Shown: positions 1-64,000 of the stretch, piece by piece
How the letters are laid out: each line of letters opens with the position of its first letter
Position numbering within the stretch: position 1 is the first letter of the stretch
NCBI GenBank assembly: GCA_012103315.1
Contig: WLWZ01000001.1
Coordinates: 62,001-126,000, forward strand
DNA: 64,000 bases
Direction of reading: 5' to 3'
Source of the DNA: Alphaproteobacteria bacterium
Lineage (GTDB): Bacteria > Pseudomonadota > Alphaproteobacteria > MPNO01 > UBA2964
Made by a program: the position numbers and the translations under genes
Notes under the pieces: model-generated
What the model was told of the DNA's origin: nothing
Database searches by the model: none
What the model saw: the letters and a program-made list of their open reading frames with translations, nothing else

Positions 1-1980
1 GTGAGTTTACGCGATTTAATGGAATTCTCGCCGAGCGGTGAAGGTGTGGAGCTTGAAGGCGTTGAGTCTATCACCGAGCTACGCAAGCGGCTGGTGGCGC
101 CTGGAATTTCACTTGGCGCGCTCGGCCCAGAAGCCCACGAGACGCTCTCGATTGCGATGAATCGCATCGGCGCAAAGTCTGATTCCGGTGAAGGGGGCGA
201 GGACCCCGCTCGGTTCAAACCGAAACCGAATGGCGACAACGCGTCGTCAGCGATCAAGCAGGTTGCTTCGGGGCGCTTTGGCGTGACGGCGCAATATCTG
301 AATAACTGTCGTGAAATCGAGATCAAAATTGCGCAGGGGGCAAAACCCGGCGAAGGCGGACAGCTACCAGGGATGAAAGTCTCTGAAATGATTGCCCGTC
401 TCCGGCATTCGACACCGGGCGTCACATTGATTTCGCCGCCACCCCATCACGATATCTATTCCATCGAAGATTTGTCCCAGCTCATCTATGACCTGAAACA
501 GATCAATCCAGAAGCCAAGGTTTGTGTGAAGCTGGTTGCACAATCAGGGATCGGCACGATCGCTGCTGGTGTTGCCAAAGCGAAAGCTGATGTCATTTTG
601 GTGTCCGGTCATTCTGGTGGTACGGGTGCCAGTCCGCAAACGTCAATCAAATATGCTGGCTTACCGTGGGAGATGGGCCTCGCTGAAGTACATCAGGTTC
701 TGACGCTCAACGGTCTACGGGATAACGTCCTGCTGCGGACTGATGGTGGGCTTAAAACGGGTCGGGATGTTGTCATCGCGGCACTGTTGGGGGCTGACGA
801 ATACGGCATCGGGACGACGTCGCTGGTGGCGATGGGCTGTATCATGGTGCGTCAGTGTCATTCCAACACTTGTCCTGTGGGTGTCTGCACGCAGGACGAC
901 GCATTGCGGGAGAAATTTACCGGGACGCCAGAAAAAGTCGTCAATCTATTTAGCTTTGTCGCTGAAGAGGTTCGCGAGATTCTTGCCTTCCTCGGTGTGC
1001 GCACGCTCGATGAGATTATCGGCCGCACTGATCTTTTGATGCAGGTTAGGCGTGGTAACCCGCATCTTGATGATCTCGATCTTAACCCACTTCTGGTCCA
1101 GGCTGATCCAGGTGGTGAGAACCGGTCTGAAAATCGTGGCAAACGAAATGAGGTGCCGGACTCACTTGATGCCCAGATGATAAAGGATGCTGCACCGGCG
1201 CTGGAAGGCGGCGAAAAAATGCAGCTTGCCTACAATAACCGCAATACGCAGCGCGCCATTGGTACCCGAATTTCATCGGCGATCACGAGGCGCTTTGGTA
1301 TGGACGGGCTGCAACCCGGTCATATCACCGTGCGATTGCGGGGTTCGGGTGGCCAGTCGTTGGGCGCCTTTGCCGTACAAGGGCTGAAGCTCCAGGTGCT
1401 CGGCGATGCTAATGATTATGTTGGCAAAGGCCTGTCGGGTGGCACGATCGTTGTACGACCGGTCACGGCGAGCCCTCTCAGTACTAACGAGAACGCCATC
1501 ATTGGTAACACGGTTCTGTATGGCGCCACTGCCGGGCGGTTATTTGCTGCTGGTCAAGCTGGTGAACGGTTTGCGGTTCGCAATTCAGGATCGGATGCGG
1601 TGGTCGAAGGCTGCGGTGCGAATGGTTGTGAATATATGACTGGCGGCACAGTCGCTATTCTGGGTCCAGTTGGCGATAACTTTGGTGCCGGTATGACGGG
1701 CGGCATGGCCTTTGTCTATGACACGGATGCTAGCTTGGTCAGCAATATTAATCCCGATAATGTCGTTTATCACCGAATGCAGTCGCCACATTGGGAACAG
1801 GTCCTGCGCGACCTTGTCACCGAGCATTGGCGCGAAACGCAGTCCCGTTTTGCGGAGCGTCTATTGGTTGATTGGGATCGTGAATTGCGGCGTTTCTGGC
1901 ATGTTGTTCCAAAAGAGATGATGGACAAGCTGGAACATCCGGTGCTGGTCCAGGCTGATGGTGAGGAGAAATCCGCCTGA
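1..1980 (+). CDS. gltB: Glutamate synthase large subunit, C-terminal part (cut by window start)
   Basis: Glutamate synthase transfers the glutamine amide to 2-oxoglutarate in ammonia assimilation. The reading frame is open from base 1 and covers only about 660 residues of a subunit that is normally near 1500, so the amidotransferase and central domains lie upstream and the GTG at base 1 is not a credible start. Visible are the FMN-binding synthase barrel (GHSGGTGASP near residue 203), the three cysteines of the [3Fe-4S] cluster in CIMVRQCHSNTCPVGVC (near 280-296), and the C-terminal GXGXG beta-helix (from about 445: GSGGQSLGAF, then repeated GG turns). The usual gltD partner does not follow; a transporter gene overlaps the stop codon instead. 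Identity is certain and only the 5' end is missing. Confidence 0.96.
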   Translation: MSLRDLMEFSPSGEGVELEGVESITELRKRLVAPGISLGALGPEAHETLSIAMNRIGAKSDSGEGGEDPARFKPKPNGDNASSAIKQVASGRFGVTAQYLNNCREIEIKIAQGAKPGEGGQLPGMKVSEMIARLRHSTPGVTLISPPPHHDIYSIEDLSQLIYDLKQINPEAKVCVKLVAQSGIGTIAAGVAKAKADVILVSGHSGGTGASPQTSIKYAGLPWEMGLAEVHQVLTLNGLRDNVLLRTDGGLKTGRDVVIAALLGADEYGIGTTSLVAMGCIMVRQCHSNTCPVGVCTQDDALREKFTGTPEKVVNLFSFVAEEVREILAFLGVRTLDEIIGRTDLLMQVRRGNPHLDDLDLNPLLVQADPGGENRSENRGKRNEVPDSLDAQMIKDAAPALEGGEKMQLAYNNRNTQRAIGTRISSAITRRFGMDGLQPGHITVRLRGSGGQSLGAFAVQGLKLQVLGDANDYVGKGLSGGTIVVRPVTASPLSTNENAIIGNTVLYGATAGRLFAAGQAGERFAVRNSGSDAVVEGCGANGCEYMTGGTVAILGPVGDNFGAGMTGGMAFVYDTDASLVSNINPDNVVYHRMQSPHWEQVLRDLVTEHWRETQSRFAERLLVDWDRELRRFWHVVPKEMMDKLEHPVLVQADGEEKSA

Positions 1981-3194
1981 GCCCGTCTCGCGCGCGGCGT
2001 AGTGCGGCGACACTGACGTTTTATTTTTGTAGTGCGCTGGTTCTAAACCTTCTGGGGTTTATGACGCTGGCAGCCGTATTGCCGCAGCTTATCACCGAAT
2101 GGGGTTTGACCAGTACCGAAGCGGGCTGGCTCGGCGGTATCTATTTCGCGGGCTATGTCGTAGCGGTTCCGGTGCTGACAGCCCTGACCGACCGCATAGA
2201 TCCCAAACGTATCTATCTTGCCTCTGCCATAATCGCGGGTTTGGCTTCTATTGGGTTTGCATATTTCGCGAACGGTTTCTGGATGGCTTTGGCCCTCAGA
2301 TTTCTCGCCGGGGCCGGGCTTGGTGGTACCTACATGCCCGGGCTTAAAGCGCTGACTGACCAGCTGCCTGCGCAGTCGCGCAGCCGTGGTGTAACTTATT
2401 ATACCGGTGTCTTTGCGCTGGGGACGGCTTTCTCATTCCTGATCGGTGGTGAGGTCGCCGAGTTGTTTGGCTGGCGCTGGACGTTTGTGACAGCCGGGCT
2501 GGGGTGTTTCGTTGGTGCCGGAATTATTACCTTTGTTTTGCCGGCCGCCGGGCATCGTGAACCCGCAACACCTGTTTTTGCGGCCTTTGGTCAAGTTCTG
2601 CGAAACCGACAAGCGCTGGGCTATATGGTTTCCTATTTTGGCTATGCTTGGGAAGTCTTTGCATTTCGAGTCTGGGTTGTCGCTTTCCTGTTCTTCTCAC
2701 AAACACACAACGCGCTTGGGAGCGATGTTCTGAGCCCTACTCTCTGGGCAACAATTTTTGCCCTCGCGGGTGTCGCGGCAAATATGGGGTTTGGTGAATT
2801 AGCCATTGCGTTTGATCGCCGCCGCGTTGTGATCGCGGTTTCTATAATTTCGCTGGTCGCTGGCGTGAGCGTTGGTCTGTTGAGTGGTGCTGGCTACGGA
2901 GCGGTAATCGGTATTTGTCTGGCTTTCGCCATGCTGACGTCGGGCCGCAACGCGCCAACAAATGCGGGCCTCGTCGCTGCAGCACCGGACCAGTTACGGG
3001 GGACGGCAATGGCTCTGCATGCGACTATCGGTTATGCGGGAGGTATTATTGGGCCGCTTGCCGCTGGTATCGCGCTCGATGCAGCTGGTGGAATTGAACA
3101 GGTCGCAGGCTGGACTGCAGCCTTTCTCGCCATCGCTGTCGGCGCGGTGATTTCAGCCTTGGCGCTGCTTTTCCTAAACAGGCGTCGGGATTAA
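1977..3194 (+). CDS. MFS transporter, probable CTG start overlapping gltB stop
   Basis: Twelve-helix major facilitator superfamily permease, about 405 residues if begun at CTG 1977. The first ATG (2061) would cut off the first membrane helix: the in-frame codons upstream encode a typical hydrophobic helix (TFYFCSALVLNLLGF) that matches the N-terminus of the paralogue at 11321-12526, which also has FMT(L/V)AAVLP. No ATG, GTG or TTG exists between the in-frame stop at 1962 and 2061. CTG 1977 sits 8 bases after a GAGGAG ribosome site (1963-1968) and overlaps the gltB stop as CTGA, the geometry of translational coupling. The MFS loop motif is visible as DRIDPKR. Substrate unknown. The 3' end overlaps the convergent cupin gene by 21 bases. 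Confidence 0.85.
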   Translation: MSPSRARRSAATLTFYFCSALVLNLLGFMTLAAVLPQLITEWGLTSTEAGWLGGIYFAGYVVAVPVLTALTDRIDPKRIYLASAIIAGLASIGFAYFANGFWMALALRFLAGAGLGGTYMPGLKALTDQLPAQSRSRGVTYYTGVFALGTAFSFLIGGEVAELFGWRWTFVTAGLGCFVGAGIITFVLPAAGHREPATPVFAAFGQVLRNRQALGYMVSYFGYAWEVFAFRVWVVAFLFFSQTHNALGSDVLSPTLWATIFALAGVAANMGFGELAIAFDRRRVVIAVSIISLVAGVSVGLLSGAGYGAVIGICLAFAMLTSGRNAPTNAGLVAAAPDQLRGTAMALHATIGYAGGIIGPLAAGIALDAAGGIEQVAGWTAAFLAIAVGAVISALALLFLNRRRD

Positions 3195-3752
3195 TTCCAA
3201 GCCTCGATGGTTGTTGTCGGTCTCGCCGGTTTTGAGATTAAACCGGTTTTGTGCATACCCGCCCGGGCGTTGGCTTCTGACCGTTATCGCGACCGATCGT
3301 TCGCCCATCCCCCATTCTGAATGGGGTACCCAGGGTGGGACGATATCGACATGGCCGGTTGGCGCGTCGCCTTGAGCCAATAATTCGAGGGTTGCCTTGC
3401 CGTCTTCGCTGCCATCGTCGAGCCGTTTGTACACGTGAGTGCGTTCTTCGCCATCGAGTACGCCGTAGATTGTCCAGGTATGCGCATGGTCATGAACATT
3501 TGCTCGGTGGTTTGGTTGTCGGATTAGCCCACCGACAAAAAACCCGTGATCAGAATCGTGATGGAGCTGCAGTTCGACACCGCGCTTGGCAGGCCAGTCC
3601 TTTGACTTTTCCCGCATCTGTTCATCAGCGCACAAAGTTTTGAGAATGCCGCGGACACCTTCCCAATGTTCGGTCTCTGGCAGGTCTTTGGCAAATTGTG
3701 TACGCAGATCGTCAATAAAAGTTTTAAAAGCCGGGACTGTATATTCCGTCAT
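3174..3752 (-). CDS. Cupin-fold protein (predicted metal-dependent, dioxygenase-like)
   Basis: 192-residue cytoplasmic protein with a double-stranded beta-helix signature: HDHAHTWTIYGVLDGEE (about 92-108) supplies closely spaced histidines for a metal, and VPPWVPHSEW (about 144-153) supplies a second histidine motif, as in cysteine-dioxygenase-like and related small cupins. No signal peptide. A strong ribosome site (GGAGAGGAG) precedes the ATG. It lies 17 bases downstream of the decarboxylase-like gene at 3770-4750 in the same direction, so the two probably form an operon and act on the same substrate, possibly an aromatic acid. The exact reaction cannot be read from the sequence. Confidence 0.75.
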   Translation of the reverse strand: MTEYTVPAFKTFIDDLRTQFAKDLPETEHWEGVRGILKTLCADEQMREKSKDWPAKRGVELQLHHDSDHGFFVGGLIRQPNHRANVHDHAHTWTIYGVLDGEERTHVYKRLDDGSEDGKATLELLAQGDAPTGHVDIVPPWVPHSEWGMGERSVAITVRSQRPGGYAQNRFNLKTGETDNNHRGLELIPTPV

Positions 3753-3769
3753 TGTAGGGCTCCTCTCCT

Positions 3770-4750
3770 TTAGCTAGCCAGCACAGACTCGTGAAACAGC
3801 TCTTCCACCGGATAAGGCGCTTCAATCAAAGTCTGATCCGTCAAATATTTCATAAACCGTTCGACGCTGGCTCGGTTCGCGGCCAGTCCTGTTGGCCAGA
3901 CATCGGTCCCAAATAGCTCTTCTTCTTCTTCGAAGGCGTTGCGGGCAAACGCCATCTCCGAATAGCCGGGATCTTCATAAAATTCCGCGGCTTGATGTTT
4001 TGAATCTTCCCACATAGTCATCAACGCGCCTGGTAGATGCGGATGCGCCTCAGCCAGCTCGTTCTTGAAGACCAGCAGATGCATAATTGGGTAGTCACCA
4101 TATTTTTTAAAATAGCGGCCACATTCGGCACGCACATCGGGGAACAACCGGTGCACCGATCCGTTCCTCAACCCTTCTAATATCGACGGCGGCGGATGAG
4201 GATGGATCATCATGGCGAGTTCGCCGGCGATCAACCGCGCCGGTGCGCCGGGCTCATCGATCATTGTCAGGTCAGCTTCCTTTTGACCGGGAAATGCCAC
4301 TAGCTCGGGGCTCATCGTGTGCCAATCAAGCTCACGCCATGGCACACCATATTCAAAGGCCAGATCGCCCTTTGCGAGCACTGACATGGTGGTCTGGAAA
4401 CTGCGACAGCATACCTTTTTACCGATCAAGTCAGTAGGTTGTGAAATATTGGCCGCGGCGCTGACAAACATGTGGTTCTGACTGAACAGCCGCCGAGGAA
4501 AGACCGGCACCGCTGTATAGGGCAGGCCCTGTGCCTTTGACGTCAGATAAGAGGATACCGACATTTCGCAGATGTCGAACTCTTCATCCTCATAAAATCG
4601 TCGATGTCGGTCGATACCCTCGCGCCGTGGCGGTGCCATGCCAACCTCCAGCGATTTAATCTTTATGCCTTCGGGGTTGTCGACCATATCCATAAAGAAG
4701 GGGACGTGTCGGTCGTAACGCTCCAGCGCTATCGTCAGTTCCTCTGTCAT
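3770..4750 (-). CDS. 4,5-dihydroxyphthalate decarboxylase-like protein (PBP2 fold)
   Basis: 326 residues without a signal peptide, resembling the 4,5-dihydroxyphthalate decarboxylase (Pht5) group, whose fold is that of type 2 periplasmic binding proteins and ABC nitrate/taurine binding proteins. Group-typical segments are the opening TEELTIALERYDRHVPF, the middle FDICEMSVSSYL (about 57-68), RRLFSQNHMFV, and KVCCRSFQTTMSVLAKG with the helix-leading region. Absence of an export signal favours an enzyme over a transport receptor. It is the first gene of a two-gene operon with the cupin. An AGGAAG ribosome site precedes the ATG. Substrate is inferred only from the family; other aromatic acids are possible. 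Confidence 0.75.
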   Translation of the reverse strand: MTEELTIALERYDRHVPFFMDMVDNPEGIKIKSLEVGMAPPRREGIDRHRRFYEDEEFDICEMSVSSYLTSKAQGLPYTAVPVFPRRLFSQNHMFVSAAANISQPTDLIGKKVCCRSFQTTMSVLAKGDLAFEYGVPWRELDWHTMSPELVAFPGQKEADLTMIDEPGAPARLIAGELAMMIHPHPPPSILEGLRNGSVHRLFPDVRAECGRYFKKYGDYPIMHLLVFKNELAEAHPHLPGALMTMWEDSKHQAAEFYEDPGYSEMAFARNAFEEEEELFGTDVWPTGLAANRASVERFMKYLTDQTLIEAPYPVEELFHESVLAS

Positions 4751-4851
4751 CCGATTTATCTTCCTGAATTTTTTAATGACCTTTGCATAATGCTATGTCG
4801 CTGAATGGCTGTCTGCAATGGCGACTCAAAGGGTTTTTTTTAAAGGGTTCT

Positions 4852-4881
4852 CAAATCGTTCTACTGTCCACGAGCGATTTG
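4852..4881. repeat. 10-bp inverted repeat in divergent promoter region
   Basis: CAAATCGTTC (4852-4861) faces GAGCGATTTG (4872-4881) with a 10-base spacer; nine of ten positions are Watson-Crick and one is G-T. It lies 18 bases before the GST start and within the 149-base region shared with the divergent decarboxylase-like operon. Possible operator; no regulator can be assigned. Confidence 0.4.
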
Positions 4882-4899
4882 TTCGATTAGAATCAGCGC

Positions 4900-5568
4900 A
4901 TGCGTGTCCTGTATCATCTTTGGTTGTCGCCGTTTTGCCGTAAGGTTCGGATTACTCTTTTGGAAAAAGGGCTGGAGGCCGAACTCAAAACTGAAAATTT
5001 GTGGGATCGCCGCCCCGAATTTCTAGCGCTCAACCCGGCAGGCGATGTGCCGGTCTTGGTTGAGGAAGACGGTCAGTCGATTAGCGATTCTGCGGCGATT
5101 TGCGAATACCTCGAAGAAATTGCCCCAGATCCCTGCCTGTTTCCGGGCTCGCCCACCGAACGCGCAGAAGTCCGTCGTCTGGTGGCATGGTTTGATCGCA
5201 AGTTCAACGTTGAGGTTAGTGAGAACTTGGTTGGCGAGAAAATCATGAAGCGGTTTCTTAAAAGAGGAGCACCGGATGCGACCGCCATTCGCGCTGGTAA
5301 AAAAAACCTGCAATATCATCTGCAATACATTGCCTGGCTCTGCGAACGGCGGAACTGGTTGGCGGGCAATGATATGTCGCTCGCTGACATTGCGGCGGCG
5401 GCACATATTTCCTGTCTCGATTATCTCGGTGATGTGCCGTGGGAAGATTACCAAGGCGCCAAGGACTGGTATGTCCGGATGAAGTCGCGTCCTTCTATGC
5501 GGCCTATCCTCGCCGACCACCTGCCGGGTGAACCGCCACCCAAACATTACGCTGATCTCGATTTTTAG
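4900..5568 (+). CDS. Glutathione S-transferase family protein
   Basis: 222 residues with the two-domain cytosolic GST layout. The N-terminal thioredoxin-like half begins RVLYHLWLSPFCRKVRITL, where SPFC is the usual active-site loop, and contains NPAGDVPVL (cis-proline) and the DSAAICEYLEE glutathione-binding turn. The C-terminal helical half contains WLAGNDMSLADIAAAAHIS, the N-capping box typical of the fold. It is divergent from the decarboxylase-like operon and 33 bases ahead of the mechanosensitive channel gene. No clear ribosome site precedes the ATG. Function beyond glutathione conjugation or isomerisation is not visible. Confidence 0.88.
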   Translation: MRVLYHLWLSPFCRKVRITLLEKGLEAELKTENLWDRRPEFLALNPAGDVPVLVEEDGQSISDSAAICEYLEEIAPDPCLFPGSPTERAEVRRLVAWFDRKFNVEVSENLVGEKIMKRFLKRGAPDATAIRAGKKNLQYHLQYIAWLCERRNWLAGNDMSLADIAAAAHISCLDYLGDVPWEDYQGAKDWYVRMKSRPSMRPILADHLPGEPPPKHYADLDF

Positions 5569-5601
5569 GGATCGCCGTTGAATGAAGGGGGATCAAGCTT
5601 C

Positions 5602-6906
5602 ATGGAAAGGTTGATTGAACCGCTAGAGAAAATTTGGCGCGAGGTCGTACTGGAACTCTCCAGTCCTGAATTTTATATCCAGATTGGCGTTGTCGCGTTA
5701 GCGCTCGCGATCGGCTGGGTCATCGCAGTCTACGTTACGAAGCATGTGAGTTATTTCCGCGAAGAACCCAATGATGGGGCGCTTCTTGATCTGCGTTCGG
5801 CTTTGTATCGGACGGGTTCGCTTGTGTTGCCGGTTTCTTTGGTCGCGTCTCTCGGCGTTGCATCGGCAGTAACTGCAGGTGCGATTGATGAAGCCTGGTT
5901 AGTAACTGGCGCTCAAGGGGTCGCTTTTATCTTCGTCATTTATAGTATCGCTGCCCACTTGATGACGAATGCGACGATCATAGCCCTCCTCAAGTGGATC
6001 GGGTTGCCAATCGCTCTTCTATACAGCTTCGGTTGGTTAGATGATGTCATCTTGCATCTCGAAAGTGTCACCCTCAAAATCGGTAATATCGAAGTCAGCC
6101 TTTACGCCGTCATACGTACGCTCCTCTTTGGGTTTGTTTTGTTCTGGATTGGGCGGCTGTCTAGCGCGACCGGGAAACGGGTGATCCGTGCGCAGGAAAC
6201 GCTGGAGCTAGGCACCCGCGAGGTTATCGCCAAGCTTTTTGAGATTGCACTCTTTGTCTTGATCTTCTTGCTGTTGCTCAACGTCATGGGTGTCGATTTG
6301 ACCGCTCTGGCAGTGTTTGGTGGCGCGCTGGGTGTCGGGCTTGGCTTTGGTTTACAGCAGATAGCCTCTAATTTTATCTCTGGCATTATCATCCTGTTGG
6401 ATCGTAGCCTGACCATCGGCGATTACATCCAGTTGGAAGATGGTAGGAAGGGGACATTGCGGGAGCTGAATATGCGGTCTGCGACGCTGGAAACGTTTGA
6501 TGGCAAGGACATCATGGTCCCGAATGAGAAGTTCATTACGACGACCTTCACTAACTGGACCCATAACAATAAGTTGCAGCGCTATCCGATAAATTTTGAG
6601 GTGGCCTATAAGACGGACCTTGAGAAAATGTTTCCGATAATTCGCGAGGTTGTTGCCGGCCATCCACAGGTTTTGAGTGGCGACGATTTGGCTATTGAAT
6701 TGCGCCCCGATGCTGAGATTGCAAAGTTTGGCGAATCCGGAATTGAAATTCTGGTAGAGTTTTGGATGGAAGGCGTTGATGACGGGCCCAACCGTGTCGG
6801 TGCTGACCTGTTACTGATGATTTGGACGGCTCTCAAGGCAAACGGCATCCAAATTCCATTCCCACAACGCGAGGTTAGTTTGCGGCAGGAGCCGAACGAC
6901 TCTTAA
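5602..6906 (+). CDS. MscS-family mechanosensitive channel
   Basis: 434-residue inner-membrane channel. Five or so hydrophobic helices occupy residues 20-235. The pore helix and beta domain follow with the MscS signature: a glycine/alanine-rich segment VFGGALGVGLGFGLQQIASNFISGIIIL, then DYIQLEDGRKGTLRELNMRSATLETFDGKDIMVPNEKFITTT (quoted here as family landmarks in pieces). The soluble C-terminal domain ends in FPQREV. A TTG at 5578 opens the frame, but ATG 5602 follows an AAGGGGG ribosome site at a good distance, so I place the start there. Likely role is release of osmolytes on hypo-osmotic shock. Confidence 0.92.
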   Translation: MERLIEPLEKIWREVVLELSSPEFYIQIGVVALALAIGWVIAVYVTKHVSYFREEPNDGALLDLRSALYRTGSLVLPVSLVASLGVASAVTAGAIDEAWLVTGAQGVAFIFVIYSIAAHLMTNATIIALLKWIGLPIALLYSFGWLDDVILHLESVTLKIGNIEVSLYAVIRTLLFGFVLFWIGRLSSATGKRVIRAQETLELGTREVIAKLFEIALFVLIFLLLLNVMGVDLTALAVFGGALGVGLGFGLQQIASNFISGIIILLDRSLTIGDYIQLEDGRKGTLRELNMRSATLETFDGKDIMVPNEKFITTTFTNWTHNNKLQRYPINFEVAYKTDLEKMFPIIREVVAGHPQVLSGDDLAIELRPDAEIAKFGESGIEILVEFWMEGVDDGPNRVGADLLLMIWTALKANGIQIPFPQREVSLRQEPNDS

Positions 6907-6937
6907 ACAAAACCTACGGTCTCTACCATTCCTCCAG

Positions 6938-6976
6938 GCGGGGTAAGAGGGGGCAGTAAAAAAACTAACCCCCCGC
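6938..6976. terminator. Possible bidirectional hairpin between converging genes
   Basis: G-rich and C-rich runs (GCGGGG at 6938-6943, GGGGG at 6949-6953, CCCCCCGC at 6969-6976) flank an A7 tract between the converging MscS and SnoaL-like genes. Two alternative pairings are possible and neither is followed by a clear T run, so the call is tentative. Confidence 0.3.
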
Positions 6977-6985
6977 TTGGCGCGT

Positions 6986-7465
6986 CTATTTGCCTTTTAG
7001 TTGCCGCAGGGCCCCCGCCCAGTCTTCGATGTGATAGGTTTTGGCAATCTTACCTCTCTCAAGGGTGTGGATATCGATAGACATGATGGTGAAGCTCTTG
7101 CCTTTTCCATCGACACCGAACAGCGGGCCTTTCGGGGTGCCCGTTGCGCGACCACGAACGATAACTCGGTTGCCGGCCTGTATCATTTCTTCGACTTTCC
7201 AGTTTAGGTCAGGGATCTTCTTTGCAAAGAAGCCAAGTTGGCCAATAAAGGCGGGCGCTGTTTTGTTCTTTCCTGAATAATTCCCGACACTTTGCCAATG
7301 TTTGGTGACGTTTGCGCGAAAGGCCTGGGCATGAGACTTCGAGCCAGCATTGCTCAAGAAATCATATAGTGATTGTACAGCGGCTTTATCGTTCGCGAGA
7401 GCGCTCGTACTGATTGGTAGAGCGACGATTGTCATTGCCACTAGAAATGTCCTGATCATCTGCAT
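6986..7465 (-). CDS. Secreted SnoaL-like (NTF2-fold) protein
   Basis: 159 residues with a clear signal peptide (MIRTFLVAMTIVALPISTSALA, cleavage about residue 24). The mature part follows the SnoaL/ester-cyclase pattern of the NTF2-like fold: a helical N-terminus with an exposed Ser/Asn-rich loop, then beta strands WKVEEMIQAGNRVIVRGRATGTPKG and a final HTLERGKIAKTYHIEDWAG. Exported members of this family are mostly uncharacterised. It is divergently transcribed from the LysR gene at 7585, which may control it. Confidence 0.75.
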   Translation of the reverse strand: MQMIRTFLVAMTIVALPISTSALANDKAAVQSLYDFLSNAGSKSHAQAFRANVTKHWQSVGNYSGKNKTAPAFIGQLGFFAKKIPDLNWKVEEMIQAGNRVIVRGRATGTPKGPLFGVDGKGKSFTIMSIDIHTLERGKIAKTYHIEDWAGALRQLKGK

Positions 7466-7554
7466 ATCAATTCTCCTATTGTGAAGCGGACCGGATGATC
7501 CGCGAATGCAATAGAAAGATAGACCGCGATCAATAATTCTATTATATAAGATAA

Positions 7555-7573
7555 ATCGATTTTTAAATTCGAT
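7555..7573. promoter_or_regulatory. Candidate LysR binding site
   Basis: ATCGA (7555-7559) and TCGAT (7569-7573) form an interrupted palindrome in the very AT-rich divergent region between the SnoaL-like gene and lysR, 12 bases before the lysR start. Size and position fit the T-N11-A type of LysR autoregulatory site, but no expression evidence is available. Confidence 0.4.
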
Positions 7574-7584
7574 AAAATAGAACT

Positions 7585-8460
7585 ATGATTAATCACCTTC
7601 GTGCTCTAGCAGTGTTCGCCAAGACCGTCGATTACGGTTCTTTCCGATTGGCGGCACAGGACCTTCAACTCTCTCCGTCTGTTGTCAGTCACCATGTATC
7701 GCAGCTTGAAGAGCAGCTTGGTGTCGCACTGCTCTATCGATCTACCCGCAAGTTGTCTCTGACGCGTGACGGAGAGCGTTTGATCGGCGCGGCGCGAGCG
7801 ATGGTCAAAGCGGCCGAAGACGGGATCGCATCAGTGTTGGATCAAACAGCGGAACTAAATGGAAAATTGCACGTCACCGCTCCTGCTGTTTTGGCGCGTT
7901 CCCCTATTTCTGACCGGATATCACATTTCATGAAGGCGCATCCCAACGTGCATCTATCAATCGACTACACAGAAGTGCCGAGGGACGTTATTGCGGACGG
8001 CATCGATGTCGCTATTCGTATGGGCAGGTTGCGTGACAGTACGCTAACAGCACGCAAACTCTATGATGTCGAGCGCGTCCTTCTGGCTGCCCGATCTTAT
8101 GTGAAATCGATGCCAAGCCCAGAGTCGCCAAAAGATTTAGAGGGTTGGGACTGGCTTGAACTAACGCCTGTTCCCCTTCGACCAGTGTTCCGGAGTGCTT
8201 CAAAGAAGCGCGTCACGCTGCGCCCGTCGCCACGCCTATCAGCAAATAATGCAAACGCACTTTATGAGTTGTCGGCGCGTGGCGCAGGGCTAGCAGAGCT
8301 TCCGCGCTATCTTGCTGAGGCGGATTTGCGCTCGGGAAAGATGCAAATTGTTTTACCCGAATGGCAGCTTGATCCAATAGGTGTCTATGCGCTGCGCCCA
8401 CAAAATTCACCGCGCGACGGTCTTGCTGCTGAGTTTGTAAATAGGCTCGCGCGACGCTGA
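7585..8460 (+). CDS. LysR-family transcriptional regulator
   Basis: 291 residues. The N-terminal winged helix-turn-helix (about 1-60) has the LysR pattern LRALAVFAKTVDYGSFRLAAQDLQLSPSVVSHHVSQLEEQLG, here given as pieces of the recognised motif, followed by LLYRSTRKLSLT. The effector-binding periplasmic-binding-like domain runs from about 88 to the end. It is divergent from the SnoaL-like gene (120-base AT-rich gap with a candidate operator) and converges on the cytochrome P460 gene with a 3-base gap. Effector unknown. Confidence 0.93.
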   Translation: MINHLRALAVFAKTVDYGSFRLAAQDLQLSPSVVSHHVSQLEEQLGVALLYRSTRKLSLTRDGERLIGAARAMVKAAEDGIASVLDQTAELNGKLHVTAPAVLARSPISDRISHFMKAHPNVHLSIDYTEVPRDVIADGIDVAIRMGRLRDSTLTARKLYDVERVLLAARSYVKSMPSPESPKDLEGWDWLELTPVPLRPVFRSASKKRVTLRPSPRLSANNANALYELSARGAGLAELPRYLAEADLRSGKMQIVLPEWQLDPIGVYALRPQNSPRDGLAAEFVNRLARR

Positions 8461-8463
8461 CAA

Positions 8464-8973
8464 TTAGCGACCGAAATGCTCGAATGAAAACACGTGATCT
8501 GAATCTGTCAGCGGGGCATGGCAGGCGCGACACTCATTGAGGTTCTTTGCTTTTGCGATCGACCCATCTGGTTTGAAGGCCGCAAAATCCCAGTCGCCAT
8601 TCTTATGTTCTTCTTTGAAGTCGGCTCCCCAACCAGCCTGTTTTTCCATTACTGCAATCAGCGCAAATCTCCCCCGGATACGGTTACCGAGCTCGCTTTC
8701 GATGACCTCGCCTTTCTTGTCTCTCTTAGCTTTATAAACCTCACCGATTAGAATGGAGCCGTTGCGATATTTTCCCGCTTTTTTCATCCCTTTCATCGCA
8801 ATGTCATTCGCGAACATGTGAATGACTTGGTCATCTTCTTGGGTTCGGTCAATATTCAAATAATTTGTGAAAGTTGATCTATAATCCGTTGGGAATTTAA
8901 TTTTGTTGTCTTGGGCAAATGCCATTCCGGTGATGGTCAGAACGGCTAGCCCCGTCAAAATTGATAATCGCAT
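8464..8973 (-). CDS. Cytochrome P460-family haem protein
   Basis: 169-residue exported protein. The signal peptide is MRLSILTGLAVLTITGMAFA. The single c-type haem site is CRACH (148-152) near the C-terminus, the position typical of the cytochrome P460 / cytochrome c' -beta group, with the preceding strand region NGDWDFAAFKPDG. The frame stays open to 9075, but ATG 8973 has a GAGGAG ribosome site and begins the signal peptide, so the upstream part is not coding. It lies downstream of the small gene at 9023-9247 in the same direction. P460 proteins oxidise hydroxylamine or bind NO; the function here is not determined. Confidence 0.85.
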   Translation of the reverse strand: MRLSILTGLAVLTITGMAFAQDNKIKFPTDYRSTFTNYLNIDRTQEDDQVIHMFANDIAMKGMKKAGKYRNGSILIGEVYKAKRDKKGEVIESELGNRIRGRFALIAVMEKQAGWGADFKEEHKNGDWDFAAFKPDGSIAKAKNLNECRACHAPLTDSDHVFSFEHFGR

Positions 8974-9022
8974 TTGAGTTTTCTCCTCTTCATCGAGATG
9001 AATGTTCAGGAAGGCGTTGGTA

Positions 9023-9247
9023 TTAGTCCTTCCAGTAATTGTTTGCCTGCGCCACCGTGTTGAAGTTTGTGGCAACGACCAGCGACACCTGCGTCAGGCT
9101 GTCAGCATTATTTGCATAGTCAGGCCGCAATTTTGCCCGAACAGCATCATCGGGCTGTGTTTTTTTGACCGCTACGCGTGATAGCAAGATTGCGATTTCA
9201 TAACCCTCTTCGGGTGTTTCTGTGATTAGGCTGGGTAACCAGGTCAT
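9023..9247 (-). CDS. Small protein resembling the C-terminal helix region of AhpD/CMD proteins
   Basis: 74 residues with a ribosome site (AAGGAT, 7 bases before ATG) and an in-frame stop directly upstream, so it is complete as it stands. The second half (DDAVRAKLRPDY..., then LTQVSLVVATNFNTVAQANNYW) has the spacing of the last two helices of carboxymuconolactone decarboxylase/AhpD proteins, where the usual text is ELT..IA.YN..NR.NNAL. The CxxC catalytic motif of that family is absent. It may be a truncated or repurposed AhpD-like protein. It is divergent from the OhrR-type regulator, next to its candidate operators, and precedes the P460 gene. Confidence 0.5.
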   Translation of the reverse strand: MTWLPSLITETPEEGYEIAILLSRVAVKKTQPDDAVRAKLRPDYANNADSLTQVSLVVATNFNTVAQANNYWKD

Positions 9248-9277
9248 TTAGACATCCTTATTTAATCGGAGACGATA

Positions 9278-9293
9278 ATATCGTGTACGATAT
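9278..9293. promoter_or_regulatory. Candidate OhrR/MarR operator 1
   Basis: ATATCGTGTACGATAT: 7-base arms ATATCGT and ACGATAT around a 2-base centre. It lies in the divergent region between the small AhpD-like gene and the OhrR-type regulator. A second copy of the same 16-base pattern starts 44 bases downstream. Confidence 0.65.
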
Positions 9294-9321
9294 ATTATAA
9301 TCATTGACTATATGTCAATAT

Positions 9322-9337
9322 GTATCGTTTGCGATAT
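9322..9337. promoter_or_regulatory. Candidate OhrR/MarR operator 2
   Basis: GTATCGTTTGCGATAT repeats the pattern xTATCGTxTxCGATAT of operator 1 with identical spacing. It overlaps the ATG at 9320, which argues that the regulator's translation starts further downstream (9371 or 9380). The 44-base distance between the two sites, about four helical turns, places them on the same DNA face. Confidence 0.6.
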
Positions 9338-9370
9338 AATTTCGCGGACGAGAGACTTCTAACGGAACGG

Positions 9371-9844
9371 ATGGCCTCGATGCCTAAACCTCTATCCCGT
9401 GACAAATTGCCAAAAAGTGCCGAAGAACTAATTTGCTTCAACATCTATTCGGCCGGACATGCGTTCAACCGCGCTTATAGCCCGATGCTTAAAAAGCTAA
9501 AACTTACCTATCCGCAATACATTACGCTGACGATTTTATGGGAAACGGATGGTCTGAAGGTGGGCGACCTGTGTGAGAAGCTAAGGCTGGAATCCAGTAC
9601 GCTCACGCCCTTGTTGAAACGCCTCGAAGCTCTTGGCTATATAAAACGTCAACGAGGAAAAGAAGATGAGCGACAGGTATTTGTACATTTAACAAAGGTC
9701 GGCTCGTCGCTCCAAAAACACGCCGGGGATATTACGCGGTGTATTATTGAAGCAACCGGTTATGATTTGGATACACTCGATACCTTGGTAAAAACGATTG
9801 CCGAATTACGTGACAATGTGATCCTTACAAATTCTGATGCCTAA
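9371..9844 (+). CDS. OhrR-type MarR-family regulator (organic peroxide sensor)
   Basis: 157 residues from ATG 9371. The N-terminus carries the OhrR hallmark LICFNIYSAGHAFNRAYSPML, quoted as the family landmark in two parts (ICFNIYSA; FNRAY), in which Cys22 is the peroxide-reactive cysteine. It is followed by LTYPQYITLTILWE and a winged helix KVGDLCEKLRLESSTLTPLLKRLE. OhrR binds its own promoter and releases it when the cysteine is oxidised. The usual target ohr is not adjacent; the divergent genes are the AhpD-like fragment and cytochrome P460. Two matching palindromes lie just upstream. ATG 9320 is in frame but overlaps an operator, so it is less likely. Confidence 0.85.
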   Translation: MASMPKPLSRDKLPKSAEELICFNIYSAGHAFNRAYSPMLKKLKLTYPQYITLTILWETDGLKVGDLCEKLRLESSTLTPLLKRLEALGYIKRQRGKEDERQVFVHLTKVGSSLQKHAGDITRCIIEATGYDLDTLDTLVKTIAELRDNVILTNSDA

Positions 9845-9856
9845 CAATTTTGGGAC

Positions 9857-11269
9857 CTATCCACGGCGCCGCGCCAAAAACATCGGAATGGTCATGGCCA
9901 AAGCGAGCAGGGCGACCGCTGCATTGATGCCGTAAACCCAGGTCATCGAAAAAGCGATCGCTTCGCGTTCCGCGCCGTGAGACAGACCGGCGGCTGCGGC
10001 AACCATGCCGGAGGCAGCGGCGCCAAATGAAATGCCAATATTACGGATGGCTTGAACTGAGGCACCTGCCATGTGTTTTTCTTTTTCCGGCACGATGGAG
10101 ATGATGCGCTGGATAGTCGGATTATTGATAAAACCGAGACCAATTCCTGTCAGAGCAAGCGCGACGGCGATAACCGAGACCGGACCGCTATCAACGGTCA
10201 ACCAGACCCCAACCGCCCCAGCCAGAATGAAGGCCAGCCCGGCCACCAGGCATTGGGCCTCAAAACGGCGAGGTAGCGTCGCGACGATCAACGCACTCGC
10301 GGTCCACATGATCGACTGGATGGCGAACAGGTAGCCCGCGATGAGCGGTGACACGCCGTGCAGGGCCTGCAAATAGAAAGTCGAATAGGTGTTCACAATG
10401 GCAAGCACGATGCTGCCGAGAAATAGAATCCAGTATACCGACCCAAGCTCGGTTGACACCGCGGTTACGCCGCGCGGAAACATATTGTGTTCAGAATCTG
10501 CATCAAGACGGAACGTCATGACCGCAAAGAGAATTGCAATCAGGGTTAACAGGGCGCTGACCCAAAGATCTTCCGTTAAAGAGGTGCTGCTAATTAAAAA
10601 GACCGCGAGCGTGAGCAGTGATAGGCGCCGGTATGGCAATACCGATAATTTTCCATGACCCTTGTTGCTTTCCACCCGGAACCAGACCATGAGAACAAAG
10701 ATGGCGATGAGCGGCAGGAGGCCTAAAAACGCCCATTGCCAAAAATTTGGTTCGGCAAACAGCGCCCCGAATCCAGGTCCCATCAGCGTCGCGGTTCCCC
10801 AAATGGTAGATACAACGCCGAGGACCCGTGCCCGCAGGTGCGGTGGATAAGCAATCGCGATTAGCCCATAGCCCTGAGAGGCTAGAGCGCCGCCGCCAAT
10901 GCCCTGCACCAGTCGCCAACCAACGAAAGTTGGCATATCGGGTGCTAACGCTGCCCCTGTCAGACCGAGCCCGAGAACCAGCCCGGCGCCGGCATAGGCA
11001 GGCCGCAGTCCGAACGCCTCGCGCAGCCCATGGGCGCTTGCTGCACCAACGATTGCACCAACTGCGAACAGCGAAAATGCCCAGCTGTAAAACCGAACGC
11101 CGCCAAGGTCTTCCAGCACTGTCGGCATGATGGTTGCGACAACGAACTGGTTGATCGCAAACAGCCCCATACCGAGGCTTAACACGAGGGTATAGACGCC
11201 AAGGCTACCAGTGAAAATATCTGCCCAGCGCCCGGTTTCTTCCGCCGGGGTGGGTTGTTGGTCTGTCAT
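9857..11269 (-). CDS. MFS drug/solute transporter, 14-helix type
   Basis: 470 residues with about 14 hydrophobic helices, the layout of the DHA2 multidrug exporter group. Visible are an N-terminal half with GVYTLVLSLGMGLFAINQFVVATIMPTVLEDLGG (given as recognised TM1 region in the family), the GGGALASQGYGLIA motif C-like stretch near 128-141, and a C-terminal half with GFINNPTIQRIISIVPEKEKHMAGASVQ. It converges on the OhrR-type gene with a 12-base gap. It may be co-transcribed with the upstream MFS gene at 11321 (51 bases away). Substrate unknown. Confidence 0.85.
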   Translation of the reverse strand: MTDQQPTPAEETGRWADIFTGSLGVYTLVLSLGMGLFAINQFVVATIMPTVLEDLGGVRFYSWAFSLFAVGAIVGAASAHGLREAFGLRPAYAGAGLVLGLGLTGAALAPDMPTFVGWRLVQGIGGGALASQGYGLIAIAYPPHLRARVLGVVSTIWGTATLMGPGFGALFAEPNFWQWAFLGLLPLIAIFVLMVWFRVESNKGHGKLSVLPYRRLSLLTLAVFLISSTSLTEDLWVSALLTLIAILFAVMTFRLDADSEHNMFPRGVTAVSTELGSVYWILFLGSIVLAIVNTYSTFYLQALHGVSPLIAGYLFAIQSIMWTASALIVATLPRRFEAQCLVAGLAFILAGAVGVWLTVDSGPVSVIAVALALTGIGLGFINNPTIQRIISIVPEKEKHMAGASVQAIRNIGISFGAAASGMVAAAAGLSHGAEREAIAFSMTWVYGINAAVALLALAMTIPMFLARRRG

Positions 11270-11320
11270 GGCAAGGATGGTTGCGCGGAACCTATAGCCG
11301 GGTCAACGCAGCGCCGCCGA

Positions 11321-12526
11321 TTAATGTTTGTGGGGTCGTGACAAAATCAGCAATCCCATCGCCGTAATAACACCGCCAATTGCGAGGGCGGTGAATCCGG
11401 CGCTCCAGCCGTCAGCGGAAAATCGTCCACCTGCTAGATCAAGCGCTGCCCCCACAAGTGGTGGCGCTATAATGCCCCCGCTAAACCCGACCGATGCATA
11501 GAAAGCCATATACAGCCCTTTGAGTTTAGGGTCCGCTGTGGCCATCATCCCCGCGACCAGGGATGCATTGCGGCCGTATGAGAAGGCCCCAAGAACCAAA
11601 AGTAAGACAATTAGAATTAGGTAGCTCTGCCCAATTGAAAAGGCGATCAGGATACTGGCAGTACAGGAAACAACCCCAGCCCCGATCATGACGCGACGAC
11701 GATCAAATTTTGCAGTCAGCTCGCCTAAAATCATGCTCGCGGGAATGCCCACTAGGGCGATAATCGTTGCCATAACTGTAGGCTTCACCCAAAACCCTCC
11801 GTCCGGCGCAATTGGTATCAGAAAGATCAAAAAGGTTGGTGCCCAGACACGCAGGGCAAAGACTTCCCAGGCTGAGCCGACGATGCCAGCGACGTAGCCG
11901 AGGGCGACTCGGTTTCTCAATACTGGCCTAAAATCCAACGGGTGGATGTCGGGTTTGTCGATTTTTTGAGGCGGATTGGATGGCAACACTACGGCAATAA
12001 TGGCGGCAGAAATATAGAAGCCAGCGCCCGTGATGATGAAGGCCCATCGCCAGTCGAGCCATTCTTTAATCTCACCGCCCACCAGAATCGAAAGGCCAGA
12101 TCCCAACGCGAAGAACGATGTGTAATAGACAACGCCGCGATTACGTGATGCTTCGGGCAGCTGATCAGTAAGGGCGCGAAGGCCCGGCATGTATGTTCCC
12201 GCCAAACCAAGCCCTGCGAGAATACGGAGTATGACACCTGACCAAAAACCATCTGCAGCGACCCCCAACAAGATGGTGGCGGTGCCGCCAATAAGAGCGG
12301 AGACGATATAAATCAGCTTGGCGTCAATCCGGTCGGTTAGGCTCGTTAGGATTAGAACTGCGGTGACATAGCCAATAAAATACGCGCCGCCAACCATGCC
12401 CGCCTCGGTGTTATTGAGCGCCCATGCTTCCTTGAGCTCGGGCAGGACGGCAGCCACAGTCATAAAACTCATCAGGCTAAAGACAAGTGCGACTGCGAAG
12501 GAGGCAATGAGGACAAAGGCTGGCAT
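11321..12526 (-). CDS. MFS transporter, paralogue of the one after gltB
   Basis: 401 residues, 12 hydrophobic helices. It is clearly related along its length to the transporter at 1977-3194: shared FMT(L/V)AAVLP(Q/E)L, TEAG.(L/V)GG.YF.GY, LTDRID.K.IY, GLGGTYMPGL/GLAGTYMPGL, AL.DQLP, SRNRGV.YYT, SGRNAP/YGRNAS. This supports both the family call and the upstream start of the other copy. No strong ribosome site precedes the ATG. Substrate unknown; the pair may carry related organic anions. Confidence 0.88.
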   Translation of the reverse strand: MPAFVLIASFAVALVFSLMSFMTVAAVLPELKEAWALNNTEAGMVGGAYFIGYVTAVLILTSLTDRIDAKLIYIVSALIGGTATILLGVAADGFWSGVILRILAGLGLAGTYMPGLRALTDQLPEASRNRGVVYYTSFFALGSGLSILVGGEIKEWLDWRWAFIITGAGFYISAAIIAVVLPSNPPQKIDKPDIHPLDFRPVLRNRVALGYVAGIVGSAWEVFALRVWAPTFLIFLIPIAPDGGFWVKPTVMATIIALVGIPASMILGELTAKFDRRRVMIGAGVVSCTASILIAFSIGQSYLILIVLLLVLGAFSYGRNASLVAGMMATADPKLKGLYMAFYASVGFSGGIIAPPLVGAALDLAGGRFSADGWSAGFTALAIGGVITAMGLLILSRPHKH

Positions 12527-12627
12527 CGCGGTATCGTATCAGCAGTGCTCGGACTGACAAAGCTGAGGTCAGCTAGAGCATGTTCAACAGCTGCACCGAA
12601 GATCGACGTCGTTGCGTGTGTTGGTTA

Positions 12628-13071
12628 TCAATTGCGGGCGATATTTGACGGTGTGAAAGTGAGCCAGAGTGTGGCTTGCTGGGTTTCCTCGTGAATAAAT
12701 TCATGCAAACGATGAAACCCGTATAATCTATAGAAACGGCGCCCTATAGAATTTTCCTTAAAAACGGCGACGGTTAAAGCTCCCTTTTTGGAAACGGCTT
12801 TATCCACTAAAGCGTGACCTAGACCCCGACCATGATAGGCGGGGTCGAGAAACAATCCGCCTATTTCGTTCTCAACCAAGGCGATGAAGCCGACAACCTT
12901 CCCATCGATTTCAGTTACCCAAATTTCCGCCAACGCTATATAGATGTTGCGAATGTTTTCCGCTTCCTGCTTCAGGAAAGCAGTCGTCAAAAAGGGATGG
13001 GCTAGCTCGCTGGCGGCGTACCACGCTTTGACAACAGCCTCCGTATCTTCACTTTCAAATCTTCTAATCAT
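12628..13071 (-). CDS. GNAT-family N-acetyltransferase
   Basis: 147 residues of the GNAT fold. The opening MIRRFESEDTEAVVKAWYAAS is the usual first strand and helix, the middle strand is KVVGFIALVENEIGGLFLDP, and the acetyl-CoA loop is HGRGLGHALVD (R/Q-x-x-G-x-G/A at about 101-111). The last part VAVFKENSIGRRFYRLYGF is the fourth motif. It ends the copper-protein operon (33 bases after the cupredoxin gene). Acceptor substrate unknown. Confidence 0.88.
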   Translation of the reverse strand: MIRRFESEDTEAVVKAWYAASELAHPFLTTAFLKQEAENIRNIYIALAEIWVTEIDGKVVGFIALVENEIGGLFLDPAYHGRGLGHALVDKAVSKKGALTVAVFKENSIGRRFYRLYGFHRLHEFIHEETQQATLWLTFTPSNIARN

Positions 13072-13104
13072 CTTTCCAGATTAATTTAAGGTTCTGTATT
13101 TCCG

Positions 13105-13467
13105 TCATTGCACGTCAATCTTGGCTTTCATGCTCGGGTGAAAGCGGCAGAAATATCCCGCAAACATATCTTTGGTGACGGTGACCGTGCCACGGTCATT
13201 TGGTTTCAGGTTTCCGGTATCCCAGCTCTTGTCATGCGCTGTCGCAGTATGTGGCACGATGTCTTTGTTAATCCAGGTAATGCGATCGCCTACTTTGACC
13301 TTGAGCGTCGCTGGGGAGAAGACAAAGTTCTGTATTTCGACAATGTGATTAGTGGATGGCGGGGTCATCTTTGCAACCACAGGGATGGTGAAAGGGATGA
13401 CGGCAGCTGCAAATGCAGCTACCGCCCACCCAACGACTTCACGTCGCGGAATCGTTATCCGTCGCAT
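13105..13467 (-). CDS. Exported cupredoxin (plastocyanin/amicyanin-like)
   Basis: 120-residue type 1 copper protein. The N-terminus has RREVVGWAVAAFAAAVIP, an export signal with a twin-Arg just ahead. The four copper ligands are in place: His73 in VPHTATA, then Cys107, His110 and Met113 in YFCRFHPSM. The strand TLKVKVGDRITWINKD is characteristic. The short spacing between Cys, His and Met matches amicyanin/pseudoazurin-like proteins. The gene begins 2 bases after the DUF4142 gene, so both are probably co-expressed. Likely a small periplasmic electron carrier or copper-binding protein. Confidence 0.9.
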   Translation of the reverse strand: MRRITIPRREVVGWAVAAFAAAVIPFTIPVVAKMTPPSTNHIVEIQNFVFSPATLKVKVGDRITWINKDIVPHTATAHDKSWDTGNLKPNDRGTVTVTKDMFAGYFCRFHPSMKAKIDVQ

Positions 13468-13469
13468 GT

Positions 13470-14003
13470 CTATTTAAGACCTTTGACCATCATTGCAGCA
13501 TGATGTTCATGAACCTTGAAAATTTTCAGCCCGGCTTTGAAGAGGGACTTAACCTCCGCATTCTCGATGTTTGGGATGAACGCGTTGGCCACGAGATTAT
13601 TGACCGCCTTGTGATAGCCCAGCTCATTCTTGGCATAGAACCGGTCAAATGCTTTACCGCGCAGCTTGCTCATCTTGTCGACCAACTTGTGTGAATTGGC
13701 CGTCAATTGTTTGCTCAGGATGTTATCCTGCGGGTTTGCCTTGAGCTTTTTAAGCAACGCCAGAGCCTGCTCGTTTACCGCCGTATGGTCGCGGATCATG
13801 GTGCGGGCGAACTCGTGGATCTTAGGGTTGGTTGAAATCGCCAGTGCTAGATGGGCATAACGGATATCAATATTGTCCGCGGTGTAAGCAACGTGCGCAA
13901 TCTGCAGGTCGTTTAGCTTGGCGGGATCATTGGCTTGTGCGCCGGTGATAGAAGCCATCAGGGCGATGCCCGTGATGGCGATTAAATTGCGTATTTTCAT
14001 CAT
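13470..14003 (-). CDS. Exported DUF4142 protein (ferritin-like four-helix)
   Basis: 177 residues with a signal peptide (MKIRNLIAITGIALMASITGAQA). The mature part is all-helical with the DUF4142 pattern: DLQIAHVAYTADNIDIRYAHLAL, then HEFARTMIRDHTAVNEQALALLKK, and a C-terminal helix with H-x-x-A. DUF4142 proteins are ferritin-like in predicted fold and frequently sit with copper or redox genes. First gene of the operon with the cupredoxin and GNAT genes; a GAAGGAAA ribosome site precedes MM. Confidence 0.85.
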   Translation of the reverse strand: MMKIRNLIAITGIALMASITGAQANDPAKLNDLQIAHVAYTADNIDIRYAHLALAISTNPKIHEFARTMIRDHTAVNEQALALLKKLKANPQDNILSKQLTANSHKLVDKMSKLRGKAFDRFYAKNELGYHKAVNNLVANAFIPNIENAEVKSLFKAGLKIFKVHEHHAAMMVKGLK

Positions 14004-14207
14004 TCTGTTTCCTTCAAATAACCATTTTCATGCCTGACAGGGCTTGTGGATGGAAAAGGTTCCCTGTGTGCAGATCGTTAAAATATGGATGGAGACTGGA
14101 ATGATGAATGACGGATCGTGCGTAGTTATTGATCAATCGTCCATACGTCTTTTAAATCGCGATCAGCGCTGTAATGTAGAGTTAATGGAACAGTGAAGGG
14201 TATTTCG

Positions 14208-15155
14208 ATGGACTTGCTCAGTGACATTCTCGGTTTGATGAAACTCTCCGGGACGCTCTATTTTCGAACGTCATTTTCTGCCCCCTGGGGTGTCGAGGTG
14301 CCGTCTTTTGAGAATGTCGCGCGCTTCCATTACGTCCATCGAGGGCGTTGTTTTGCGCATGTCGCTGGCGAGGATGATGCACTCTTGCTGGAGCAGGGGG
14401 ATCTCATCATCATTCCCCATGGGCTTACTCACATATTGTCAGATCCAGAAGAGGTTGAAGCAAAAACCGTCGATCAGGTCGTCGAAGAATCCGGTTTTAC
14501 CGGACAGGGTGCGCTGGTCGTTGGCGAAACAGGGGCTGGGCATGAGAGCCAGTTGATTTGCGGACACTTCGCGTTTGAGCCAGAGGCTAGTCATGTTTTG
14601 GTCGATGCGTTGCCCAGCTACATTCACATTAAGGATTACGGCAAGGTCTCCCCCGGCTGGCTCGATGGCACGCTCAAGGTAATTGGCGCAGAGGCCGGCG
14701 GTGATCAACTGGGCAGCGATCTCATTGCGCTTAAACTGTCAGAAATTATTTTCACCCAGGCAATTCGCCATTATTTGGATGGCGATGGCAAAGACCGGCG
14801 AGGGCTGGCCGGGTTTGCCGATCCGCATATTCGGCAAGCTCTCCAAGCCATTCACCGTGACCCAGCAGAATCATGGACGGTGGAAAGTCTGGCGCGCGAA
14901 GCGGGGCTGTCTCGTACGGCTTTCTCCAACCGGTTTAATGAACTGACGACCTACACGCCTTTGAATTATCTCACCTCGTGGCGCATGCAGCTTGCGCGCA
15001 ATCTGCTGGCGGAGAGCGACTTACCCATTATCGATGTCGCGGCGCATAGCGGTTATCAATCCGAGGCATCGTTTGGTCGCGTGTTTAAACGCCATATCGG
15101 CCAGCCACCGGCAGGATATCGTCGGCAGAGACTGCAGGCGGGCACTGTTTCTTGA
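14208..15155 (+). CDS. AraC-family regulator with cupin-type sensor domain
   Basis: 315 residues. The N-terminal half is the AraC_binding/cupin_6 type sensor (SGTLYFRTSFSAPWGVEVP; FHYVHRGRCF; LEQGDLIIIPHGLTH). The C-terminal half is the double helix-turn-helix (WTVESLAREAGLSRTAFSNRF; LPIIDVAAHSGYQSEASFGRVFKRHIGQPPAGYR). A GTG at 14193 is in frame, but ATG 14208 is 7 bases after GAAGGG and is preferred. It is divergent from the DUF4142 operon across about 200 bases that contain a perfect ATTGATCAAT palindrome (14128-14137). Effector unknown; this family often responds to aromatic or organic compounds. Confidence 0.9.
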   Translation: MDLLSDILGLMKLSGTLYFRTSFSAPWGVEVPSFENVARFHYVHRGRCFAHVAGEDDALLLEQGDLIIIPHGLTHILSDPEEVEAKTVDQVVEESGFTGQGALVVGETGAGHESQLICGHFAFEPEASHVLVDALPSYIHIKDYGKVSPGWLDGTLKVIGAEAGGDQLGSDLIALKLSEIIFTQAIRHYLDGDGKDRRGLAGFADPHIRQALQAIHRDPAESWTVESLAREAGLSRTAFSNRFNELTTYTPLNYLTSWRMQLARNLLAESDLPIIDVAAHSGYQSEASFGRVFKRHIGQPPAGYRRQRLQAGTVS

Positions 15156-15316
15156 ATAGCAAGGCGTGCTGAAAACGTCCCCGATTGAAAAAATTGTCGA
15201 ACAACTTGCATAATCGTAAATTCCAGTCGTCAACTGCTGGATGACGTCCCTCTCTTCCATACGGTTTTTTACGGGCACTTCTATGATAGTGATGGAATGA
15301 TTTTATGAGGAAAACT

Positions 15317-17011
15317 ATGCGTCTATATCTATGGGCCCTCGGCGGTTCGTTCGTATTCCTGTTGGCTCATATAGTATATCTGGTAGCCGGATCATTTTTT
15401 CTCGAAACAGGATATGACGATCCGATCTTTCTTCTCACGGATATAACGCGCTCGGACCAGCTGAAGCTATCGGCATTTCCGTTCGGGGTTGCCTTTATCG
15501 TTGGCGCGATGATTTTAGCTATCAGGCAAGTGGGCTATCCTGATTTTAGATCTAAACCATATCTGACACTAATTCTCTTTAACGTTCTCACTTTGAACTT
15601 TCTCGTCGCCTCTAGCCAGGCATTTACAAATGAAGTTCCAGAGGCGTTCTGGTGGCAAATCGGCGCGTACTTGATTGCTGTCCTCGGTATTCAGAACGTC
15701 ACAATCTTGTTGATTATCAGGCAGGCCTCGTCGTGGTGGGTGACGCTCTTCGTCATTTCAATTCTGAGTACGCTCAATGCACTTGCCTTGTACGTCGTTC
15801 TATTGGAACTATTTTCGGTACAGCACCTCGCTACTCAAATCTACAGTATGGCTATGGTTTGTATGGTCGTCGCAGTCATGATGGCGGTCGCCGGCTCTAA
15901 ACCAGTGCAAATGAAACGGGCCGCCACGATGTTGGCATTGGGTGCGGCTGTCTCCCTAGTTAACACCGCTTACTCGATGTCGACGGACCGTGTCTCACCA
16001 AATTTATCGCCGTTCCACGCGGTTAAATTCTCGACTACACCTGATATCCATCTGATTTCTCTCGATGGACTGGCCCCGCCGAAGCTCATACGGAAATATC
16101 TGAGTCTCAAGAAAGTACCCTATGAAGACGTTTTATCGGCTGAGGACGTTCATGTCTTTCCCAATGCATTTGTGAGTCAGACACCAACAGAGGCTTCCCT
16201 TAATAGCGTGATGCGCCTCGCACACGCCAAGTTTCACGACGGCCGTTATCGCCGCGACTATTTCTCAGGACATTATGATAGTCCGGTCTCCCACGTTTTT
16301 CGCAATAACAGCTATGACGTAACGACGGGATCTTACACGTCGGCGCTTGGCATGGGCGGACGCTACGTATCCGAATATTTTCCCTCGCCAGAAAGGTCAT
16401 TTCTTCTGAGTGCTCTCTGTTTGCATAAGGCACCGATTTCGTACTTTGGTGTCTGCATGCTAGCGAATTGGGCTGATGGGGGGGGAGATCGCCGTACCGT
16501 TAAACAAGCGCAGGTCGCAAAGTTAAAGTCTATTGGCAGGAATGACCGACCCCAATTCACCTTTTATTATATCGAACTACCGGGGCACACACCGGGAAAT
16601 TTCCGGAGCAATGACCCAGCTCAGCTGGCTGCGTTCGCTCAATCTTTTTATCGATCCTCTAAAACTGCCAACGCGCATGTAAAACGGGTGCTTGAAATTA
16701 TTGCTAGTCGCAAGCGACCTTCTCTGGTGTTTCTGTTCGGTGATCATGGAGCTTTTCTCAGTAAAACTATTTTGCAGCAAGATGACCCAAAGTACTTCGT
16801 GCAAGATCGATATGGTGTTGCTGCCGCGATTTTGATGAATAAAACACAGTGCAGTACCAAGGACCTATATGCCTATGAAGGCAAAGGTTTCATTACCATC
16901 GAACGAATATTGGCGGGCATTATTCGGTGTCTCGCTGTTGATAAGAAAGCGTTTGATGGCGCTCAAGGTTTTACAGAGCACGCAAATTTTTCGGGTTACG
17001 GCTACGATTGA
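15317..17011 (+). CDS. Membrane-anchored sulfatase-fold enzyme
   Basis: 564 residues. Five or six hydrophobic helices fill residues 1-215, followed by a large extracytoplasmic alkaline-phosphatase-fold domain. The metal and nucleophile sites are recognisable: DIHLISLDGL (metal Asp), TPTEASL (Thr nucleophile position as in lipoteichoic-acid synthase and phosphoethanolamine transferases), and FLFGDHGAFL (Asp-His metal pair). This architecture transfers phosphoglycerol, phosphoethanolamine or similar groups onto envelope glycans or lipids, but the exact group is not visible. ATG 15317 follows GAGG by 6 bases and is preferred over ATG 15305. Confidence 0.78.
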   Translation: MRLYLWALGGSFVFLLAHIVYLVAGSFFLETGYDDPIFLLTDITRSDQLKLSAFPFGVAFIVGAMILAIRQVGYPDFRSKPYLTLILFNVLTLNFLVASSQAFTNEVPEAFWWQIGAYLIAVLGIQNVTILLIIRQASSWWVTLFVISILSTLNALALYVVLLELFSVQHLATQIYSMAMVCMVVAVMMAVAGSKPVQMKRAATMLALGAAVSLVNTAYSMSTDRVSPNLSPFHAVKFSTTPDIHLISLDGLAPPKLIRKYLSLKKVPYEDVLSAEDVHVFPNAFVSQTPTEASLNSVMRLAHAKFHDGRYRRDYFSGHYDSPVSHVFRNNSYDVTTGSYTSALGMGGRYVSEYFPSPERSFLLSALCLHKAPISYFGVCMLANWADGGGDRRTVKQAQVAKLKSIGRNDRPQFTFYYIELPGHTPGNFRSNDPAQLAAFAQSFYRSSKTANAHVKRVLEIIASRKRPSLVFLFGDHGAFLSKTILQQDDPKYFVQDRYGVAAAILMNKTQCSTKDLYAYEGKGFITIERILAGIIRCLAVDKKAFDGAQGFTEHANFSGYGYD

Positions 17012-17051
17012 TGCGTAGATGTCCACCGTGAATGAGGCTTTCGTTTCACCG

Positions 17052-17843
17052 TTACTTCCTGACGTCAATCGTTTCTAAATTTCGTCGGGCGGCTTCGGTC
17101 AGTGGGCCTTCGACCGAGATTTCCAGTACGCGGAGCCAGTCCTTGCGGGCGGCTGCGATCTCGCCTTGGGCCTTGCGGATCAGACCACGCTCCAGCAGCC
17201 CGTCGGGGTCGTCGGGTTTTAGAGCGAGCGCCGCCACAATATCCTGTTCGGCCAGATCAAGCGTGCCGACCTTGCGCCAGGCGCTGGCGCGAAAGATCAA
17301 AGCATCGGCATTGTCCGGAGCTTTCTCGACCACGAGATTGAGATCATCCAGCGATTTCCAATATTGTCCAAGACCGGCATGGGCGATGCTGCGATCGATC
17401 AGGAGGTCAAGATTGTCAGGCTGTAATTTAATCGCCTTGGTGAGTAGCTTTGCGGCGGTTTGTGGCCGTCCCGCGATGTTCCAGGCATTGGCGGACTGTC
17501 CATAAAGCCCGGCCCGCAGATCAGGTCGTTTGGGATTTGGTTGATCGGCGAGTTCTTCCAGCATTCGAGCGGCCTGGCTGTACTGCCCGAGTCCGAGTAA
17601 CGAGACCGCAATACAATGGATTGCGGCATCGCCACCACCTTTTTTGCGCCAGGCCAGGGCAGATTCATGCGCGGCCTTTGGTTTCGAACGGGCAAGTGCC
17701 ATACAGGCGGCATATTCGCGGGCCGCGGTGCTTTTGGGCGTCAGGATTTTTCCATGCTGCGCATCGCTGGCGGGTGCGGAGACCACTCCCGCAATTAAAA
17801 TTACGCTGACAAAAAATATAGTCCGCTTGGTGCTGTTTGCCAT
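17052..17843 (-). CDS. Exported TPR-repeat protein
   Basis: 263 residues with a signal peptide (RTIFFVSVILIAGVVSAPASDA). The body consists of tetratricopeptide-like helix pairs: GLGQYSQAARMLEELAD, WNIAGRPQTAAKLLTKAIKLQPDN, ARAGLGQYWKSLDDLNL-type repeats, WRKVGTLDLAEQDIVAALALKPDD, and RGLIRKAQGEIAAARKDW. Presumed periplasmic scaffold with no enzymatic motif. It is divergent from the SDR gene at 17908. Confidence 0.85.
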   Translation of the reverse strand: MANSTKRTIFFVSVILIAGVVSAPASDAQHGKILTPKSTAAREYAACMALARSKPKAAHESALAWRKKGGGDAAIHCIAVSLLGLGQYSQAARMLEELADQPNPKRPDLRAGLYGQSANAWNIAGRPQTAAKLLTKAIKLQPDNLDLLIDRSIAHAGLGQYWKSLDDLNLVVEKAPDNADALIFRASAWRKVGTLDLAEQDIVAALALKPDDPDGLLERGLIRKAQGEIAAARKDWLRVLEISVEGPLTEAARRNLETIDVRK

Positions 17844-17907
17844 CGGCGCAAACCGTTACAATCCGAAAAGTGTGTTCGCCCTACCGATATAGGCTCCTGA
17901 TACGATC

Positions 17908-18780
17908 ATGTCCCATCTTTTCTGCTTTGGTTTTGGATTTACCGCCCGGCGGCTGGCGACGACTTTGCGCGCGGCAGGCTGGTCGGTTTCTGCGACGGCG
18001 CGTTCAGAAGAAAAGTGTGCGGCTTTAAAAGCAGAGGGTGTTGAGTGTCAGATGTTTGACGGCACCGCGCCGCTCTTGGATCAGTCTGCACTGGAGGGTG
18101 CCACCCATATATTGTTGTCTGCGCCGCCGGGCGAAGCGGGTGATCCTGTCCTCAATTTGCATCGCCATGATCTGGCAGCAATGAAGTCTCTCAAATGGAT
18201 TGGCTATTTGTCGGCGACCAGCGTCTATGGCGATACCGGTGGCGCTTTGGTTGATGAAAATGCTCCGTTGCGGGCAACGACAACACGAGGCCTTCGGCGG
18301 ATTGAGTCTGAGGAAGCCTGGCTCAATTGTGTTTCCACGATTGGTTTGTCAGCGCATGTTTTCCGTCTCGCGGGTATTTATGGGCCCGGACGCAGTGCTA
18401 TAGATCAGCTCAGGGCAGGTCGGGCACGGAGAATTATAAAAGAGGGTCATCTGTTTTCCCGTATCCATGTCGATGACATTGTTTCGGTGCTTGAAGCCTC
18501 TATAAAGCGCCCGCGTCCTGGTTCAATTTACAACGTGTGTGATGACGAGGCAGCGATGAGTTCGACGGTGGTTGAGTACGCCGCAGAGCTGTTGGACATA
18601 AAGCCACCACCTGCTATTCCGTTTGATGGTGCACCGCTGAGCGATATGGCGCGGAGTTTTTATGCCGACAACCGACGGATCGATAACAGCCTCATCAAAT
18701 CTGCCCTCGGGGTGAAGCTGGCTTACCCAGATTATCGGGCAGGTCTAAAGGCGATTTTGGCGGAGACGGCGGACTCTTAA
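17908..18780 (+). CDS. NAD(P)-binding epimerase/dehydratase-like SDR (YeeZ-like)
   Basis: 290 residues of the extended SDR superfamily. The nucleotide-binding turn is FGFGFTARRLA at the very N-terminus. Next come LLSAPPGE, the strand KWIGYLSATSVYGDTGG, and FRLAGIYGPGRSA, all typical of the YeeZ/atypical epimerase group. The canonical YxxxK is not evident: the region after SVYGD has no clear Tyr-x-x-x-Lys, as usual in this atypical subgroup. Substrate unknown. Confidence 0.8.
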   Translation: MSHLFCFGFGFTARRLATTLRAAGWSVSATARSEEKCAALKAEGVECQMFDGTAPLLDQSALEGATHILLSAPPGEAGDPVLNLHRHDLAAMKSLKWIGYLSATSVYGDTGGALVDENAPLRATTTRGLRRIESEEAWLNCVSTIGLSAHVFRLAGIYGPGRSAIDQLRAGRARRIIKEGHLFSRIHVDDIVSVLEASIKRPRPGSIYNVCDDEAAMSSTVVEYAAELLDIKPPPAIPFDGAPLSDMARSFYADNRRIDNSLIKSALGVKLAYPDYRAGLKAILAETADS

Positions 18781-18833
18781 CCAGTGGGCCGCAGGTTCAA
18801 ATCTCCGACTTTCTCTTCCGTCTGTTACCGAGC

Positions 18834-20579
18834 CTATTGCGCGTCCTTGATGATGCGCGGCTTAATCAGGACCAGTAACGGGTTGTCGTCGTCTGTCTTC
18901 TTACCGCGAAACATGTCACCAACCAGAGGTACCGTGTTCAGGACTGGCGTCTGTGACGGCTTTGTCAGATGTGCCACAGTTCGAACCGGGCAGGGCCCCT
19001 TGAGAATGTCCGGGTCGACGTTTTCATAGACCGCCGCCACCGACCGCACACCCTTCACCGCGGTGTCGAAACCTGATTGGTACCAGATGCTGTTCTTGAC
19101 GCCCTTTTCGCCCTCGAAGATCAGCCTTAGCTTGCCCAGGTCTTCAGTCCATTCCTCGGACCAGCCGCCTTCGCTGTGATAATCATGTTCGCCGTTGGTC
19201 CAATGGTCGTAGGTCCACCATACGGTAAGTTTGTGATCCACATAAATATCGTAAACCAGATAGCGCTTGGGTAAAATCTTGCGCCCCTTGCTGTCCACCA
19301 GCCACATGGCATGGAAGGTGGAGTTGTCATCGGGCGACTCGAAAATCTTATGACTGACGATGAAGTTGCCGTCGACAAATCCGGCGCGCATCCCGACATC
19401 GAATCCACCACCTTTGATATGGGTGTAATCACCTTCCGACAAAGGGTCGGATTCAATCTTCGGTCCTGACTGCTTGTCGTCGTCACCGCCACCAAGATTG
19501 ATGGCACCGCCGGTGAGTCCACCGAGTAATCCACCCAACGCGCCAGCTGCGGTATCTTTCACCTTGTTGGTGAAGGCCGCCGTGGTGCCATACTTGTCGT
19601 TGGACCCGATACGGATCGGTTCGACCTTGTCACCAGAAACGATGCAGGCACTTTTTTGCCCCTGGCATTGCCGGACACAGATATTATACCGTTCCAGGGT
19701 TGCCGTGAAATTCTCGATGATCACTTCGATGTTGCGATTAAGGAGATTGATCTCCGCTTGTGCTGGCCTGAGTATCGCTTCCTGTCGCTCGATATCTCTG
19801 CGTCGACCGTCTGCGGTGTAACCGATGGCACCCCCTCTTAATAACTGAATTCGGGTTTCTGCCAATGTCTTTCTGGCGCTCGCTAATTCGAGCTTCTCCT
19901 TTTCTCTGTAAAACAACGTCGGGAGCTCATTGAGTCTCTGCGCCAACCGTTCACACCTGTGACAAACGGATGGATATTGACCGTTCCAGGCGAAGGGCAG
20001 GCGTACTAGGGGTGGTGCCTCCGTGCCGCCGACTGCGGTTCCGGTGCCTTCTCGTTGCTGTGAACATTGCCGTTCGCATTTTGTAATTTCAGAGCGCAAA
20101 TTTGCGACCAACTGCCGAAGCGTCTGAACCTGTATTTCCAGCGCTGGTTTGAGTTCCTGTTCCGCTGCCGCGGCTGCTTGGGCACGAGCCAAATATCCGG
20201 CGGCAGCCGATTCAGCACCTGCAGAAAGCCCTTCTCCATCAGCTTGTGAAGAGGACTCAAACCTGGACCGACGAGCTCTGCCTTGTTCTTGCATCCAGGA
20301 AGTTTCTTTTTCGATCATGGCAATCTGGCGGCTGAGCTGAAACCGGGTGCGCACCAGATCGTTATAGCTGTCGATTAGGGCGGAACAGGCATCGCAATCC
20401 GATCGTACATCAACCCACCTAACCAATAATAGATCGGAACTGTCGTAGTCTTTAATACATCCTGCGTGATTGGGGTCAGATGTTGTGAGCCCATCGCTGT
20501 AGCGGGTACAAACAGTCTGGCCGACGCTAGGGGCGGCGATAGAGGAGACCAACAACAGAACCGCTAAAAGACACCGCAT
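18834..20579 (-). CDS. Secreted protein: two Cys-closed helical hairpins, beta domain, secretin-like tail
   Basis: 581 residues, family not recognised. The signal peptide is residues 1-20. Residues 62-172 and 206-305 look like two copies of one unit: CxxC, a long charged helix, a turn, a second helix, then CxxxC (pairs 62/65 with 168/172, and 206/209 with 301/305). This predicts antiparallel coiled-coil hairpins stapled by disulfides. A Gly-rich linker (345-366) leads to a beta-rich part with many Trp and Tyr (390-520). The end, VPLVGDMFRGKK then LLVLIKPRII (550-577), matches the closing strands of type II/IV secretins (VPLLGD...LFR..., LLVFITPRII). No N0/N1 or full secretin barrel is present. 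Probably periplasmic or outer-membrane; function unknown. Confidence 0.7.
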   Translation of the reverse strand: MRCLLAVLLLVSSIAAPSVGQTVCTRYSDGLTTSDPNHAGCIKDYDSSDLLLVRWVDVRSDCDACSALIDSYNDLVRTRFQLSRQIAMIEKETSWMQEQGRARRSRFESSSQADGEGLSAGAESAAAGYLARAQAAAAAEQELKPALEIQVQTLRQLVANLRSEITKCERQCSQQREGTGTAVGGTEAPPLVRLPFAWNGQYPSVCHRCERLAQRLNELPTLFYREKEKLELASARKTLAETRIQLLRGGAIGYTADGRRRDIERQEAILRPAQAEINLLNRNIEVIIENFTATLERYNICVRQCQGQKSACIVSGDKVEPIRIGSNDKYGTTAAFTNKVKDTAAGALGGLLGGLTGGAINLGGGDDDKQSGPKIESDPLSEGDYTHIKGGGFDVGMRAGFVDGNFIVSHKIFESPDDNSTFHAMWLVDSKGRKILPKRYLVYDIYVDHKLTVWWTYDHWTNGEHDYHSEGGWSEEWTEDLGKLRLIFEGEKGVKNSIWYQSGFDTAVKGVRSVAAVYENVDPDILKGPCPVRTVAHLTKPSQTPVLNTVPLVGDMFRGKKTDDDNPLLVLIKPRIIKDAQ

Positions 20580-20679
20580 CGAACCCCTCCCAAAAAAATC
20601 GCCAATGGAATGTTTATCGTCCGCCCAAATGATAGAATATACAACTGCGAATGATGACCTTTTTAGGAAGGTTTGCCCT

Positions 20680-21429
20680 TTAACGTGCTAACCTATCCAC
20701 TGCGGCAAATATCTTTGCTAGGTCTTCTTCTCGAGACAGGCGGTGATCGCCGTCCTTGATAAAGGTGGTGGTCACATCGTCGGTTTCCAGCCGACGTGAA
20801 ATGGTAAGCGCGTGTTCCCACGGCACCGCGTCATCGACAATGCCTTGAAATAAATGAACCGGACATTTGATAGCAATCGGGTCCTCCAGCAGTAGATGCT
20901 CGCGGCCGTCTTCGATGAGATCCATCGTTATGGCGTAGGGCTGGTCGCCATATTCGGATGGCGCGTAATAGACCCGGTCACGTTGTAGGGTTTCCTGTAT
21001 TTCCGTTGAAAAGCCCTTCCACATTAGCGCCTCAGTGAAATCCGGCGCCGCTGCGATGCCGACTAAACCCGTAACGCGCTCGGGACGGGCAAGGGCGGCG
21101 AGCAACATGATCCAGCCACCCATTGACGAGCCCACGAGGATTTGTGGGCCGTCTGTTAGCGCGTCGATGGCCGCAATTGCATCTGCTGCCCATTTGCCAA
21201 TTGTCCCTTCTTTGAACTCTCCGGAAGAATGTCCGTGGCCCTGATAATCGAACCGTAGATAGGCGCGGCCCTGCTTTTGGCAGTGCGCTTCCAGGGCAAT
21301 GGCTTTAGTGCCATCCATGTCTGACATAAAGCCGCCGAGGAAGATTACGCCTGGCCCGTCGCCCTCTGTTTTGTGGTAGGCAATCGATGCGCCATCATCA
21401 CGTGTGAATGTTTTTGGTGTATTAGCCAT
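20680..21429 (-). CDS. Alpha/beta hydrolase (serine aminopeptidase S33 type)
   Basis: 249 residues. Oxyanion-region motif FLGGFMSDMDGTKA, the strand AYLRFDYQGHGHSSG, and the nucleophile elbow GSSMGGW (Ser near 98). The acid is probably in the VHLFQGIVDDAVPW region and the His in DGDHRLSR, completing a Ser-Asp-His triad. This matches the acyl-peptidase/esterase type often called BEM46 or palmitoyl-protein-thioesterase-like ABHD10. No signal peptide, hence cytoplasmic. It is divergent from the glycosyltransferase pair with a 35-base gap. Confidence 0.87.
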   Translation of the reverse strand: MANTPKTFTRDDGASIAYHKTEGDGPGVIFLGGFMSDMDGTKAIALEAHCQKQGRAYLRFDYQGHGHSSGEFKEGTIGKWAADAIAAIDALTDGPQILVGSSMGGWIMLLAALARPERVTGLVGIAAAPDFTEALMWKGFSTEIQETLQRDRVYYAPSEYGDQPYAITMDLIEDGREHLLLEDPIAIKCPVHLFQGIVDDAVPWEHALTISRRLETDDVTTTFIKDGDHRLSREEDLAKIFAAVDRLAR

Positions 21430-21464
21430 TGCGTGCCCTACTGGTCCGGCGGTAAGTCAAGGAT

Positions 21465-22664
21465 ATGGAGTCTGCCACATCTCAATCTAGCACCGGGAAA
21501 TCTTCCAACAAAGAGTCCCCTGTCGTTATGCAAATTTTACCATCATTGGTCACTGGTGGGGTCGAGCGTGGCGCGATAGATATCACGCAGGCGCTAACGG
21601 CGGCTGGCTGGCGCGCGATCGTTGTGTCCAGTGGCGGTCCGATGATGCATGAGGTCGAACGTGCCGGTGGAGTGCATATTGAATTTCCTGCCGCCAGTAA
21701 GAATCCGATAACCGCGTACCGGAACGTTGATCGGCTGATATCGTTAATTCAGGAGCATAATGTCGATATTCTGCATGCGCGGAGCCGCGTTCCCGCCTGG
21801 AGTGCTCTTGGGGCTGCGCAAAAAACCGGCGTTAAGTTCATAACGACATTTCACGGTAACTATGCGGCGGGCAACCCGCTTAAGAAATATTACAACTCGG
21901 TGATGGCACGCGGCGATCTTGTCATCGCAATATCGCAATTTATTGGCGACCAGATTTGCGATCGCTATGGCGTGCCGGCAGACAAGGTACGGGTGGTACC
22001 GCGCGGCGCTGATATCAAATTCTTCGATCCAGCCGCGGTGAGCCCAGAACGCGTTATTCAGCTCGCCGAAGCCTGGCGGATTCCTGATGACGCCACGGTT
22101 GTCATGTTACCGGCTCGTCTGACCCGCTGGAAGGGTCACAAGGTCATGCTGGAGGCGTTAAGCCGCCTTGAGAACCGCGATGGGCTGCGCTGTATCATGG
22201 TAGGCAGTGATCAAGGCCGTGAGGCCTATGTCCGGGAGCTACAGGAAGATATTGTTCGCCTGGGTCTGGAATCGGTGGTCCATCTGCCAGGTGACTGCCG
22301 TGATATGCCGGCAGCTTTTATGCTGGCTGATTTGGTGGTGTCTGCATCGGTGGATGCCGAGGCGTTTGGACGCGTCATCGTCGAGGCGCAATCAATGGGC
22401 CGTCCCGTTATCGCGACCGACCATGGTGCTGCCCGGGAAACCGTGACGCATGGCGAGAATGGGTGGTTGGTCCCTCCCGATGATGCCAGTGCTCTGGTTG
22501 ACCTCCTGCGCGAAGCACTTTCCATTGATAATGAGACCCGTGATCAAATGGCGCGCCGTGGTATCGCAAATGTTCGCGAAAATTACACAAAGGACTTGAT
22601 GGGTGAGCGCACCATGACGGTTTATCAAGAGATATTATCGGACCAGTTTGGTCATGGCGGATGA
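21465..22664 (+). CDS. Family 4 glycosyltransferase
   Basis: 399 residues with the GT-B layout. The acceptor-side start is VMQILPSLVTGGVERGAIDIT, a classic GT4 opening, with about 20 extra residues ahead. The donor-side part has LPARLTRWKGHKVMLEA and the E-x7-E element EAFGRVIVEAQSMGRPVIATDHGA. The protein lacks membrane helices and probably works at the cytoplasmic face on lipopolysaccharide or another envelope glycan. It overlaps the next gene by 11 bases, so the two form one operon. Confidence 0.92.
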   Translation: MESATSQSSTGKSSNKESPVVMQILPSLVTGGVERGAIDITQALTAAGWRAIVVSSGGPMMHEVERAGGVHIEFPAASKNPITAYRNVDRLISLIQEHNVDILHARSRVPAWSALGAAQKTGVKFITTFHGNYAAGNPLKKYYNSVMARGDLVIAISQFIGDQICDRYGVPADKVRVVPRGADIKFFDPAAVSPERVIQLAEAWRIPDDATVVMLPARLTRWKGHKVMLEALSRLENRDGLRCIMVGSDQGREAYVRELQEDIVRLGLESVVHLPGDCRDMPAAFMLADLVVSASVDAEAFGRVIVEAQSMGRPVIATDHGAARETVTHGENGWLVPPDDASALVDLLREALSIDNETRDQMARRGIANVRENYTKDLMGERTMTVYQEILSDQFGHGG

Positions 22665-23589
22665 TCCTCACAAAAAAATACTGGTCATAAAGCTTGGTGC
22701 ACTGGGCGATATCGTTCTAGCGCTCGGGCCATTCGCGGCTATTCGCCAACATCACCCCGATGCAAACATTACGCTTCTGACGACACCGACTTTTGAGAAG
22801 TTTCTCGAACCGAGCGGCTATTTCGATGAAATCTGGACCGATTCTAGGCCGGCTTTGTGGCAGGTGCCGACGTGGTTGGCATTAAAGGCGCGGTTACGAA
22901 CCGGCGGCTTTACCCGCGTCTATGACATGCAAACCTCTGATCGCAGTGGCTGGTATTTCAGATTGTTTGGCGCTCAGCAGCGGCCGGAATGGTCTGGCAT
23001 TGCACAGGGCTGTTCGCACCCCCATGCCAATCCAGACCGCGACTTTATGCATTCCATTGAACGTCAAGATGAGCAGCTGGCAATGGCGGGTATCTCTTCT
23101 ATGCCGGCCGCGGATCTATCTTGGGCGACTTCGGATATCGCTGGATTCGGTCTCGAAAAACGTTTTGTGCTGCTGGTTCCAGGCGGTGCGCCGCATCGGC
23201 TTACCAAACGCTGGCCGGCGGATTGCTACGCAGAGCTGGCGAGGAATTTGGCCGATCAGGGTACGCAGCCGGTCATACTGGGGTCGGACTCTGAGGCACC
23301 TTTGGCGCAAGAAATAGTATCTTCCTGTCAGTCCACCATAGACCTTTGTGGCCAGACGGATTTGGCGGATATCGCTTCGCTCGCCCGACAAGCAGCTGGG
23401 GCGGTCGGCAATGATACTGGCCCGATACATATGATGGCGGCGGTTGGTTGCCCGACAGTTGTTTTGTTTTCTGCGGCGTCTGACCCGGCCCTAACGGCGC
23501 CGCGCGGGACGGAAGTAGAAGTCCTGAGACGTGATAATCTAACAGAACTTTCGGTCGAAGCAGTTGCCGCAGCGTTAAGATTGCGTTAA
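22654..23589 (+). CDS. Family 9 glycosyltransferase (heptosyltransferase-like)
   Basis: 311 residues. The N-terminus KILVIKLGALGDIVLALGPFAAIRQHHP is the ADP-heptose:LPS heptosyltransferase signature, given here as landmark. Donor-site motifs include LVPGGAPHRLTKRWPADCYAEL and AVGNDTGPIHMMAAVGCPTVVLF. The in-frame TTG 22648 is earlier, but ATG 22654 is the natural start. It overlaps the GT4 gene, supporting joint action in lipopolysaccharide core or related glycan assembly. Confidence 0.92.
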   Translation: MADDPHKKILVIKLGALGDIVLALGPFAAIRQHHPDANITLLTTPTFEKFLEPSGYFDEIWTDSRPALWQVPTWLALKARLRTGGFTRVYDMQTSDRSGWYFRLFGAQQRPEWSGIAQGCSHPHANPDRDFMHSIERQDEQLAMAGISSMPAADLSWATSDIAGFGLEKRFVLLVPGGAPHRLTKRWPADCYAELARNLADQGTQPVILGSDSEAPLAQEIVSSCQSTIDLCGQTDLADIASLARQAAGAVGNDTGPIHMMAAVGCPTVVLFSAASDPALTAPRGTEVEVLRRDNLTELSVEAVAAALRLR

Positions 23590-23678
23590 ATGGCTGCTTG
23601 CTATGTCTGTTTCTGGAATAGCTTTTGTTTTAACGACGGGTACGATCACCTGAATGAACGCCAAATGATAAGACCCTC

Positions 23679-25652
23679 ATGAGCACTGCGAACGAGAGCG
23701 CAGAGGCTCCACGCGCCGCGAGCGCGTCGGGAGAAGGCGTCTCACTTACCCTGCCAGACGGTAGCGTCCGCAAATTTGACGGACCGGTTTCTGGTGCCGA
23801 TTTGGCAGCGGATATAGGACCTGGTCTGGCCAAGGCGGCAATTGCTGTTGTGGTCGATGGTGAGGTGCGTGATGTTGCGCGGGTGATTGAGTCCGATGCC
23901 GATGTCAGCATCGTCACTAGAAAAGACGAGCATGCGTTGGAACTGATCCGGCATGATGCTGCGCACGTTATGGCGCAAGCCGTTCAGAAACTTTATCCCG
24001 GAACCCAGGTCACAATTGGGCCATCGATCGAGCATGGCTTCTATTATGATTTCGCCCGCGAGGAACCATTCACACCCGAAGATCTGGAAAAGATCGAAGC
24101 CTGTATGGCAGAGATTATTGCTGACGATGAACCTTTTGTGCGCGAGGTTTGGGATCGCGACGAGGCCATCGAGAAATTTTTTGGCATGGGCGAGAAATAC
24201 AAAGCCGAGCTTATCGAAGGCCTGCCCGCCACTGAAGACGTCTCTGTCTATCATCAGGGTGACTGGTTTGATCTGTGTCGAGGGCCGCATTTGCCATCCA
24301 CCGGCCATGTCGGCAAAGGCTTCAAGTTGTTGAAGCTCGCTGGTGCCTATTGGCGTGGTGATGCCCGCAATGCGATGCTACAGCGGATTTATGGTACCGC
24401 CTGGCGCGATCCCAAGGAGCTGCGCGTCTATCTGCATCAGCTCGAAGAAGCCGAGAAACGTGATCACCGGCGTCTTGGACGCGAGATGGACCTGTTCCAT
24501 TTCCAGGAAGAAGCTGTCGGGTCTGCTTTCTGGCATCCCAAGGGTTGGACGCTGTATCGCGCGATAGAAGATTATATGCGCGCGCGCCTTGATGAGGCCG
24601 ACTATCAAGAAGTTAAAACCCCGACCTTGTTTGATCGCGCTTTGTGGGAAAAATCTGGCCACTGGGATAAATTCCGCGAGCATATGTTCACGGCGGATAC
24701 CGAGGATGACCGGACACTGGCCGTTAAGCCGATGAATTGTCCAGGCCATGTGCAGATTTTCCGGCAGGGCATTAAGAGCTATCGTGATCTACCGATGCGA
24801 ATGGCTGAGTTTGGCTCCTGCCATCGATATGAGCCGTCAGGCGCGTTGCATGGTCTGATGCGGGTGCGCGCCTTTACCCAGGACGATGCACATATCTTCT
24901 GCACTGAAGATCAGGTGACAGCGGAGACCAAAGAGTTCTGTGATCTGCTGCTCAAGATTTATGCCGATTTTGGCTTTACCGACGTTGTGGTCAAATTTTC
25001 TGACCGACCGGAAGTCCGGGCCGGTGAAGATAGTGTCTGGGACAAGGCCGAAGGAGCGTTGAAAGAAGCGGTTGATGCTGCTGGGTTGGAATACTCACTC
25101 AATCCCGGTGAAGGCGCGTTCTACGGTCCCAAGCTTGAATTCGTGTTGCGCGACGCTATCGGTCGTGACTGGCAATGTGGAACGTTGCAGGTCGATTTTG
25201 TGCTGCCTGAACGTCTTGATGCGGAGTTTGTGGCAGAGGATGGTCAAAAGCATCGTCCGGTTATGCTGCATCGCGCGATTTTGGGCTCATTCGAGCGCTT
25301 TATTGGTATTTTGATCGAGAACTATGCTGGGCGGATGCCGCTTTGGCTATCCCCGACGCAGGTTACCGTCGCGACGATAACCAACGCCGCAGATGAATAT
25401 GGCGCAGAGGTTGTTGCGACGCTCCGGGCAGCTGGCCTTCGGGCTGAACTCGACGCGCGCAATGAAAAGATTAATTATAAGATACGTGAACACAGCCTTG
25501 CCAAAGTACCGGCCATATTTGTGGTTGGGGCCAAGGAGCTGGAAGAGCGTACAGTTGCCATTCGCCGCCTTGGGGGCAAGGATCAGGAAGTCCTTGCCTT
25601 GACCGAAGCGGTTGCTAGACTTACTGAGGAATCCGCACCGCCTGCCGGTTAA
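23679..25652 (+). CDS. thrS: Threonyl-tRNA synthetase
   Basis: 657-residue class II synthetase that charges tRNA-Thr and edits Ser. Domains in order: TGS (about 22-80: [18 protein letters not shown]), the editing SAD domain ([24 protein letters not shown], with [18 protein letters not shown] holding a Zn-editing Cys/His), the catalytic core with [10 protein letters not shown] (motif 2 region, Zn Cys), [29 protein letters not shown] split as landmarks, and motif 3 [21 protein letters not shown]. The anticodon-binding domain is from about 560. Full length for the family. First gene of the infC-rpmI-rplT-pheST block. Confidence 0.98.
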
Positions 25653-25702
25653 ATTGGCAGGTTTTCAGGGTCGGCGGACCCATTATTGAAGGAGAAACGC
25701 CC

Positions 25703-26242
25703 ATCGCAAGACGACCTTACCAGCAGCCGCAACCCCAGAAGGATACGCGGCGCATAAATGAATTAATCGAGGTTCCTGAAGTACGGCTTGTTGCCGAAGA
25801 CGGCGAAGTTCTCGGTGTCGTGCCGACAGCAGAAGCTATTGCAAAAGCGGAAGCCGCAGGGCTCGACTTGGTAGAGATGGCTTCTAATGCGAGCCCGCCG
25901 GTCTGTAAGATTCTCGATTATGGCAAGCTGAAATACGAAGATCAGAAACGTAAGGCAGAAGCCCGCAAGAAGCAGAAAACCATCGAGGTCAAAGAGATCA
26001 AGATGCGTCCTGGCATCGAGTCCCATGATTATGATGTCAAAATGCGGGCGATGAACCGGTTCCTCGGTGACGGGGATAAGGTGAAGGTTACCCTGCGTTT
26101 TCGCGGCCGTGAAATGGCCCATCAGGACCTCGGCATGAACGTGTTGAACCGGGTTAAAGATGATCTCGAATCCCAGGCGAAGGTAGAGCAATACCCTCGT
26201 ATGGAAGGTCGCCAAATGGTGATGGTACTCGTACCACGTTAA
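25703..26242 (+). CDS. infC: Translation initiation factor IF-3, probable AUC start
   Basis: 179 residues when started at ATC 25703, the normal IF-3 length. From ATG 25820 only 140 would remain, losing the conserved beginning ([28 protein letters not shown]). ATC 25703 is preceded by AAGGAG (25689-25694) with 8 bases between. No ATG, GTG or TTG lies between the thrS stop and 25820 in this frame; two ATT codons (25682, 25685) are in frame but lack a ribosome site. IF-3 discriminates against non-standard start codons, and infC in other bacteria starts with AUU for autoregulation, so a rare start is expected. The N- and C-domains are complete ([37 protein letters not shown]). Confidence 0.93.
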
Positions 26243-26265
26243 GGGGTGGGCAAAGTTGATTTAGA

Positions 26266-26289
26266 GGGCGGGCCATGGCTCGCCCTTTA
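26266..26289 (+). terminator. Hairpin with short T run after infC
   Basis: GGGCGGGCCATGGCTCGCCC folds into an eight-base-pair stem (one G-T pair) with a CATG loop and is followed by TTTAT. It stands 24 bases after the infC stop and 178 bases ahead of rpmI, so it could end or attenuate transcription between them. Confidence 0.55.
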
Positions 26290-26466
26290 TCCGTTCTACC
26301 TACTTGCAATCTTTCCGCAGGACCGTTATAAACCGCGGCCTTGAGACGACTCAGGCGCAGTTTTGCGTGAGAACAGATCGCCCGGCGAATTATCCGCATC
26401 GCCATATGATGCAGGATAGTGGGCATGCCGAGGCGGTTTGAATGATAACCGATCACTATAAGGATA

Positions 26467-26670
26467 TTGGAAATGCCCAAGATGAAGACAAAATCGAGCG
26501 CCAAAAAGCGCTTCTCCAAAACCGGTACCGGCAAGGTCAAACGCAACTATGCGTATAAGCGCCATTGCCTCGAAGAAAAGTCATACAAGATGCGCCGCAA
26601 AGCCCGCGGTACGACGACTTTGGCTCCGCAGGATGCCAAGCTCGTGCGTCAATATATGCCTTATCTATAA
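26467..26670 (+). CDS. rpmI: 50S ribosomal protein L35
   Basis: 67 residues starting [23 protein letters not shown], the diagnostic L35 opening, and ending VRQYMPYL as in alphaproteobacteria. Very basic. It lies 22 bases ahead of rplT and is preceded by a 225-base leader holding a terminator-like hairpin (26266-26289) that may tune expression of the ribosomal pair. Confidence 0.97.
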
Positions 26671-26692
26671 ACGAACCTGACGGAGAAACGAA

Positions 26693-27052
26693 ATGTCACG
26701 CGCAAGAAGCGGCGTTGCAGCGCACGCCCGCCACAAAAAAGTTTTAGCACAAGCCAAAGGCTATCGCGGTCGTAACCGCACCGCCTTCCGGGTTGCCAAG
26801 GAAAAGGTCGAGAAGGGGCTGCAATACGCCTATCGCGATCGCCGCAATCGCAAGCGCAGTTTTCGCGCCTTGTGGATTCAGCGGATCAACGCTGGTGCCC
26901 GTCTGCATGGGTTAACCTACTCCCGCCTGATGAATGGTTTGAACCGGGCAGGTATCGAACTTGACCGAAAGGTTCTGTCTGAACTGGCGGTTAAGGAACC
27001 GGCAGCGTTCAAAACGATCTGTGAACAGGCTCAAGCTGCGTTGGCTGACTGA
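26693..27052 (+). CDS. rplT: 50S ribosomal protein L20
   Basis: 119 residues, full length. Landmarks: [68 protein letters not shown]20 is an early assembly protein of the large subunit and in several bacteria represses the rpmI-rplT operon; no clear repressor site is visible here. It is followed by pheS after 113 bases, with no Phe-rich leader peptide visible in between. Confidence 0.98.
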
Positions 27053-27165
27053 GCCAGCGGCTTCGGATCAAAAGCTTGGGGTTTACCCGCAAATAACCCA
27101 GTACGGCGTCGCTATCGTGACAGGGACGCTTTGCTGGCTGCGGGCGGCGTAATGGGCATTGGCGG

Positions 27166-28242
27166 ATGACAACAGAAAATCTCGATAGTTTACGCGATAC
27201 TCTGCTCGCCGATATCGACGGTGCGGTAGATCTCGACGCGCTTGAAGCGATCCGCGTTGCAGCGCTGGGTAAGCAAGGTAGTGTCACAGGACTTCTAAAA
27301 GGTCTTGGCAAGGCCGCCCCTGAAGAACGCAAAGCGCTGGGTCAGGCGATTAATACCGTCAAAGTGACGATTAACGGCGCTCTTGCGGCGCGCAAGGAAG
27401 ATCTTGAAGCCGGTGCGCTCGATGCGCGGCTGATCGATGAAGCCATTGATGTCTCCCTGCCGGTTCGTCCTAGTCAGGACGGTCGAATACATCCGATCAG
27501 CCAGACAATTGATGAGATGCTGGCGATTTTCTGCGAAATGGGGTTCGAAGTCGCAGAAGGCCCTCACATCGAAACCGACTTCAACAATTTCACCGCGCTC
27601 AATATTCCGCCTGAACATCCCGCCCGTCAGGAACACGACACGTTCTACTTGCCTGAAAAAGAAGACGGCTCGCGACTGGTATTGCGGACCCATACATCGC
27701 CTGTCCAAATCCGCACTATGGTTGAGCAGGAACCACCGATTCGGATTGTGGTGCCTGGCCGTACTTTCCGCGCCGATTATGATGCGACCCATTCACCGAT
27801 GTTCCATCAGATCGAAGGCCTGGTCATCGATGAAACGACCCATATGGGACACCTCAAAGGTTGCTTGATTGAATTCTGTCGGACGTTCTTTGGCGTTGAT
27901 GATTTGCCGGCGCGTTTTCGCCCATCTTATTTCCCATTCACAGAACCCTCCGCTGAAATGGATATTGGCTGTTCGCGTGAAGGCGGCGGTCTGACGATTG
28001 GGGCTGGTGCGGATTGGCTCGAAATTCTCGGCTGCGGCATGGTGCATCCAAATGTTCTTGCGGCGTGCGGAATCGACTCAACCAAGTATCAGGGTTTCGC
28101 CTTTGGTCTCGGGATCGAACGCGCGGCAATGCTTAAATATGGCATACCTGATCTTCGGACATTTTATGAATCTGATTTGCGCTGGCTCAGGCACTACGGG
28201 TTTTCTGCCCTTGATATCCCTTCTGTGGCGAAGGGAGTTTAA
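27166..28242 (+). CDS. pheS: Phenylalanyl-tRNA synthetase alpha subunit
   Basis: 358 residues. N-terminal coiled coil (1-90), then class II motifs: motif 1 region [34 protein letters not shown], the active-site strand [39 protein letters not shown] (motif 2) and [22 protein letters not shown] (motif 3), each given as a recognised landmark. It works as alpha2beta2 with pheT, whose ATG follows after 3 bases. Confidence 0.97.
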
Positions 28243-28245
28243 GCA

Positions 28246-30648
28246 ATGCTGTTTACGTTCTCCTGGCTCAAGGAACATCTTGAAACCGAGGCCTCTCTTG
28301 AGGAGATCACCGACCGTTTGTCGATGCTGGGTCTCGAGGTCGAAGGTATTGATGATCGTGGCGAAGCCTTAGCGCCCTTTACCATCGGCTATGTCAAAGA
28401 AGCCCGCCAACATCCCAATGCGGATCGATTGCAGCTTTGCGTCGTGGATACCGGCAGTGGCGATGAACAGGTGGTTTGTGGCGCGCCGAACGCGCGCGCT
28501 GGCATGAAGGGCGTTTTTGCGCCGAGCGGGAGCTATATTCCTGGTTCCGATATGACGCTCAAGCCATCGAAAATTCGTGGCGAAGACTCCAACGGGATGC
28601 TGTGCTCTGAGCGTGAGATGGGTCTGTCCGATGATCACGAGGGGATCATCGAGTTGCCCGAAGACGCACCAATTGGCGAAGGTTGGGCGAAGTGGGCGGG
28701 TATGGATGACGCTATAATCGATATAGCCCTGACGCCGAACCGGGGAGATTGCGCCAGCGTTCGCGGCATCGCACGCGATCTGGCGGCGGCAGGGCTTGGC
28801 ACTTTAAAGCCGCTGGACGACACCAAGGTCGCGGGCGGGTTTGAAAGTAATATTAAGTGGCAGCGTGATTTTTCTTCTGATGCGGGCGACGCCTGTCCGA
28901 TGGTTGTTGGACGCACCTTCCGCAATGTGACGAACGGTGAAAGCCCACAATGGTTACAGGATCGCCTCCGGGCCATTGGTCTACGACCGATCTCCGCGCT
29001 GGTTGATATCACCAACTGGTCGACCTTTGACCTCGGACGTCCGCTCCATGTGTTTGATGCCGACAAGGTTAGCGGCGACCTCACCATGCGATTTGCCAAA
29101 TCAGGCGAAAAACTCGAAGCGCTTGATGAGCGTGAGTACGCCCTTGAAGACGGCATGATTGTTATTGCTGACGATAATGGCCCGCAGGGTATCGGCGGGG
29201 TCATGGGCGGTATCGCGTCTGGGTGTAGTGAAACGACGAAAAACGTCTTTTTAGAAGTTGCTCTATTTGATCCGATCCGGATCGCAGAGACCGGTCGCAA
29301 GCTCGGCATCATTTCTGATGCGCGCTATCGATTTGAGCGTGGCATTGATCCGACCTCTCTCGAGTGGGGCACGGAAATTGCCAGCCGGATGATCCTCGAT
29401 ATCTGTGGTGGTGAAGCATCTGAACTCACCGTCGCAGGTGAATTGCCGAATTGGCAGCAAAGCCAGTCCTTGCGAACATCACGTGTTCTGTCGCTTGGCG
29501 GGATTGACGTACCGGTGGCAGAGCAGGAAAAATTCCTTACGGTCCTGGGATTTGAGCCAGTTGTTGAAGGTGATGAGCTACGCTGTGTAGTACCGCCATG
29601 GCGACCTGATATTGAAGGCGAAGCTGATCTGGTTGAAGAGGTGCTCCGCATTCACGGCTATGATGACATTCCAGCTTTGCCCTTGCCAAATGATGCGGTG
29701 GTGCCAAATCCGGTGCGAAACGCGGCTCAAGATCGTGTCGAAACCATTCGCCGTACTCTGGCGAGCAATGGATTGGTCGAAGCGGTCACTTATTCATTCC
29801 TCGATGCAAAAACGGTATCTCTGTTTGGCGATGTGCCGGAGTCATTGCGGCTGGTAAATCCAATCAGCGCTGATCTTGATACGATGCGGCCATCGGTTTT
29901 GCCAAACTTAATCGCGGCGATTGCGCGCAATCAGGCACGCGGCATGGAAAATCCGTCTTTGTTTGAGGTCGGTCCGCAATATGCTGACGATACGCCGGAA
30001 GGCCAGGCGATGGTGGCGGCGGGCGCCAGAGCGGGACAGACCGGAGCCCGGAGCTGGGCCGTAAAGGCTGAACCCGTTGATGCATTTCATGCGAAGGCAG
30101 ATGTTATTGCGGCGTTGTCCGCCGTGGGCGCACCAGTAGATAATTTGCAGGTCTCGATCGATGCGCCGGGCTGGTATCATCCGGGTCGGTCAGGCTGCTT
30201 GCGCCTCGGGCCGAATATTTTGGCCCAGTTTGGTGAGCTGCACCCGCGTGTTGCTGCCGCGATGGATATTGATGGTCCGATATCGGTATTTGAAGTTTTC
30301 ATCGACAACATCCCCCCGCGTAAATCAAAGGGCGGTGCGTCGAAACCGCTCCTGACGTTATCTGCGTTTCAACCGGTGCGGCGCGATTTTGCTTTTATTG
30401 TTGATGAAGACGTTGCAGCAAGCGATGTGTTGCGAGCGATTAGGACCGTTGATCGCGCCTTGATTACCGATGCTGAGCTGTTTGATGTGTATCGTGGTAA
30501 GGGTGTTGAAGGCGGTAAAAAGTCTTTGGCACTTGCGGTGACGCTACAGCCCGTTGATGCGACCATGACCGAAAAAGAAATTGATGATGTAGCGGAGAAG
30601 ATTGTCGCCAATGTAGCGAAGCAGGCCGGTGGTACGCTCCGTGGTTAA
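28246..30648 (+). CDS. pheT: Phenylalanyl-tRNA synthetase beta subunit
   Basis: 800 residues, the normal bacterial length. An N-terminal EMAP/tRNA-binding domain (about 40-150: VKEARQHPNADRLQLCVVDTG, QVVCGAPNARAGMKGVFA), a B3/B4 editing domain (about 210-390), the B5 domain (LGFEPVVEGDELRCVVPPWRPDIEGEADLVEEVLRIHGYDDIP region), the inactive class II core, and a C-terminal ferredoxin-like anticodon-binding domain (SAFQPVRRDFAFIVDEDVAASDVL). Tightly linked to pheS. Confidence 0.97.
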   Translation: MLFTFSWLKEHLETEASLEEITDRLSMLGLEVEGIDDRGEALAPFTIGYVKEARQHPNADRLQLCVVDTGSGDEQVVCGAPNARAGMKGVFAPSGSYIPGSDMTLKPSKIRGEDSNGMLCSEREMGLSDDHEGIIELPEDAPIGEGWAKWAGMDDAIIDIALTPNRGDCASVRGIARDLAAAGLGTLKPLDDTKVAGGFESNIKWQRDFSSDAGDACPMVVGRTFRNVTNGESPQWLQDRLRAIGLRPISALVDITNWSTFDLGRPLHVFDADKVSGDLTMRFAKSGEKLEALDEREYALEDGMIVIADDNGPQGIGGVMGGIASGCSETTKNVFLEVALFDPIRIAETGRKLGIISDARYRFERGIDPTSLEWGTEIASRMILDICGGEASELTVAGELPNWQQSQSLRTSRVLSLGGIDVPVAEQEKFLTVLGFEPVVEGDELRCVVPPWRPDIEGEADLVEEVLRIHGYDDIPALPLPNDAVVPNPVRNAAQDRVETIRRTLASNGLVEAVTYSFLDAKTVSLFGDVPESLRLVNPISADLDTMRPSVLPNLIAAIARNQARGMENPSLFEVGPQYADDTPEGQAMVAAGARAGQTGARSWAVKAEPVDAFHAKADVIAALSAVGAPVDNLQVSIDAPGWYHPGRSGCLRLGPNILAQFGELHPRVAAAMDIDGPISVFEVFIDNIPPRKSKGGASKPLLTLSAFQPVRRDFAFIVDEDVAASDVLRAIRTVDRALITDAELFDVYRGKGVEGGKKSLALAVTLQPVDATMTEKEIDDVAEKIVANVAKQAGGTLRG

Positions 30649-30724
30649 AAGAGTTGTTGTGAGACACATAACGCGATCCTATTTTCTGAAGTAGCCCATT
30701 AGAAAAACCTGGAGACTTCTTACG

Positions 30725-31219
30725 ATGAAAAAAACAATTCTGACTGTTTTTGTTGCCCTGGTTTTTGGTGGAGCGGGCGATTTTGCCGTCGGTATCTTTA
30801 TTTATCCCTTTCTTTTTCCACCACCGCCCGCGATGGAAAAAGTTGAAAACCGCTCCGAAAAGATGGTCGTCGCGACCGGCAATTTTATTCATGCCAACCC
30901 GTCAGACCCCGTGCATTACGGAAAGGGGTCCGTTGAGGTTCTCAAAGGAAAGTCTGGCGGAAATCTGCTTCATCTAAAACCAGATTTTAAAGTTGGGCCG
31001 GGTCCTCGTTTTCATATCTATCTCGCCGATAAGGGCAAGATCATGAATAGCGCTGATTTTAAAGCGGCGAAGAAGACGGATCTCGGCAAGCTACGGTCCT
31101 TTGAAGGTAGCCAAGTATATGAATTGCCCAAAGGCACTGATATTGCACCCGTGAAGAGCGTTGTCATTTGGTGCAAGGAATTCAACGTTCTTATTTCCCC
31201 GGCCACGCTGAAAAAATAG
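30725..31219 (+). CDS. DM13-domain protein, membrane-anchored or exported
   Basis: 164 residues. A hydrophobic N-terminus (about 5-35, [23 protein letters not shown]) acts as anchor or signal. The rest is a DM13 domain: [81 protein letters not shown], in pieces. The conserved Cys (WCKEF) is where DM13/cytochrome b561-linked domains are proposed to carry out redox chemistry. It sits between pheT and lepA but shows no functional link to translation. Confidence 0.85.
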
Positions 31220-31247
31220 AACAGTTTCTGAGTATCAAGAATATTTT

Positions 31248-33050
31248 ATGAGCGATCTATCCCACATTCGTAACTTCTCAATCGTTGCCCATATTGATCA
31301 CGGGAAGTCGACCCTGGCTGACCGCTTGATTCAGGTCTGTGGTGGTGTTTCCACTCGAGAACTGAAGGAACAGATGCTCGATACAATGGATATTGAGCGC
31401 GAGCGCGGCATTACGATCAAGGCGCAAACGGTGCGACTGGCCTATAAGGCCAAGGACGGTGAAACCTATCAGCTCAACCTGATGGATACCCCCGGCCATG
31501 TCGACTTTACTTATGAGGTTAGTCGGTCATTGGCAGCGTGTGAGGGATCGTTGTTGGTCGTTGATGCCAGTCAGGGCGTTGAAGCACAGACATTGGCAAA
31601 CGTTTATCTGGCGCTGGATGCAGATCATGAGATTATCCCCGTCCTGAACAAGATCGACTTACCGGCGGCGGAACCCGAACGTATTCAGACCCAGATCGAA
31701 GATGTTATCGGGCTCGATGCATCCGAAGCGATTCATGTGTCGGCTAAAACTGGGCAGGGCATTGAGGAGGTGCTGGAATCTCTGGTTCAAAAACTGCCGT
31801 CGCCTGAGGGCGAGAAAGACGCCCCGCTACAGGCCTTGCTGGTTGATAGTTGGTATGATGCCTATCTCGGCGTGATTGTCCTGGTGCGAATCAAGGACGG
31901 TGTGCTGAAACGCGGTATGAAGGTCAAGTTTATGGCAACGGACGCCGTCCATTCGATAGACAGCGTTGGCGTGTTTTCACCTAAAGCGACATCAGTGGAT
32001 TCGCTTTATCCCGGTGAGGTTGGCTATATCACGGCGTCAATCAAGCACGTCGCTGAAACCCAGGTCGGTGACACGATTATCGATGAAAAATCTCCGGTTA
32101 CGGAACCTCTGGCCGGTTTTCAGCCTTCAGTGCCAGTGGTGTTCTGCGGTCTGTTCCCGGTTGATGCAGATGATTATGAAGATCTACGGGAAAGCCTGGC
32201 GAAATTACGGCTCAATGATTCCAGCTTTCATTATGAGGCAGAGACCTCGGCAGCGCTGGGTTTTGGCTATCGCTGCGGCTTTCTCGGTTTGCTGCATCTT
32301 GAGATCGTTCAGGAACGGCTACTGCGCGAGTTTGATCTCGATTTGATTACCACCGCACCGTCAGTCATCTATCGGGTTCATATGAATAACGGTGATATGG
32401 AAGAAATCCATAACCCTGCCGACTGGCCTGATGTCGTAAAGATCGACAAGGTCGAAGAGCCGTGGATCAGAGCGACGATTTTGGTGCCGGATGATTTTCT
32501 TGGGCCGGTTTTAGCGCTCTGTCAGGAGCGGCGTGGCGAACAGATTGAGCTGACCTACGCGGGAACCCGGGCGATGGCGGTATACCGTCTGCCGCTCAAT
32601 GAGGTGGTGTTTGATTTTTATGATCGGTTGAAGTCAGTCACACGCGGCTATGCCAGCTTTGATTATCAAATGGAAGATTATCGTGAAGGCGAGCTGGTCA
32701 AAGTCTCGATCCTGGTGAATACCGAACCGGTTGATGCGCTATCGATGATTGTCCATCGCACGCAGTCGGAATATCGCGGTCGCGGCATTTGTAGCCGTCT
32801 TAAGGATTTGGTGCCCCGACAGCTGTTTAAAATTCCTATTCAGGCGGCGATTGGGGGCAAGGTGATTGCTCGTGAAACCATCAGTGCGATGCGCAAGGAT
32901 GTGACCGCTAAATGTTATGGCGGCGATGTCTCACGAAAACGTAAGCTGCTGGACAAGCAGAAAGAAGGCAAAAAGCGGATGCGCCAGTTTGGCTCGGTGG
33001 AAATTCCGCAAACCGCCTTTATCGAAGCGCTGCGGATCGGCGGCGATTAA
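31248..33050 (+). CDS. lepA: Elongation factor 4 (LepA GTPase)
   Basis: 600 residues, the usual LepA length. G1 is [14 protein letters not shown], the switch region is [12 protein letters not shown]3 is DTPGHVDF, G4 is NKIDLPAA, G5 is VSAKTG. Domain II, III and V resemble EF-G, and the LepA-specific C-terminus ends [21 protein letters not shown]. LepA acts on translating ribosomes under stress. It starts 28 bases after the DM13 gene and converges on a small membrane-protein gene. Confidence 0.98.
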
Positions 33051-33059
33051 GCTGGTCGG

Positions 33060-33371
33060 TTACCCGCCGAACCGGCCACGCTTGCTGCGTTTGCGGCCGA
33101 CCCACATCAACAACAATGCTGGGACACCAAATACCGCCCAGCCAGGCCACAATAAAATTGTTGTGATAACTGGTTCCCACAGCCACGGCGCAACATAGCG
33201 TTGGATACCGGCCTGACTGACGCTGAGACTTTGGGCGTCGAGTGTAAACCAAAGCTCACCCAGCGTGATTATTTTCCAGCCGCCATTTCCAACCGCTTGC
33301 CAAGCCTCATACCCGACCGCAGCAACAGCAATGATGGCCAGTAAATAGCCCAATATCCGGCAAATAATCAC
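33060..33371 (-). CDS. Small inner-membrane protein, two helices
   Basis: 103 residues from GTG 33371, which has GGGAG ahead. The frame stays open to 33554 but the extra part would run through the tRNA-Ser gene and is not coding. Two hydrophobic segments (ILGYLLAIIAVAAVGYEAW near 5-23 and TTILLWPGWAVFGVPALLLMWVG near 72-94) flank an extracytoplasmic loop (GGWKIITLGELWFTLDAQSLSVSQAGIQRYVAPWLW). The C-terminus is basic (RKRSKRGRFGG). Alphaproteobacterial genomes carry similar proteins; function unknown. Confidence 0.65.
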   Translation of the reverse strand: MIICRILGYLLAIIAVAAVGYEAWQAVGNGGWKIITLGELWFTLDAQSLSVSQAGIQRYVAPWLWEPVITTILLWPGWAVFGVPALLLMWVGRKRSKRGRFGG

Positions 33372-33524
33372 CTGATCACTCCCTATACGCGTTTGCTGAA
33401 TGGAGCCTAATAACCCTACTGGGTGGCTGCAAGTTTTGTGTTGGAACAGATTTGTGTCCGGTTGATGCGCAAACAACGTCAAGTGCTTGAGATATTGGTG
33501 AACGATGCTAGATTGTGCGCCGCT

Positions 33525-33614
33525 GGAGGGGTGGCCGAGTGGCTGAAGGCGCACGCTTGGAAAGCGTGTAGGCGGGCAACCGTCTCGAGGGTTCGAATCC
33601 CTCTCCCTCCGCCA
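33525..33614 (+). tRNA. tRNA-Ser (anticodon GGA)
   Basis: A 90-base class II tRNA with encoded CCA. Acceptor strands GGAGGGG and TCCCTCC pair with one G-T. The D arm is GCCGAGTGGCTGAAGGC, the anticodon loop TTGGAAA presents GGA for UCC/UCU codons, the long variable arm is TAGGCGGGCAACCGTCTC, and the T arm holds GGTTCGAATCC. Standing alone between the small membrane-protein gene and the WYL regulator. Confidence 0.96.
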
Positions 33615-33629
33615 TAAATACCGGCTCCG

Positions 33630-34598
33630 TTAACAAGTCACACTCCGTAACTGTTCTAAGTACCCCATAAACTCATCGCGTAGTGAGTCCGGTGCCTCGA
33701 TCTGCACCTGTCCTAACCAATCAGGGTGGCACAGTTCATGGATCAATTCGCGGTGTCCCTGGCAGCGTAGTTCGACGACCAATCCGCCTCGCACGCGGCG
33801 TATTTTCTGGCTACGGTGGAAGCGGACTTTTTCGGCGCGCTTGGCGGCTTCCCCCGTAAACCGCAATCGAACATCCAGGATGTCGTCACCGTGAAATATG
33901 CCGAAACTGTCAGCGGCCCAGTCTTTGAGGTTCCAGTCGGTGCGTGCTTCGAAAATTGACCCGGTGGGTCGAACATCCTCAATCAAATCGAGCCGATACG
34001 TCGCTGGATAATCGCCACGCGCCGCAACCAGATAGCCAAATCGCCCGAAGAGGAGACCCAGTGGATCGACGGTGCGCCAAGTGGCGCTGCGCTGCCTGAG
34101 CGCTCGGTATCGAATTTCCAATTTCTCAAATCCCTGAATGGCACGTTCAAAGACTGCCATATGGGCCTCATTGGCCTGAGTGCGGGGTCCGGTGCGACCG
34201 ATATGGGCGGTTCGATTGATCAGCTCTTCTTCATCAATCGCCAAATGGTTGGACAAGGGCTTCTGATTGCCGAGTAGTTTGGTCAGGGCGACGGTGGCGA
34301 TACCCTCCGGCATCGTCTGGAGATGGCGTTCGAGGGCAGCGCGCTCGTTAGGTTGTAGCGTTAGAAGCATGCCAGGCAGGTCGGCTTGCAGCCGCCAACG
34401 CTTGGTCAAATGATGGTCGCTCTCCAACCGGCTAAGCTCGACCTCCAGCCCAATTTCGTCCAACCCCTGCAACATCCGTTCCACGGTTTTGCGGCTGCGG
34501 CCAGTTCGGGCTATGAGCTGATCGATGGTGAGCCCGAGCGAGCTAACCTGAAGTTCAAGCGCGAGTTCCAGCATGTCGCGCAGCTTGGTATAGGCCAT
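33630..34598 (-). CDS. WYL-domain transcriptional regulator
   Basis: 322 residues. An N-terminal winged helix ([33 protein letters not shown], about 20-52) precedes a WYL domain (about 140-225: [52 protein letters not shown], with the typical R and Y residues) and the WCX C-terminal extension. WYL proteins sense ligands, often nucleic acids, and control phage or DNA-damage defence or metabolism. It is divergent from the unknown gene at 34723 across 124 bases with a GAATA...TATTC inverted repeat (34641-34664). Confidence 0.9.
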
Positions 34599-34722
34599 AA
34601 GTGGTTTTCTCCTCCTATTTCTTATACCCCATTAAATGACGAATAAGGAAGATATTCTCTATTCATCGGATAAACGGTGGCCCAGCCAAAAGAGTAACGG
34701 GCTACATCAGTAGGAGAAGATT

Positions 34723-35178
34723 ATGCATACCGATTTTTTGCCAACCCGGAAGATCCCCGTCAGCCAGCTTTACGCCTGGAACAGCCAGCGCGCCTTTCCG
34801 CTCGAGATAACGCTGAATCATCGTGGCTGCGTCATCCGGGACCAAGCGAGCGGGACAGAATTTTTAGCCTCGACCGACGATGAAGGCTTTATCCGCGGCG
34901 CGACATTGTTAGGCGAGACTCGGGATCACCTGGTGTATCTGATGCTGTCAGACATGACGGGCTGCGAATGGGTGAATGAGTATTCTGAACAATGGCCGCT
35001 TTATCGCTGCTGGACTGAGGCCGAACGAGACACTCATGCCCGTAAAGTGGCAGCGGACTTAGCCGATGACCGCGCAGAGGCAGAGGGCATTCCGGTTCGG
35101 GAAGCATTTGAGGTCGAATATCAGGCGATCTATGAGATGCACCCGGTGACGATTGAGAATTGGCAGGTTGCTGCCTGA
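34723..35178 (+). CDS. Uncharacterised protein divergent from WYL regulator
   Basis: 151 residues, no signal peptide or membrane segment, no family recognised. Acidic, with conserved-looking motifs PLEITLNHRGCVIRDQASG (two beta strands), LVYLMLSDMTGCEW, and a helical C-terminal half rich in Glu/Ala (TEAERDTHARKVAADLADDRAEAEGIPVREAFE region). Start is supported by GGAGAAGATT ahead of the ATG. Its placement opposite the WYL regulator suggests that it is the regulated target. Two cysteines at 40-ish and 90-ish are present but no metal motif is seen. Confidence 0.6.
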   Translation: MHTDFLPTRKIPVSQLYAWNSQRAFPLEITLNHRGCVIRDQASGTEFLASTDDEGFIRGATLLGETRDHLVYLMLSDMTGCEWVNEYSEQWPLYRCWTEAERDTHARKVAADLADDRAEAEGIPVREAFEVEYQAIYEMHPVTIENWQVAA

Positions 35179-35197
35179 GGTAGAAGGTTGGGCGGCT

Positions 35198-35437
35198 TTA
35201 CGACGTCGCCGGCTTTACCCTGATCTTGCTCTTATTGACCCTGGTGCCGTGTAGCGCTGTGATGGCCGCTTCGGCCTCTTCCTCTGCTGGCATTTCGACG
35301 AAGCCAAAGCCTTTCGATATGCCGGTATTGGCATCCATGACGAGATCGCAGGCATCGATGCTGCCATGCTCTTTGAACAACTCGGCGAGCCCTTCTTCGG
35401 TTAGATCGCGGGGCAGGTTAAGGACAATGATCTTCAT
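35198..35437 (-). CDS. RRM-type RNA-binding protein
   Basis: 79 residues forming one RNA recognition motif and nothing more. RNP2 is IIVLNL at the N-terminus and RNP1 is KGFGFVEM near 42-49; the phenylalanines at the RNA-stacking positions are kept. Similar single-RRM proteins are common in proteobacteria and cyanobacteria, and some are cold-induced. A GGAGTC ribosome site precedes the ATG. Confidence 0.92.
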   Translation of the reverse strand: MKIIVLNLPRDLTEEGLAELFKEHGSIDACDLVMDANTGISKGFGFVEMPAEEEAEAAITALHGTRVNKSKIRVKPATS

Positions 35438-35466
35438 GGAGACTCCGGTATATCTATGTGAGACCG

Positions 35467-36117
35467 CTAAATACTCTGGCCGTTGTCTGCGTTATAGCGG
35501 AGCAGCGCATAGATAAACAGGATAACACCGCCCATCTCCATGCCTTCTTCGACGGGTGTCCAGAGATTATAGGCGAGCGTGTCCATCAAATCTTTTTCGT
35601 CGTATATATCGGTTGCGACCTCCACGCCGAGCGCGCCACTGAGAAAGATCGCGGCTGACAGGATAAATAGGTTCCTGATCTGCGCGGGCAGGTGAAACAG
35701 AAAGCGTAGATAGAGGACAATGATAATGAGCGCGACAGGTGCTGCAGCGTAAACCCATGAAAATGCGGTGAAATGATTCAGCGTCTCATGAAATCCCGCA
35801 ATTTCATCAAGCGACAGAAAGAAAAATCCAAAGGCCAGCCCATACCAGGCGCGAATCCATTGGCCATTGCTTATATGTTTCCGGTTGGCAATGAGCAGCA
35901 GCAACATCCCCGCAATAAACAGCAGGATTGTTGAGAACCAGGTCGGAATATTCCGCTCTAGATCGACATCGAAGAACTCGCGGATCGTCGTCGGCACGTG
36001 GCCAACTCGGAAGTGCCAGACCTGCAAGGCGATATGGGTGACGAGCAGGGACGCGACGAGTATGACCAGAACAGTGATGATCTTCCTGATGGGCAGGTCG
36101 ATCACTAATCTGAACAT
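35467..36117 (-). CDS. Multispanning membrane protein of unknown function
   Basis: 216 residues with about six hydrophobic helices (ITVLVILVASLLVTHIALQVW; WFSTILLFIAGMLLLLIAN; WYGLAFGFFFLSLDEIAGFHE; VYAAAPVALIIIVLYLRFL; LFILSAAIFLSGALG; MEMGGVILFIYALL). Acidic and histidine residues sit at helix edges (SLDEIAGFHETLNHF and EEGMEMGG), reminiscent of metal-dependent membrane hydrolases, though no family is firmly recognised. It lies 12 bases after the AroE-like gene in the same direction. Confidence 0.6.
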   Translation of the reverse strand: MFRLVIDLPIRKIITVLVILVASLLVTHIALQVWHFRVGHVPTTIREFFDVDLERNIPTWFSTILLFIAGMLLLLIANRKHISNGQWIRAWYGLAFGFFFLSLDEIAGFHETLNHFTAFSWVYAAAPVALIIIVLYLRFLFHLPAQIRNLFILSAAIFLSGALGVEVATDIYDEKDLMDTLAYNLWTPVEEGMEMGGVILFIYALLRYNADNGQSI

Positions 36118-36129
36118 CTACCCGTCTCC

Positions 36130-36981
36130 TCAATCCGAAAGAATGCTTTGCTCCATCATCGCGCGCAGCTCGTCGGTGACGGTGGGCTCAACCCCGAACC
36201 AGCGCTTCCAGGCCGATGGGCCTTGAAACAGCAACATGCCAAGCCCGTTGACGGTCTTGTTCCGACGTTCGGCGGCCGCAGCGAGGAATGGGGATTCCAG
36301 CGGTGTGTAGATGATGTCGGCGGCCAATGCGGTGGGTGACAGCTTATCGAGATTAATATCAAGCGCCGCCTCGCCAACCATGCCCTGATTGGTGACATTG
36401 ACGACCGTCTCTGCGCCTTCGAGTAACGCATGTCGCTCTTCCCATGGATAGACGGTAATGGGTCCACCATATTCATCGGCAATCTGCTGAGCCTTTTCTT
36501 GCGAACGGTTTACCAGCCGAAGCTCCTTGGCACCTTCTTGCAGCAATCCATAGATCACCGCACGACCGCCGCCACCGGCACCAATCACCGTGCAGGGTCC
36601 GGCATCGGCACGCCAGTTCGGTTCCTGTTGTTTCAGATTACCGAGGAAACCCAACCAGTCATTGTTAGTGCCAAACAATGAGCCATCTTCGCGCACCACA
36701 ACGCAGCTAATGGCACCGATCTTTTTGGCGGTATCATCCACCTCCTCAACGATGGTCATGGCGTCGAGCTTGTGCGGGATCGTCAGGTTACAGCCGGCAA
36801 ACCCCAGCGAATGTAACGCCCTCAGTGCCGGTTCCAGCTCGCCGGGCTTGATCTCCAGGAACACATAGGTTCCGTTTAAGCCTTGCTGCTCCATCCAGTA
36901 ATTATGCATCAAGGGCGAACGCGAATGCATCACCGGCCAGCCCATCACACCGGCCATCAGAAACTTGTCGGGGTGTGCCAT
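36130..36981 (-). CDS. aroE: Shikimate dehydrogenase-like protein
   Basis: 283 residues. The substrate half has GWPVMHSRSPLMHNYWM (Ser pair binding the carboxylate) and the catalytic Lys in NLTIPHK. The cofactor half has IGAGGGGRAVIYGL and NRS..., suggesting NADP or NAD. The C-terminus has GLGMLLFQG..AWKRWFG. The frame stays open to 37137, but ATG 36981 with GGAAGG upstream and the family start (MAHPDKFLMAGVMGWPV) is the right one; the extension overlaps the neighbouring aldolase. Position next to class II aldolases suggests quinate/shikimate catabolism rather than biosynthesis. Confidence 0.88.
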   Translation of the reverse strand: MAHPDKFLMAGVMGWPVMHSRSPLMHNYWMEQQGLNGTYVFLEIKPGELEPALRALHSLGFAGCNLTIPHKLDAMTIVEEVDDTAKKIGAISCVVVREDGSLFGTNNDWLGFLGNLKQQEPNWRADAGPCTVIGAGGGGRAVIYGLLQEGAKELRLVNRSQEKAQQIADEYGGPITVYPWEERHALLEGAETVVNVTNQGMVGEAALDINLDKLSPTALAADIIYTPLESPFLAAAAERRNKTVNGLGMLLFQGPSAWKRWFGVEPTVTDELRAMMEQSILSD

Positions 36982-36988
36982 CGACTTG

Positions 36989-37669
36989 TCAGCCTTCCGC
37001 CATCTTGGCGCTGAAATGATCCCAGGTGCGCTGGAACAGGCTCGCGGTCCATAATTTCTCGCGGCATAAATCCAGCTCTGCCTGAGTGAAGGAATAAGGC
37101 GTGCCGATCTGGGCTGCCATATATTGGCGCTCGGCATTGTCTTCGAGATAGTTCATCAGCACGAAAGCATCGATGATGGTCTCGCCCAGTGTTACCGCAC
37201 CATGCGCTTTCATCAGCGCGGCGGGTCGGTCGCCAAGACAGTTGGTCAAGGCCGTCGCCATTTTTACGTTGTTGATCGAGTCCGGTGAATCGAGCACTGG
37301 CAGCGGATAGACCAGCGAGCCCTGCGCATAGACCGGCAGATATTTCTGGCCCGCCGTCGACAGAACCGTCGACCATTTTGGATGGCAGTGGATGACCCCG
37401 CCAGCTTCCGGGCGGGCTTTATAGACCCCGGCATGCAGATGAAACTCAAGCGGTGGATTGCCATCACCTTCGATCAGATTGCCGTCGAAATCGATAATGC
37501 AGAGATCAACGACCGTTAGCGTGCTGCGCATGCGATTGCCGATATTGATCAGGATACGGTCATCAGGAAGGCGGATACTGGCATGGCCGTTATAATCGAC
37601 GATCCCGGACCGCTCGAGCATACGGATGCATTGCACCAGCTGCTTTTTTTGGTCGTCTAACTCACTCAT
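36989..37669 (-). CDS. Class II aldolase/adducin family protein 1
   Basis: 226 residues of the ribulose-5-phosphate epimerase/fuculose-aldolase fold. It has the N-terminal GIVDYNGHASIRLPDD strand, the zinc site VIHCHPKWSTV (His-x-His) and a downstream His in KAHGAVTLGETI, with the acidic catalytic region before it. It lies 7 bases from the AroE-like gene and 21 bases from the second aldolase-family gene, forming a probable three-gene operon. Members may be aldolases or decarboxylases acting on hydroxy acids; substrate unknown. Confidence 0.88.
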   Translation of the reverse strand: MSELDDQKKQLVQCIRMLERSGIVDYNGHASIRLPDDRILINIGNRMRSTLTVVDLCIIDFDGNLIEGDGNPPLEFHLHAGVYKARPEAGGVIHCHPKWSTVLSTAGQKYLPVYAQGSLVYPLPVLDSPDSINNVKMATALTNCLGDRPAALMKAHGAVTLGETIIDAFVLMNYLEDNAERQYMAAQIGTPYSFTQAELDLCREKLWTASLFQRTWDHFSAKMAEG

Positions 37670-37690
37670 CGCAAACGTTCCTTCCTTAAA

Positions 37691-38437
37691 TCACCAATTG
37701 GTCTCGGCGCGAATCTCGCGCCGCCACAAATCCCAGGCGCGCATACAGGCACCGTTATTTGGTACATCGGCGAGGCGGCCTTCTTCCTCATCAAGCGACG
37801 CAATCTTGCCACCATTGGCCAAATCCATCGTCCAGTGCTGCACCCGTGAATTTACCTCGGTAAAGACAGCGCGGAACACCGCCAGCTGCAGGGTTGCGCC
37901 GCAGGCTACCGAGCCATGCGCGCGCATCAGGGCGACATCCTTGTCGGCCAGACATTCAGCAAAGGTCTCGCCCTTGTCGTTATCACTGACCAGCATATCA
38001 GTCGCGCCATATTTCTTGCTGATATCAAACACCGGCACACCGGCTGCCAGGAACGCCGCATTATGGAACATGGCTTCGATCTTGGTATCGACCAGCCCAA
38101 ACGGGATCACCGATGGTGAATGGCTGTGCACGACCGAGTTAAGGTCGGGCCGCGCCTTGAAAATTTTACCGTGGATAAAGCGCTCCAGAAAGCTGCCGCG
38201 CCCGTCGGCATTTACCGGATTGCTGTCGAGATCATATTCGATGATGTCTTCTGGTGTCGCCAGGGCCGGGGCCTTGGCACGGCACATGAAGTACCGGTCC
38301 GGCGCATCCGGATGGCGTTGCGACACATGGCCAAATGCATCGACCACACCGCGCGCTGCCAGAATACGGCTTGCTGCCGCCAGATCGGCGATAAACTCGT
38401 CGGAAACCGGTCCCCCGGAAGCTGGTTCTTCGCTCAT
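37691..38437 (-). CDS. Class II aldolase/adducin family protein 2
   Basis: 248 residues, same fold as the gene after it. Landmarks: GVVDAFGHVSQRHPD, VVHSHSPSVIPFG (metal His-x-His), RAHGSVACGATL. A second, longer paralogue in tandem suggests two related substrates or two subunits. No signal peptide. The long forward-strand frame over this gene (37626-38591) is an antisense shadow. First gene of the operon, with the AT-rich patch upstream. Confidence 0.88.
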   Translation of the reverse strand: MSEEPASGGPVSDEFIADLAAASRILAARGVVDAFGHVSQRHPDAPDRYFMCRAKAPALATPEDIIEYDLDSNPVNADGRGSFLERFIHGKIFKARPDLNSVVHSHSPSVIPFGLVDTKIEAMFHNAAFLAAGVPVFDISKKYGATDMLVSDNDKGETFAECLADKDVALMRAHGSVACGATLQLAVFRAVFTEVNSRVQHWTMDLANGGKIASLDEEEGRLADVPNNGACMRAWDLWRREIRAETNW

Positions 38438-38617
38438 CGTGATGTCATCCCTGCGTGTTTTGTTTGTTAGGAATTACGTAGCAGTGAAAGCGTATTCTAG
38501 CTACGGTAGACTTTGGCGTATTATCATTGATTTTATCGAATCTAATTTTCTACGAATTCCTTTTTGTAATAAAGAAATCTCTATCAAATAGATTCTATTA
38601 TTCTTGAAAATTTAAAT

Positions 38618-39163
38618 TTATTTTCCGGCGAAAGGAATAATCTTTCTTAAGACATTACAAATTCTTTCAATTAGTCCCATCAAGAGGGGCGTAATTGAAA
38701 TTAAGACCTGAACGAAATACCAAAACTTGGCGGCATTTTTTCCAAATTTTGGAATAATAAAATATTTGTAGTCTTCCTCTAAATCTCCCAAAACTATTCC
38801 CCTATCCCTTTTGGGTAGGAAACAACAAATTGCTAGTTCTAGTATTTTCGGGGGAGAAATTTCTTCCTGTTTTAAATAGGAATCTGAATTTTTGCGGTAA
38901 TTTATATCTGTCGGTAATGTTCTTTTTAAAATAGAAATTATCTTACTTTCTAGTAAATTAGATAGTTTGGATATTTCGCTTTCTTGAGAATCTTCCTCTT
39001 TTATTATTAATTTCAATCGGTGATCTAATTCTTTAGTTTTATATTCAATTTTTTTCAAATCACGCAGTAATTCTATTCGTTCTTCCTCGGTCATGGGTGA
39101 ACCATGAATGAACGCGTTAAGTGCCTTCAATTTTTCAGATAAGAAATTATGTGAGCCGAACAC
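38618..39163 (-). CDS. Small membrane protein resembling a stand-alone permease-prefix domain
   Basis: 181 residues in a strikingly AT-rich stretch, GTG start. A charged helical N-terminal half (EERIELLRDLKKIEYKTKELDHRLKL) is followed by CCFLPKRDRGIVLGDLEEDYKY, the pattern of the permease-prefix domain (lipoprotein/ABC-permease-associated: LLP...R..ilGDL.EEy), then WYFVQVLISITPLLMGLIERI as a membrane helix. Such domains normally precede an FtsX-type permease and travel with PadR regulators, but here no permease follows. Gene start lies 17 bases after the PadR-like gene. Confidence 0.6.
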   Translation of the reverse strand: MFGSHNFLSEKLKALNAFIHGSPMTEEERIELLRDLKKIEYKTKELDHRLKLIIKEEDSQESEISKLSNLLESKIISILKRTLPTDINYRKNSDSYLKQEEISPPKILELAICCFLPKRDRGIVLGDLEEDYKYFIIPKFGKNAAKFWYFVQVLISITPLLMGLIERICNVLRKIIPFAGK

Positions 39164-39180
39164 TATGTTGCGTCCTTATT

Positions 39181-39594
39181 TTAGTTTTTTAGGACGACTG
39201 GAAAATGTCGCGAGTTGAAAGAAGCATTTGGAGATTGAAGAATGAAACTTAGCCGCTTCACGAATTCAAAAAATGCTACCTGTGGCTTAACAACGGTTGT
39301 GCCAAAAGAATTTAGCATTCTCTCGGTATCGGTTAACACCCTTTCACCTAAACCATTAATTCGAACGAATTCCTTTGCTCTTCCTCCACGTACTTCTGAC
39401 TTTTCTCCTTTTCTGGTTGATATGTACCCCTTTGTTTCTAGCCTTCGAAGTGTCGTGTAAATGGTGCCGTAGGAGAATGATCTCCCTACTTTTTCTTTTA
39501 GTTCTTTGCGAATCGACACACCATACGCATTCCCCGATTGGAATTGAATAGACTTAAGTATCAAAAACTCGGTGGTATTCAGTATATCGGACAT
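39181..39594 (-). CDS. PadR-family transcriptional regulator
   Basis: 137 residues. The winged helix has EFLILKSIQFQSGNAYGVSIRKELKEKVGRSFSYGTIYTTLRRLETKGYISTRKG, whose SYGTIYTTLRRLE piece is the diagnostic PadR recognition helix. The C-terminal part is basic and aromatic. It sits in the AT-rich patch and precedes the permease-prefix-like gene, a frequent pairing. A perfect 14-base inverted repeat lies just upstream (39602-39640) and may be its operator. Confidence 0.85.
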   Translation of the reverse strand: MSDILNTTEFLILKSIQFQSGNAYGVSIRKELKEKVGRSFSYGTIYTTLRRLETKGYISTRKGEKSEVRGGRAKEFVRINGLGERVLTDTERMLNSFGTTVVKPQVAFFEFVKRLSFILQSPNASFNSRHFPVVLKN

Positions 39595-39601
39595 ATTCGT
39601 A

Positions 39602-39640
39602 CAATTACATTTCTTTCAATTTCTGTAAGAAATGTAATTG
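39602..39640. repeat. Perfect 14-bp inverted repeat upstream of padR-like gene
   Basis: CAATTACATTTCTT (39602-39615) and AAGAAATGTAATTG (39627-39640) are exact reverse complements with an 11-base spacer. It starts 8 bases before the PadR-like start codon on the minus strand. Operator, or end of an inserted segment; no T run follows, so a terminator for the GMC gene is less likely. Confidence 0.6.
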
Positions 39641-39710
39641 AGTTCGTCGATGAATGTCAAATAAACAATTTTATGTAGTATTTAGATGGCTGAAAATTTT
39701 GTATTTTTCT

Positions 39711-41426
39711 TCAGCCCTCCGCCAAGATTGTCCCTGCCACCTTCTCGCCAACCATGATGGTCGGGAAGTTGGTATTGGCGCAGGGCACCGCTGGCATGAT
39801 CGAGGCATCGGCGACGCGCAGCCCTTCGACACCATAGACCCGTGCTGACGGGTCGGTCACCGCACCCGGATCGTCGGCAGCCCCCATGCGGTTTGGGCAC
39901 GAGGCATGGAAATGGCCGAGCACGGTATTGTGTATCCATTCGGTCATCGTGGCATCGTCTTCGAGGACGTCCTTCACCGTTAACCCGTCGGAAATGAAAT
40001 TGCGGATCACCCAGCGGCGTAGCGGACCGGACATATCCATCGCCTGCCCACCAACCCAGGTCTGAAATTTGTTCGACGTGTTATAGACCGCGTAGCGCCG
40101 GGCCCGGTCGCTATAGCTGATCGGGAACACATCATGCAGCTTGTCCTGTAGCCCGGCTTTTTCACATAATTTGGCCATGAACCGAGTACCGATCTTGAGT
40201 CTTTCAAGATCGCGCTCATCGGAGCACATGTTGAAATCAACATCGGGGACACCCATCGGGTCATTGGGGTTGAGCTTCACTTCGCCGGTCGAATAGGATT
40301 TGTTGACCCACATCATCATCAGCCCGACGCGTTCGCCGACAGCGTGCCAGAACGACTTGTTCATCGGGATCATATACATGTCACCTGCCGGGCAGCCTTC
40401 GACACCGGAAGACCAGCGCATCCCGGCATACATTGGCAAACGCAGATCAGGCGGCAGGCGAGAGTCGGGCTTCATATAGCAGCCGAAATTGACGCCGGGA
40501 TGTTCCATCAGATGTTTGCCGACCCCGGCGCGATCCGCCACAACATCAATGCCCGCTTTAGTGAGTTCCGCTGCGGGCCCGACGCCGGACCGCAGCAGCA
40601 AGGCGGGCGATTGCAGCGCTCCTGAACTGACGATTACCTCATTGGCCTGAATATCAAACACTTCGCCATGGCGGTGGACGCGCACGCCGGTGGCTTTGGT
40701 ACCAGAAAACAGGACTTTCTCAACGCGAGAATCGCCAAGAATATTGAAGTTCGGCCGCGCCCGGACATCCGCCGTTATATAGGCGGTGGCGGTCGAGGTG
40801 CGGCGACCTTCCTGATGGGCGACCGCGATGGGAAAATAACCATCCCCAAAGACCGCGTTCTTGTCTTTTAGATCGGTCCAGCCATCGTCGCGAGCCGCCT
40901 CAACAAAGCCTTTGGTGAAGCCTGGCCAGCGATCCTCAAAAATCCGCTGCACGGCCATGGGTCCGTCTTGACCATGCATTGGGCCATCGAAATCGACGTC
41001 GGTTTCCTGTTTTTTGAAGTAAGGCAGAACATCGTCCCAGCCCCAGCCAGTGGCGCCGCGCTCGACCCAGCCGTCGTAATCTGTTGGCACGCCGCGGATC
41101 GAGATCATGCCATTAACCGATGACCCGCCACCGATCACACGGCCTTGTGCATAGCGGACACGCTTGCGGTTATCTGGCGCATTGCTCGGGCGGGGCCCCC
41201 AGGCAACGGTTTGCCCGACCCAGGTGAAGCGTGGATTGCTGTGGGCGGAACCGGCAAACGTGTCGCGGATTTCTGCGGGCTCGGTGCCAGGGATGAAATC
41301 CTCACCGGCTTCGAGCAGCAGGACATTATTTTGGGACCGTTCGCTCAACCGGCTTGCGACGACGCAGCCTGCCGACCCGCCGCCGACAATCACATAATCA
41401 AATTCCTGGTTTTCAAACTCCGCCAT
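39711..41426 (-). CDS. GMC-family FAD oxidoreductase (choline/alcohol dehydrogenase type)
   Basis: 571 residues from ATG 41426. FAD fold FDYVIVGGGSAGCVVASRLSE at the N-terminus, the GMC signature GRVIGGGSSVNGMISIRG, and the second signature GALQSPALLLRSGVGP. C-terminal catalytic region has LGHFHASCPNRMG with the active-site His and the closing NTNFPTIMVGEKVA. Oxidises an alcohol or aldehyde. It ends near the AT-rich patch and is divergent from the hydrolase at 41587. The frame's extra upstream codons (to 41495) have no ribosome site. Confidence 0.9.
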   Translation of the reverse strand: MAEFENQEFDYVIVGGGSAGCVVASRLSERSQNNVLLLEAGEDFIPGTEPAEIRDTFAGSAHSNPRFTWVGQTVAWGPRPSNAPDNRKRVRYAQGRVIGGGSSVNGMISIRGVPTDYDGWVERGATGWGWDDVLPYFKKQETDVDFDGPMHGQDGPMAVQRIFEDRWPGFTKGFVEAARDDGWTDLKDKNAVFGDGYFPIAVAHQEGRRTSTATAYITADVRARPNFNILGDSRVEKVLFSGTKATGVRVHRHGEVFDIQANEVIVSSGALQSPALLLRSGVGPAAELTKAGIDVVADRAGVGKHLMEHPGVNFGCYMKPDSRLPPDLRLPMYAGMRWSSGVEGCPAGDMYMIPMNKSFWHAVGERVGLMMMWVNKSYSTGEVKLNPNDPMGVPDVDFNMCSDERDLERLKIGTRFMAKLCEKAGLQDKLHDVFPISYSDRARRYAVYNTSNKFQTWVGGQAMDMSGPLRRWVIRNFISDGLTVKDVLEDDATMTEWIHNTVLGHFHASCPNRMGAADDPGAVTDPSARVYGVEGLRVADASIMPAVPCANTNFPTIMVGEKVAGTILAEG

Positions 41427-41586
41427 CACCGCCCACTTTTCTTGTTGGTTATCCTTAATTACGGAACGGTAACGCGAAGCGCCGCTTGCGTCCAATCAGC
41501 GTCTCCAATCGAAGCCTCGGTTCCCTTGCCGGATGGCATGGTGCTGCCTAGGGTAATTACAAAGACCGCTGATCAGGGAGAGCATC

Positions 41587-42381
41587 ATGGCAGACCATAT
41601 TCACGGACCACTTTATTTCGAGCGCATGGGCCGCAAGGGGCCGGTGATTGCCTTCGTTCATCCGAATCCGATGGACCAGTCTTGTTGGCTATATCAGATG
41701 GCGCATTTCTCAAGCTGGTATCGCTGTGTCGGGATCGATATCCCGGGCTATGGCCGGTCACCGACGGCGGACGAAGAGCTTAGTATGGACGATATGGCTG
41801 CCGGATGTTGGGAAGCAGTTGATGAAGCCGTCGGAGAAGGTGAAAGCGCTATTTTGGTTGGCTGCTCTGTCGGCTCGGCGATCATCCCCTATATGTACCA
41901 CCAGCGGCCGGACGCGACGTCAGCGATGATCCTGTCGGGGACCGGCTATAATCCCGGCAAGCCGTTCGCACCGGGACGGATCGAGCAATATGAAACCAAA
42001 GGCGTCGATTATCGCTGGGAATATACCTTCCAGGATATGAGTGCCGCGTTTCGCACGACGCCGATGGCGCATTATTTTGCTGACCTGTTCGCCGAGCGCA
42101 ACGACACGGCAGATGCTCAGACGATTATCTATCAATTTCAGGCGATGATGGAGGAAGAGACCGAGGAGCATCACGCCGGCATTAAATGCCCGACAATTAT
42201 TCTGACCGGCAGCGAGGACAATTCACATCAGCGATCCTTTGCCCTGCAGGAACGTATTCCGGGCTGTGAGCTAAAGACATTGCCGGGTGCCGGTCATGCA
42301 TGTCAGCTCGAACAACCCTGGCTATTTGACCGGTTTATGATTGAGTTCCTGACCGAACATGGTTTGCATCCGGCGGTGTAA
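41587..42381 (+). CDS. Alpha/beta hydrolase, probable meta-cleavage product hydrolase
   Basis: 264 residues. Elements: FVHPNPMDQSCWLYQMAHFS (oxyanion region), DIPGYGRSP, nucleophile elbow VGCSVGSA (Ser near 94), acid in LTGSEDNSHQ and His in GAGHACQLE. This is the layout of carbon-carbon hydrolases of aromatic degradation and of related esterases. It is followed, with a 1-base overlap, by a class A flavin hydroxylase and then an extradiol dioxygenase, which together make a likely ring-cleavage set. Substrate unknown. AGGGAGAGC precedes the ATG. Confidence 0.82.
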   Translation: MADHIHGPLYFERMGRKGPVIAFVHPNPMDQSCWLYQMAHFSSWYRCVGIDIPGYGRSPTADEELSMDDMAAGCWEAVDEAVGEGESAILVGCSVGSAIIPYMYHQRPDATSAMILSGTGYNPGKPFAPGRIEQYETKGVDYRWEYTFQDMSAAFRTTPMAHYFADLFAERNDTADAQTIIYQFQAMMEEETEEHHAGIKCPTIILTGSEDNSHQRSFALQERIPGCELKTLPGAGHACQLEQPWLFDRFMIEFLTEHGLHPAV

Positions 42382-43949
42382 TGCCGGAGAGAACCAAAAC
42401 ACAGGTACTGATTGTTGGGGGTGGGCCGGTTGGTCTGACGCTGGCAATTGAGCTTGGGTTGCGTGGTGTTGAATGTGTGATCGTCGAATGCGGTGATGGC
42501 GTTTTGCGAGTACCGCGCATGAGTAGCGTCAGCGCCCGTGGTATGGAGTTTTGTCGTCGCTGGGGAATCGCTGACAAAGTTCGAGATGCAGTGTGGCCAC
42601 GGAACTATCCCAGCGATTTTGTCTATGTCTCCACCATGATTGGTGAAGAGCTCGCGCGGCTTCGTGTGCCCTCCTATGAAGAGCGCGCGGGCAAGATGGA
42701 TTATTCGCCGGAAGGCGGTGCGGTCTGCCCGCAGATATATTTTGATCCCATCATTGCAGCCAAGGCGAAGTCAGTGCCCGGGGTATCGATCCGTTACGGC
42801 ATCAAACTGGAATCCTTTGACCAGGACCAGGCTGGTGTGCGGGCAATTGTGACCGACATGGAAACCGGCACTGAAAGCACCCTCTTGGCCGATTATCTCG
42901 TGGGGTGTGACGGAGCAGGTAGTGTCGTCCGTCGTCAGCTGGGTATTGAGCTGGATGGTCCGGGGCGCATTGCGACCAGCGTCAATGTCTTCTTCCGCTC
43001 GGCAGAATTTGTCACTCTACAGAGCGGAGGAGGGGCGCGTTTTTTTCGCTGCTTTGACGAGGATGGTTGTTGGGCGGAAGCCATCGCTATCAATAGCGAG
43101 GATTTGTGGCGGCTTTCGGTATTTCACGACAACGATCCCGATATGAGTGGCGAAAGCTATCTTCACAAAATCGCTGGCCGCGACTTTTCCTATGAGGTTC
43201 TGGATGTCACTTCCTGGCCGCGCCGCGATATTCTGGCGCACTCTTATCGGCAGAATCGTGTCTTTATCGCTGGTGATGCGGCGCATGAGATGTCGCCCAC
43301 CGGCGGCGCCGGGATGCATACCGGCATGTGTGAAGCGGTTAATCTCGCCTGGAAGCTGGCAGCGGTTTATGACGGTTGGGGCGGGGACCAGCTGTTAGCT
43401 TCCTATGAAGCAGAGAGCCGCCCGCTTGCTGAATATTATGTTGATCTATCTACCAAGACCTTCAATGCGATTTCCGCGTTGCCGGGGGCGACGGAGTTTC
43501 GCGATGTGATCGCAGATGATAGCGGTTTGCTCCGTCGTCTCAGTATGCCGGAACAATATCGGGCGCAGATTTGTTATCCGGACTCGCCAATTTGTATCGC
43601 CGATGGCTCGCCTCCCGTGGAAGGTGAAAAGCTATTGGCTCCATCGGCCCGGCCCGGTACTCGTGCGCCGCATTGCTGGCTCGCGGAAGGTCAATCGACA
43701 CTCGATCTCTTTGGGACAGGCTTTGTGCTGCTCCGGTTTGGATTGCCTGATCTAGATGTTGAGCCATTGCGTGACGCGGCAGATCGACGAAGCGTGTTAT
43801 TTGATGTGGTAGATATTGATGGTACGGAGGCTGCCACTGTCTACAAGCAGTCGCTTGTTCTGGTGCGGCCCGATGGGCATGTTGCCTGGCGGGGTGAAGC
43901 TGTGCCGGAAGATGCGCTGGCGCTTGTCGATCATGTTCGCGGCGCCTGA
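42381..43949 (+). CDS. Class A FAD-dependent aromatic hydroxylase
   Basis: 522 residues. FAD-binding GxGxxG in LIVGGGPVGLTLAIELGLRG, the DG motif DYLVGCDGAGSVVRR (which contacts FAD/NADPH), and GDAAHEMSPTGGAGMHTGM, the GD motif. The C-terminal 140 residues have the thioredoxin-like shape of phenol hydroxylase and MhpA-type enzymes (PSARPGTRAPHCWL; FVLLRFG). Hydroxylates a phenolic ring using NAD(P)H and O2, usually to the catechol cleaved by the next gene. It overlaps the preceding hydrolase stop by one base. Confidence 0.88.
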   Translation: MPERTKTQVLIVGGGPVGLTLAIELGLRGVECVIVECGDGVLRVPRMSSVSARGMEFCRRWGIADKVRDAVWPRNYPSDFVYVSTMIGEELARLRVPSYEERAGKMDYSPEGGAVCPQIYFDPIIAAKAKSVPGVSIRYGIKLESFDQDQAGVRAIVTDMETGTESTLLADYLVGCDGAGSVVRRQLGIELDGPGRIATSVNVFFRSAEFVTLQSGGGARFFRCFDEDGCWAEAIAINSEDLWRLSVFHDNDPDMSGESYLHKIAGRDFSYEVLDVTSWPRRDILAHSYRQNRVFIAGDAAHEMSPTGGAGMHTGMCEAVNLAWKLAAVYDGWGGDQLLASYEAESRPLAEYYVDLSTKTFNAISALPGATEFRDVIADDSGLLRRLSMPEQYRAQICYPDSPICIADGSPPVEGEKLLAPSARPGTRAPHCWLAEGQSTLDLFGTGFVLLRFGLPDLDVEPLRDAADRRSVLFDVVDIDGTEAATVYKQSLVLVRPDGHVAWRGEAVPEDALALVDHVRGA

Positions 43950-44048
43950 TCGCTCTGAAATTTGTACATGGGCTGCCATCGCCAAATTGGTGGGGATTGG
44001 TATACTGGCGGAAAACGAGACCACTCAGGTCATAAGGGGTTGAGGACA

Positions 44049-44888
44049 TTGGTTGAAAATCAGATGATCTGGCCGGCACGGCTGCACCATTTCGCTCTAA
44101 CCAGTGAAAATCCTGGTGAAATGGCGGATTGGTATGTCCGTGCGATGGGCTATGAAAAGGCATCTCATGGCGATGGCTGGCTTCTGGGCGGCGCCGAACG
44201 CCATCTGATGATATTGCCGGGGAAGAAATCTCAGGTCGCCTTCTCGTCTTACGCAGTTATCGACGCGGCCCATCTCACCAACGTTGCAGAAAATATCGCA
44301 GCGGCTGGATGCAATGTTGAGAAGTTCGATACGCCTTTGTTTGCAGACGGCGCAATTTCGATCACCGATCACGATGGTAATGTCTTTGCCTTTGGTGTGC
44401 CGTCGCGGGCCAATTCAGGCAGCGATAAATTGCCGGGACGGCTGCAGCATATCGTGTTCGCAACGACCCAGCTCGCGGATCAGGTGTCGTTCTTTACTGA
44501 GACGATAGGGTTCCGGAAGTCGGACACAGTTCTGGATGGTGATCAGGACCCGACCGCCTGTTTTATGCGGTCCGATCCTGAGCATCACAGTCTTGGCCTG
44601 TTCCGGTCAGCGGAAGCACGGTTGGATCATTTTTGTTTTGAAAGTACCTGCTGGAATGATATCCGCGACTGGGGTGACCATTTTTCCGAGCAGCGTATTC
44701 CTATCGTCTGGGGCGCGGGTCGTCATGGTGCGGGAAATAATCTGTTTATTTTTGTCGAAGATCCGGATGGCAACAAAGTCGAGATTTCAGCAGAGATAGA
44801 AACAATGACCTGGGAACAGGCGCCGCGTGAGTGGCCGCATGAGGAACGCACGTTGAACCTCTGGGGAACGGCCTGGTTACGGTCTTAA
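44049..44888 (+). CDS. Two-domain extradiol ring-cleavage dioxygenase (VOC superfamily)
   Basis: 279 residues with two vicinal-oxygen-chelate halves. Metal ligands are His of LQHIVFATTQL and His of LDHFCFEST, with Glu in KVEISAEI, the 2-His-1-Glu triad of catechol 2,3-dioxygenases. The N-terminal half (LHHFALTSEN) is the non-catalytic copy. The start is either TTG 44049 (AAGGGG 9 bases ahead) or ATG 44064; the frame open to 43962 is unlikely. It follows the hydroxylase by about 100 bases. Confidence 0.88.
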   Translation: MVENQMIWPARLHHFALTSENPGEMADWYVRAMGYEKASHGDGWLLGGAERHLMILPGKKSQVAFSSYAVIDAAHLTNVAENIAAAGCNVEKFDTPLFADGAISITDHDGNVFAFGVPSRANSGSDKLPGRLQHIVFATTQLADQVSFFTETIGFRKSDTVLDGDQDPTACFMRSDPEHHSLGLFRSAEARLDHFCFESTCWNDIRDWGDHFSEQRIPIVWGAGRHGAGNNLFIFVEDPDGNKVEISAEIETMTWEQAPREWPHEERTLNLWGTAWLRS

Positions 44889-44961
44889 GAAGATAAGTCT
44901 TATTTCGTTTTGAATTAGTCGCCGCCGCTAAATTTGAGCGGTGAAAATTGGGGAGCTTAAT

Positions 44962-47900
44962 ATGCGTTTGTCGCTCATTTTATTCGGGCTGCACATCCTT
45001 CTGAAATATACCGCCTGGCGCTATCCCACCTTTGCCAAACGGCTGAAGGAACAGAACATGTCTGCCCAGATCAAAACCTGGGATGATAAGACCGGCCGTT
45101 GTTTCACATTCCAGGATGGCAAGGTCTCGTCGAAATGTGGGATCAATGCCGACGCTGACATCTGTATGTCGTTCAAAACCGAAAGTCTTGCGGTTAATTT
45201 GCTGATGCCGCCAATCAACTGGCTCGATCAGATCAACGCGCTCAAAGACTTCAAGCTTAAGATGGATGGTGATGACGGGCTCGCCAACTGGTTTGCCCAG
45301 ACGACGATGATGACCCAGAGCATTGGCTGGGCATGGGGTAGTGAATCCGCTGATGGCATGAAACGCACCGTTAATATGACAAATGGCGGTCCGGTCTTTG
45401 TCGATGTGAAGGACGAAAAGATTATCCGACTTACGCCGATTGACCTCGGTGACGATGACACGCAGCCCTGGACGATCAAGGCGCGGGGTATGGAATTTAC
45501 CCCACCGCGCAAGACGACATTGGCACCACATGGTCAGAACGCCAAATCCATTGTGCACTCGCCAGACCGGCTGCTCTATCCCATGAAACGCGTGGATTTT
45601 GATCCCAATGGCGAGCGCAACACGCAAAACCGTGGGATTTCCGGCTATGAACGAATTTCCTGGGATGAGGCGATTGATATCGTCGCCACTGAGACCAAAC
45701 GTCAGAAGCGCGTCCATGGTCCGGGCTCCATCGCCAACTCGCATGGCTCGCATCACACCTGGGGCAATATTGGTTATTACCTCAGTGCGCTCTACCGGTT
45801 CCGCAATGCGGTTGGCATGACCCACCTGCATCATAACCCGGATAGCTGGGAAGGCTGGTACTGGGGCGCCGTGCACCATTGGGGACACAGTCTGCGGGTC
45901 GGTCAGTCCGAAACCTATGGCACCGTCGAAGACTGCCTACAGAATTGTGATCTGGTGGTGTTCTGGTCTGCTGATCCTGAGACCACAAGTGGCTCCTATG
46001 GTGCACAGGAAGGCACCGTTCGACGGCAATGGCTCAAAAACCCCGATCTTGGCATCGACGTCGTTCATGTCGATCCGTACTACAATGCGTCGGCACAGTT
46101 CCTGCCCGGCAAATGGTTTGCGCCGAAGCCGACGACCTCAGTCGCGATGGCAATGGCAATCGCCTATGTGTGGATTCAGGAAGGGCTTTACGACAAAGAC
46201 TATGTTGAGACCCACACCGAAGGGTTTGATGTCTGGAAAGCCTATCTCACTGGTGACGAAGACGGCATCGCCAAGACACCCGAATGGCAGGAAGCTGAAA
46301 CTGGGGTGCCCGCCAAGGACGTGCGGGCGCTCGCGCGGGATTGGGGCAAGAAGCGCGTCTATCTCGCACCGGGTGGCTGGGGCAATGGCCATGGTGGTGC
46401 GTGCCGTAATCAGACGGGTATCCAGTGGGCCCGTGTCATGGTGTGCCTTGTTGCGATGCAAGGGCTCGGTAAGCCTGGCGTCAATATGGGCAATCTACAA
46501 TGGGGTTGTCCGGTTGACTTCAACTTCTATTTCCCGGGCTATGCCGATGGCGGCATGTCGGGTGATCTGGAGAATACATCGATGCCGGTTGAGCTCTATC
46601 AGCGGATGCCACAGCTGCCGACGATGAATGCATCGTTTCAGAAAATTCCGCGGATTAAAATGCCGGAAGCCATTCTGAACGGTAAGGCAGAAGGCCAGCC
46701 TTGGATCGGTAAATCGATCGAGCATCAATTTGGCAAGATGGCCTATCCGGCGCCTGGTCATGCGCCAGTGCGTATGCTGTACAAATATGGTGGCTCGATT
46801 CTCGGGACCATGAACAATACCAACCGCTGGGTAAAAATGTACCAGTCGGAAAATATCGAATTCGTGGTCAATCAGTCGATTTGGGATGAAGGCGAGGCCA
46901 AGTTCGCTGATATCATTCTGCCCGCCTGCACCAATTTTGAACGACCCGATATCAGCGAGTGGGCCGGTCTTGGTGGCTATGGTCATCATGGTCAGCAGCA
47001 GCTGAATCACCGCGTTATCGTGTTTCAGGCACCGGCGATCAAGCCACTGGGCGAGTCCAAATCCGATTTCTGGATCTTTAACGAAATATGTAAAAAGCTC
47101 GGACTGTCGAATTATTTCTCAGAAGGCATCAACGAGATCGATTGGGTAAAACGCCAGTTCGATGCGTCGGATCTGCCAACCCAGATAACCTGGAAGAAGT
47201 TCATCAAAAAGGGCTACTACGTGGTGCCGTCCGAGAAGGAAGAATTCCGCGCGCCTGTATCCTTCCGCTGGTTTTGGGAAGGGCGCAAAAAAGACGTGCC
47301 TGAGCCACAGCCTTTGCCATCGGATTACACTGAGGAATATCTCAAAGGTTTGCAGACGCAATCTGGCAAGCTGGAGTTTGAGTGCAATAGTCTGAAACGG
47401 TTTGTCGATCCCGAACGGCCACCGATTGTGAAATATGAACCGGCCTGGGAAGGGCCGCATAGCGGCGAGATGTTTGAGAAGTTTCCGCTGCAACTCCTGA
47501 CGCCACATTCGAAATACAGCTTCCATACCCAGGGCGACGGCAAAGACAGCTTCCTGCTCAACATCCCCGATCATCGGGTGCTGATTGATGGCTGGTATTA
47601 CTGGGTGATGCGCCTCAACGCGGAGGATGCTGCCGAACGCGGTATCAAAAAGAACGATCTGGTGAAGGTCTACAATGAGCGTGGCTGTGTGATCTGTGCC
47701 GCCCTGCCAACGGCACGATTGCCTAGAGGCGTGTGTCATGGTTACGAGTCATCAGCGATGTATGAGCCGATGGGCGAACCTGGCAAGTCGGTTGATCGTG
47801 GCGGGTGCCTCAATTTGCTGACACCTAGCAAAACCCAAACCAAAACGACGCATTCACTGGCGGGTGCCAATGCGCTAGTAGAAGTGGCGGTCTGGGACGG

Positions 47901-47967
47901 CAATACAGACTTTGTATCGGCAGCATTTATCGACGGACACCCTGAGGGTGTCGCGGCGGCTGAGTAA
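44962..47967 (+). CDS. Molybdopterin oxidoreductase resembling pyrogallol-phloroglucinol transhydroxylase large subunit, with N-terminal SCP2-like domain
   Basis: 1001 residues of the DMSO-reductase superfamily. The Mo-core begins near 134 ([22 protein letters not shown]) with no N-terminal [4Fe-4S] motif, as in transhydroxylase. [11 protein letters not shown] (about 292-302) gives the Mo-ligand Ser295 flanked by Asp294 and Trp296; [11 protein letters not shown] (about 263-273) gives His264 and Tyr272 at the expected distances. From memory these correspond to Ser175, Asp174, Trp176, His144 and Tyr152 of the Pelobacter enzyme. Residues 1-125 are extra: a hydrophobic start ([14 protein letters not shown]) then [13 protein letters not shown]...[20 protein letters not shown], an SCP2 sterol-carrier-like pattern. 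ATG 44962 has GGGGAG 6 bases ahead. The small-subunit gene follows after 16 bases. Real substrate unknown. Confidence 0.85.
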
Positions 47968-47983
47968 GGATTAGGAGAAGAAA

Positions 47984-48826
47984 ATGTCTAAATGGAACCT
48001 GATCGTTGATGTTGCCGAATGCACCAACTGCAATAACTGCACCCTGGCGGCGATGGATGAGTATATCGACAATGACTGGCCGGGCTATTCCGCGCCGATG
48101 CCAAAGCACGGCCATCGCTGGATCGATATCAAACAAAAGGAACGTGGCGCGGTGCCTTTCATGGATATCGCCTATGTGCCCACCATGTGTAATCACTGCG
48201 ACAACGCACCTTGCATGAAAGCGGCGGGCGATGATGGCTCGATCACCAAGCGTGCTGACGGCATCGTGCTGATTGACCCAGAGAAAGCGACGGGCCGCAA
48301 AGATCTGGTCGATGCCTGCCCGTACGGCCATATCTGGTGGAATGAAGAGCTCGAACTGCCGCAAATTTGGACGTTTGATGCACATCTTCTGGATCAGGGG
48401 TGGCAACAGACGCGAGGGCAACAATCTTGCCCAACCGGCGCAATGAAAGCCGTCAAACAGGAAGACGCTGCCATGCAGAAAATGGCCGAAGAAGAAGAGC
48501 TCGAAGTCATCCAGCCCGAGCTCGGCACCCAACCGCGTGTTTGGTACAAAAATCTCTGGCGCTATAGCAAAGCCTTTATCGGTGGCAGTGTGTCTTCGGA
48601 AGCTGACGGTGTTGTCGATTGCGTTGAAGGGGCGGCGGTAACTTTGTCAAAAGATGGCAACACTGTTGCAGAAGTTGTCACTGATATTTATGGCGACTTC
48701 AAGTTCGACAAGCTCGACGATGATAGTGGCAGCTATTCGGTCGAGATTACTGCCAGCGGTCACGATACAAAAACCGTCGCGGCAGAGTTAGGCGAAAGCG
48801 TTTATCTCGGAGAAATTCGCTTATAG
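47984..48826 (+). CDS. Iron-sulfur small subunit of the transhydroxylase-like enzyme, one cluster apparently lost
   Basis: 280 residues in two parts. Part 1 is a ferredoxin-like domain with Cys13, 16, 19 (CTNCNNC), 69, 72, 77 (CNHCDNAPC), 112 (CPYG) and 149 (CPTG): eight ligands, enough for two [4Fe-4S] clusters. The fourth cysteine of motif I is Ala23, the usual CxxC of the last motif reads WTFD (129-132), and its third Cys is Gly145, so the third cluster's four ligands are all gone. Part 2 (about 198-280) is a transthyretin/carboxypeptidase-regulatory-like beta domain (GVVDCVEGAAVTLSKDGNTVAEVVTDIYGDFKF region), as in the Pelobacter small subunit of 274 residues. No export signal. Confidence 0.87.
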   Translation: MSKWNLIVDVAECTNCNNCTLAAMDEYIDNDWPGYSAPMPKHGHRWIDIKQKERGAVPFMDIAYVPTMCNHCDNAPCMKAAGDDGSITKRADGIVLIDPEKATGRKDLVDACPYGHIWWNEELELPQIWTFDAHLLDQGWQQTRGQQSCPTGAMKAVKQEDAAMQKMAEEEELEVIQPELGTQPRVWYKNLWRYSKAFIGGSVSSEADGVVDCVEGAAVTLSKDGNTVAEVVTDIYGDFKFDKLDDDSGSYSVEITASGHDTKTVAAELGESVYLGEIRL

Positions 48827-48847
48827 CGTGATTTAGGGAGACGGCTC

Positions 48848-49870
48848 ATGGCAGCCAGGATTGACCCCGCCATCGGCCCCGCGGTTTGGAAAGGTGCTGA
48901 CTTTGTCAATAATGACGAATGGATTGTCTCGCTCTCTTCGGACGACCTTGCAGAAATTGACGCTGCCTTAGGCTCTGTACAAGCAACCGGCCTGCCGGTT
49001 CACAAGATCACCGCGAAAGAATTTCTGCTACCCAATCTTGGTGGTGCCCTTAAGGCGTTAGCTGATGAGCTTGAAACGGGTCGCGGATTTGCTGTTGTGA
49101 GAGGCGTTCCCGTTGAACGTTATAGCGAGGAAGAGAATAAGTTTCTTAGCCTCGGGCTTTGTTCTCATTTTGGGAATGTTATTCCGCAGAGCCGCCAAGG
49201 CGACTGGATCAATCATGTTATTGATATCAGCGATCAAATGGCGGCCCCCTTGCCGGAATTTGATCATGTTTTACAGCGCAAACAGCTGCGCACCAATCAT
49301 CGTGGTGGTGAGTTGGATTTTCATACTGACACCACAGACGTCTTTGCGCTGTTTTGTCTACGGCCAGCCAAGAGTGGTGGGAAAAGTCGTCTGGTCAGTG
49401 CGGCGATGCTGCACAATATAATCGGAGAGACCAAGCCGGACTATCTCGAAGCTCTGTATGTTGGGTATTACTACATGTCCCAGTCTGACGATAATGTGAA
49501 ATCCGGTGCATGTATTTCAGCAAAGCGCGTACCGGTCTTTATCCGCAAAGGCGACAAGGTCGAAGGTTATTATATTTCGCAAGTCGTGCAACGTGCGCTA
49601 GACAACGGTGATTTCGAATACAACGCTGTCGAAGATGATGCCCGAGAAGAATTACAACGCGTTTCGGAGGTACCGGGTGTTGCCCATGAATTTGATCTTG
49701 AGGCGGGTGATCTGCTGGTCGTGAATAATCGTACTGTCTTGCATGCACGATATGACTATGAGGATTATCCCGAGATCGAACGTCGCCGTCATTTATTTCG
49801 GCTATGGATGGCCAACACGCCGGAGATGATGTCGAAGACATTTCTGGCGCCGTCCGAAAAATTCTCGTAA
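48848..49870 (+). CDS. TauD/TfdA-family Fe(II)/2-oxoglutarate dioxygenase
   Basis: 340 residues. Facial triad: His and Asp of DFHTDTTDV (about 157-165) and a distal His in RTVLHARYDYED, with Arg (RRRHLFRLW) binding 2-oxoglutarate. ELETGRGFAVVRGVPVE is the N-terminal core strand. It lies 21 bases after the transhydroxylase-like small subunit. The family hydroxylates taurine, herbicides, carnitine-type and aryl compounds; the substrate is not visible. Confidence 0.87.
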   Translation: MAARIDPAIGPAVWKGADFVNNDEWIVSLSSDDLAEIDAALGSVQATGLPVHKITAKEFLLPNLGGALKALADELETGRGFAVVRGVPVERYSEEENKFLSLGLCSHFGNVIPQSRQGDWINHVIDISDQMAAPLPEFDHVLQRKQLRTNHRGGELDFHTDTTDVFALFCLRPAKSGGKSRLVSAAMLHNIIGETKPDYLEALYVGYYYMSQSDDNVKSGACISAKRVPVFIRKGDKVEGYYISQVVQRALDNGDFEYNAVEDDAREELQRVSEVPGVAHEFDLEAGDLLVVNNRTVLHARYDYEDYPEIERRRHLFRLWMANTPEMMSKTFLAPSEKFS

Positions 49871-49906
49871 ACAAGCTCCACAACTTATCAACATTAGGAC
49901 TACGTT

Positions 49907-50829
49907 ATGAAAGCGGCTTACTTTGAAGAACATGGCGGCCTGGACGTTATTCAATTTGGCGAGCTGCCGGACCCGGTCGCCGGTGCGGGTGAGGTTGTTA
50001 TCGATATCCATGCGGCCTCTGTGAATGGTGCTGACTGGAAGGTCCGTGAGGGCGCCTATAAGCAGGTTTCGTATTTCCCTATGTATTGGGTCGTGATTTT
50101 TCCGGCACAGTTTGCGAAGTCGGTGACGGTGTCTCGGACTTTGCGATTGGTGATGAAGTGTTTGGTGTCTGTGATGTCGGGCAGGAAGGCACTTATTGTG
50201 AAAAGGTCGCGATGAAAGCCGCTTTGTGTGCGCCGAAACCTGCCGGGCAATCGCATATCGATATCGCAGCTTTAGCGCTCATCGGACTTACCGCTGTGAT
50301 TTCCGTCGAAGATACGCTGCACCTCAAAGCTGGTGAAAAGATATTGATTCAAGGTGGCGCGGGTGGCGTTGCCAGTTTCGCCATCCAACTCGCTAAACAT
50401 ATCGGGGCGCATGTCATCAGCACGACCAGCGTCGGCAATGTTGACTATGTCCGTGGCTTCGGTGCGGATGAGGTCATCGATTATAACGCGCAGGATTTCC
50501 GCGATGTTGTCTCCGAGTGTGATGTCGTGTTTGACACAGTCGGTGGCGATGTTGCCAAAGGGGCATTCGATGTTCTGAAATCCGGTGGCCGTGCAGCGTT
50601 TATCGCGTCCGGTGTCAATGGTCTGGAATCACCATCCAGTGACTTCACGTCTTTGCGTCCCAATGTATATCGCGATCGTCCGCATCTGGAACGGGTTGTT
50701 GAGCTGATTGAAGCCGGTGCAGTGACGGTGCCGGCAGTGAAATTGTTCGCGCTCGATGACGCGGTTGAAGCGCTGAAGCTCAGCGAGAGGCGGCACTTCC
50801 GCGGCAAGTTGGTGTTTAACTACCGCTAA
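49907..50829 (+). pseudogene. Zinc-less MDR quinone oxidoreductase, single-base frameshift
   Basis: The 307-residue medium-chain dehydrogenase/reductase is split by a one-base deletion. The first part (49907-about 50080) reads MKAAYFEEHGGLDVIQFGELPDP..., ending FP; the second, one frame over, continues YVLGRDFSGTVCEVGDGVSDFAIGDEVFG and runs to 50829. The missing base is a T near 50080-50081 (CCCT|ATG should give CCT TAT GTA). The rest is intact: GGAGGVASFAIQLAKHIGA (NADPH turn), VVFDTVGGD, and a normal C-terminus. A sequencing or assembly error is as likely as a true mutation. The end overlaps the convergent LLM gene by 14 bases. Confidence 0.85.
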
Positions 50830-51922
50830 CCGGCAATCGTAAGCCGAGCCGCTCCATGCGGGGCAGAATTTCGTCCCGCAGGACGGGGAAATCACTTATG
50901 TAATTAATCAGTCCGATGGCGATGCCGTCGACGCCACAGTCACTCATCTTGCGATATTGCTCCACGACATCATCATAACTGCCGACTATCGGGTAGGTGC
51001 CAACACCGCTGATCATTCGTTCGGTTAGCGTGGTCAATTGCTTCAGCGGCGTATCGCGACCTTTGGTACGAATGGCAGCAGCGTGTTCGCCAGCTTCCCA
51101 ATCGCCCATCTCATAGACCAGGTAATGGTAATATTCTTCGGCTTCTTTGGTGGTGGGTTTAGTGACCATGTGACCGCTTGCATAGACACCCACATTCTCT
51201 GCCTCTGATGAATCTCGTAATGCCTGGACGCTGGCGCCAAAATCCTCGAACTCCATAATCGACGTGAACAAGCAGTCGGCATGGCGCGCGGCGAAAGCTT
51301 TCCCTGCCGGAGAGTTACCGGCGCTGACCAGCATTGGTCGATCATCACCCCACGGCTTGGGCTTGAGCAGAACACCTTCGAGGTCAAAGTATTTTCCCTT
51401 GAAGTCGAACGGCTCTTCTTCCGACCACACACGTTTGAGAATGGTGACCCATTCTTCGGTAAAATCGTAGCGTTCCTCCTGGGGGCGCAGATCGACGCCA
51501 AACATGGTGTGTTCACCGGCATTCCAGCCCGAAACCATATTGAGCCCGAACCGGCCTTTACCGATGTGATCGCCGGTGACCATTTGTTTTGCCGCAAAAA
51601 TAGGGCTGAGAAATCCGACATGGACTGTGCCAAAAACACAGACGTGCTGGGTGGCGGCGAGCAGTCCGGAAGCCCAGGTCAGCGTCTCGAACGTGGTGCC
51701 CTCAGTATCAGTTTCGCCCTTATAACCGTGCCAGCGGCCAATCGGCAGAATGAACTCAAGCCCTGCCTCATCGGCGAGCCGTGCAGCTTCGAGATTATTG
51801 TCCCAGCTTGGGTCCCAGCGCTCGGGCACTTTCGACATGCTCAACCCACCGGAACAATTTTGACCAAACAAACCCAGTTTAAATTTATTGGGTCCATACA
51901 TCCGCGTATTTTTGCGGCTCAT
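50816..51922 (-). CDS. LLM-class FMN-dependent monooxygenase
   Basis: 368 residues of the bacterial-luciferase-like TIM barrel. Landmarks: KLGLFGQNCSGGLSMSK, EFILPIGRWHGY, GRFGLNMVSGWNAGEHTMFG (FMN-proximal), KGKYFDLEGVLLKPKP, MLVSAGNSPAGKAFAARHAD, and RFIG-type C-terminal part. The arrangement is that of RutA/alkanesulfonate and dimethylsulfone monooxygenase-like enzymes. It needs reduced flavin from a partner reductase not seen in this window. It is divergent from the group D monooxygenase at 52058. Confidence 0.9.
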   Translation of the reverse strand: MSRKNTRMYGPNKFKLGLFGQNCSGGLSMSKVPERWDPSWDNNLEAARLADEAGLEFILPIGRWHGYKGETDTEGTTFETLTWASGLLAATQHVCVFGTVHVGFLSPIFAAKQMVTGDHIGKGRFGLNMVSGWNAGEHTMFGVDLRPQEERYDFTEEWVTILKRVWSEEEPFDFKGKYFDLEGVLLKPKPWGDDRPMLVSAGNSPAGKAFAARHADCLFTSIMEFEDFGASVQALRDSSEAENVGVYASGHMVTKPTTKEAEEYYHYLVYEMGDWEAGEHAAAIRTKGRDTPLKQLTTLTERMISGVGTYPIVGSYDDVVEQYRKMSDCGVDGIAIGLINYISDFPVLRDEILPRMERLGLRLPVSGS

Positions 51923-52057
51923 CTGAAAGCTCTCCGGTCATGCTGTGTGATGGGCGGGATTAGATCATAGAGTAGGATAATTTTAAAAGCCCACCCGTTG
52001 ACTCCTCGGTGGCAATATCAGAGCGTGATTGAAGTTTGAGAAGGTGGAGCAGGGGTA

Positions 52058-53266
52058 ATGCCTGACGACAAAATCGATGTCGGTAATGTGACCTCAGATG
52101 AAATGGTAGCGCGGGCGCGCACGCTGTTGCCGATCCTCCGGGAACGCGCGGAAGAAACGGAAAAGCTTGGCAATATCCCTGCGGAAACCATGGAAGATTT
52201 TCGTCGTCTTGGCCTATTGCGCATGTCTCAACCGCACCGTTATGGCGGTTATGAGATGGGTTGGGACGTTCAGTGCGAAATCGGCCAACTCCTTGCAGCG
52301 GCTGATTGTTCACAGGCTTGGATTCAGCGCATCATCGCGGATCATGCCCAGATGGTGGCGACGTTTCCGGCAGAAGCACAGGAAGAGGTTTGGGCAGATG
52401 ACCATGACACCATAATCTGTGCGTCATTTGAACCCGTTGGGCGCGCTACACCCGTTGAAGGCGGCTTCCGATTTTCGGGCACCCATGGGTTTGCTAGCGG
52501 CATCGATTATGCTGATTGGCTGATTTGCGGGGGGTTCATCATTGATGGTGACAAACGCGACGGCCCGCATTTCTTTTTGGCTAGGCGCTCCGACGCGACC
52601 ATTATCGATGATTGGGACACGATGGGTCTTGAGGGAACGGGCTCCAAAAGCTTTGTGCTTGAAGACGTCTTTATCCCGGCATACCGGTTTCTAGATGGTG
52701 CCTTGGCCCATGTCGGAAAAGGACCGGGTACAGACGTAAATACGGCAACAGTTTATCGCATACCGCGCGGTGGCGTGACCCCGACGGGGTTTGCGGCGAT
52801 GACTGTCGGTACGGCACAAGGCGTGCTTGAAGAGTGGTTGCGCTATACGGGTCCCCGGAAATCTCGCGGTGTTTCGCTCGCTGCCGATCCAGGAATGCAC
52901 ATGATTGCAGCTCGATCCTCCGCTGAAATTGCCGCGGCGGAATCATTATATTTGAACACAATACGTGATGCGCAGTGCAGACTGGAAGCTGGGGAAACAC
53001 TATCGGCTTTTGACCTCTCGAGGGCACGCCGCAATGTCAGTTTTTCCACAAAACTCGCCTTGAAGGCGGGCACGCGTCTGTTTAACGCGGCGGGTGGTCG
53101 GGCGATTATGCGAAGCAATGCGCTGGAGCGCCAATATCGCAACCTGTTGGCATCTGCTTCGCATTTCGCAACTGTCTGGGAACGCAACGCACTGATTTAC
53201 GGCAAGGAGTTGTTGGAACGCTCTATTGCCGACGCCGAAAAAATCCAAAGGGAGAAAATCGAATGA
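52058..53266 (+). CDS. Acyl-CoA-dehydrogenase-fold flavin monooxygenase (group D) 1
   Basis: 402 residues with the N-helical, beta and C-helical domains of the acyl-CoA dehydrogenase fold used by HpaB/HsaA/DszC-type oxygenases. Landmarks: PHRYGGYEMGWDVQCEIGQL, FSGTHGFASGIDYADWLICGG (beta domain), DDWDTMGLEGTGSKSFVLEDVFIPAYR, and AAGGRAIMRSNALERQYRNLLA. The catalytic Glu of true acyl-CoA dehydrogenases is not evident. The first 40 residues resemble those of 56419 and 59785. It overlaps the hydratase/lyase gene by 4 bases, so they are coupled. A flavin reductase partner is needed. Confidence 0.83.
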   Translation: MPDDKIDVGNVTSDEMVARARTLLPILRERAEETEKLGNIPAETMEDFRRLGLLRMSQPHRYGGYEMGWDVQCEIGQLLAAADCSQAWIQRIIADHAQMVATFPAEAQEEVWADDHDTIICASFEPVGRATPVEGGFRFSGTHGFASGIDYADWLICGGFIIDGDKRDGPHFFLARRSDATIIDDWDTMGLEGTGSKSFVLEDVFIPAYRFLDGALAHVGKGPGTDVNTATVYRIPRGGVTPTGFAAMTVGTAQGVLEEWLRYTGPRKSRGVSLAADPGMHMIAARSSAEIAAAESLYLNTIRDAQCRLEAGETLSAFDLSRARRNVSFSTKLALKAGTRLFNAAGGRAIMRSNALERQYRNLLASASHFATVWERNALIYGKELLERSIADAEKIQREKIE

Positions 53267-54090
53267 CTGACGCAAAAGAACTGACCTGCGTAAAGGTTGA
53301 AATAGACGAAGAGGGCATCGCCTGGCTGTCGTTTAACCGTCCCGAAAAGCGCAATGCGATGAGCCCGAGCCTTCACTATGAGATGGAAGAGGTGCTGCCG
53401 CAGTTGGAAACCGATCCAGATGTGAAGGTAATCGTCCTGACCGGCGAAGGGGTGAGTTGGAGCGCCGGGATGGATCTCAAGGAATATTTCCGCGAAACCG
53501 ATAATAACCCTGCCGCACGGTTCAAATCCTATTGGTCGCATCGTCATTGGGCGCAGTATTTGATGCTGTCGTCAAAGCCGACAATTGCGATGGTCAACGG
53601 CTTTTGTTTCGGTGGGGCGTTCACGCCATTGGCGGCTTGCGATATCGCGATTACGTCAGAAGAAGCAACCTATGGGCTGTCGGAAATCAACTGGGGTATC
53701 CTACCTGGCGGCAATGTCAGTAAGGTTTTCAGTGATTTGGTCTCGCATCGTGATGCCATGTTTTACGCGATGACCGGACGGACGTTCGACGGTAATAAAG
53801 CGGTTGAGATGGGCATCGCTAATCTAGCGGTGCCCGCCGATAAGCTCCGTGAGGAAACCATCACGCTGGCGCGCGAACTGATGGAGAAAAGTCCGGCGGT
53901 TCTGGCCTTTACCAAACAAGCGATCAAGGCGGTGCAGGGCATGGATATGAATTTGGCCTATGAGTACCTCCAGGCCAAGCAAGGAGCTCTCCGCAATGCT
54001 GACAAAGAAGGCACGCGGCAAAAGGGTATGTCGGAGTTTCTGGACAATAAGAGTTACCGGCCAGGACTCGGCGCGGTGAAACGGGACTAG
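53263..54090 (+). CDS. p-Hydroxycinnamoyl-CoA hydratase/lyase-like protein (crotonase family)
   Basis: 275 residues that match the feruloyl-CoA/4-coumaroyl-CoA hydratase-lyase of Pseudomonas more than ordinary enoyl-CoA hydratases: VEIDEEGIAWLSFNRPEKRNAMSP, WSAGMDLKEYFRE, FCFGGAFTPLAACDIAI, ATYGLSEINWGI, DKEGTRQKGMSEFLDNKS.RPGL. Such enzymes convert hydroxycinnamoyl-CoA to hydroxybenzaldehyde (e.g. vanillin) and acetyl-CoA. Glu141 matches the catalytic Glu143. From memory, Ser123 becomes Thr121 and the phenol-contacting Tyr239 becomes Gln237, so the substrate may differ. Coupled to the monooxygenase ahead. No ligase (fcs) is present in the window. Confidence 0.82.
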   Translation: MTDAKELTCVKVEIDEEGIAWLSFNRPEKRNAMSPSLHYEMEEVLPQLETDPDVKVIVLTGEGVSWSAGMDLKEYFRETDNNPAARFKSYWSHRHWAQYLMLSSKPTIAMVNGFCFGGAFTPLAACDIAITSEEATYGLSEINWGILPGGNVSKVFSDLVSHRDAMFYAMTGRTFDGNKAVEMGIANLAVPADKLREETITLARELMEKSPAVLAFTKQAIKAVQGMDMNLAYEYLQAKQGALRNADKEGTRQKGMSEFLDNKSYRPGLGAVKRD

Positions 54091-54536
54091 GTGCGTTTCG
54101 CTCCCTGAACCATCACTTCCATCTTATCGAGAAATTTTGATCGGTCGGCTTTGCTGAAGGGTCGAGGTCCGCCGGTAATCTCGCCGGTATCACGGAGTCC
54201 TTGCAGAATTTCACGGGTGGCCAGTGCCATACCAATGCTGTCGTCGGTGTAGGTTTCGCCATTGGGCTTGATGGCAAAAGCGCCCTGTTTCAGACAGCGA
54301 CCGGCCAGCGGAATATCGTTTGTGACGCAAATGTCAGCCTGTCCGATATGCTCGGCGATCCAGTCATCTGCGGCATCAGCACCTTGCGTGACGACGATGA
54401 GTTGCAGAAGCGGATTCTGCGGTGGACGGATACCACCATCGCAGACCAGATACGTTTTTAGTTGATGCCGTGTCGCGACCCGCTCGACCTCTTCTTTGAC
54501 CGGACAGGCATCGGCATCGACATAAATCTCGACCAT
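54087..54536 (-). CDS. YaiI/YqxD family protein (UPF0178)
   Basis: 149 residues. The opening MVEIYVDADACPVKEEVERVA is the DUF188 signature, with the acidic triad (DADACP) and C-terminal ADDWIAEHI, VTNDIPLAGRCLKQGAF, matching the NYN/PIN-like nuclease fold. Function unproven. It shares a 4-base overlap with the hydratase/lyase on the opposite strand and lies 6 bases after the SDR gene, in its direction. Confidence 0.9.
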   Translation of the reverse strand: MVEIYVDADACPVKEEVERVATRHQLKTYLVCDGGIRPPQNPLLQLIVVTQGADAADDWIAEHIGQADICVTNDIPLAGRCLKQGAFAIKPNGETYTDDSIGMALATREILQGLRDTGEITGGPRPFSKADRSKFLDKMEVMVQGAKRT

Positions 54537-54542
54537 GTTTGT

Positions 54543-55334
54543 TTACAGGCTTGTTGGAATGCGACCGCCATCGACTTTGAGAGCCGACCCGGTGATGTAG
54601 CGGGCCTGTTCGCTGCACAATAGTACAGCGGCGTCGGCCATTTCCTGAACCGTGCCATCGCGACCCATTGGGGCTTCGGAAATCATCTTGGCTTTGATAT
54701 CCGCTGCAGTGACGCCGGCTCGTTTGGCGCGGGCGATATCACCATGATGGACCCGTTCGGTCTCAATCCGTCCCGGGATCAGGCAATTCACCGTAACGCC
54801 ATCCTTGGCCACTTCATTGCTAAGCGACTTGGACCAGCCGACCAATGACATCCGGAGGGAGCTCGACAAAACATTCTCCGTCGCTGCGAGAAGAATATTG
54901 GAAGATGTCATCGACAGGATGCGTCCCCAACCTCGTTCCCGCATACCGGACAGCGTGCCGTTGGTAACGCGAATGGCTGACATCATGATCAGATCAAACC
55001 AGTCACGCCATGTTTCGTCGTCTACCTCTGATGGCAACAGGCGTGGCGGTCCACCACAATTATTGAACTGGATATCGATGCCGCCCAATCGGTTGAGCGT
55101 GAAATCAATTAGCCGGTCAATTTCTTCGTCTTTGGCAAAATCGCAGGTGATGGCTTCTACTTTGACGCCGTATCTGTTCGCGATATCGGTGGCTTCCTTC
55201 TCCAAGATATCACCACTGCGCGCTGTTAAAACGACATCGGCTCCTTCTGCCGCCAGACCACGGGCGACGCCGTTGCCCATGCCGTAGCTCGAGCCCATGA
55301 CGAGGGCGCGTTTTCCTTTGAGGCCGAGATCCAT
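54543..55334 (-). CDS. SDR-family oxidoreductase lacking the YxxxK motif
   Basis: 263 residues of the classical SDR type: GSSYGMGNGVARGLAAEGADVVL (cofactor Gly-rich turn), FNNCGGPP, SMTSSNILLAAT (Ser), then SSSLRMSLVGWSKSLSNEVAKDGVTVN where the catalytic Tyr-x-x-x-Lys would be. There Tyr and Lys are replaced (LSSSLRM), a hallmark of a divergent subgroup seen near aromatic genes. The C-terminal ITGSALKVDGGRIP is typical. It may catalyse a reaction not needing the standard proton relay, or lack reductase activity. Preceded by the FAH-family gene. Confidence 0.85.
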   Translation of the reverse strand: MDLGLKGKRALVMGSSYGMGNGVARGLAAEGADVVLTARSGDILEKEATDIANRYGVKVEAITCDFAKDEEIDRLIDFTLNRLGGIDIQFNNCGGPPRLLPSEVDDETWRDWFDLIMMSAIRVTNGTLSGMRERGWGRILSMTSSNILLAATENVLSSSLRMSLVGWSKSLSNEVAKDGVTVNCLIPGRIETERVHHGDIARAKRAGVTAADIKAKMISEAPMGRDGTVQEMADAAVLLCSEQARYITGSALKVDGGRIPTSL

Positions 55335-55356
55335 AACTTAGCTACCTATCAATTGG

Positions 55357-56280
55357 TTACGCGTATTTGCCACCAGTTTGGGGTGTCTGCACGCCGTCGC
55401 CACCGCTCTCCGCATGTTGTAGCCGTGTGACGCGGTCCCAGGTGCGCTTCAGATCATCCTTGATATGGATGGTCAGGCAACCGAGCCCTTCGACTTCGAG
55501 TTCGATCTTGTCGCCATCCATGAACGGGTTTAGCCCGCGATGGTTGGTGCCGGTGGCCAGCACATCGCCGGGTTCCAGCGTATGAACTGAACTGACCCAC
55601 GAGATACAGCGCGGAATTTTATGTGCCATGTCATCGGTATTGAAGTTCTGCATGACAGTGCCGTTATTGCGTAGTTGCACTGCCAGCTTTTGCGGGTCAG
55701 CGATCTCATCCTTGGTGACGATATAAGGACCCATCGGGGCAAAGGTTTCGCGGCCTTTCATCTGATAAAAAGTGTTGCCGGGCGGCAGCAATCCACGCGC
55801 CGAACCATCAATAAAATTGGTATAACCAAAGACATAATCCATCGCATCGGCTTCCGAGACATTGCTGGCGCGTTTGCCAATGATGAGCGCGATTTCGGCC
55901 TCGCCTTCAAAGATCGTCGCGGGGATATCGGGCAGCACCATCGTGTCGCCGTCGCCGATCACGCTGTTTGGTGATTTGAAGAAAGCATTGACCGGTGCCG
56001 GTTCGTCGCGCGTGCCGTCTTCCATATAGTTCACGGCCATGCAGTCTATGTTGCCAGGCTTGGGCAAGGGCGGGCGGATGCGCACGCCGCTCAGGGGCAC
56101 GCCGTCACCATTCGCGGCGGCTTCGATTCGACTGCGATAGGTCTCAAAATTCTCGATCAAACCGTTGATCCGGTCATGCGCGCCGATATGCGGCACGTCA
56201 TTTGCGATGTCGCTGATATCGACAACTGTGTCGCCATTGAGGACACCGAGTTTGAAATCATCAAAATGCAGTAGCTTCAT
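55357..56280 (-). CDS. Fumarylacetoacetate hydrolase-family protein
   Basis: 307 residues. The C-terminal catalytic domain has KPGNIDCMAVNYMEDG, the metal region FEGEAEIALIIGKRASNVSEADAMDYVFGY (Glu-Glu-Asp site), GPYIVTKDEIADPQKL, TDDMAHKIPRCISWVSSVHTLEPGDVLATGT. These enzymes cleave or hydrate dienol acids in meta-cleavage pathways and acylpyruvates. GGGAGAGG precedes the ATG. First gene of a minus-strand group with SDR and YaiI. Confidence 0.9.
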   Translation of the reverse strand: MKLLHFDDFKLGVLNGDTVVDISDIANDVPHIGAHDRINGLIENFETYRSRIEAAANGDGVPLSGVRIRPPLPKPGNIDCMAVNYMEDGTRDEPAPVNAFFKSPNSVIGDGDTMVLPDIPATIFEGEAEIALIIGKRASNVSEADAMDYVFGYTNFIDGSARGLLPPGNTFYQMKGRETFAPMGPYIVTKDEIADPQKLAVQLRNNGTVMQNFNTDDMAHKIPRCISWVSSVHTLEPGDVLATGTNHRGLNPFMDGDKIELEVEGLGCLTIHIKDDLKRTWDRVTRLQHAESGGDGVQTPQTGGKYA

Positions 56281-56418
56281 AATTACCTCTCCCTGAATTG
56301 GGTTATGTTGTAATCCAATCTAGCCGATAAACTTGCTGCGTGCACCGGCATAGGGCTGTTGAAGCAGGTTCAAGAGCGGTATACAGAATCTATAATTTTG
56401 AAAGATGGTTTGATTGCA

Positions 56419-57630
56419 ATGCCCGACCTAGCTGTTACTCACGAAGATGTAAGCCCGGATGAGCTTGTGGCCCGCGCGCAAGCACTCGTGCCGGAATTGC
56501 GCGACCGGCAGGCCGCCACCGAGAAGGCTGGTTATGTTTTGCCAGAGGCCATCCAGTCGTTTCAGGCAGCGGAGCTTTATCGCGTCGTGCAACCAAAGAA
56601 ATTTGGCGGGTGCGAGCACGGGATCGATACGTTTGTTCGGGTCGCGATGACGATTGCCTCAGGCTGTGGGTCTACGGGCTGGGTGTTTTCGACTGGTGCG
56701 CAGCATCAATGGCAAATAGGCCTGTTTGCACCGGAGGCGCAGGAAGAAGTTTGGGGAGAAGATCGCACGGCGTTGGCCGCTTCTTCCTATGCACCGACCG
56801 GCGTTGCAATGGCAGAAGGCGATGGCTACAGGCTGAGCGGTAAATGGTCATTTTGTAGTGGCGTGGATATTGCCCAATGGATGTTACTCGGCGTGCGGAT
56901 CGCGCCAGCAGAAGGCGTCGAGCCGACCCAGGTTGGTTTCGCCTTGATCCCTAAAGCGGACTATCAAATTGAAAAGAATTGGGATGTGCTTGGTCTTGTT
57001 GGTACCGGCAGCAACGATCTGGTGATTGAAGATGCCTTCGTCCCGGCTTACCGCATTATCACCCATGAGCAGTCGCAATCTGGTGCCGCGCCAGGGGGGG
57101 CAATTAACAAAAGCGGATTGTTTCGGGTTCCATTCTTTGCGGGTATTTCCTATTGCCTGTGTTCAGCCATTCTGGGCATGGCACGGGGTGCGCTCGAGGA
57201 CTATCTAGAAGGCATGCGGGATCGTGTAACGCGCGGTGCCGCGATGGGCGCGGCAAAGAACGTCGCTGAGTTTCAAAGCATTCAACTGCGCATCGCGGAA
57301 GCGTCGTCTAGCATCAATGCTGCTGAAACACTCGTGTTGCGTGATACTAAGGAAATCATGGAAATCATGGCGGCTGGTCAGGAATTGACCGAAGCCCAAC
57401 GTGTTCGCAACAAGGGTAATATAGCCTTCGCGGTAAAACTTTGCGTCCAGGCAGTAGACCTTTTATTTGAATCCGTCGGCGGGCAGGGGCTGCATAGTCA
57501 GAACAGGGTTCAACGGGCCTGGAGGGATATTCACGCTGCCTCAAAACACATCAGCATGAACTGGGACGCCGTCGCGACACTTTATGGCCGTTCTCAACTG
57601 GGACTGCCACCAGGTCCTGCGCAGTATTAA
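56419..57630 (+). CDS. Acyl-CoA-dehydrogenase-fold flavin monooxygenase (group D) 2
   Basis: 403 residues; ATG 56419 gives a start aligned with its paralogue (MPD...VSPDELVARAQALVPELRDRQAATEKAG), whereas a TTG 20 codons earlier also opens the frame. Landmarks: QPKKFGGCEHGIDTFVRVAM, FCSGVDIAQWMLLGVRI, KNWDVLGLVGTGSNDLVIEDAFVPAYR, SVGGQGLHSQNRVQRAWRDIHAASKHISMNWD. Like 52058 and 59785 it resembles HsaA/HpaB-type oxygenases. A partner flavin reductase is needed. Confidence 0.84.
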   Translation: MPDLAVTHEDVSPDELVARAQALVPELRDRQAATEKAGYVLPEAIQSFQAAELYRVVQPKKFGGCEHGIDTFVRVAMTIASGCGSTGWVFSTGAQHQWQIGLFAPEAQEEVWGEDRTALAASSYAPTGVAMAEGDGYRLSGKWSFCSGVDIAQWMLLGVRIAPAEGVEPTQVGFALIPKADYQIEKNWDVLGLVGTGSNDLVIEDAFVPAYRIITHEQSQSGAAPGGAINKSGLFRVPFFAGISYCLCSAILGMARGALEDYLEGMRDRVTRGAAMGAAKNVAEFQSIQLRIAEASSSINAAETLVLRDTKEIMEIMAAGQELTEAQRVRNKGNIAFAVKLCVQAVDLLFESVGGQGLHSQNRVQRAWRDIHAASKHISMNWDAVATLYGRSQLGLPPGPAQY

Positions 57631-57642
57631 ACGACACCTGCT

Positions 57643-57897
57643 GTGGATCACAACTTCGTCTATATCCTGGGCAGTGAAACGTCCCGCGGTTGGCAGACTT
57701 ATGTCGGCTGGACCAATGATCTCAACAAACGGTTAGCAGCGCATAACGTCGGGACAGGCGCGCGCTCGACCCGGGGACGGCAATGGATATTGCTCTATGC
57801 GGAAAACCACGCGACGCGCTCAGAGGCGATGAGCCGCGAATGGTATCTCAAACGGGATCGGAAACTTCGTAAGTTAGTACGACCAGATTCCCTATAA
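57643..57897 (+). CDS. GIY-YIG domain nuclease-like protein
   Basis: 84 residues, GTG start at 57643. The GIY-YIG fold is shown by FVYILGSETSRGWQTYVGWTNDLNKRLAAHN (Y-I, Y-V-G, catalytic Arg near RLAAHN) and WILLYAENHATRSEAMSREWYLKRDRKLRKL (Glu). This is the small stand-alone UPF0213-type family of uncertain function. It lies 12 bases after a monooxygenase and overlaps the convergent aldolase by 6 bases. Confidence 0.88.
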   Translation: MDHNFVYILGSETSRGWQTYVGWTNDLNKRLAAHNVGTGARSTRGRQWILLYAENHATRSEAMSREWYLKRDRKLRKLVRPDSL

Positions 57898-58656
57898 CGG
57901 CCGACCAAATATTGGTTGGGGTGCAGCACCATTGGGAGACTCTAATTGAGCGAGCTTGCGGCTGTAATAGCCCCAGCTATGATCAAAATGAACGTCGGAC
58001 CATATCTGGCTGTTGCGGATCTTTTCGGCATCATCATCAGGATAACTCCAGTCGATTCCCGAGGCCGTGATATCAAGCTGTGCTTTGCAGGCGCGTTCCA
58101 ACCAGATGCCGACCAATGTCGCCATTTCAATCGACGTGCCGCAAAACGTGACGCCATGATTTTTCATAAAGACTGCATAGGCAGGACCCAAGGCTTCCGC
58201 CAATGATTTCCCGAGATCAACTGATTTGACCAGAGCACCAGTGCCCAGGAACATCGGAATACGGTCCGGGAAATAACTGGCCTCTAAAGTAACTGGGCGG
58301 AGGTCGCCGTGGGTCGCCGAGAACACGCAGGTGTAATAGGGGTGCGTATGAACGACGACGTTAATGTCGTCGCGCTGCTTCAGAATTTCGGAATGGATCG
58401 GCCATTCTGAATGGCAATTGCCTGATCCGGCGATTTGTTCTCCCTCAAAGGTAACAAGGACGAAATCACCGGCGTCTCGAATTTCACCCAAACCCACGGC
58501 GTTGCGCTTCATCCAGAAACCGCGCCCTTCGGGATCACGCAAGGACATGTGACCGAGGGTCATATCGCCATGGCCTTCCATTTCGAGAATACGGCAGGCT
58601 TGGGCTAACTTCTCGAGATCGGCCTGCAATATGTTGCTCATCGTTTCCCCTGCCAT
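57892..58656 (-). CDS. Class II aldolase/adducin family protein 3
   Basis: 254 residues. Landmarks: MEGHGDMTLGHMSLRDPEG, VVHTHPYYTCVFSATHG (metal His-x-His, extra His), FMKNHGVTFCGTSIEMAT. AGGAGG lies 5 bases before ATG 58656, so that start is preferred over the second Met. It is the third member of the family in the window and is distinct in sequence from the two at 36989 and 37691. Confidence 0.88.
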   Translation of the reverse strand: MAGETMSNILQADLEKLAQACRILEMEGHGDMTLGHMSLRDPEGRGFWMKRNAVGLGEIRDAGDFVLVTFEGEQIAGSGNCHSEWPIHSEILKQRDDINVVVHTHPYYTCVFSATHGDLRPVTLEASYFPDRIPMFLGTGALVKSVDLGKSLAEALGPAYAVFMKNHGVTFCGTSIEMATLVGIWLERACKAQLDITASGIDWSYPDDDAEKIRNSQIWSDVHFDHSWGYYSRKLAQLESPNGAAPQPIFGRPL

Positions 58657-58795
58657 TCTAGCCTCCTGTTTTCTCTCGGGTTCCTTGTCGCCCGGAACCC
58701 ATTCCCCTACAGTTTAGCAAAAGACACCCTCTATGGCTCATCTGTCATGGGGAATAAATCTGAACGACCAGATACCCTTTTGGGAGAACAATAGA

Positions 58796-59782
58796 ATGGC
58801 CAAGAAGCCTGTCGTCGTCGACTTTCATGCTCACATCGCGGTAACGAAAGTGCTGGAGAAAACCTTTAGTCGTTCGCAGTTCGCCCGCGCGATTGCCAAA
58901 AGCAAACCGGGCACCAAAGGTATCGGCATTCCTAAACCATCGCTCGACCGCATGTCAGACATGAAAATCCGGTTTAAGGAAATGGATAAGATGGGGATCG
59001 ATATCCAGGTCATCAGCCCCAGTATTCTCCAGCAATGCACTTACTGGGCGAAGCCGGAAGCGGCGCTCAAGATGGAACGGCAAAGCAATGATTTTGTCGC
59101 CGAAGCTGTTTCACAGCATCCCGACCGCCTGGTCGGAATTGGGTCCGTGCCGTTGCAGGACGTGAAGCTGGCCGTAAAAGAATTAGAACGCGCGGTTACA
59201 AAAAATGGCCTCAAAGGTGTAATCATTGGTTCCAATGTGAATGGCGAAGAACTTGGCCATAAGAAGTTCAAACCGTTCTGGCGCAAGGCAGAGAAATTGG
59301 GTGCGGCGATCTTTATCCATCCGACCGGTAGCACCGACCCTCGTATGCGGGCGCATTACCAGATGATCACTGTGGGGCAGCCTTTGGAAGAAGCCATGGC
59401 CCAAGGGTCACTGGTCTATGACGGGGTAATGGACGATTTCCCCAAGCTCAAGGTCGCGATTGCCCATGGTGGTGGCTACCTACCATTCTATACCGGTCGC
59501 CATGATCATGTGCAGCGCATGGGACATATAGGTGATGGGATGAAGGGCAGTTTTAGTTCTTATCTCAAACGGTTCAATTACGAGACGGTGCTCTTCAATC
59601 CAGACATGCTGGAGTATCTCGCCCAGAAAGTGCCGACTAAGAACATTATGATGGGGACCGATTATCCGTTTGGCGAGAAGAACCCACTTAAGTTTGTCCG
59701 CAGCGCAAAGAAGATTCCCAAAGCGGCACAGGATGCTATTCTTGGTGCCAACGCCGCTAAATTTTTGGGTATCAAGATCTGA
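58796..59782 (+). CDS. Metal-dependent amidohydrolase (ACMSD/resorcylate decarboxylase type)
   Basis: 328 residues from ATG 58796 (GGGAG ahead). The metal site starts DFHAHI, continues with His in IHPTGST and in AHGGGYLP, and ends with Asp in GTDYPFGEKNPL: the H-x-H, H, D pattern of aminocarboxymuconate-semialdehyde decarboxylase-like enzymes. MGIDIQVISPSILQQ and SVPLQDVKLAVKELERA are typical. Non-oxidative decarboxylation or hydrolysis of an aromatic acid is likely. The following monooxygenase begins 2 bases later, so they are co-expressed. Confidence 0.87.
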   Translation: MAKKPVVVDFHAHIAVTKVLEKTFSRSQFARAIAKSKPGTKGIGIPKPSLDRMSDMKIRFKEMDKMGIDIQVISPSILQQCTYWAKPEAALKMERQSNDFVAEAVSQHPDRLVGIGSVPLQDVKLAVKELERAVTKNGLKGVIIGSNVNGEELGHKKFKPFWRKAEKLGAAIFIHPTGSTDPRMRAHYQMITVGQPLEEAMAQGSLVYDGVMDDFPKLKVAIAHGGGYLPFYTGRHDHVQRMGHIGDGMKGSFSSYLKRFNYETVLFNPDMLEYLAQKVPTKNIMMGTDYPFGEKNPLKFVRSAKKIPKAAQDAILGANAAKFLGIKI

Positions 59783-59784
59783 AG

Positions 59785-60966
59785 ATGGAAAACACGATAG
59801 CAGAAGCCGCCCTCATTGAAAAAGCGCAGGCTTTTATCCCGATTTTAAAAGAACGCGCACAGCAGGCCGAGCGTGATCGCTGCATGCCAAAAGACACTGA
59901 TACGGACTTTCGTGAAGCCGGCTTCTATCGCGCTTTGCAGCCCGCGCGCTATGGCGGGTTAGAGCTCGATTATGGCGCGCAAACCATGTTTGCGCGAGAG
60001 TTAGGTCGCGCTTGTGCATCGAGCGCGTGGGTAGGCGGTATTCTTGCCTGTCATGGCTGGATGGCGGGCATGATGCCCGACGAAGCGCAAGCTGAAATCT
60101 GGGGCGATGATGCAGATGTCGCTGTCTCGACCTCTTTCCTGCCGATTGGCGTCAAGGTTGAGCGCAAAGGGGATGTCCTGAATATTTCTGGCCGCTGGCG
60201 GTTTTCCAGCGGCGTCGATCATTGCCGCTGGGCGATTGTTTTGGTGATCGTGCCGCCGGAGAACGGTGAAGGCCCTCCCGATCCGGTTTTTGCCATGATC
60301 GATTTGAATGAGTGTCTCATTGAGGCTACCTGGAACAGTGCAGGCCTCGCGGGGACGGGCAGCAATGATATTGTCGTCGCCAGCGCGGATATCCCACCGC
60401 ATCGGGTGATGCGGGTTATGGGTCTCCGCGGTGAGGAGACAGCCGGTTCAAAAGCCAATGACAGCTATCTTTATCGTTTACCGCTGTTCGCAGTTTTTCC
60501 GTTCAACATCATTGGCCCTGCTCTCGGTGCGGCGCGCGGTGCTTTGGACGATGTGATCGAAGATTTGACTAGCCGCCAGTCGGTGACCGGCGCTGACCTG
60601 TCAAAGGCAGCGACAGTGCATACCCGCATCGGTCAGGCATCAGCGCTCATTGATTCTGCCGATGCGTTGGTCGAAAAAATTAGAGAAACGATTGTTCAGA
60701 AAGGCCGCGCGGGCGAAGAGTTCAAGATGGATGAACGGGCACGTTATCGGCTCAATTTAGGCCACGTGGCGCAAAACTGCTGTGACGCGGTCGATGCGCT
60801 CTTGCCGCTTACTGGTGGACGTGGGTTAGAGGTAACACATCCGATGCAAAGGGCCTGGCGCGACGTTCATGCAGTGGCGCAGCATATTGGCCTAGTCTGG
60901 GATGTGCAGACAGGGCTCTACGGCAATGTTCGGCTGGGGCATGGTAGCCCCGATCCAAAACTTTAG
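59785..60966 (+). CDS. Acyl-CoA-dehydrogenase-fold flavin monooxygenase (group D) 3
   Basis: 393 residues. Landmarks: QPARYGGLELDYGAQTMFARELGRACASSAWVGGILACHGW, FSSGVDHCRWAIVLVIVPP, WNSAGLAGTGSNDIVVASADIPPHR, LTGGRGLEVTHPMQRAWRDVHAVAQHIGLVWD. Third member of the same group as 52058 and 56419. It is directly behind the ACMSD-type gene, suggesting sequential reactions. Confidence 0.84.
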   Translation: MENTIAEAALIEKAQAFIPILKERAQQAERDRCMPKDTDTDFREAGFYRALQPARYGGLELDYGAQTMFARELGRACASSAWVGGILACHGWMAGMMPDEAQAEIWGDDADVAVSTSFLPIGVKVERKGDVLNISGRWRFSSGVDHCRWAIVLVIVPPENGEGPPDPVFAMIDLNECLIEATWNSAGLAGTGSNDIVVASADIPPHRVMRVMGLRGEETAGSKANDSYLYRLPLFAVFPFNIIGPALGAARGALDDVIEDLTSRQSVTGADLSKAATVHTRIGQASALIDSADALVEKIRETIVQKGRAGEEFKMDERARYRLNLGHVAQNCCDAVDALLPLTGGRGLEVTHPMQRAWRDVHAVAQHIGLVWDVQTGLYGNVRLGHGSPDPKL

Positions 60967-60969
60967 ATA

Positions 60970-61027
60970 GTTACCCTAACGCTTCCGCTTATCCCAGACT
61001 GACGCTTAAAATTCGCGTTAGGGTGAC
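60970..61027. repeat. 13-bp inverted repeat ahead of the selenoprotein gene
   Basis: GTTACCCTAACGC (60970-60982) faces GCGTTAGGGTGAC (61015-61027); one position is a G-T pair. The 32-base spacer contains a smaller ACGC...GCGT repeat. It lies just after the monooxygenase stop, so it may end that operon or be an operator for the next gene. Confidence 0.4.
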
Positions 61028-61050
61028 ACGACTCCGCGGAATGTTAAACT

Positions 61051-61086
61051 CCTCTCGTCACGTGTGACATTTTCTGAAACGAGAGG
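61051..61086 (+). promoter_or_regulatory. Leader hairpin covering the ribosome site of the Sec-peroxiredoxin gene
   Basis: CCTCTCGT (61051-61058) pairs exactly with ACGAGAGG (61079-61086) in the leader. The right arm is the ribosome site GAGAGGG placed 5 bases before ATG 61093, so the fold would hide it. The left arm also overlaps the imperfect palindrome GTCACGTGTGAC (61057-61068), which could be a protein operator or compete with the hairpin. Confidence 0.5.
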
Positions 61087-61092
61087 GCTAAT

Positions 61093-61545
61093 ATGTCAGT
61101 AATTGATGTAGGCAGTGATGCCCCGGCGTTTGAGCTTACCAACCAGGATGGGGCATCTGTTGCCCTGTCTTCTTATGCAGGCAAATACGTTCTGCTCTGG
61201 TGGTATCCTAAAGCTGATACGCCTGGCTGAACCATCGAAGGCAATGGGTTCCGTGATAGAATCCAAGACTTCGAGGCGAAGAATGCTGTTATCCTCGGTG
61301 TTAGTTTTGACCCTGAGGCAGACAATCGTGCATTTAAAGAGAAGTTCGAGTTTCCATACGACCTTCTGACTGATGCGCAAAAATCAATGTCCATCGCCTA
61401 TGGTGCGGCGGACGATGATTCTGCCCGGCCAAGCCGGGTATCCGTTCTAGTAGGCCCAGACGGTAAAGTTGCCGCCTCCTACGCGACGGTCAAACCGGCC
61501 GATCATCCAGATGAAGTGCTGGTTGATCTCAATCGGTTGTCATGA
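61093..61545 (+). CDS. Selenocysteine-containing peroxiredoxin (PrxQ/Bcp-like), in-frame UGA
   Basis: A 150-residue thiol peroxidase read through UGA at 61228-61230 as selenocysteine 46. Upstream: MSVIDVGSDAPAFELTNQDG, then WWYPKADTPG. Downstream: TIEGNGFRDRIQDFEAKNAVILGVSFDPEA, LLTDAQKSMSIAYG, VLVGPDGKVAASYATVKPADHPDEVL, i.e. a complete bacterioferritin-comigratory-type peroxiredoxin. The UGA replaces exactly the peroxidatic Cys of the TPGCT motif. The resolving Cys of PrxQ (five residues on) is Asn, so it is a one-Sec type using an outside reductant. A ribosome site GAGAGGG precedes ATG 61093. The frame is intact for 105 codons after the UGA and ends at another TGA. A sequencing error of TGC/TGT is the alternative. 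Confidence 0.85.
61245..61265 (+). promoter_or_regulatory. SECIS-like hairpin downstream of UGA
   Basis: TGGGTTC (61245-61251) pairs with GAATCCA (61259-61265), seven pairs with one G-T, around a 7-base loop CGTGATA. The loop begins 21 bases after the UGA, inside the 16-37-base window known for bacterial SECIS elements, and has G as its second base. It is coding sequence as well. A competing shorter fold (GAACCAT with ATGGGTTC) exists. Confidence 0.55.
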
Positions 61546-61550
61546 GGTTT

Positions 61551-61578
61551 CGGGGCTGGCTTTTGTTAGCTGGCCCCG
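61551..61578. terminator. Terminator hairpin between Sec-peroxiredoxin and BVMO genes
   Basis: CGGGGCTGGCT (61551-61561) and AGCTGGCCCCG (61568-61578) form an 11-base-pair stem (two G-T pairs) with loop TTTGTT. It stands 5 bases after the peroxiredoxin stop and 8 bases before the convergent BVMO stop, so it probably serves both. The T run is weak (CCTTTCTT). Confidence 0.8.
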
Positions 61579-61585
61579 ACCTTTC

Positions 61586-63055
61586 TTAGATAAATATGTA
61601 ATCCTGTTTGCGGACCCGGCGAGTGCGTCGGTGATAATCCAGCATTAGGCCCGGCCAGTTGGTTGTGATACGGCCGTTCTCCGCTTGGAAATAGCTACGG
61701 CAGTTTTCATGAACCAGAACAGTTTTTGATAGCTGATCCATGATCTCGTCATTGAACTGTTTCTGGACCTCCTCTTTGACATGCATTGCCTGTGCTTTGG
61801 TCCGTTCAAGTGTTTTGACGCATTTGGTGATATATCGAGCTTGGTTCTCCAGCATATAGATGATGCTGCCCGACAGGTTGGTGTTGGGGCCGTACATCAT
61901 GAAGAAGTTGGGGAAGCCAGTAACCGAAATTCCGAGATAGGCTTCGGCACCGTGTCGCCAGGTGTGATTAAGGTCTTTTCCATTGATCCCCGTGATCCGC
62001 ATCGGCGTGAGAAATGCTGTCGGTGTGAAGCCGGTGCCATAGATAATGGCTTCAACCGCGAACTGTTCACCGTCCTTTGTACGGATGCCAGTTTCAGTAA
62101 CCGCATCGATGGGTGTGTCGATTAAATCGACATTCGGTTTGAGAAGCGTTGGGTACCAGTCGTCGGACCGCAACCCGCGTTTGCAGCCGGGTGGGTAGTC
62201 GGGAAGCACTTTTGTGAGCATGTCGGGGTTATCCACCAATCCTTGAATATATTTCTCAAAGGCCTTTGCACTTTTCTGGGTGAGTTCCTCGGAGCTTCTT
62301 CGGCGGCTGTTTTTCTCAAACCGGGAGAATAGTTGAAACCTTTCTCGGCGATGCAATAGCTTTTGCCACGGCGTTGTATGGTGATCCTGCTGCGCGTTGG
62401 CGCGATCACCCTTGGCAAAAATATGCTGCGGCGTGCGTTGAAAGACAAAGAGCTTCTCCGCACGTTTGGCGATTTCGGGGACGTATTGAATAGCACTCGC
62501 ACCGCTGCCGATTGAGGCGACCGTCTTGTTGGTTAGATTGACGCTGTGGTCCCAGCGAGCGGAGTGAAATTGCGATCCTTGAAATAGCTCTTGTCCTGGG
62601 ATGTCAGGGATGGATGGGTTGTTGAACAGCCCCACTGCCGAAATAAAGATATCTGTCTCAATATCTTCACCATCTGTTGTCGATACCGACCAAGTTGTCG
62701 TGGTGTCGTCATAGGTGGCTTTGGTTACTTCTACACCCAGCTGGATATGAGGCGTTAGGCTGTACTTATCGATGCAGTGTTTTAAATACTCAAATATCTC
62801 CTTTTGTGGAGCGTAGCGTAATGACCAGGGATAATCCTGTTCAAAGGAGAAGGAATAAAGGCGTGATGGGACATCGCAGGCAGCACCCGGATAGGTGTTT
62901 TCGCGCCAGACACCGCCTATCTCGGTGGACCGTTCGAGGATCGTGAAATTGTTTAATCCGGCTTTTTTAAGGGATATGCCCAGCGCAACGGCGGCAAAAC
63001 CACAGCCGACGATGACGATCTCACGTTCTTTCTTGTTGTGGGTCGCCAATTTCAC
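61586..63055 (-). CDS. Baeyer-Villiger-type flavin monooxygenase
   Basis: 489 residues from GTG 63055, which opens VKLATHNKKEREIVIVGCGFAAVALG. The frame stays open to 63325, but that would run through the divergent P-type ATPase gene. FAD turn GCGFAAVALG, the BVMO fingerprint FQGSQFHSARWDH (F-x-G-x3-H-x3-W), the NADPH turn IGSGASAIQ, and a C-terminal IYGTGFTPTAFLTP. BVMOs insert oxygen next to ketones, so it may process side chains of aromatic or alicyclic substrates. No ribosome site is obvious and TTG 63049 is an alternative start. Confidence 0.86.
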   Translation of the reverse strand: MKLATHNKKEREIVIVGCGFAAVALGISLKKAGLNNFTILERSTEIGGVWRENTYPGAACDVPSRLYSFSFEQDYPWSLRYAPQKEIFEYLKHCIDKYSLTPHIQLGVEVTKATYDDTTTTWSVSTTDGEDIETDIFISAVGLFNNPSIPDIPGQELFQGSQFHSARWDHSVNLTNKTVASIGSGASAIQYVPEIAKRAEKLFVFQRTPQHIFAKGDRANAQQDHHTTPWQKLLHRRERFQLFSRFEKNSRRRSSEELTQKSAKAFEKYIQGLVDNPDMLTKVLPDYPPGCKRGLRSDDWYPTLLKPNVDLIDTPIDAVTETGIRTKDGEQFAVEAIIYGTGFTPTAFLTPMRITGINGKDLNHTWRHGAEAYLGISVTGFPNFFMMYGPNTNLSGSIIYMLENQARYITKCVKTLERTKAQAMHVKEEVQKQFNDEIMDQLSKTVLVHENCRSYFQAENGRITTNWPGLMLDYHRRTRRVRKQDYIFI

Positions 63056-63091
63056 TGCCGTTTTGGTCGGAACAATCGTTATGATAGCGCC

Positions 63092-64000
63092 ATGACAGTA
63101 CAAACTGTGTTCCGTGTCGAGGGGATGAGCTGCGCCGGTTGCGTATCGCGGGTTGAATCCGTTATCGCAGATGTCCCCGGCGTTGAAGAAGCGACGGTTA
63201 ATCTTGCCACGGGCCGCGCCGCGATAACGTTTCTCGAAGACCGATCTTCCGAGGCTGATTTCCGTCAGGCGATTACTGGTGCGGGCTACGGCGTCAGCGA
63301 CATCGAAGATGCTGCTGCGAGTCAAGCGCAGGAAGTCGCCGGATTACGCCGCGATGTCCTAATTGCGGCTTTGTTGACGCTGCCGCTGTTGGCTATCGCC
63401 AAGCTGCCTTTGTTGCCACCCGCCGCAGACGCCATGCAGGGCTTGTTTTCCAAACAGGTCTGGGGTGTTTTTGAATTAATTCTGGTAACGCCGGTCGTAT
63501 TCTATGCCGGTTGGCGCTTTATTCGTTCCGGCTGGGTTGAGTTGCGTCATCTAAACCCCGGGATGAACAGCCTCGTCATGCTTGGCGCAGGTGCCGCTTA
63601 TTTTTATTCGGCGATTGTTCTGTTTCGGCCAAGTGCGTTTCCGCAAGGGACGGCACAGTCTTATTTCGTTGCCGCCGGAGTCATCGTCACACTGATTTTA
63701 GTGGGTCGGTATCTTGAAGCTCTCGCGCGGGGTCGAACGTCGCAGGCGATAAGCGCTCTGATGAAGTTGGAGCCGCCCATGGCGCGAGTTGTGCATGACG
63801 ACGGCGAAATTGAAATAGCGATTGAAGAGCTTTGCGTCGATGACGTCCTCGCCGTGCGACCCGGTGAACGACTTGCAGCGGACGGAATCGTTCTCGACGG
63901 CATAAGTCAGATCGATGAAGCAATGATCACGGGTGAAGCGATGCCCGTTGAGAAGTCGGCCGGTGCCGAGGTTGTCGCCGGAACAATTAACAAGGCGGGG
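63092..64000 (+). CDS. copA: Heavy-metal (copper) P1B-type ATPase, cut by window end
   Basis: Open to the window end (303 codons of about 750). N-terminal HMA domain with GMSCAGCVSRVES (CxxC) and the following helix VESVIADVPGVEEATVNLATGRAAITF in the usual order, then membrane helices, the A-domain region VRPGERLAADGIVLDG and DEAMITGEAMPVEKSAGAEVVAGTINKAG. The CPC ion motif and DKTGT lie beyond the edge, so Cu+ specificity is inferred from the HMA site. The start ATG 63092 is 36 bases from the divergent BVMO start. The window also holds a cupredoxin and DUF4142 pair, so copper handling recurs. Confidence 0.9.
   Translation, partial: MTVQTVFRVEGMSCAGCVSRVESVIADVPGVEEATVNLATGRAAITFLEDRSSEADFRQAITGAGYGVSDIEDAAASQAQEVAGLRRDVLIAALLTLPLLAIAKLPLLPPAADAMQGLFSKQVWGVFELILVTPVVFYAGWRFIRSGWVELRHLNPGMNSLVMLGAGAAYFYSAIVLFRPSAFPQGTAQSYFVAAGVIVTLILVGRYLEALARGRTSQAISALMKLEPPMARVVHDDGEIEIAIEELCVDDVLAVRPGERLAADGIVLDGISQIDEAMITGEAMPVEKSAGAEVVAGTINKAG

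Follow-up and report, generated by a model that had tools for sequence, protein, structure and literature searches.

The small subunit encoded at 47984..48826 (+) of the window, the whole 64,000-nucleotide stretch of DNA analyzed here, quite probably belongs to a two-cluster, transhydroxylase-like Mo-bisPGD enzyme of aerobic aromatic catabolism. As read from the sequence, the middle (FS2-type) [4Fe-4S] cluster would have been lost stepwise, leaving an interrupted electron relay and an enzyme of redox-neutral chemistry.

The Gene Pair and Its Closest Relatives

The small-subunit reading frame (280 residues, ATG start) lies immediately downstream of the large-subunit gene (44941..47967, +), the product of which is a 1008-residue molybdopterin oxidoreductase. 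The best solved relative of the small subunit, matched over residues 2-279, was 4v4c_B (E 2e-78), the small subunit of the pyrogallol-phloroglucinol transhydroxylase (TH) of Pelobacter acidigallici; a polysulfide reductase NrfC-like protein followed with E 1e-17. The large subunit matched that of TH, 4v4c_A, with E 7.8e-287 and carries the AhtL-like_1st domain (PF21423, E 8.1e-24), so that both subunits are homologous to those of TH (AthL/BthL) over their full length. An AlphaFold2 model of the small subunit, built from 38 sequences, had a mean pLDDT of 95, and was superposed on 4v4c_B with Z 33.7 and an rmsd of 1.2 Å over 270 residues. The likeness in architecture extends to a C-terminal transthyretin-like/CarboxypepD_reg domain (approximately residues 195-280; 48566..48823, +), which was recognized by PF13620 and by a fold match, and which TH also has. 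The pair therefore shows the features of the TH-like family, namely, an AhtL-like large subunit, a small subunit with the TH fold, and conserved residues in the Mo pocket.

Cluster Ligands of the Small Subunit

The TH small subunit contains 12 candidate ligand cysteines (13, 16, 19, 23, 68, 71, 76, 109, 126, 129, 145, and 149), and the equivalent residues in the window protein are, in the same order, C13, C16, C19, A23, C69, C72, C77, C112, W129, D132, G145, and C149. Eight of the 12 cysteines that make up three complete [4Fe-4S] ligand sets in TH are thus kept, and in this the protein departs from a pyrogallol-phloroglucinol transhydroxylase in the strict sense. The initial annotation had listed these eight, all of which were confirmed at their positions, and had missed only Cys213 in the C-terminal domain. 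It had also named residues 23, 129, 132, and 145 as the lost ligands of a single cluster, with alignment to a characterized transhydroxylase as the check; in the alignment to 4v4c_B, these were exactly the non-cysteine positions among the 12 columns, and TH has cysteine at all four.

In proteins with the two-cluster ferredoxin pattern, each cluster is held by the first three cysteines of one motif and the last cysteine of the partner motif. Motif I (48020..48052, +) retains C13, C16, and C19, with alanine in place of its fourth cysteine and Asn15 in place of aspartate, and the remainder of motif IV (48416..48430, +) contributes C149, while G145 replaces a cysteine. By this motif logic, C13/C16/C19/C149 would form the kept FS1-type set. 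Motif II (48188..48214, +) retains C69, C72, and C77, and C112 of the C112-P113 remnant of motif III (48317..48322, +) would supply the fourth ligand of a kept FS3-type set, C69/C72/C77/C112. The former CxxC pair of motif IV (48368..48379, +), now W129 and D132, would have belonged with A23 and G145 to the lost, middle FS2-type set; this assignment combines the ferredoxin pattern with the fold match and with the co-loss described below. The FS4-type set, that is, the last cysteine of motif II and the first three of motif III, is missing from TH as well as from the window protein. The TH cysteines would suffice for three [4Fe-4S] clusters, and the window protein is accordingly predicted to hold two.

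The placing of the motif I cysteines in FS1 is consistent with the NarH C16A mutant, which was solved, according to the title of PDB entry 3egw, as a cluster variant. The probability that four changed positions among 12 ligands coincide by chance with exactly one cluster's set is 3/495 = 0.006. A sequencing error or frameshift was excluded as the origin of the changes, since the substituted codons are unremarkable (GCG, TGG, GAT, and GGG for A23, W129, D132, and G145) and the same changes are common to about 90 near and distant relatives.

In the DMSO reductase family, beta subunits with four clusters (NarH, EbdB, NrfC/PsrB-like proteins) have the same two-lobed ferredoxin fold. They differ in retaining either all 16 ligand positions or a [3Fe-4S] variant, and in conducting electrons straight through. 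The genome that contains the window also encodes a second, distant small subunit of this kind (L081; G000:C15:188307-189095), with 37% identity to the window protein. It has all 12 TH ligand cysteines together with the fourth cysteine of motif II and, judged by these residues, is probably part of a four-cluster enzyme.

Conservation among Relatives

A scan of 84,980 species genomes, draws by family, class, and order, and plasmids together yielded about 90 usable relatives with the same lack; the two-cluster comparison set comprised 90 full-length small subunits, and the characterized resorcinol hydroxylases lie outside the sampled set. The CxxC pair of the FS2-type cluster was absent from all 90. 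At the other eight ligand columns, cysteine was found in 719 of 720 cells, confirming that one complete ligand set is gone and two are kept. The single exception is a C16S change (CHNSNNC; L057:10001-10837), which would harm the FS1-type cluster as well. The signature is thus shared throughout a large clade, and is not a peculiarity of this one gene. Its members were found in alpha-, beta-, and gammaproteobacteria and, in addition, in one acidobacterial bin and a small number of deltaproteobacterial and Desulfovibrio bins. Within an alphaproteobacterial order, G592, the gene was present in 17 of 24 species genomes, compared with eight of 385 in the class-wide draw.

The vacated positions are of two kinds. 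At the former CxxC pair, position 129 is aromatic throughout (Trp in 87, Tyr in two, and Phe in one) and position 132 is Asp in 90/90, a fixed pair that is diagnostic of the two-cluster clade. Positions 23 and 145, by comparison, vary among 11 and five kinds of residues, respectively. Residue 15 (window 48026-48028) is Asn in 90/90 two-cluster proteins and Asp in 3/3 three-cluster proteins. Only three of the latter were found, namely, TH, a protein from Alkalibaculum (L063), and one from a bacterial bin (L073). When plasmids were searched with TH as the query, no new three-cluster member could be recognized among the 40 records listed, and a search with a benzoyl-CoA reductase marker, directed toward the resorcinol hydroxylase of Azoarcus and Thauera, marked only alphaproteobacterial genomes.

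The serial loss of clusters, with the FS4-type set already gone in TH and the FS2-type set following, might be taken as the decay of a vestigial small subunit in an enzyme that is losing its function, and the C16S change in the FS1 set of one relative (L057) would fit such a course. This explanation is very improbable, as the reading frame is open, the model is of high confidence, and the eight ligands, W129, D132, and the Mo pocket are strictly conserved across alpha-, beta-, and gammaproteobacteria.

Order of Ligand Loss

The relatives document intermediates. Each of the seven proteins with an intact CxxC pair has retained both Cys23 and Cys145; where the pair was absent, Cys23 was kept in 5/90 and Cys145 in 36/90 (both in three proteins, only Cys145 in 33, only Cys23 in two, and neither in 52). 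On a small-subunit tree computed without the ligand columns, each member of the CxxC pair changed once, Cys145 five times, and Cys23 three times. A branch of moderate support (84/87) set all W/D proteins apart from the rest, and a single W/D clade was not rejected on a larger, two-subunit tree (p-AU 0.525). The loss was therefore probably stepwise, with C129W and C132D first, and Cys145 and Cys23 following piecemeal. A loss of all four ligands in one step was excluded by the intermediates that keep Cys23 and/or Cys145, so the initial annotation's view that the four had been substituted together was not borne out. Its assignment of the four to one cluster was strengthened by the same data and by the ferredoxin pattern: Cys23 and Cys145 were lost only where the pair had already gone, which supports the notion that the four positions act as one functional unit.

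A sequence of events can be proposed on these grounds. In a first step, the CxxC pair would have been replaced by Trp and Asp, together with D15N, so that a normal [4Fe-4S] cluster could no longer form. The new residues would then have become fixed, probably filling and polarizing the cavity, and Cys23 and Cys145, now without a task, would have drifted independently of each other from lineage to lineage. Since W129, D132, and N15 are strictly conserved, the replacements must have a role, for which the filling of the cavity and the settling of its charge may be the simplest inference.

Retention of some ligands raises another possibility, which is that the vacated site holds a different center, such as a [3Fe-4S] cluster ligated by Cys/Asp/Cys or a mononuclear metal site. 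Three relatives with the C23 + W/D + C145 combination (L105, L106, and L108) keep Cys23, Asp132, and Cys145, and thus three potential ligands; in this reading, they would be the carriers of such a center and possible [3Fe-4S] intermediates. Asp-ligated ferredoxins carry their aspartate at the second motif position, and in NarH and ethylbenzene dehydrogenase (EbDH) a [3Fe-4S] cluster takes the place of a [4Fe-4S]. Against this, the window protein is left with Asp132 alone, which is unable to hold a cluster, both cysteines are gone in 52/90 relatives, and there is no conserved substitute at position 23 or 145. An alternative center is therefore improbable, and a site emptied of its cluster remains the preferred reading.

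The Large Subunit and the Mo Site

Alignment of 63 large subunits showed that His144, Tyr152, Asp174, Ser175, Trp176, Tyr404, and Tyr560 (TH numbering) are almost all conserved, the exceptions being Y560V in L073 and D174I in L094. In TH, Ser175 is the Mo ligand, and His144, Asp174, and Tyr560 are residues of its pocket; these four are shared by TH and the window protein. Arg153 of TH is replaced by Tyr or Trp in the aligned large subunits. The Mo site thus appears, from these residues, to be intact, and the relay shortened. Since the pocket is conserved, the transfer of oxygen or hydroxyl groups on a phenolic substrate is probably retained.

A further difference from TH lies at the N-terminus of the large subunit. 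An extension of approximately 140 residues (44941..45363, +) occurs in the large subunits of almost all relatives, among them the three-cluster L063 and L073, and is absent from Pelobacter TH. The model of this domain (pLDDT 79) matches SCP2 folds, for example, UbiJ (6h6o, E 2e-5, TM 0.56); the Pfam SCP2 family gave only a hint, with E 0.19 in one relative. The additional SCP2-like domain in this model suggests a hydrophobic substrate for the Mo enzyme.

The large-subunit gene was found upstream of the small-subunit gene wherever the contig extended far enough. Several Hyphomicrobiales loci (L012, L018, L029, L035, L038, L046, L068, and L070) have approximately 800-1000 bases between the two genes, and in L038 and L046 this stretch contains cupin-like reading frames.

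The Electron Path and the Proposed Chemistry

The FS1-type cluster would be, as in relatives, the small-subunit cluster closest to the Mo cofactor; in NarGH, the edge distance between the two is 12.2 Å (PMC5123574). In EbDH, FS1 and FS2 are separated by 6.6 Å and FS2 and FS3 by 5.4 Å, the potential of FS2 is near -400 mV, and electrons pass the clusters in numerical order (PMC8840923). As the lost cluster is, by motif logic, of the middle, FS2 type, FS1 and FS3 would be left without a bridge, and the electron path is likely cut. From the EbDH distances and the cluster size, the remaining gap was estimated to be approximately 15-17 Å, over which the Moser-Dutton relation gives about 4e2-7e3 per second for direct FS1-FS3 transfer, compared with approximately 1e9 per second through FS2. 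By this estimate, direct transfer would be five to six orders of magnitude slower, yet possible. The proposal in the initial annotation that the change halves or reroutes the electron path thus held in part: the bridge between FS1 and FS3 would be gone, but TH has three clusters rather than four, so that a fall from three to two is no halving, and slow direct tunneling would be possible.

TH has been cited as pairing the abstraction and insertion of an oxygen atom in one catalytic cycle (PMC10420851), which makes a through-path unnecessary in that enzyme. Resorcinol hydroxylase (RhL/RhS of Azoarcus anaerobius) belongs to the same catalytic family, the Ser-ligated Mo-bisPGD branch acting on phenols, but differs in that its net oxidation releases electrons (PMC10100899). 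That TH needs no through-path, while resorcinol hydroxylase has electrons to release, favors a redox-neutral reaction for the two-cluster enzymes, and the relay is probably interrupted because the chemistry is redox-neutral. In such a transhydroxylation, electrons would stay near the Mo, FS1 might act as a local buffer, and FS3 would be structural or vestigial.

The main rival to this reading is that the two-cluster enzyme still exports or imports electrons as a net hydroxylase or dehydroxylase, the electrons jumping the 15-17 Å from FS1 to FS3, perhaps aided by Trp129. The ligands of FS3 are conserved as strictly as those of FS1, which would be odd for a useless cluster, although a conserved cluster may also serve the structure. 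The estimated rate is fast enough for many enzymes, even if 10^5-10^6 times slower than that through FS2, and resorcinol hydroxylase provides a precedent for electron release within the family. Residue 129 is aromatic in every two-cluster relative; however, for Trp to relay electrons between clusters with potentials near 0 V is implausible on energetic grounds. In addition, no electron-carrier gene was seen next to the pair in the annotated neighborhoods. Net redox chemistry over a longer jump is, on balance, unlikely, although it deserves more weight than the explanations considered above. The W/D pattern, if present in resorcinol hydroxylases, would weaken the redox-neutral reading.

Genomic Context

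The genes surrounding the pair in the window encode an alpha/beta hydrolase, a flavin aromatic-ring hydroxylase, an extradiol-type dioxygenase, a TauD dioxygenase, a luciferase-like monooxygenase, an acyl-CoA-dehydrogenase-like protein, an enoyl-CoA hydratase, and an FAA hydrolase, and constitute a neighborhood of aerobic aromatic catabolism. The same genome encodes a haem-copper oxidase. TH, in contrast, comes from a strict anaerobe, while the window pair lies amid O2-dependent aromatic-degradation genes. Where the pair is carried on plasmids of rhizobia and Burkholderia, it adjoins genes for VOC proteins, FAA hydrolases, and acyl-CoA synthetases. A search for conserved neighbors across the clade revealed that the gene set of the window is common to close relatives only, and the substrate can therefore not be read from synteny.

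Downstream of the pair, a zinc-type alcohol dehydrogenase at 49907-50829 extends over two frames, with a frameshift near 50083. In five close relatives (L003-L006 and L042), its two parts match neighboring segments at the same 6-base spacing, consistent with one frame.

Implications

It has been puzzling that TH keeps an Fe-S chain even though its net reaction exports no electrons. A large natural group that is devoid of the bridging cluster, and that includes intermediates, offers a direct test of this puzzle: should the two-cluster enzymes prove active despite lacking the chain, it would be dispensable for catalysis. More tentatively, and somewhat short of probable, a widespread, largely aerobic Mo-bisPGD clade may have dismantled its relay from the middle with the Mo site still functional, passing from four to three to two clusters, with redox-neutral chemistry and an SCP2-like domain for hydrophobic phenols. 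If this is true, the natural stepwise series would show Mo-bisPGD enzymes catalyzing redox-neutral group transfer. Biochemically, the TH family is known from anaerobes; these findings carry it into many aerobic alpha- and betaproteobacteria, with copies on rhizobial and Paraburkholderia plasmids among them.
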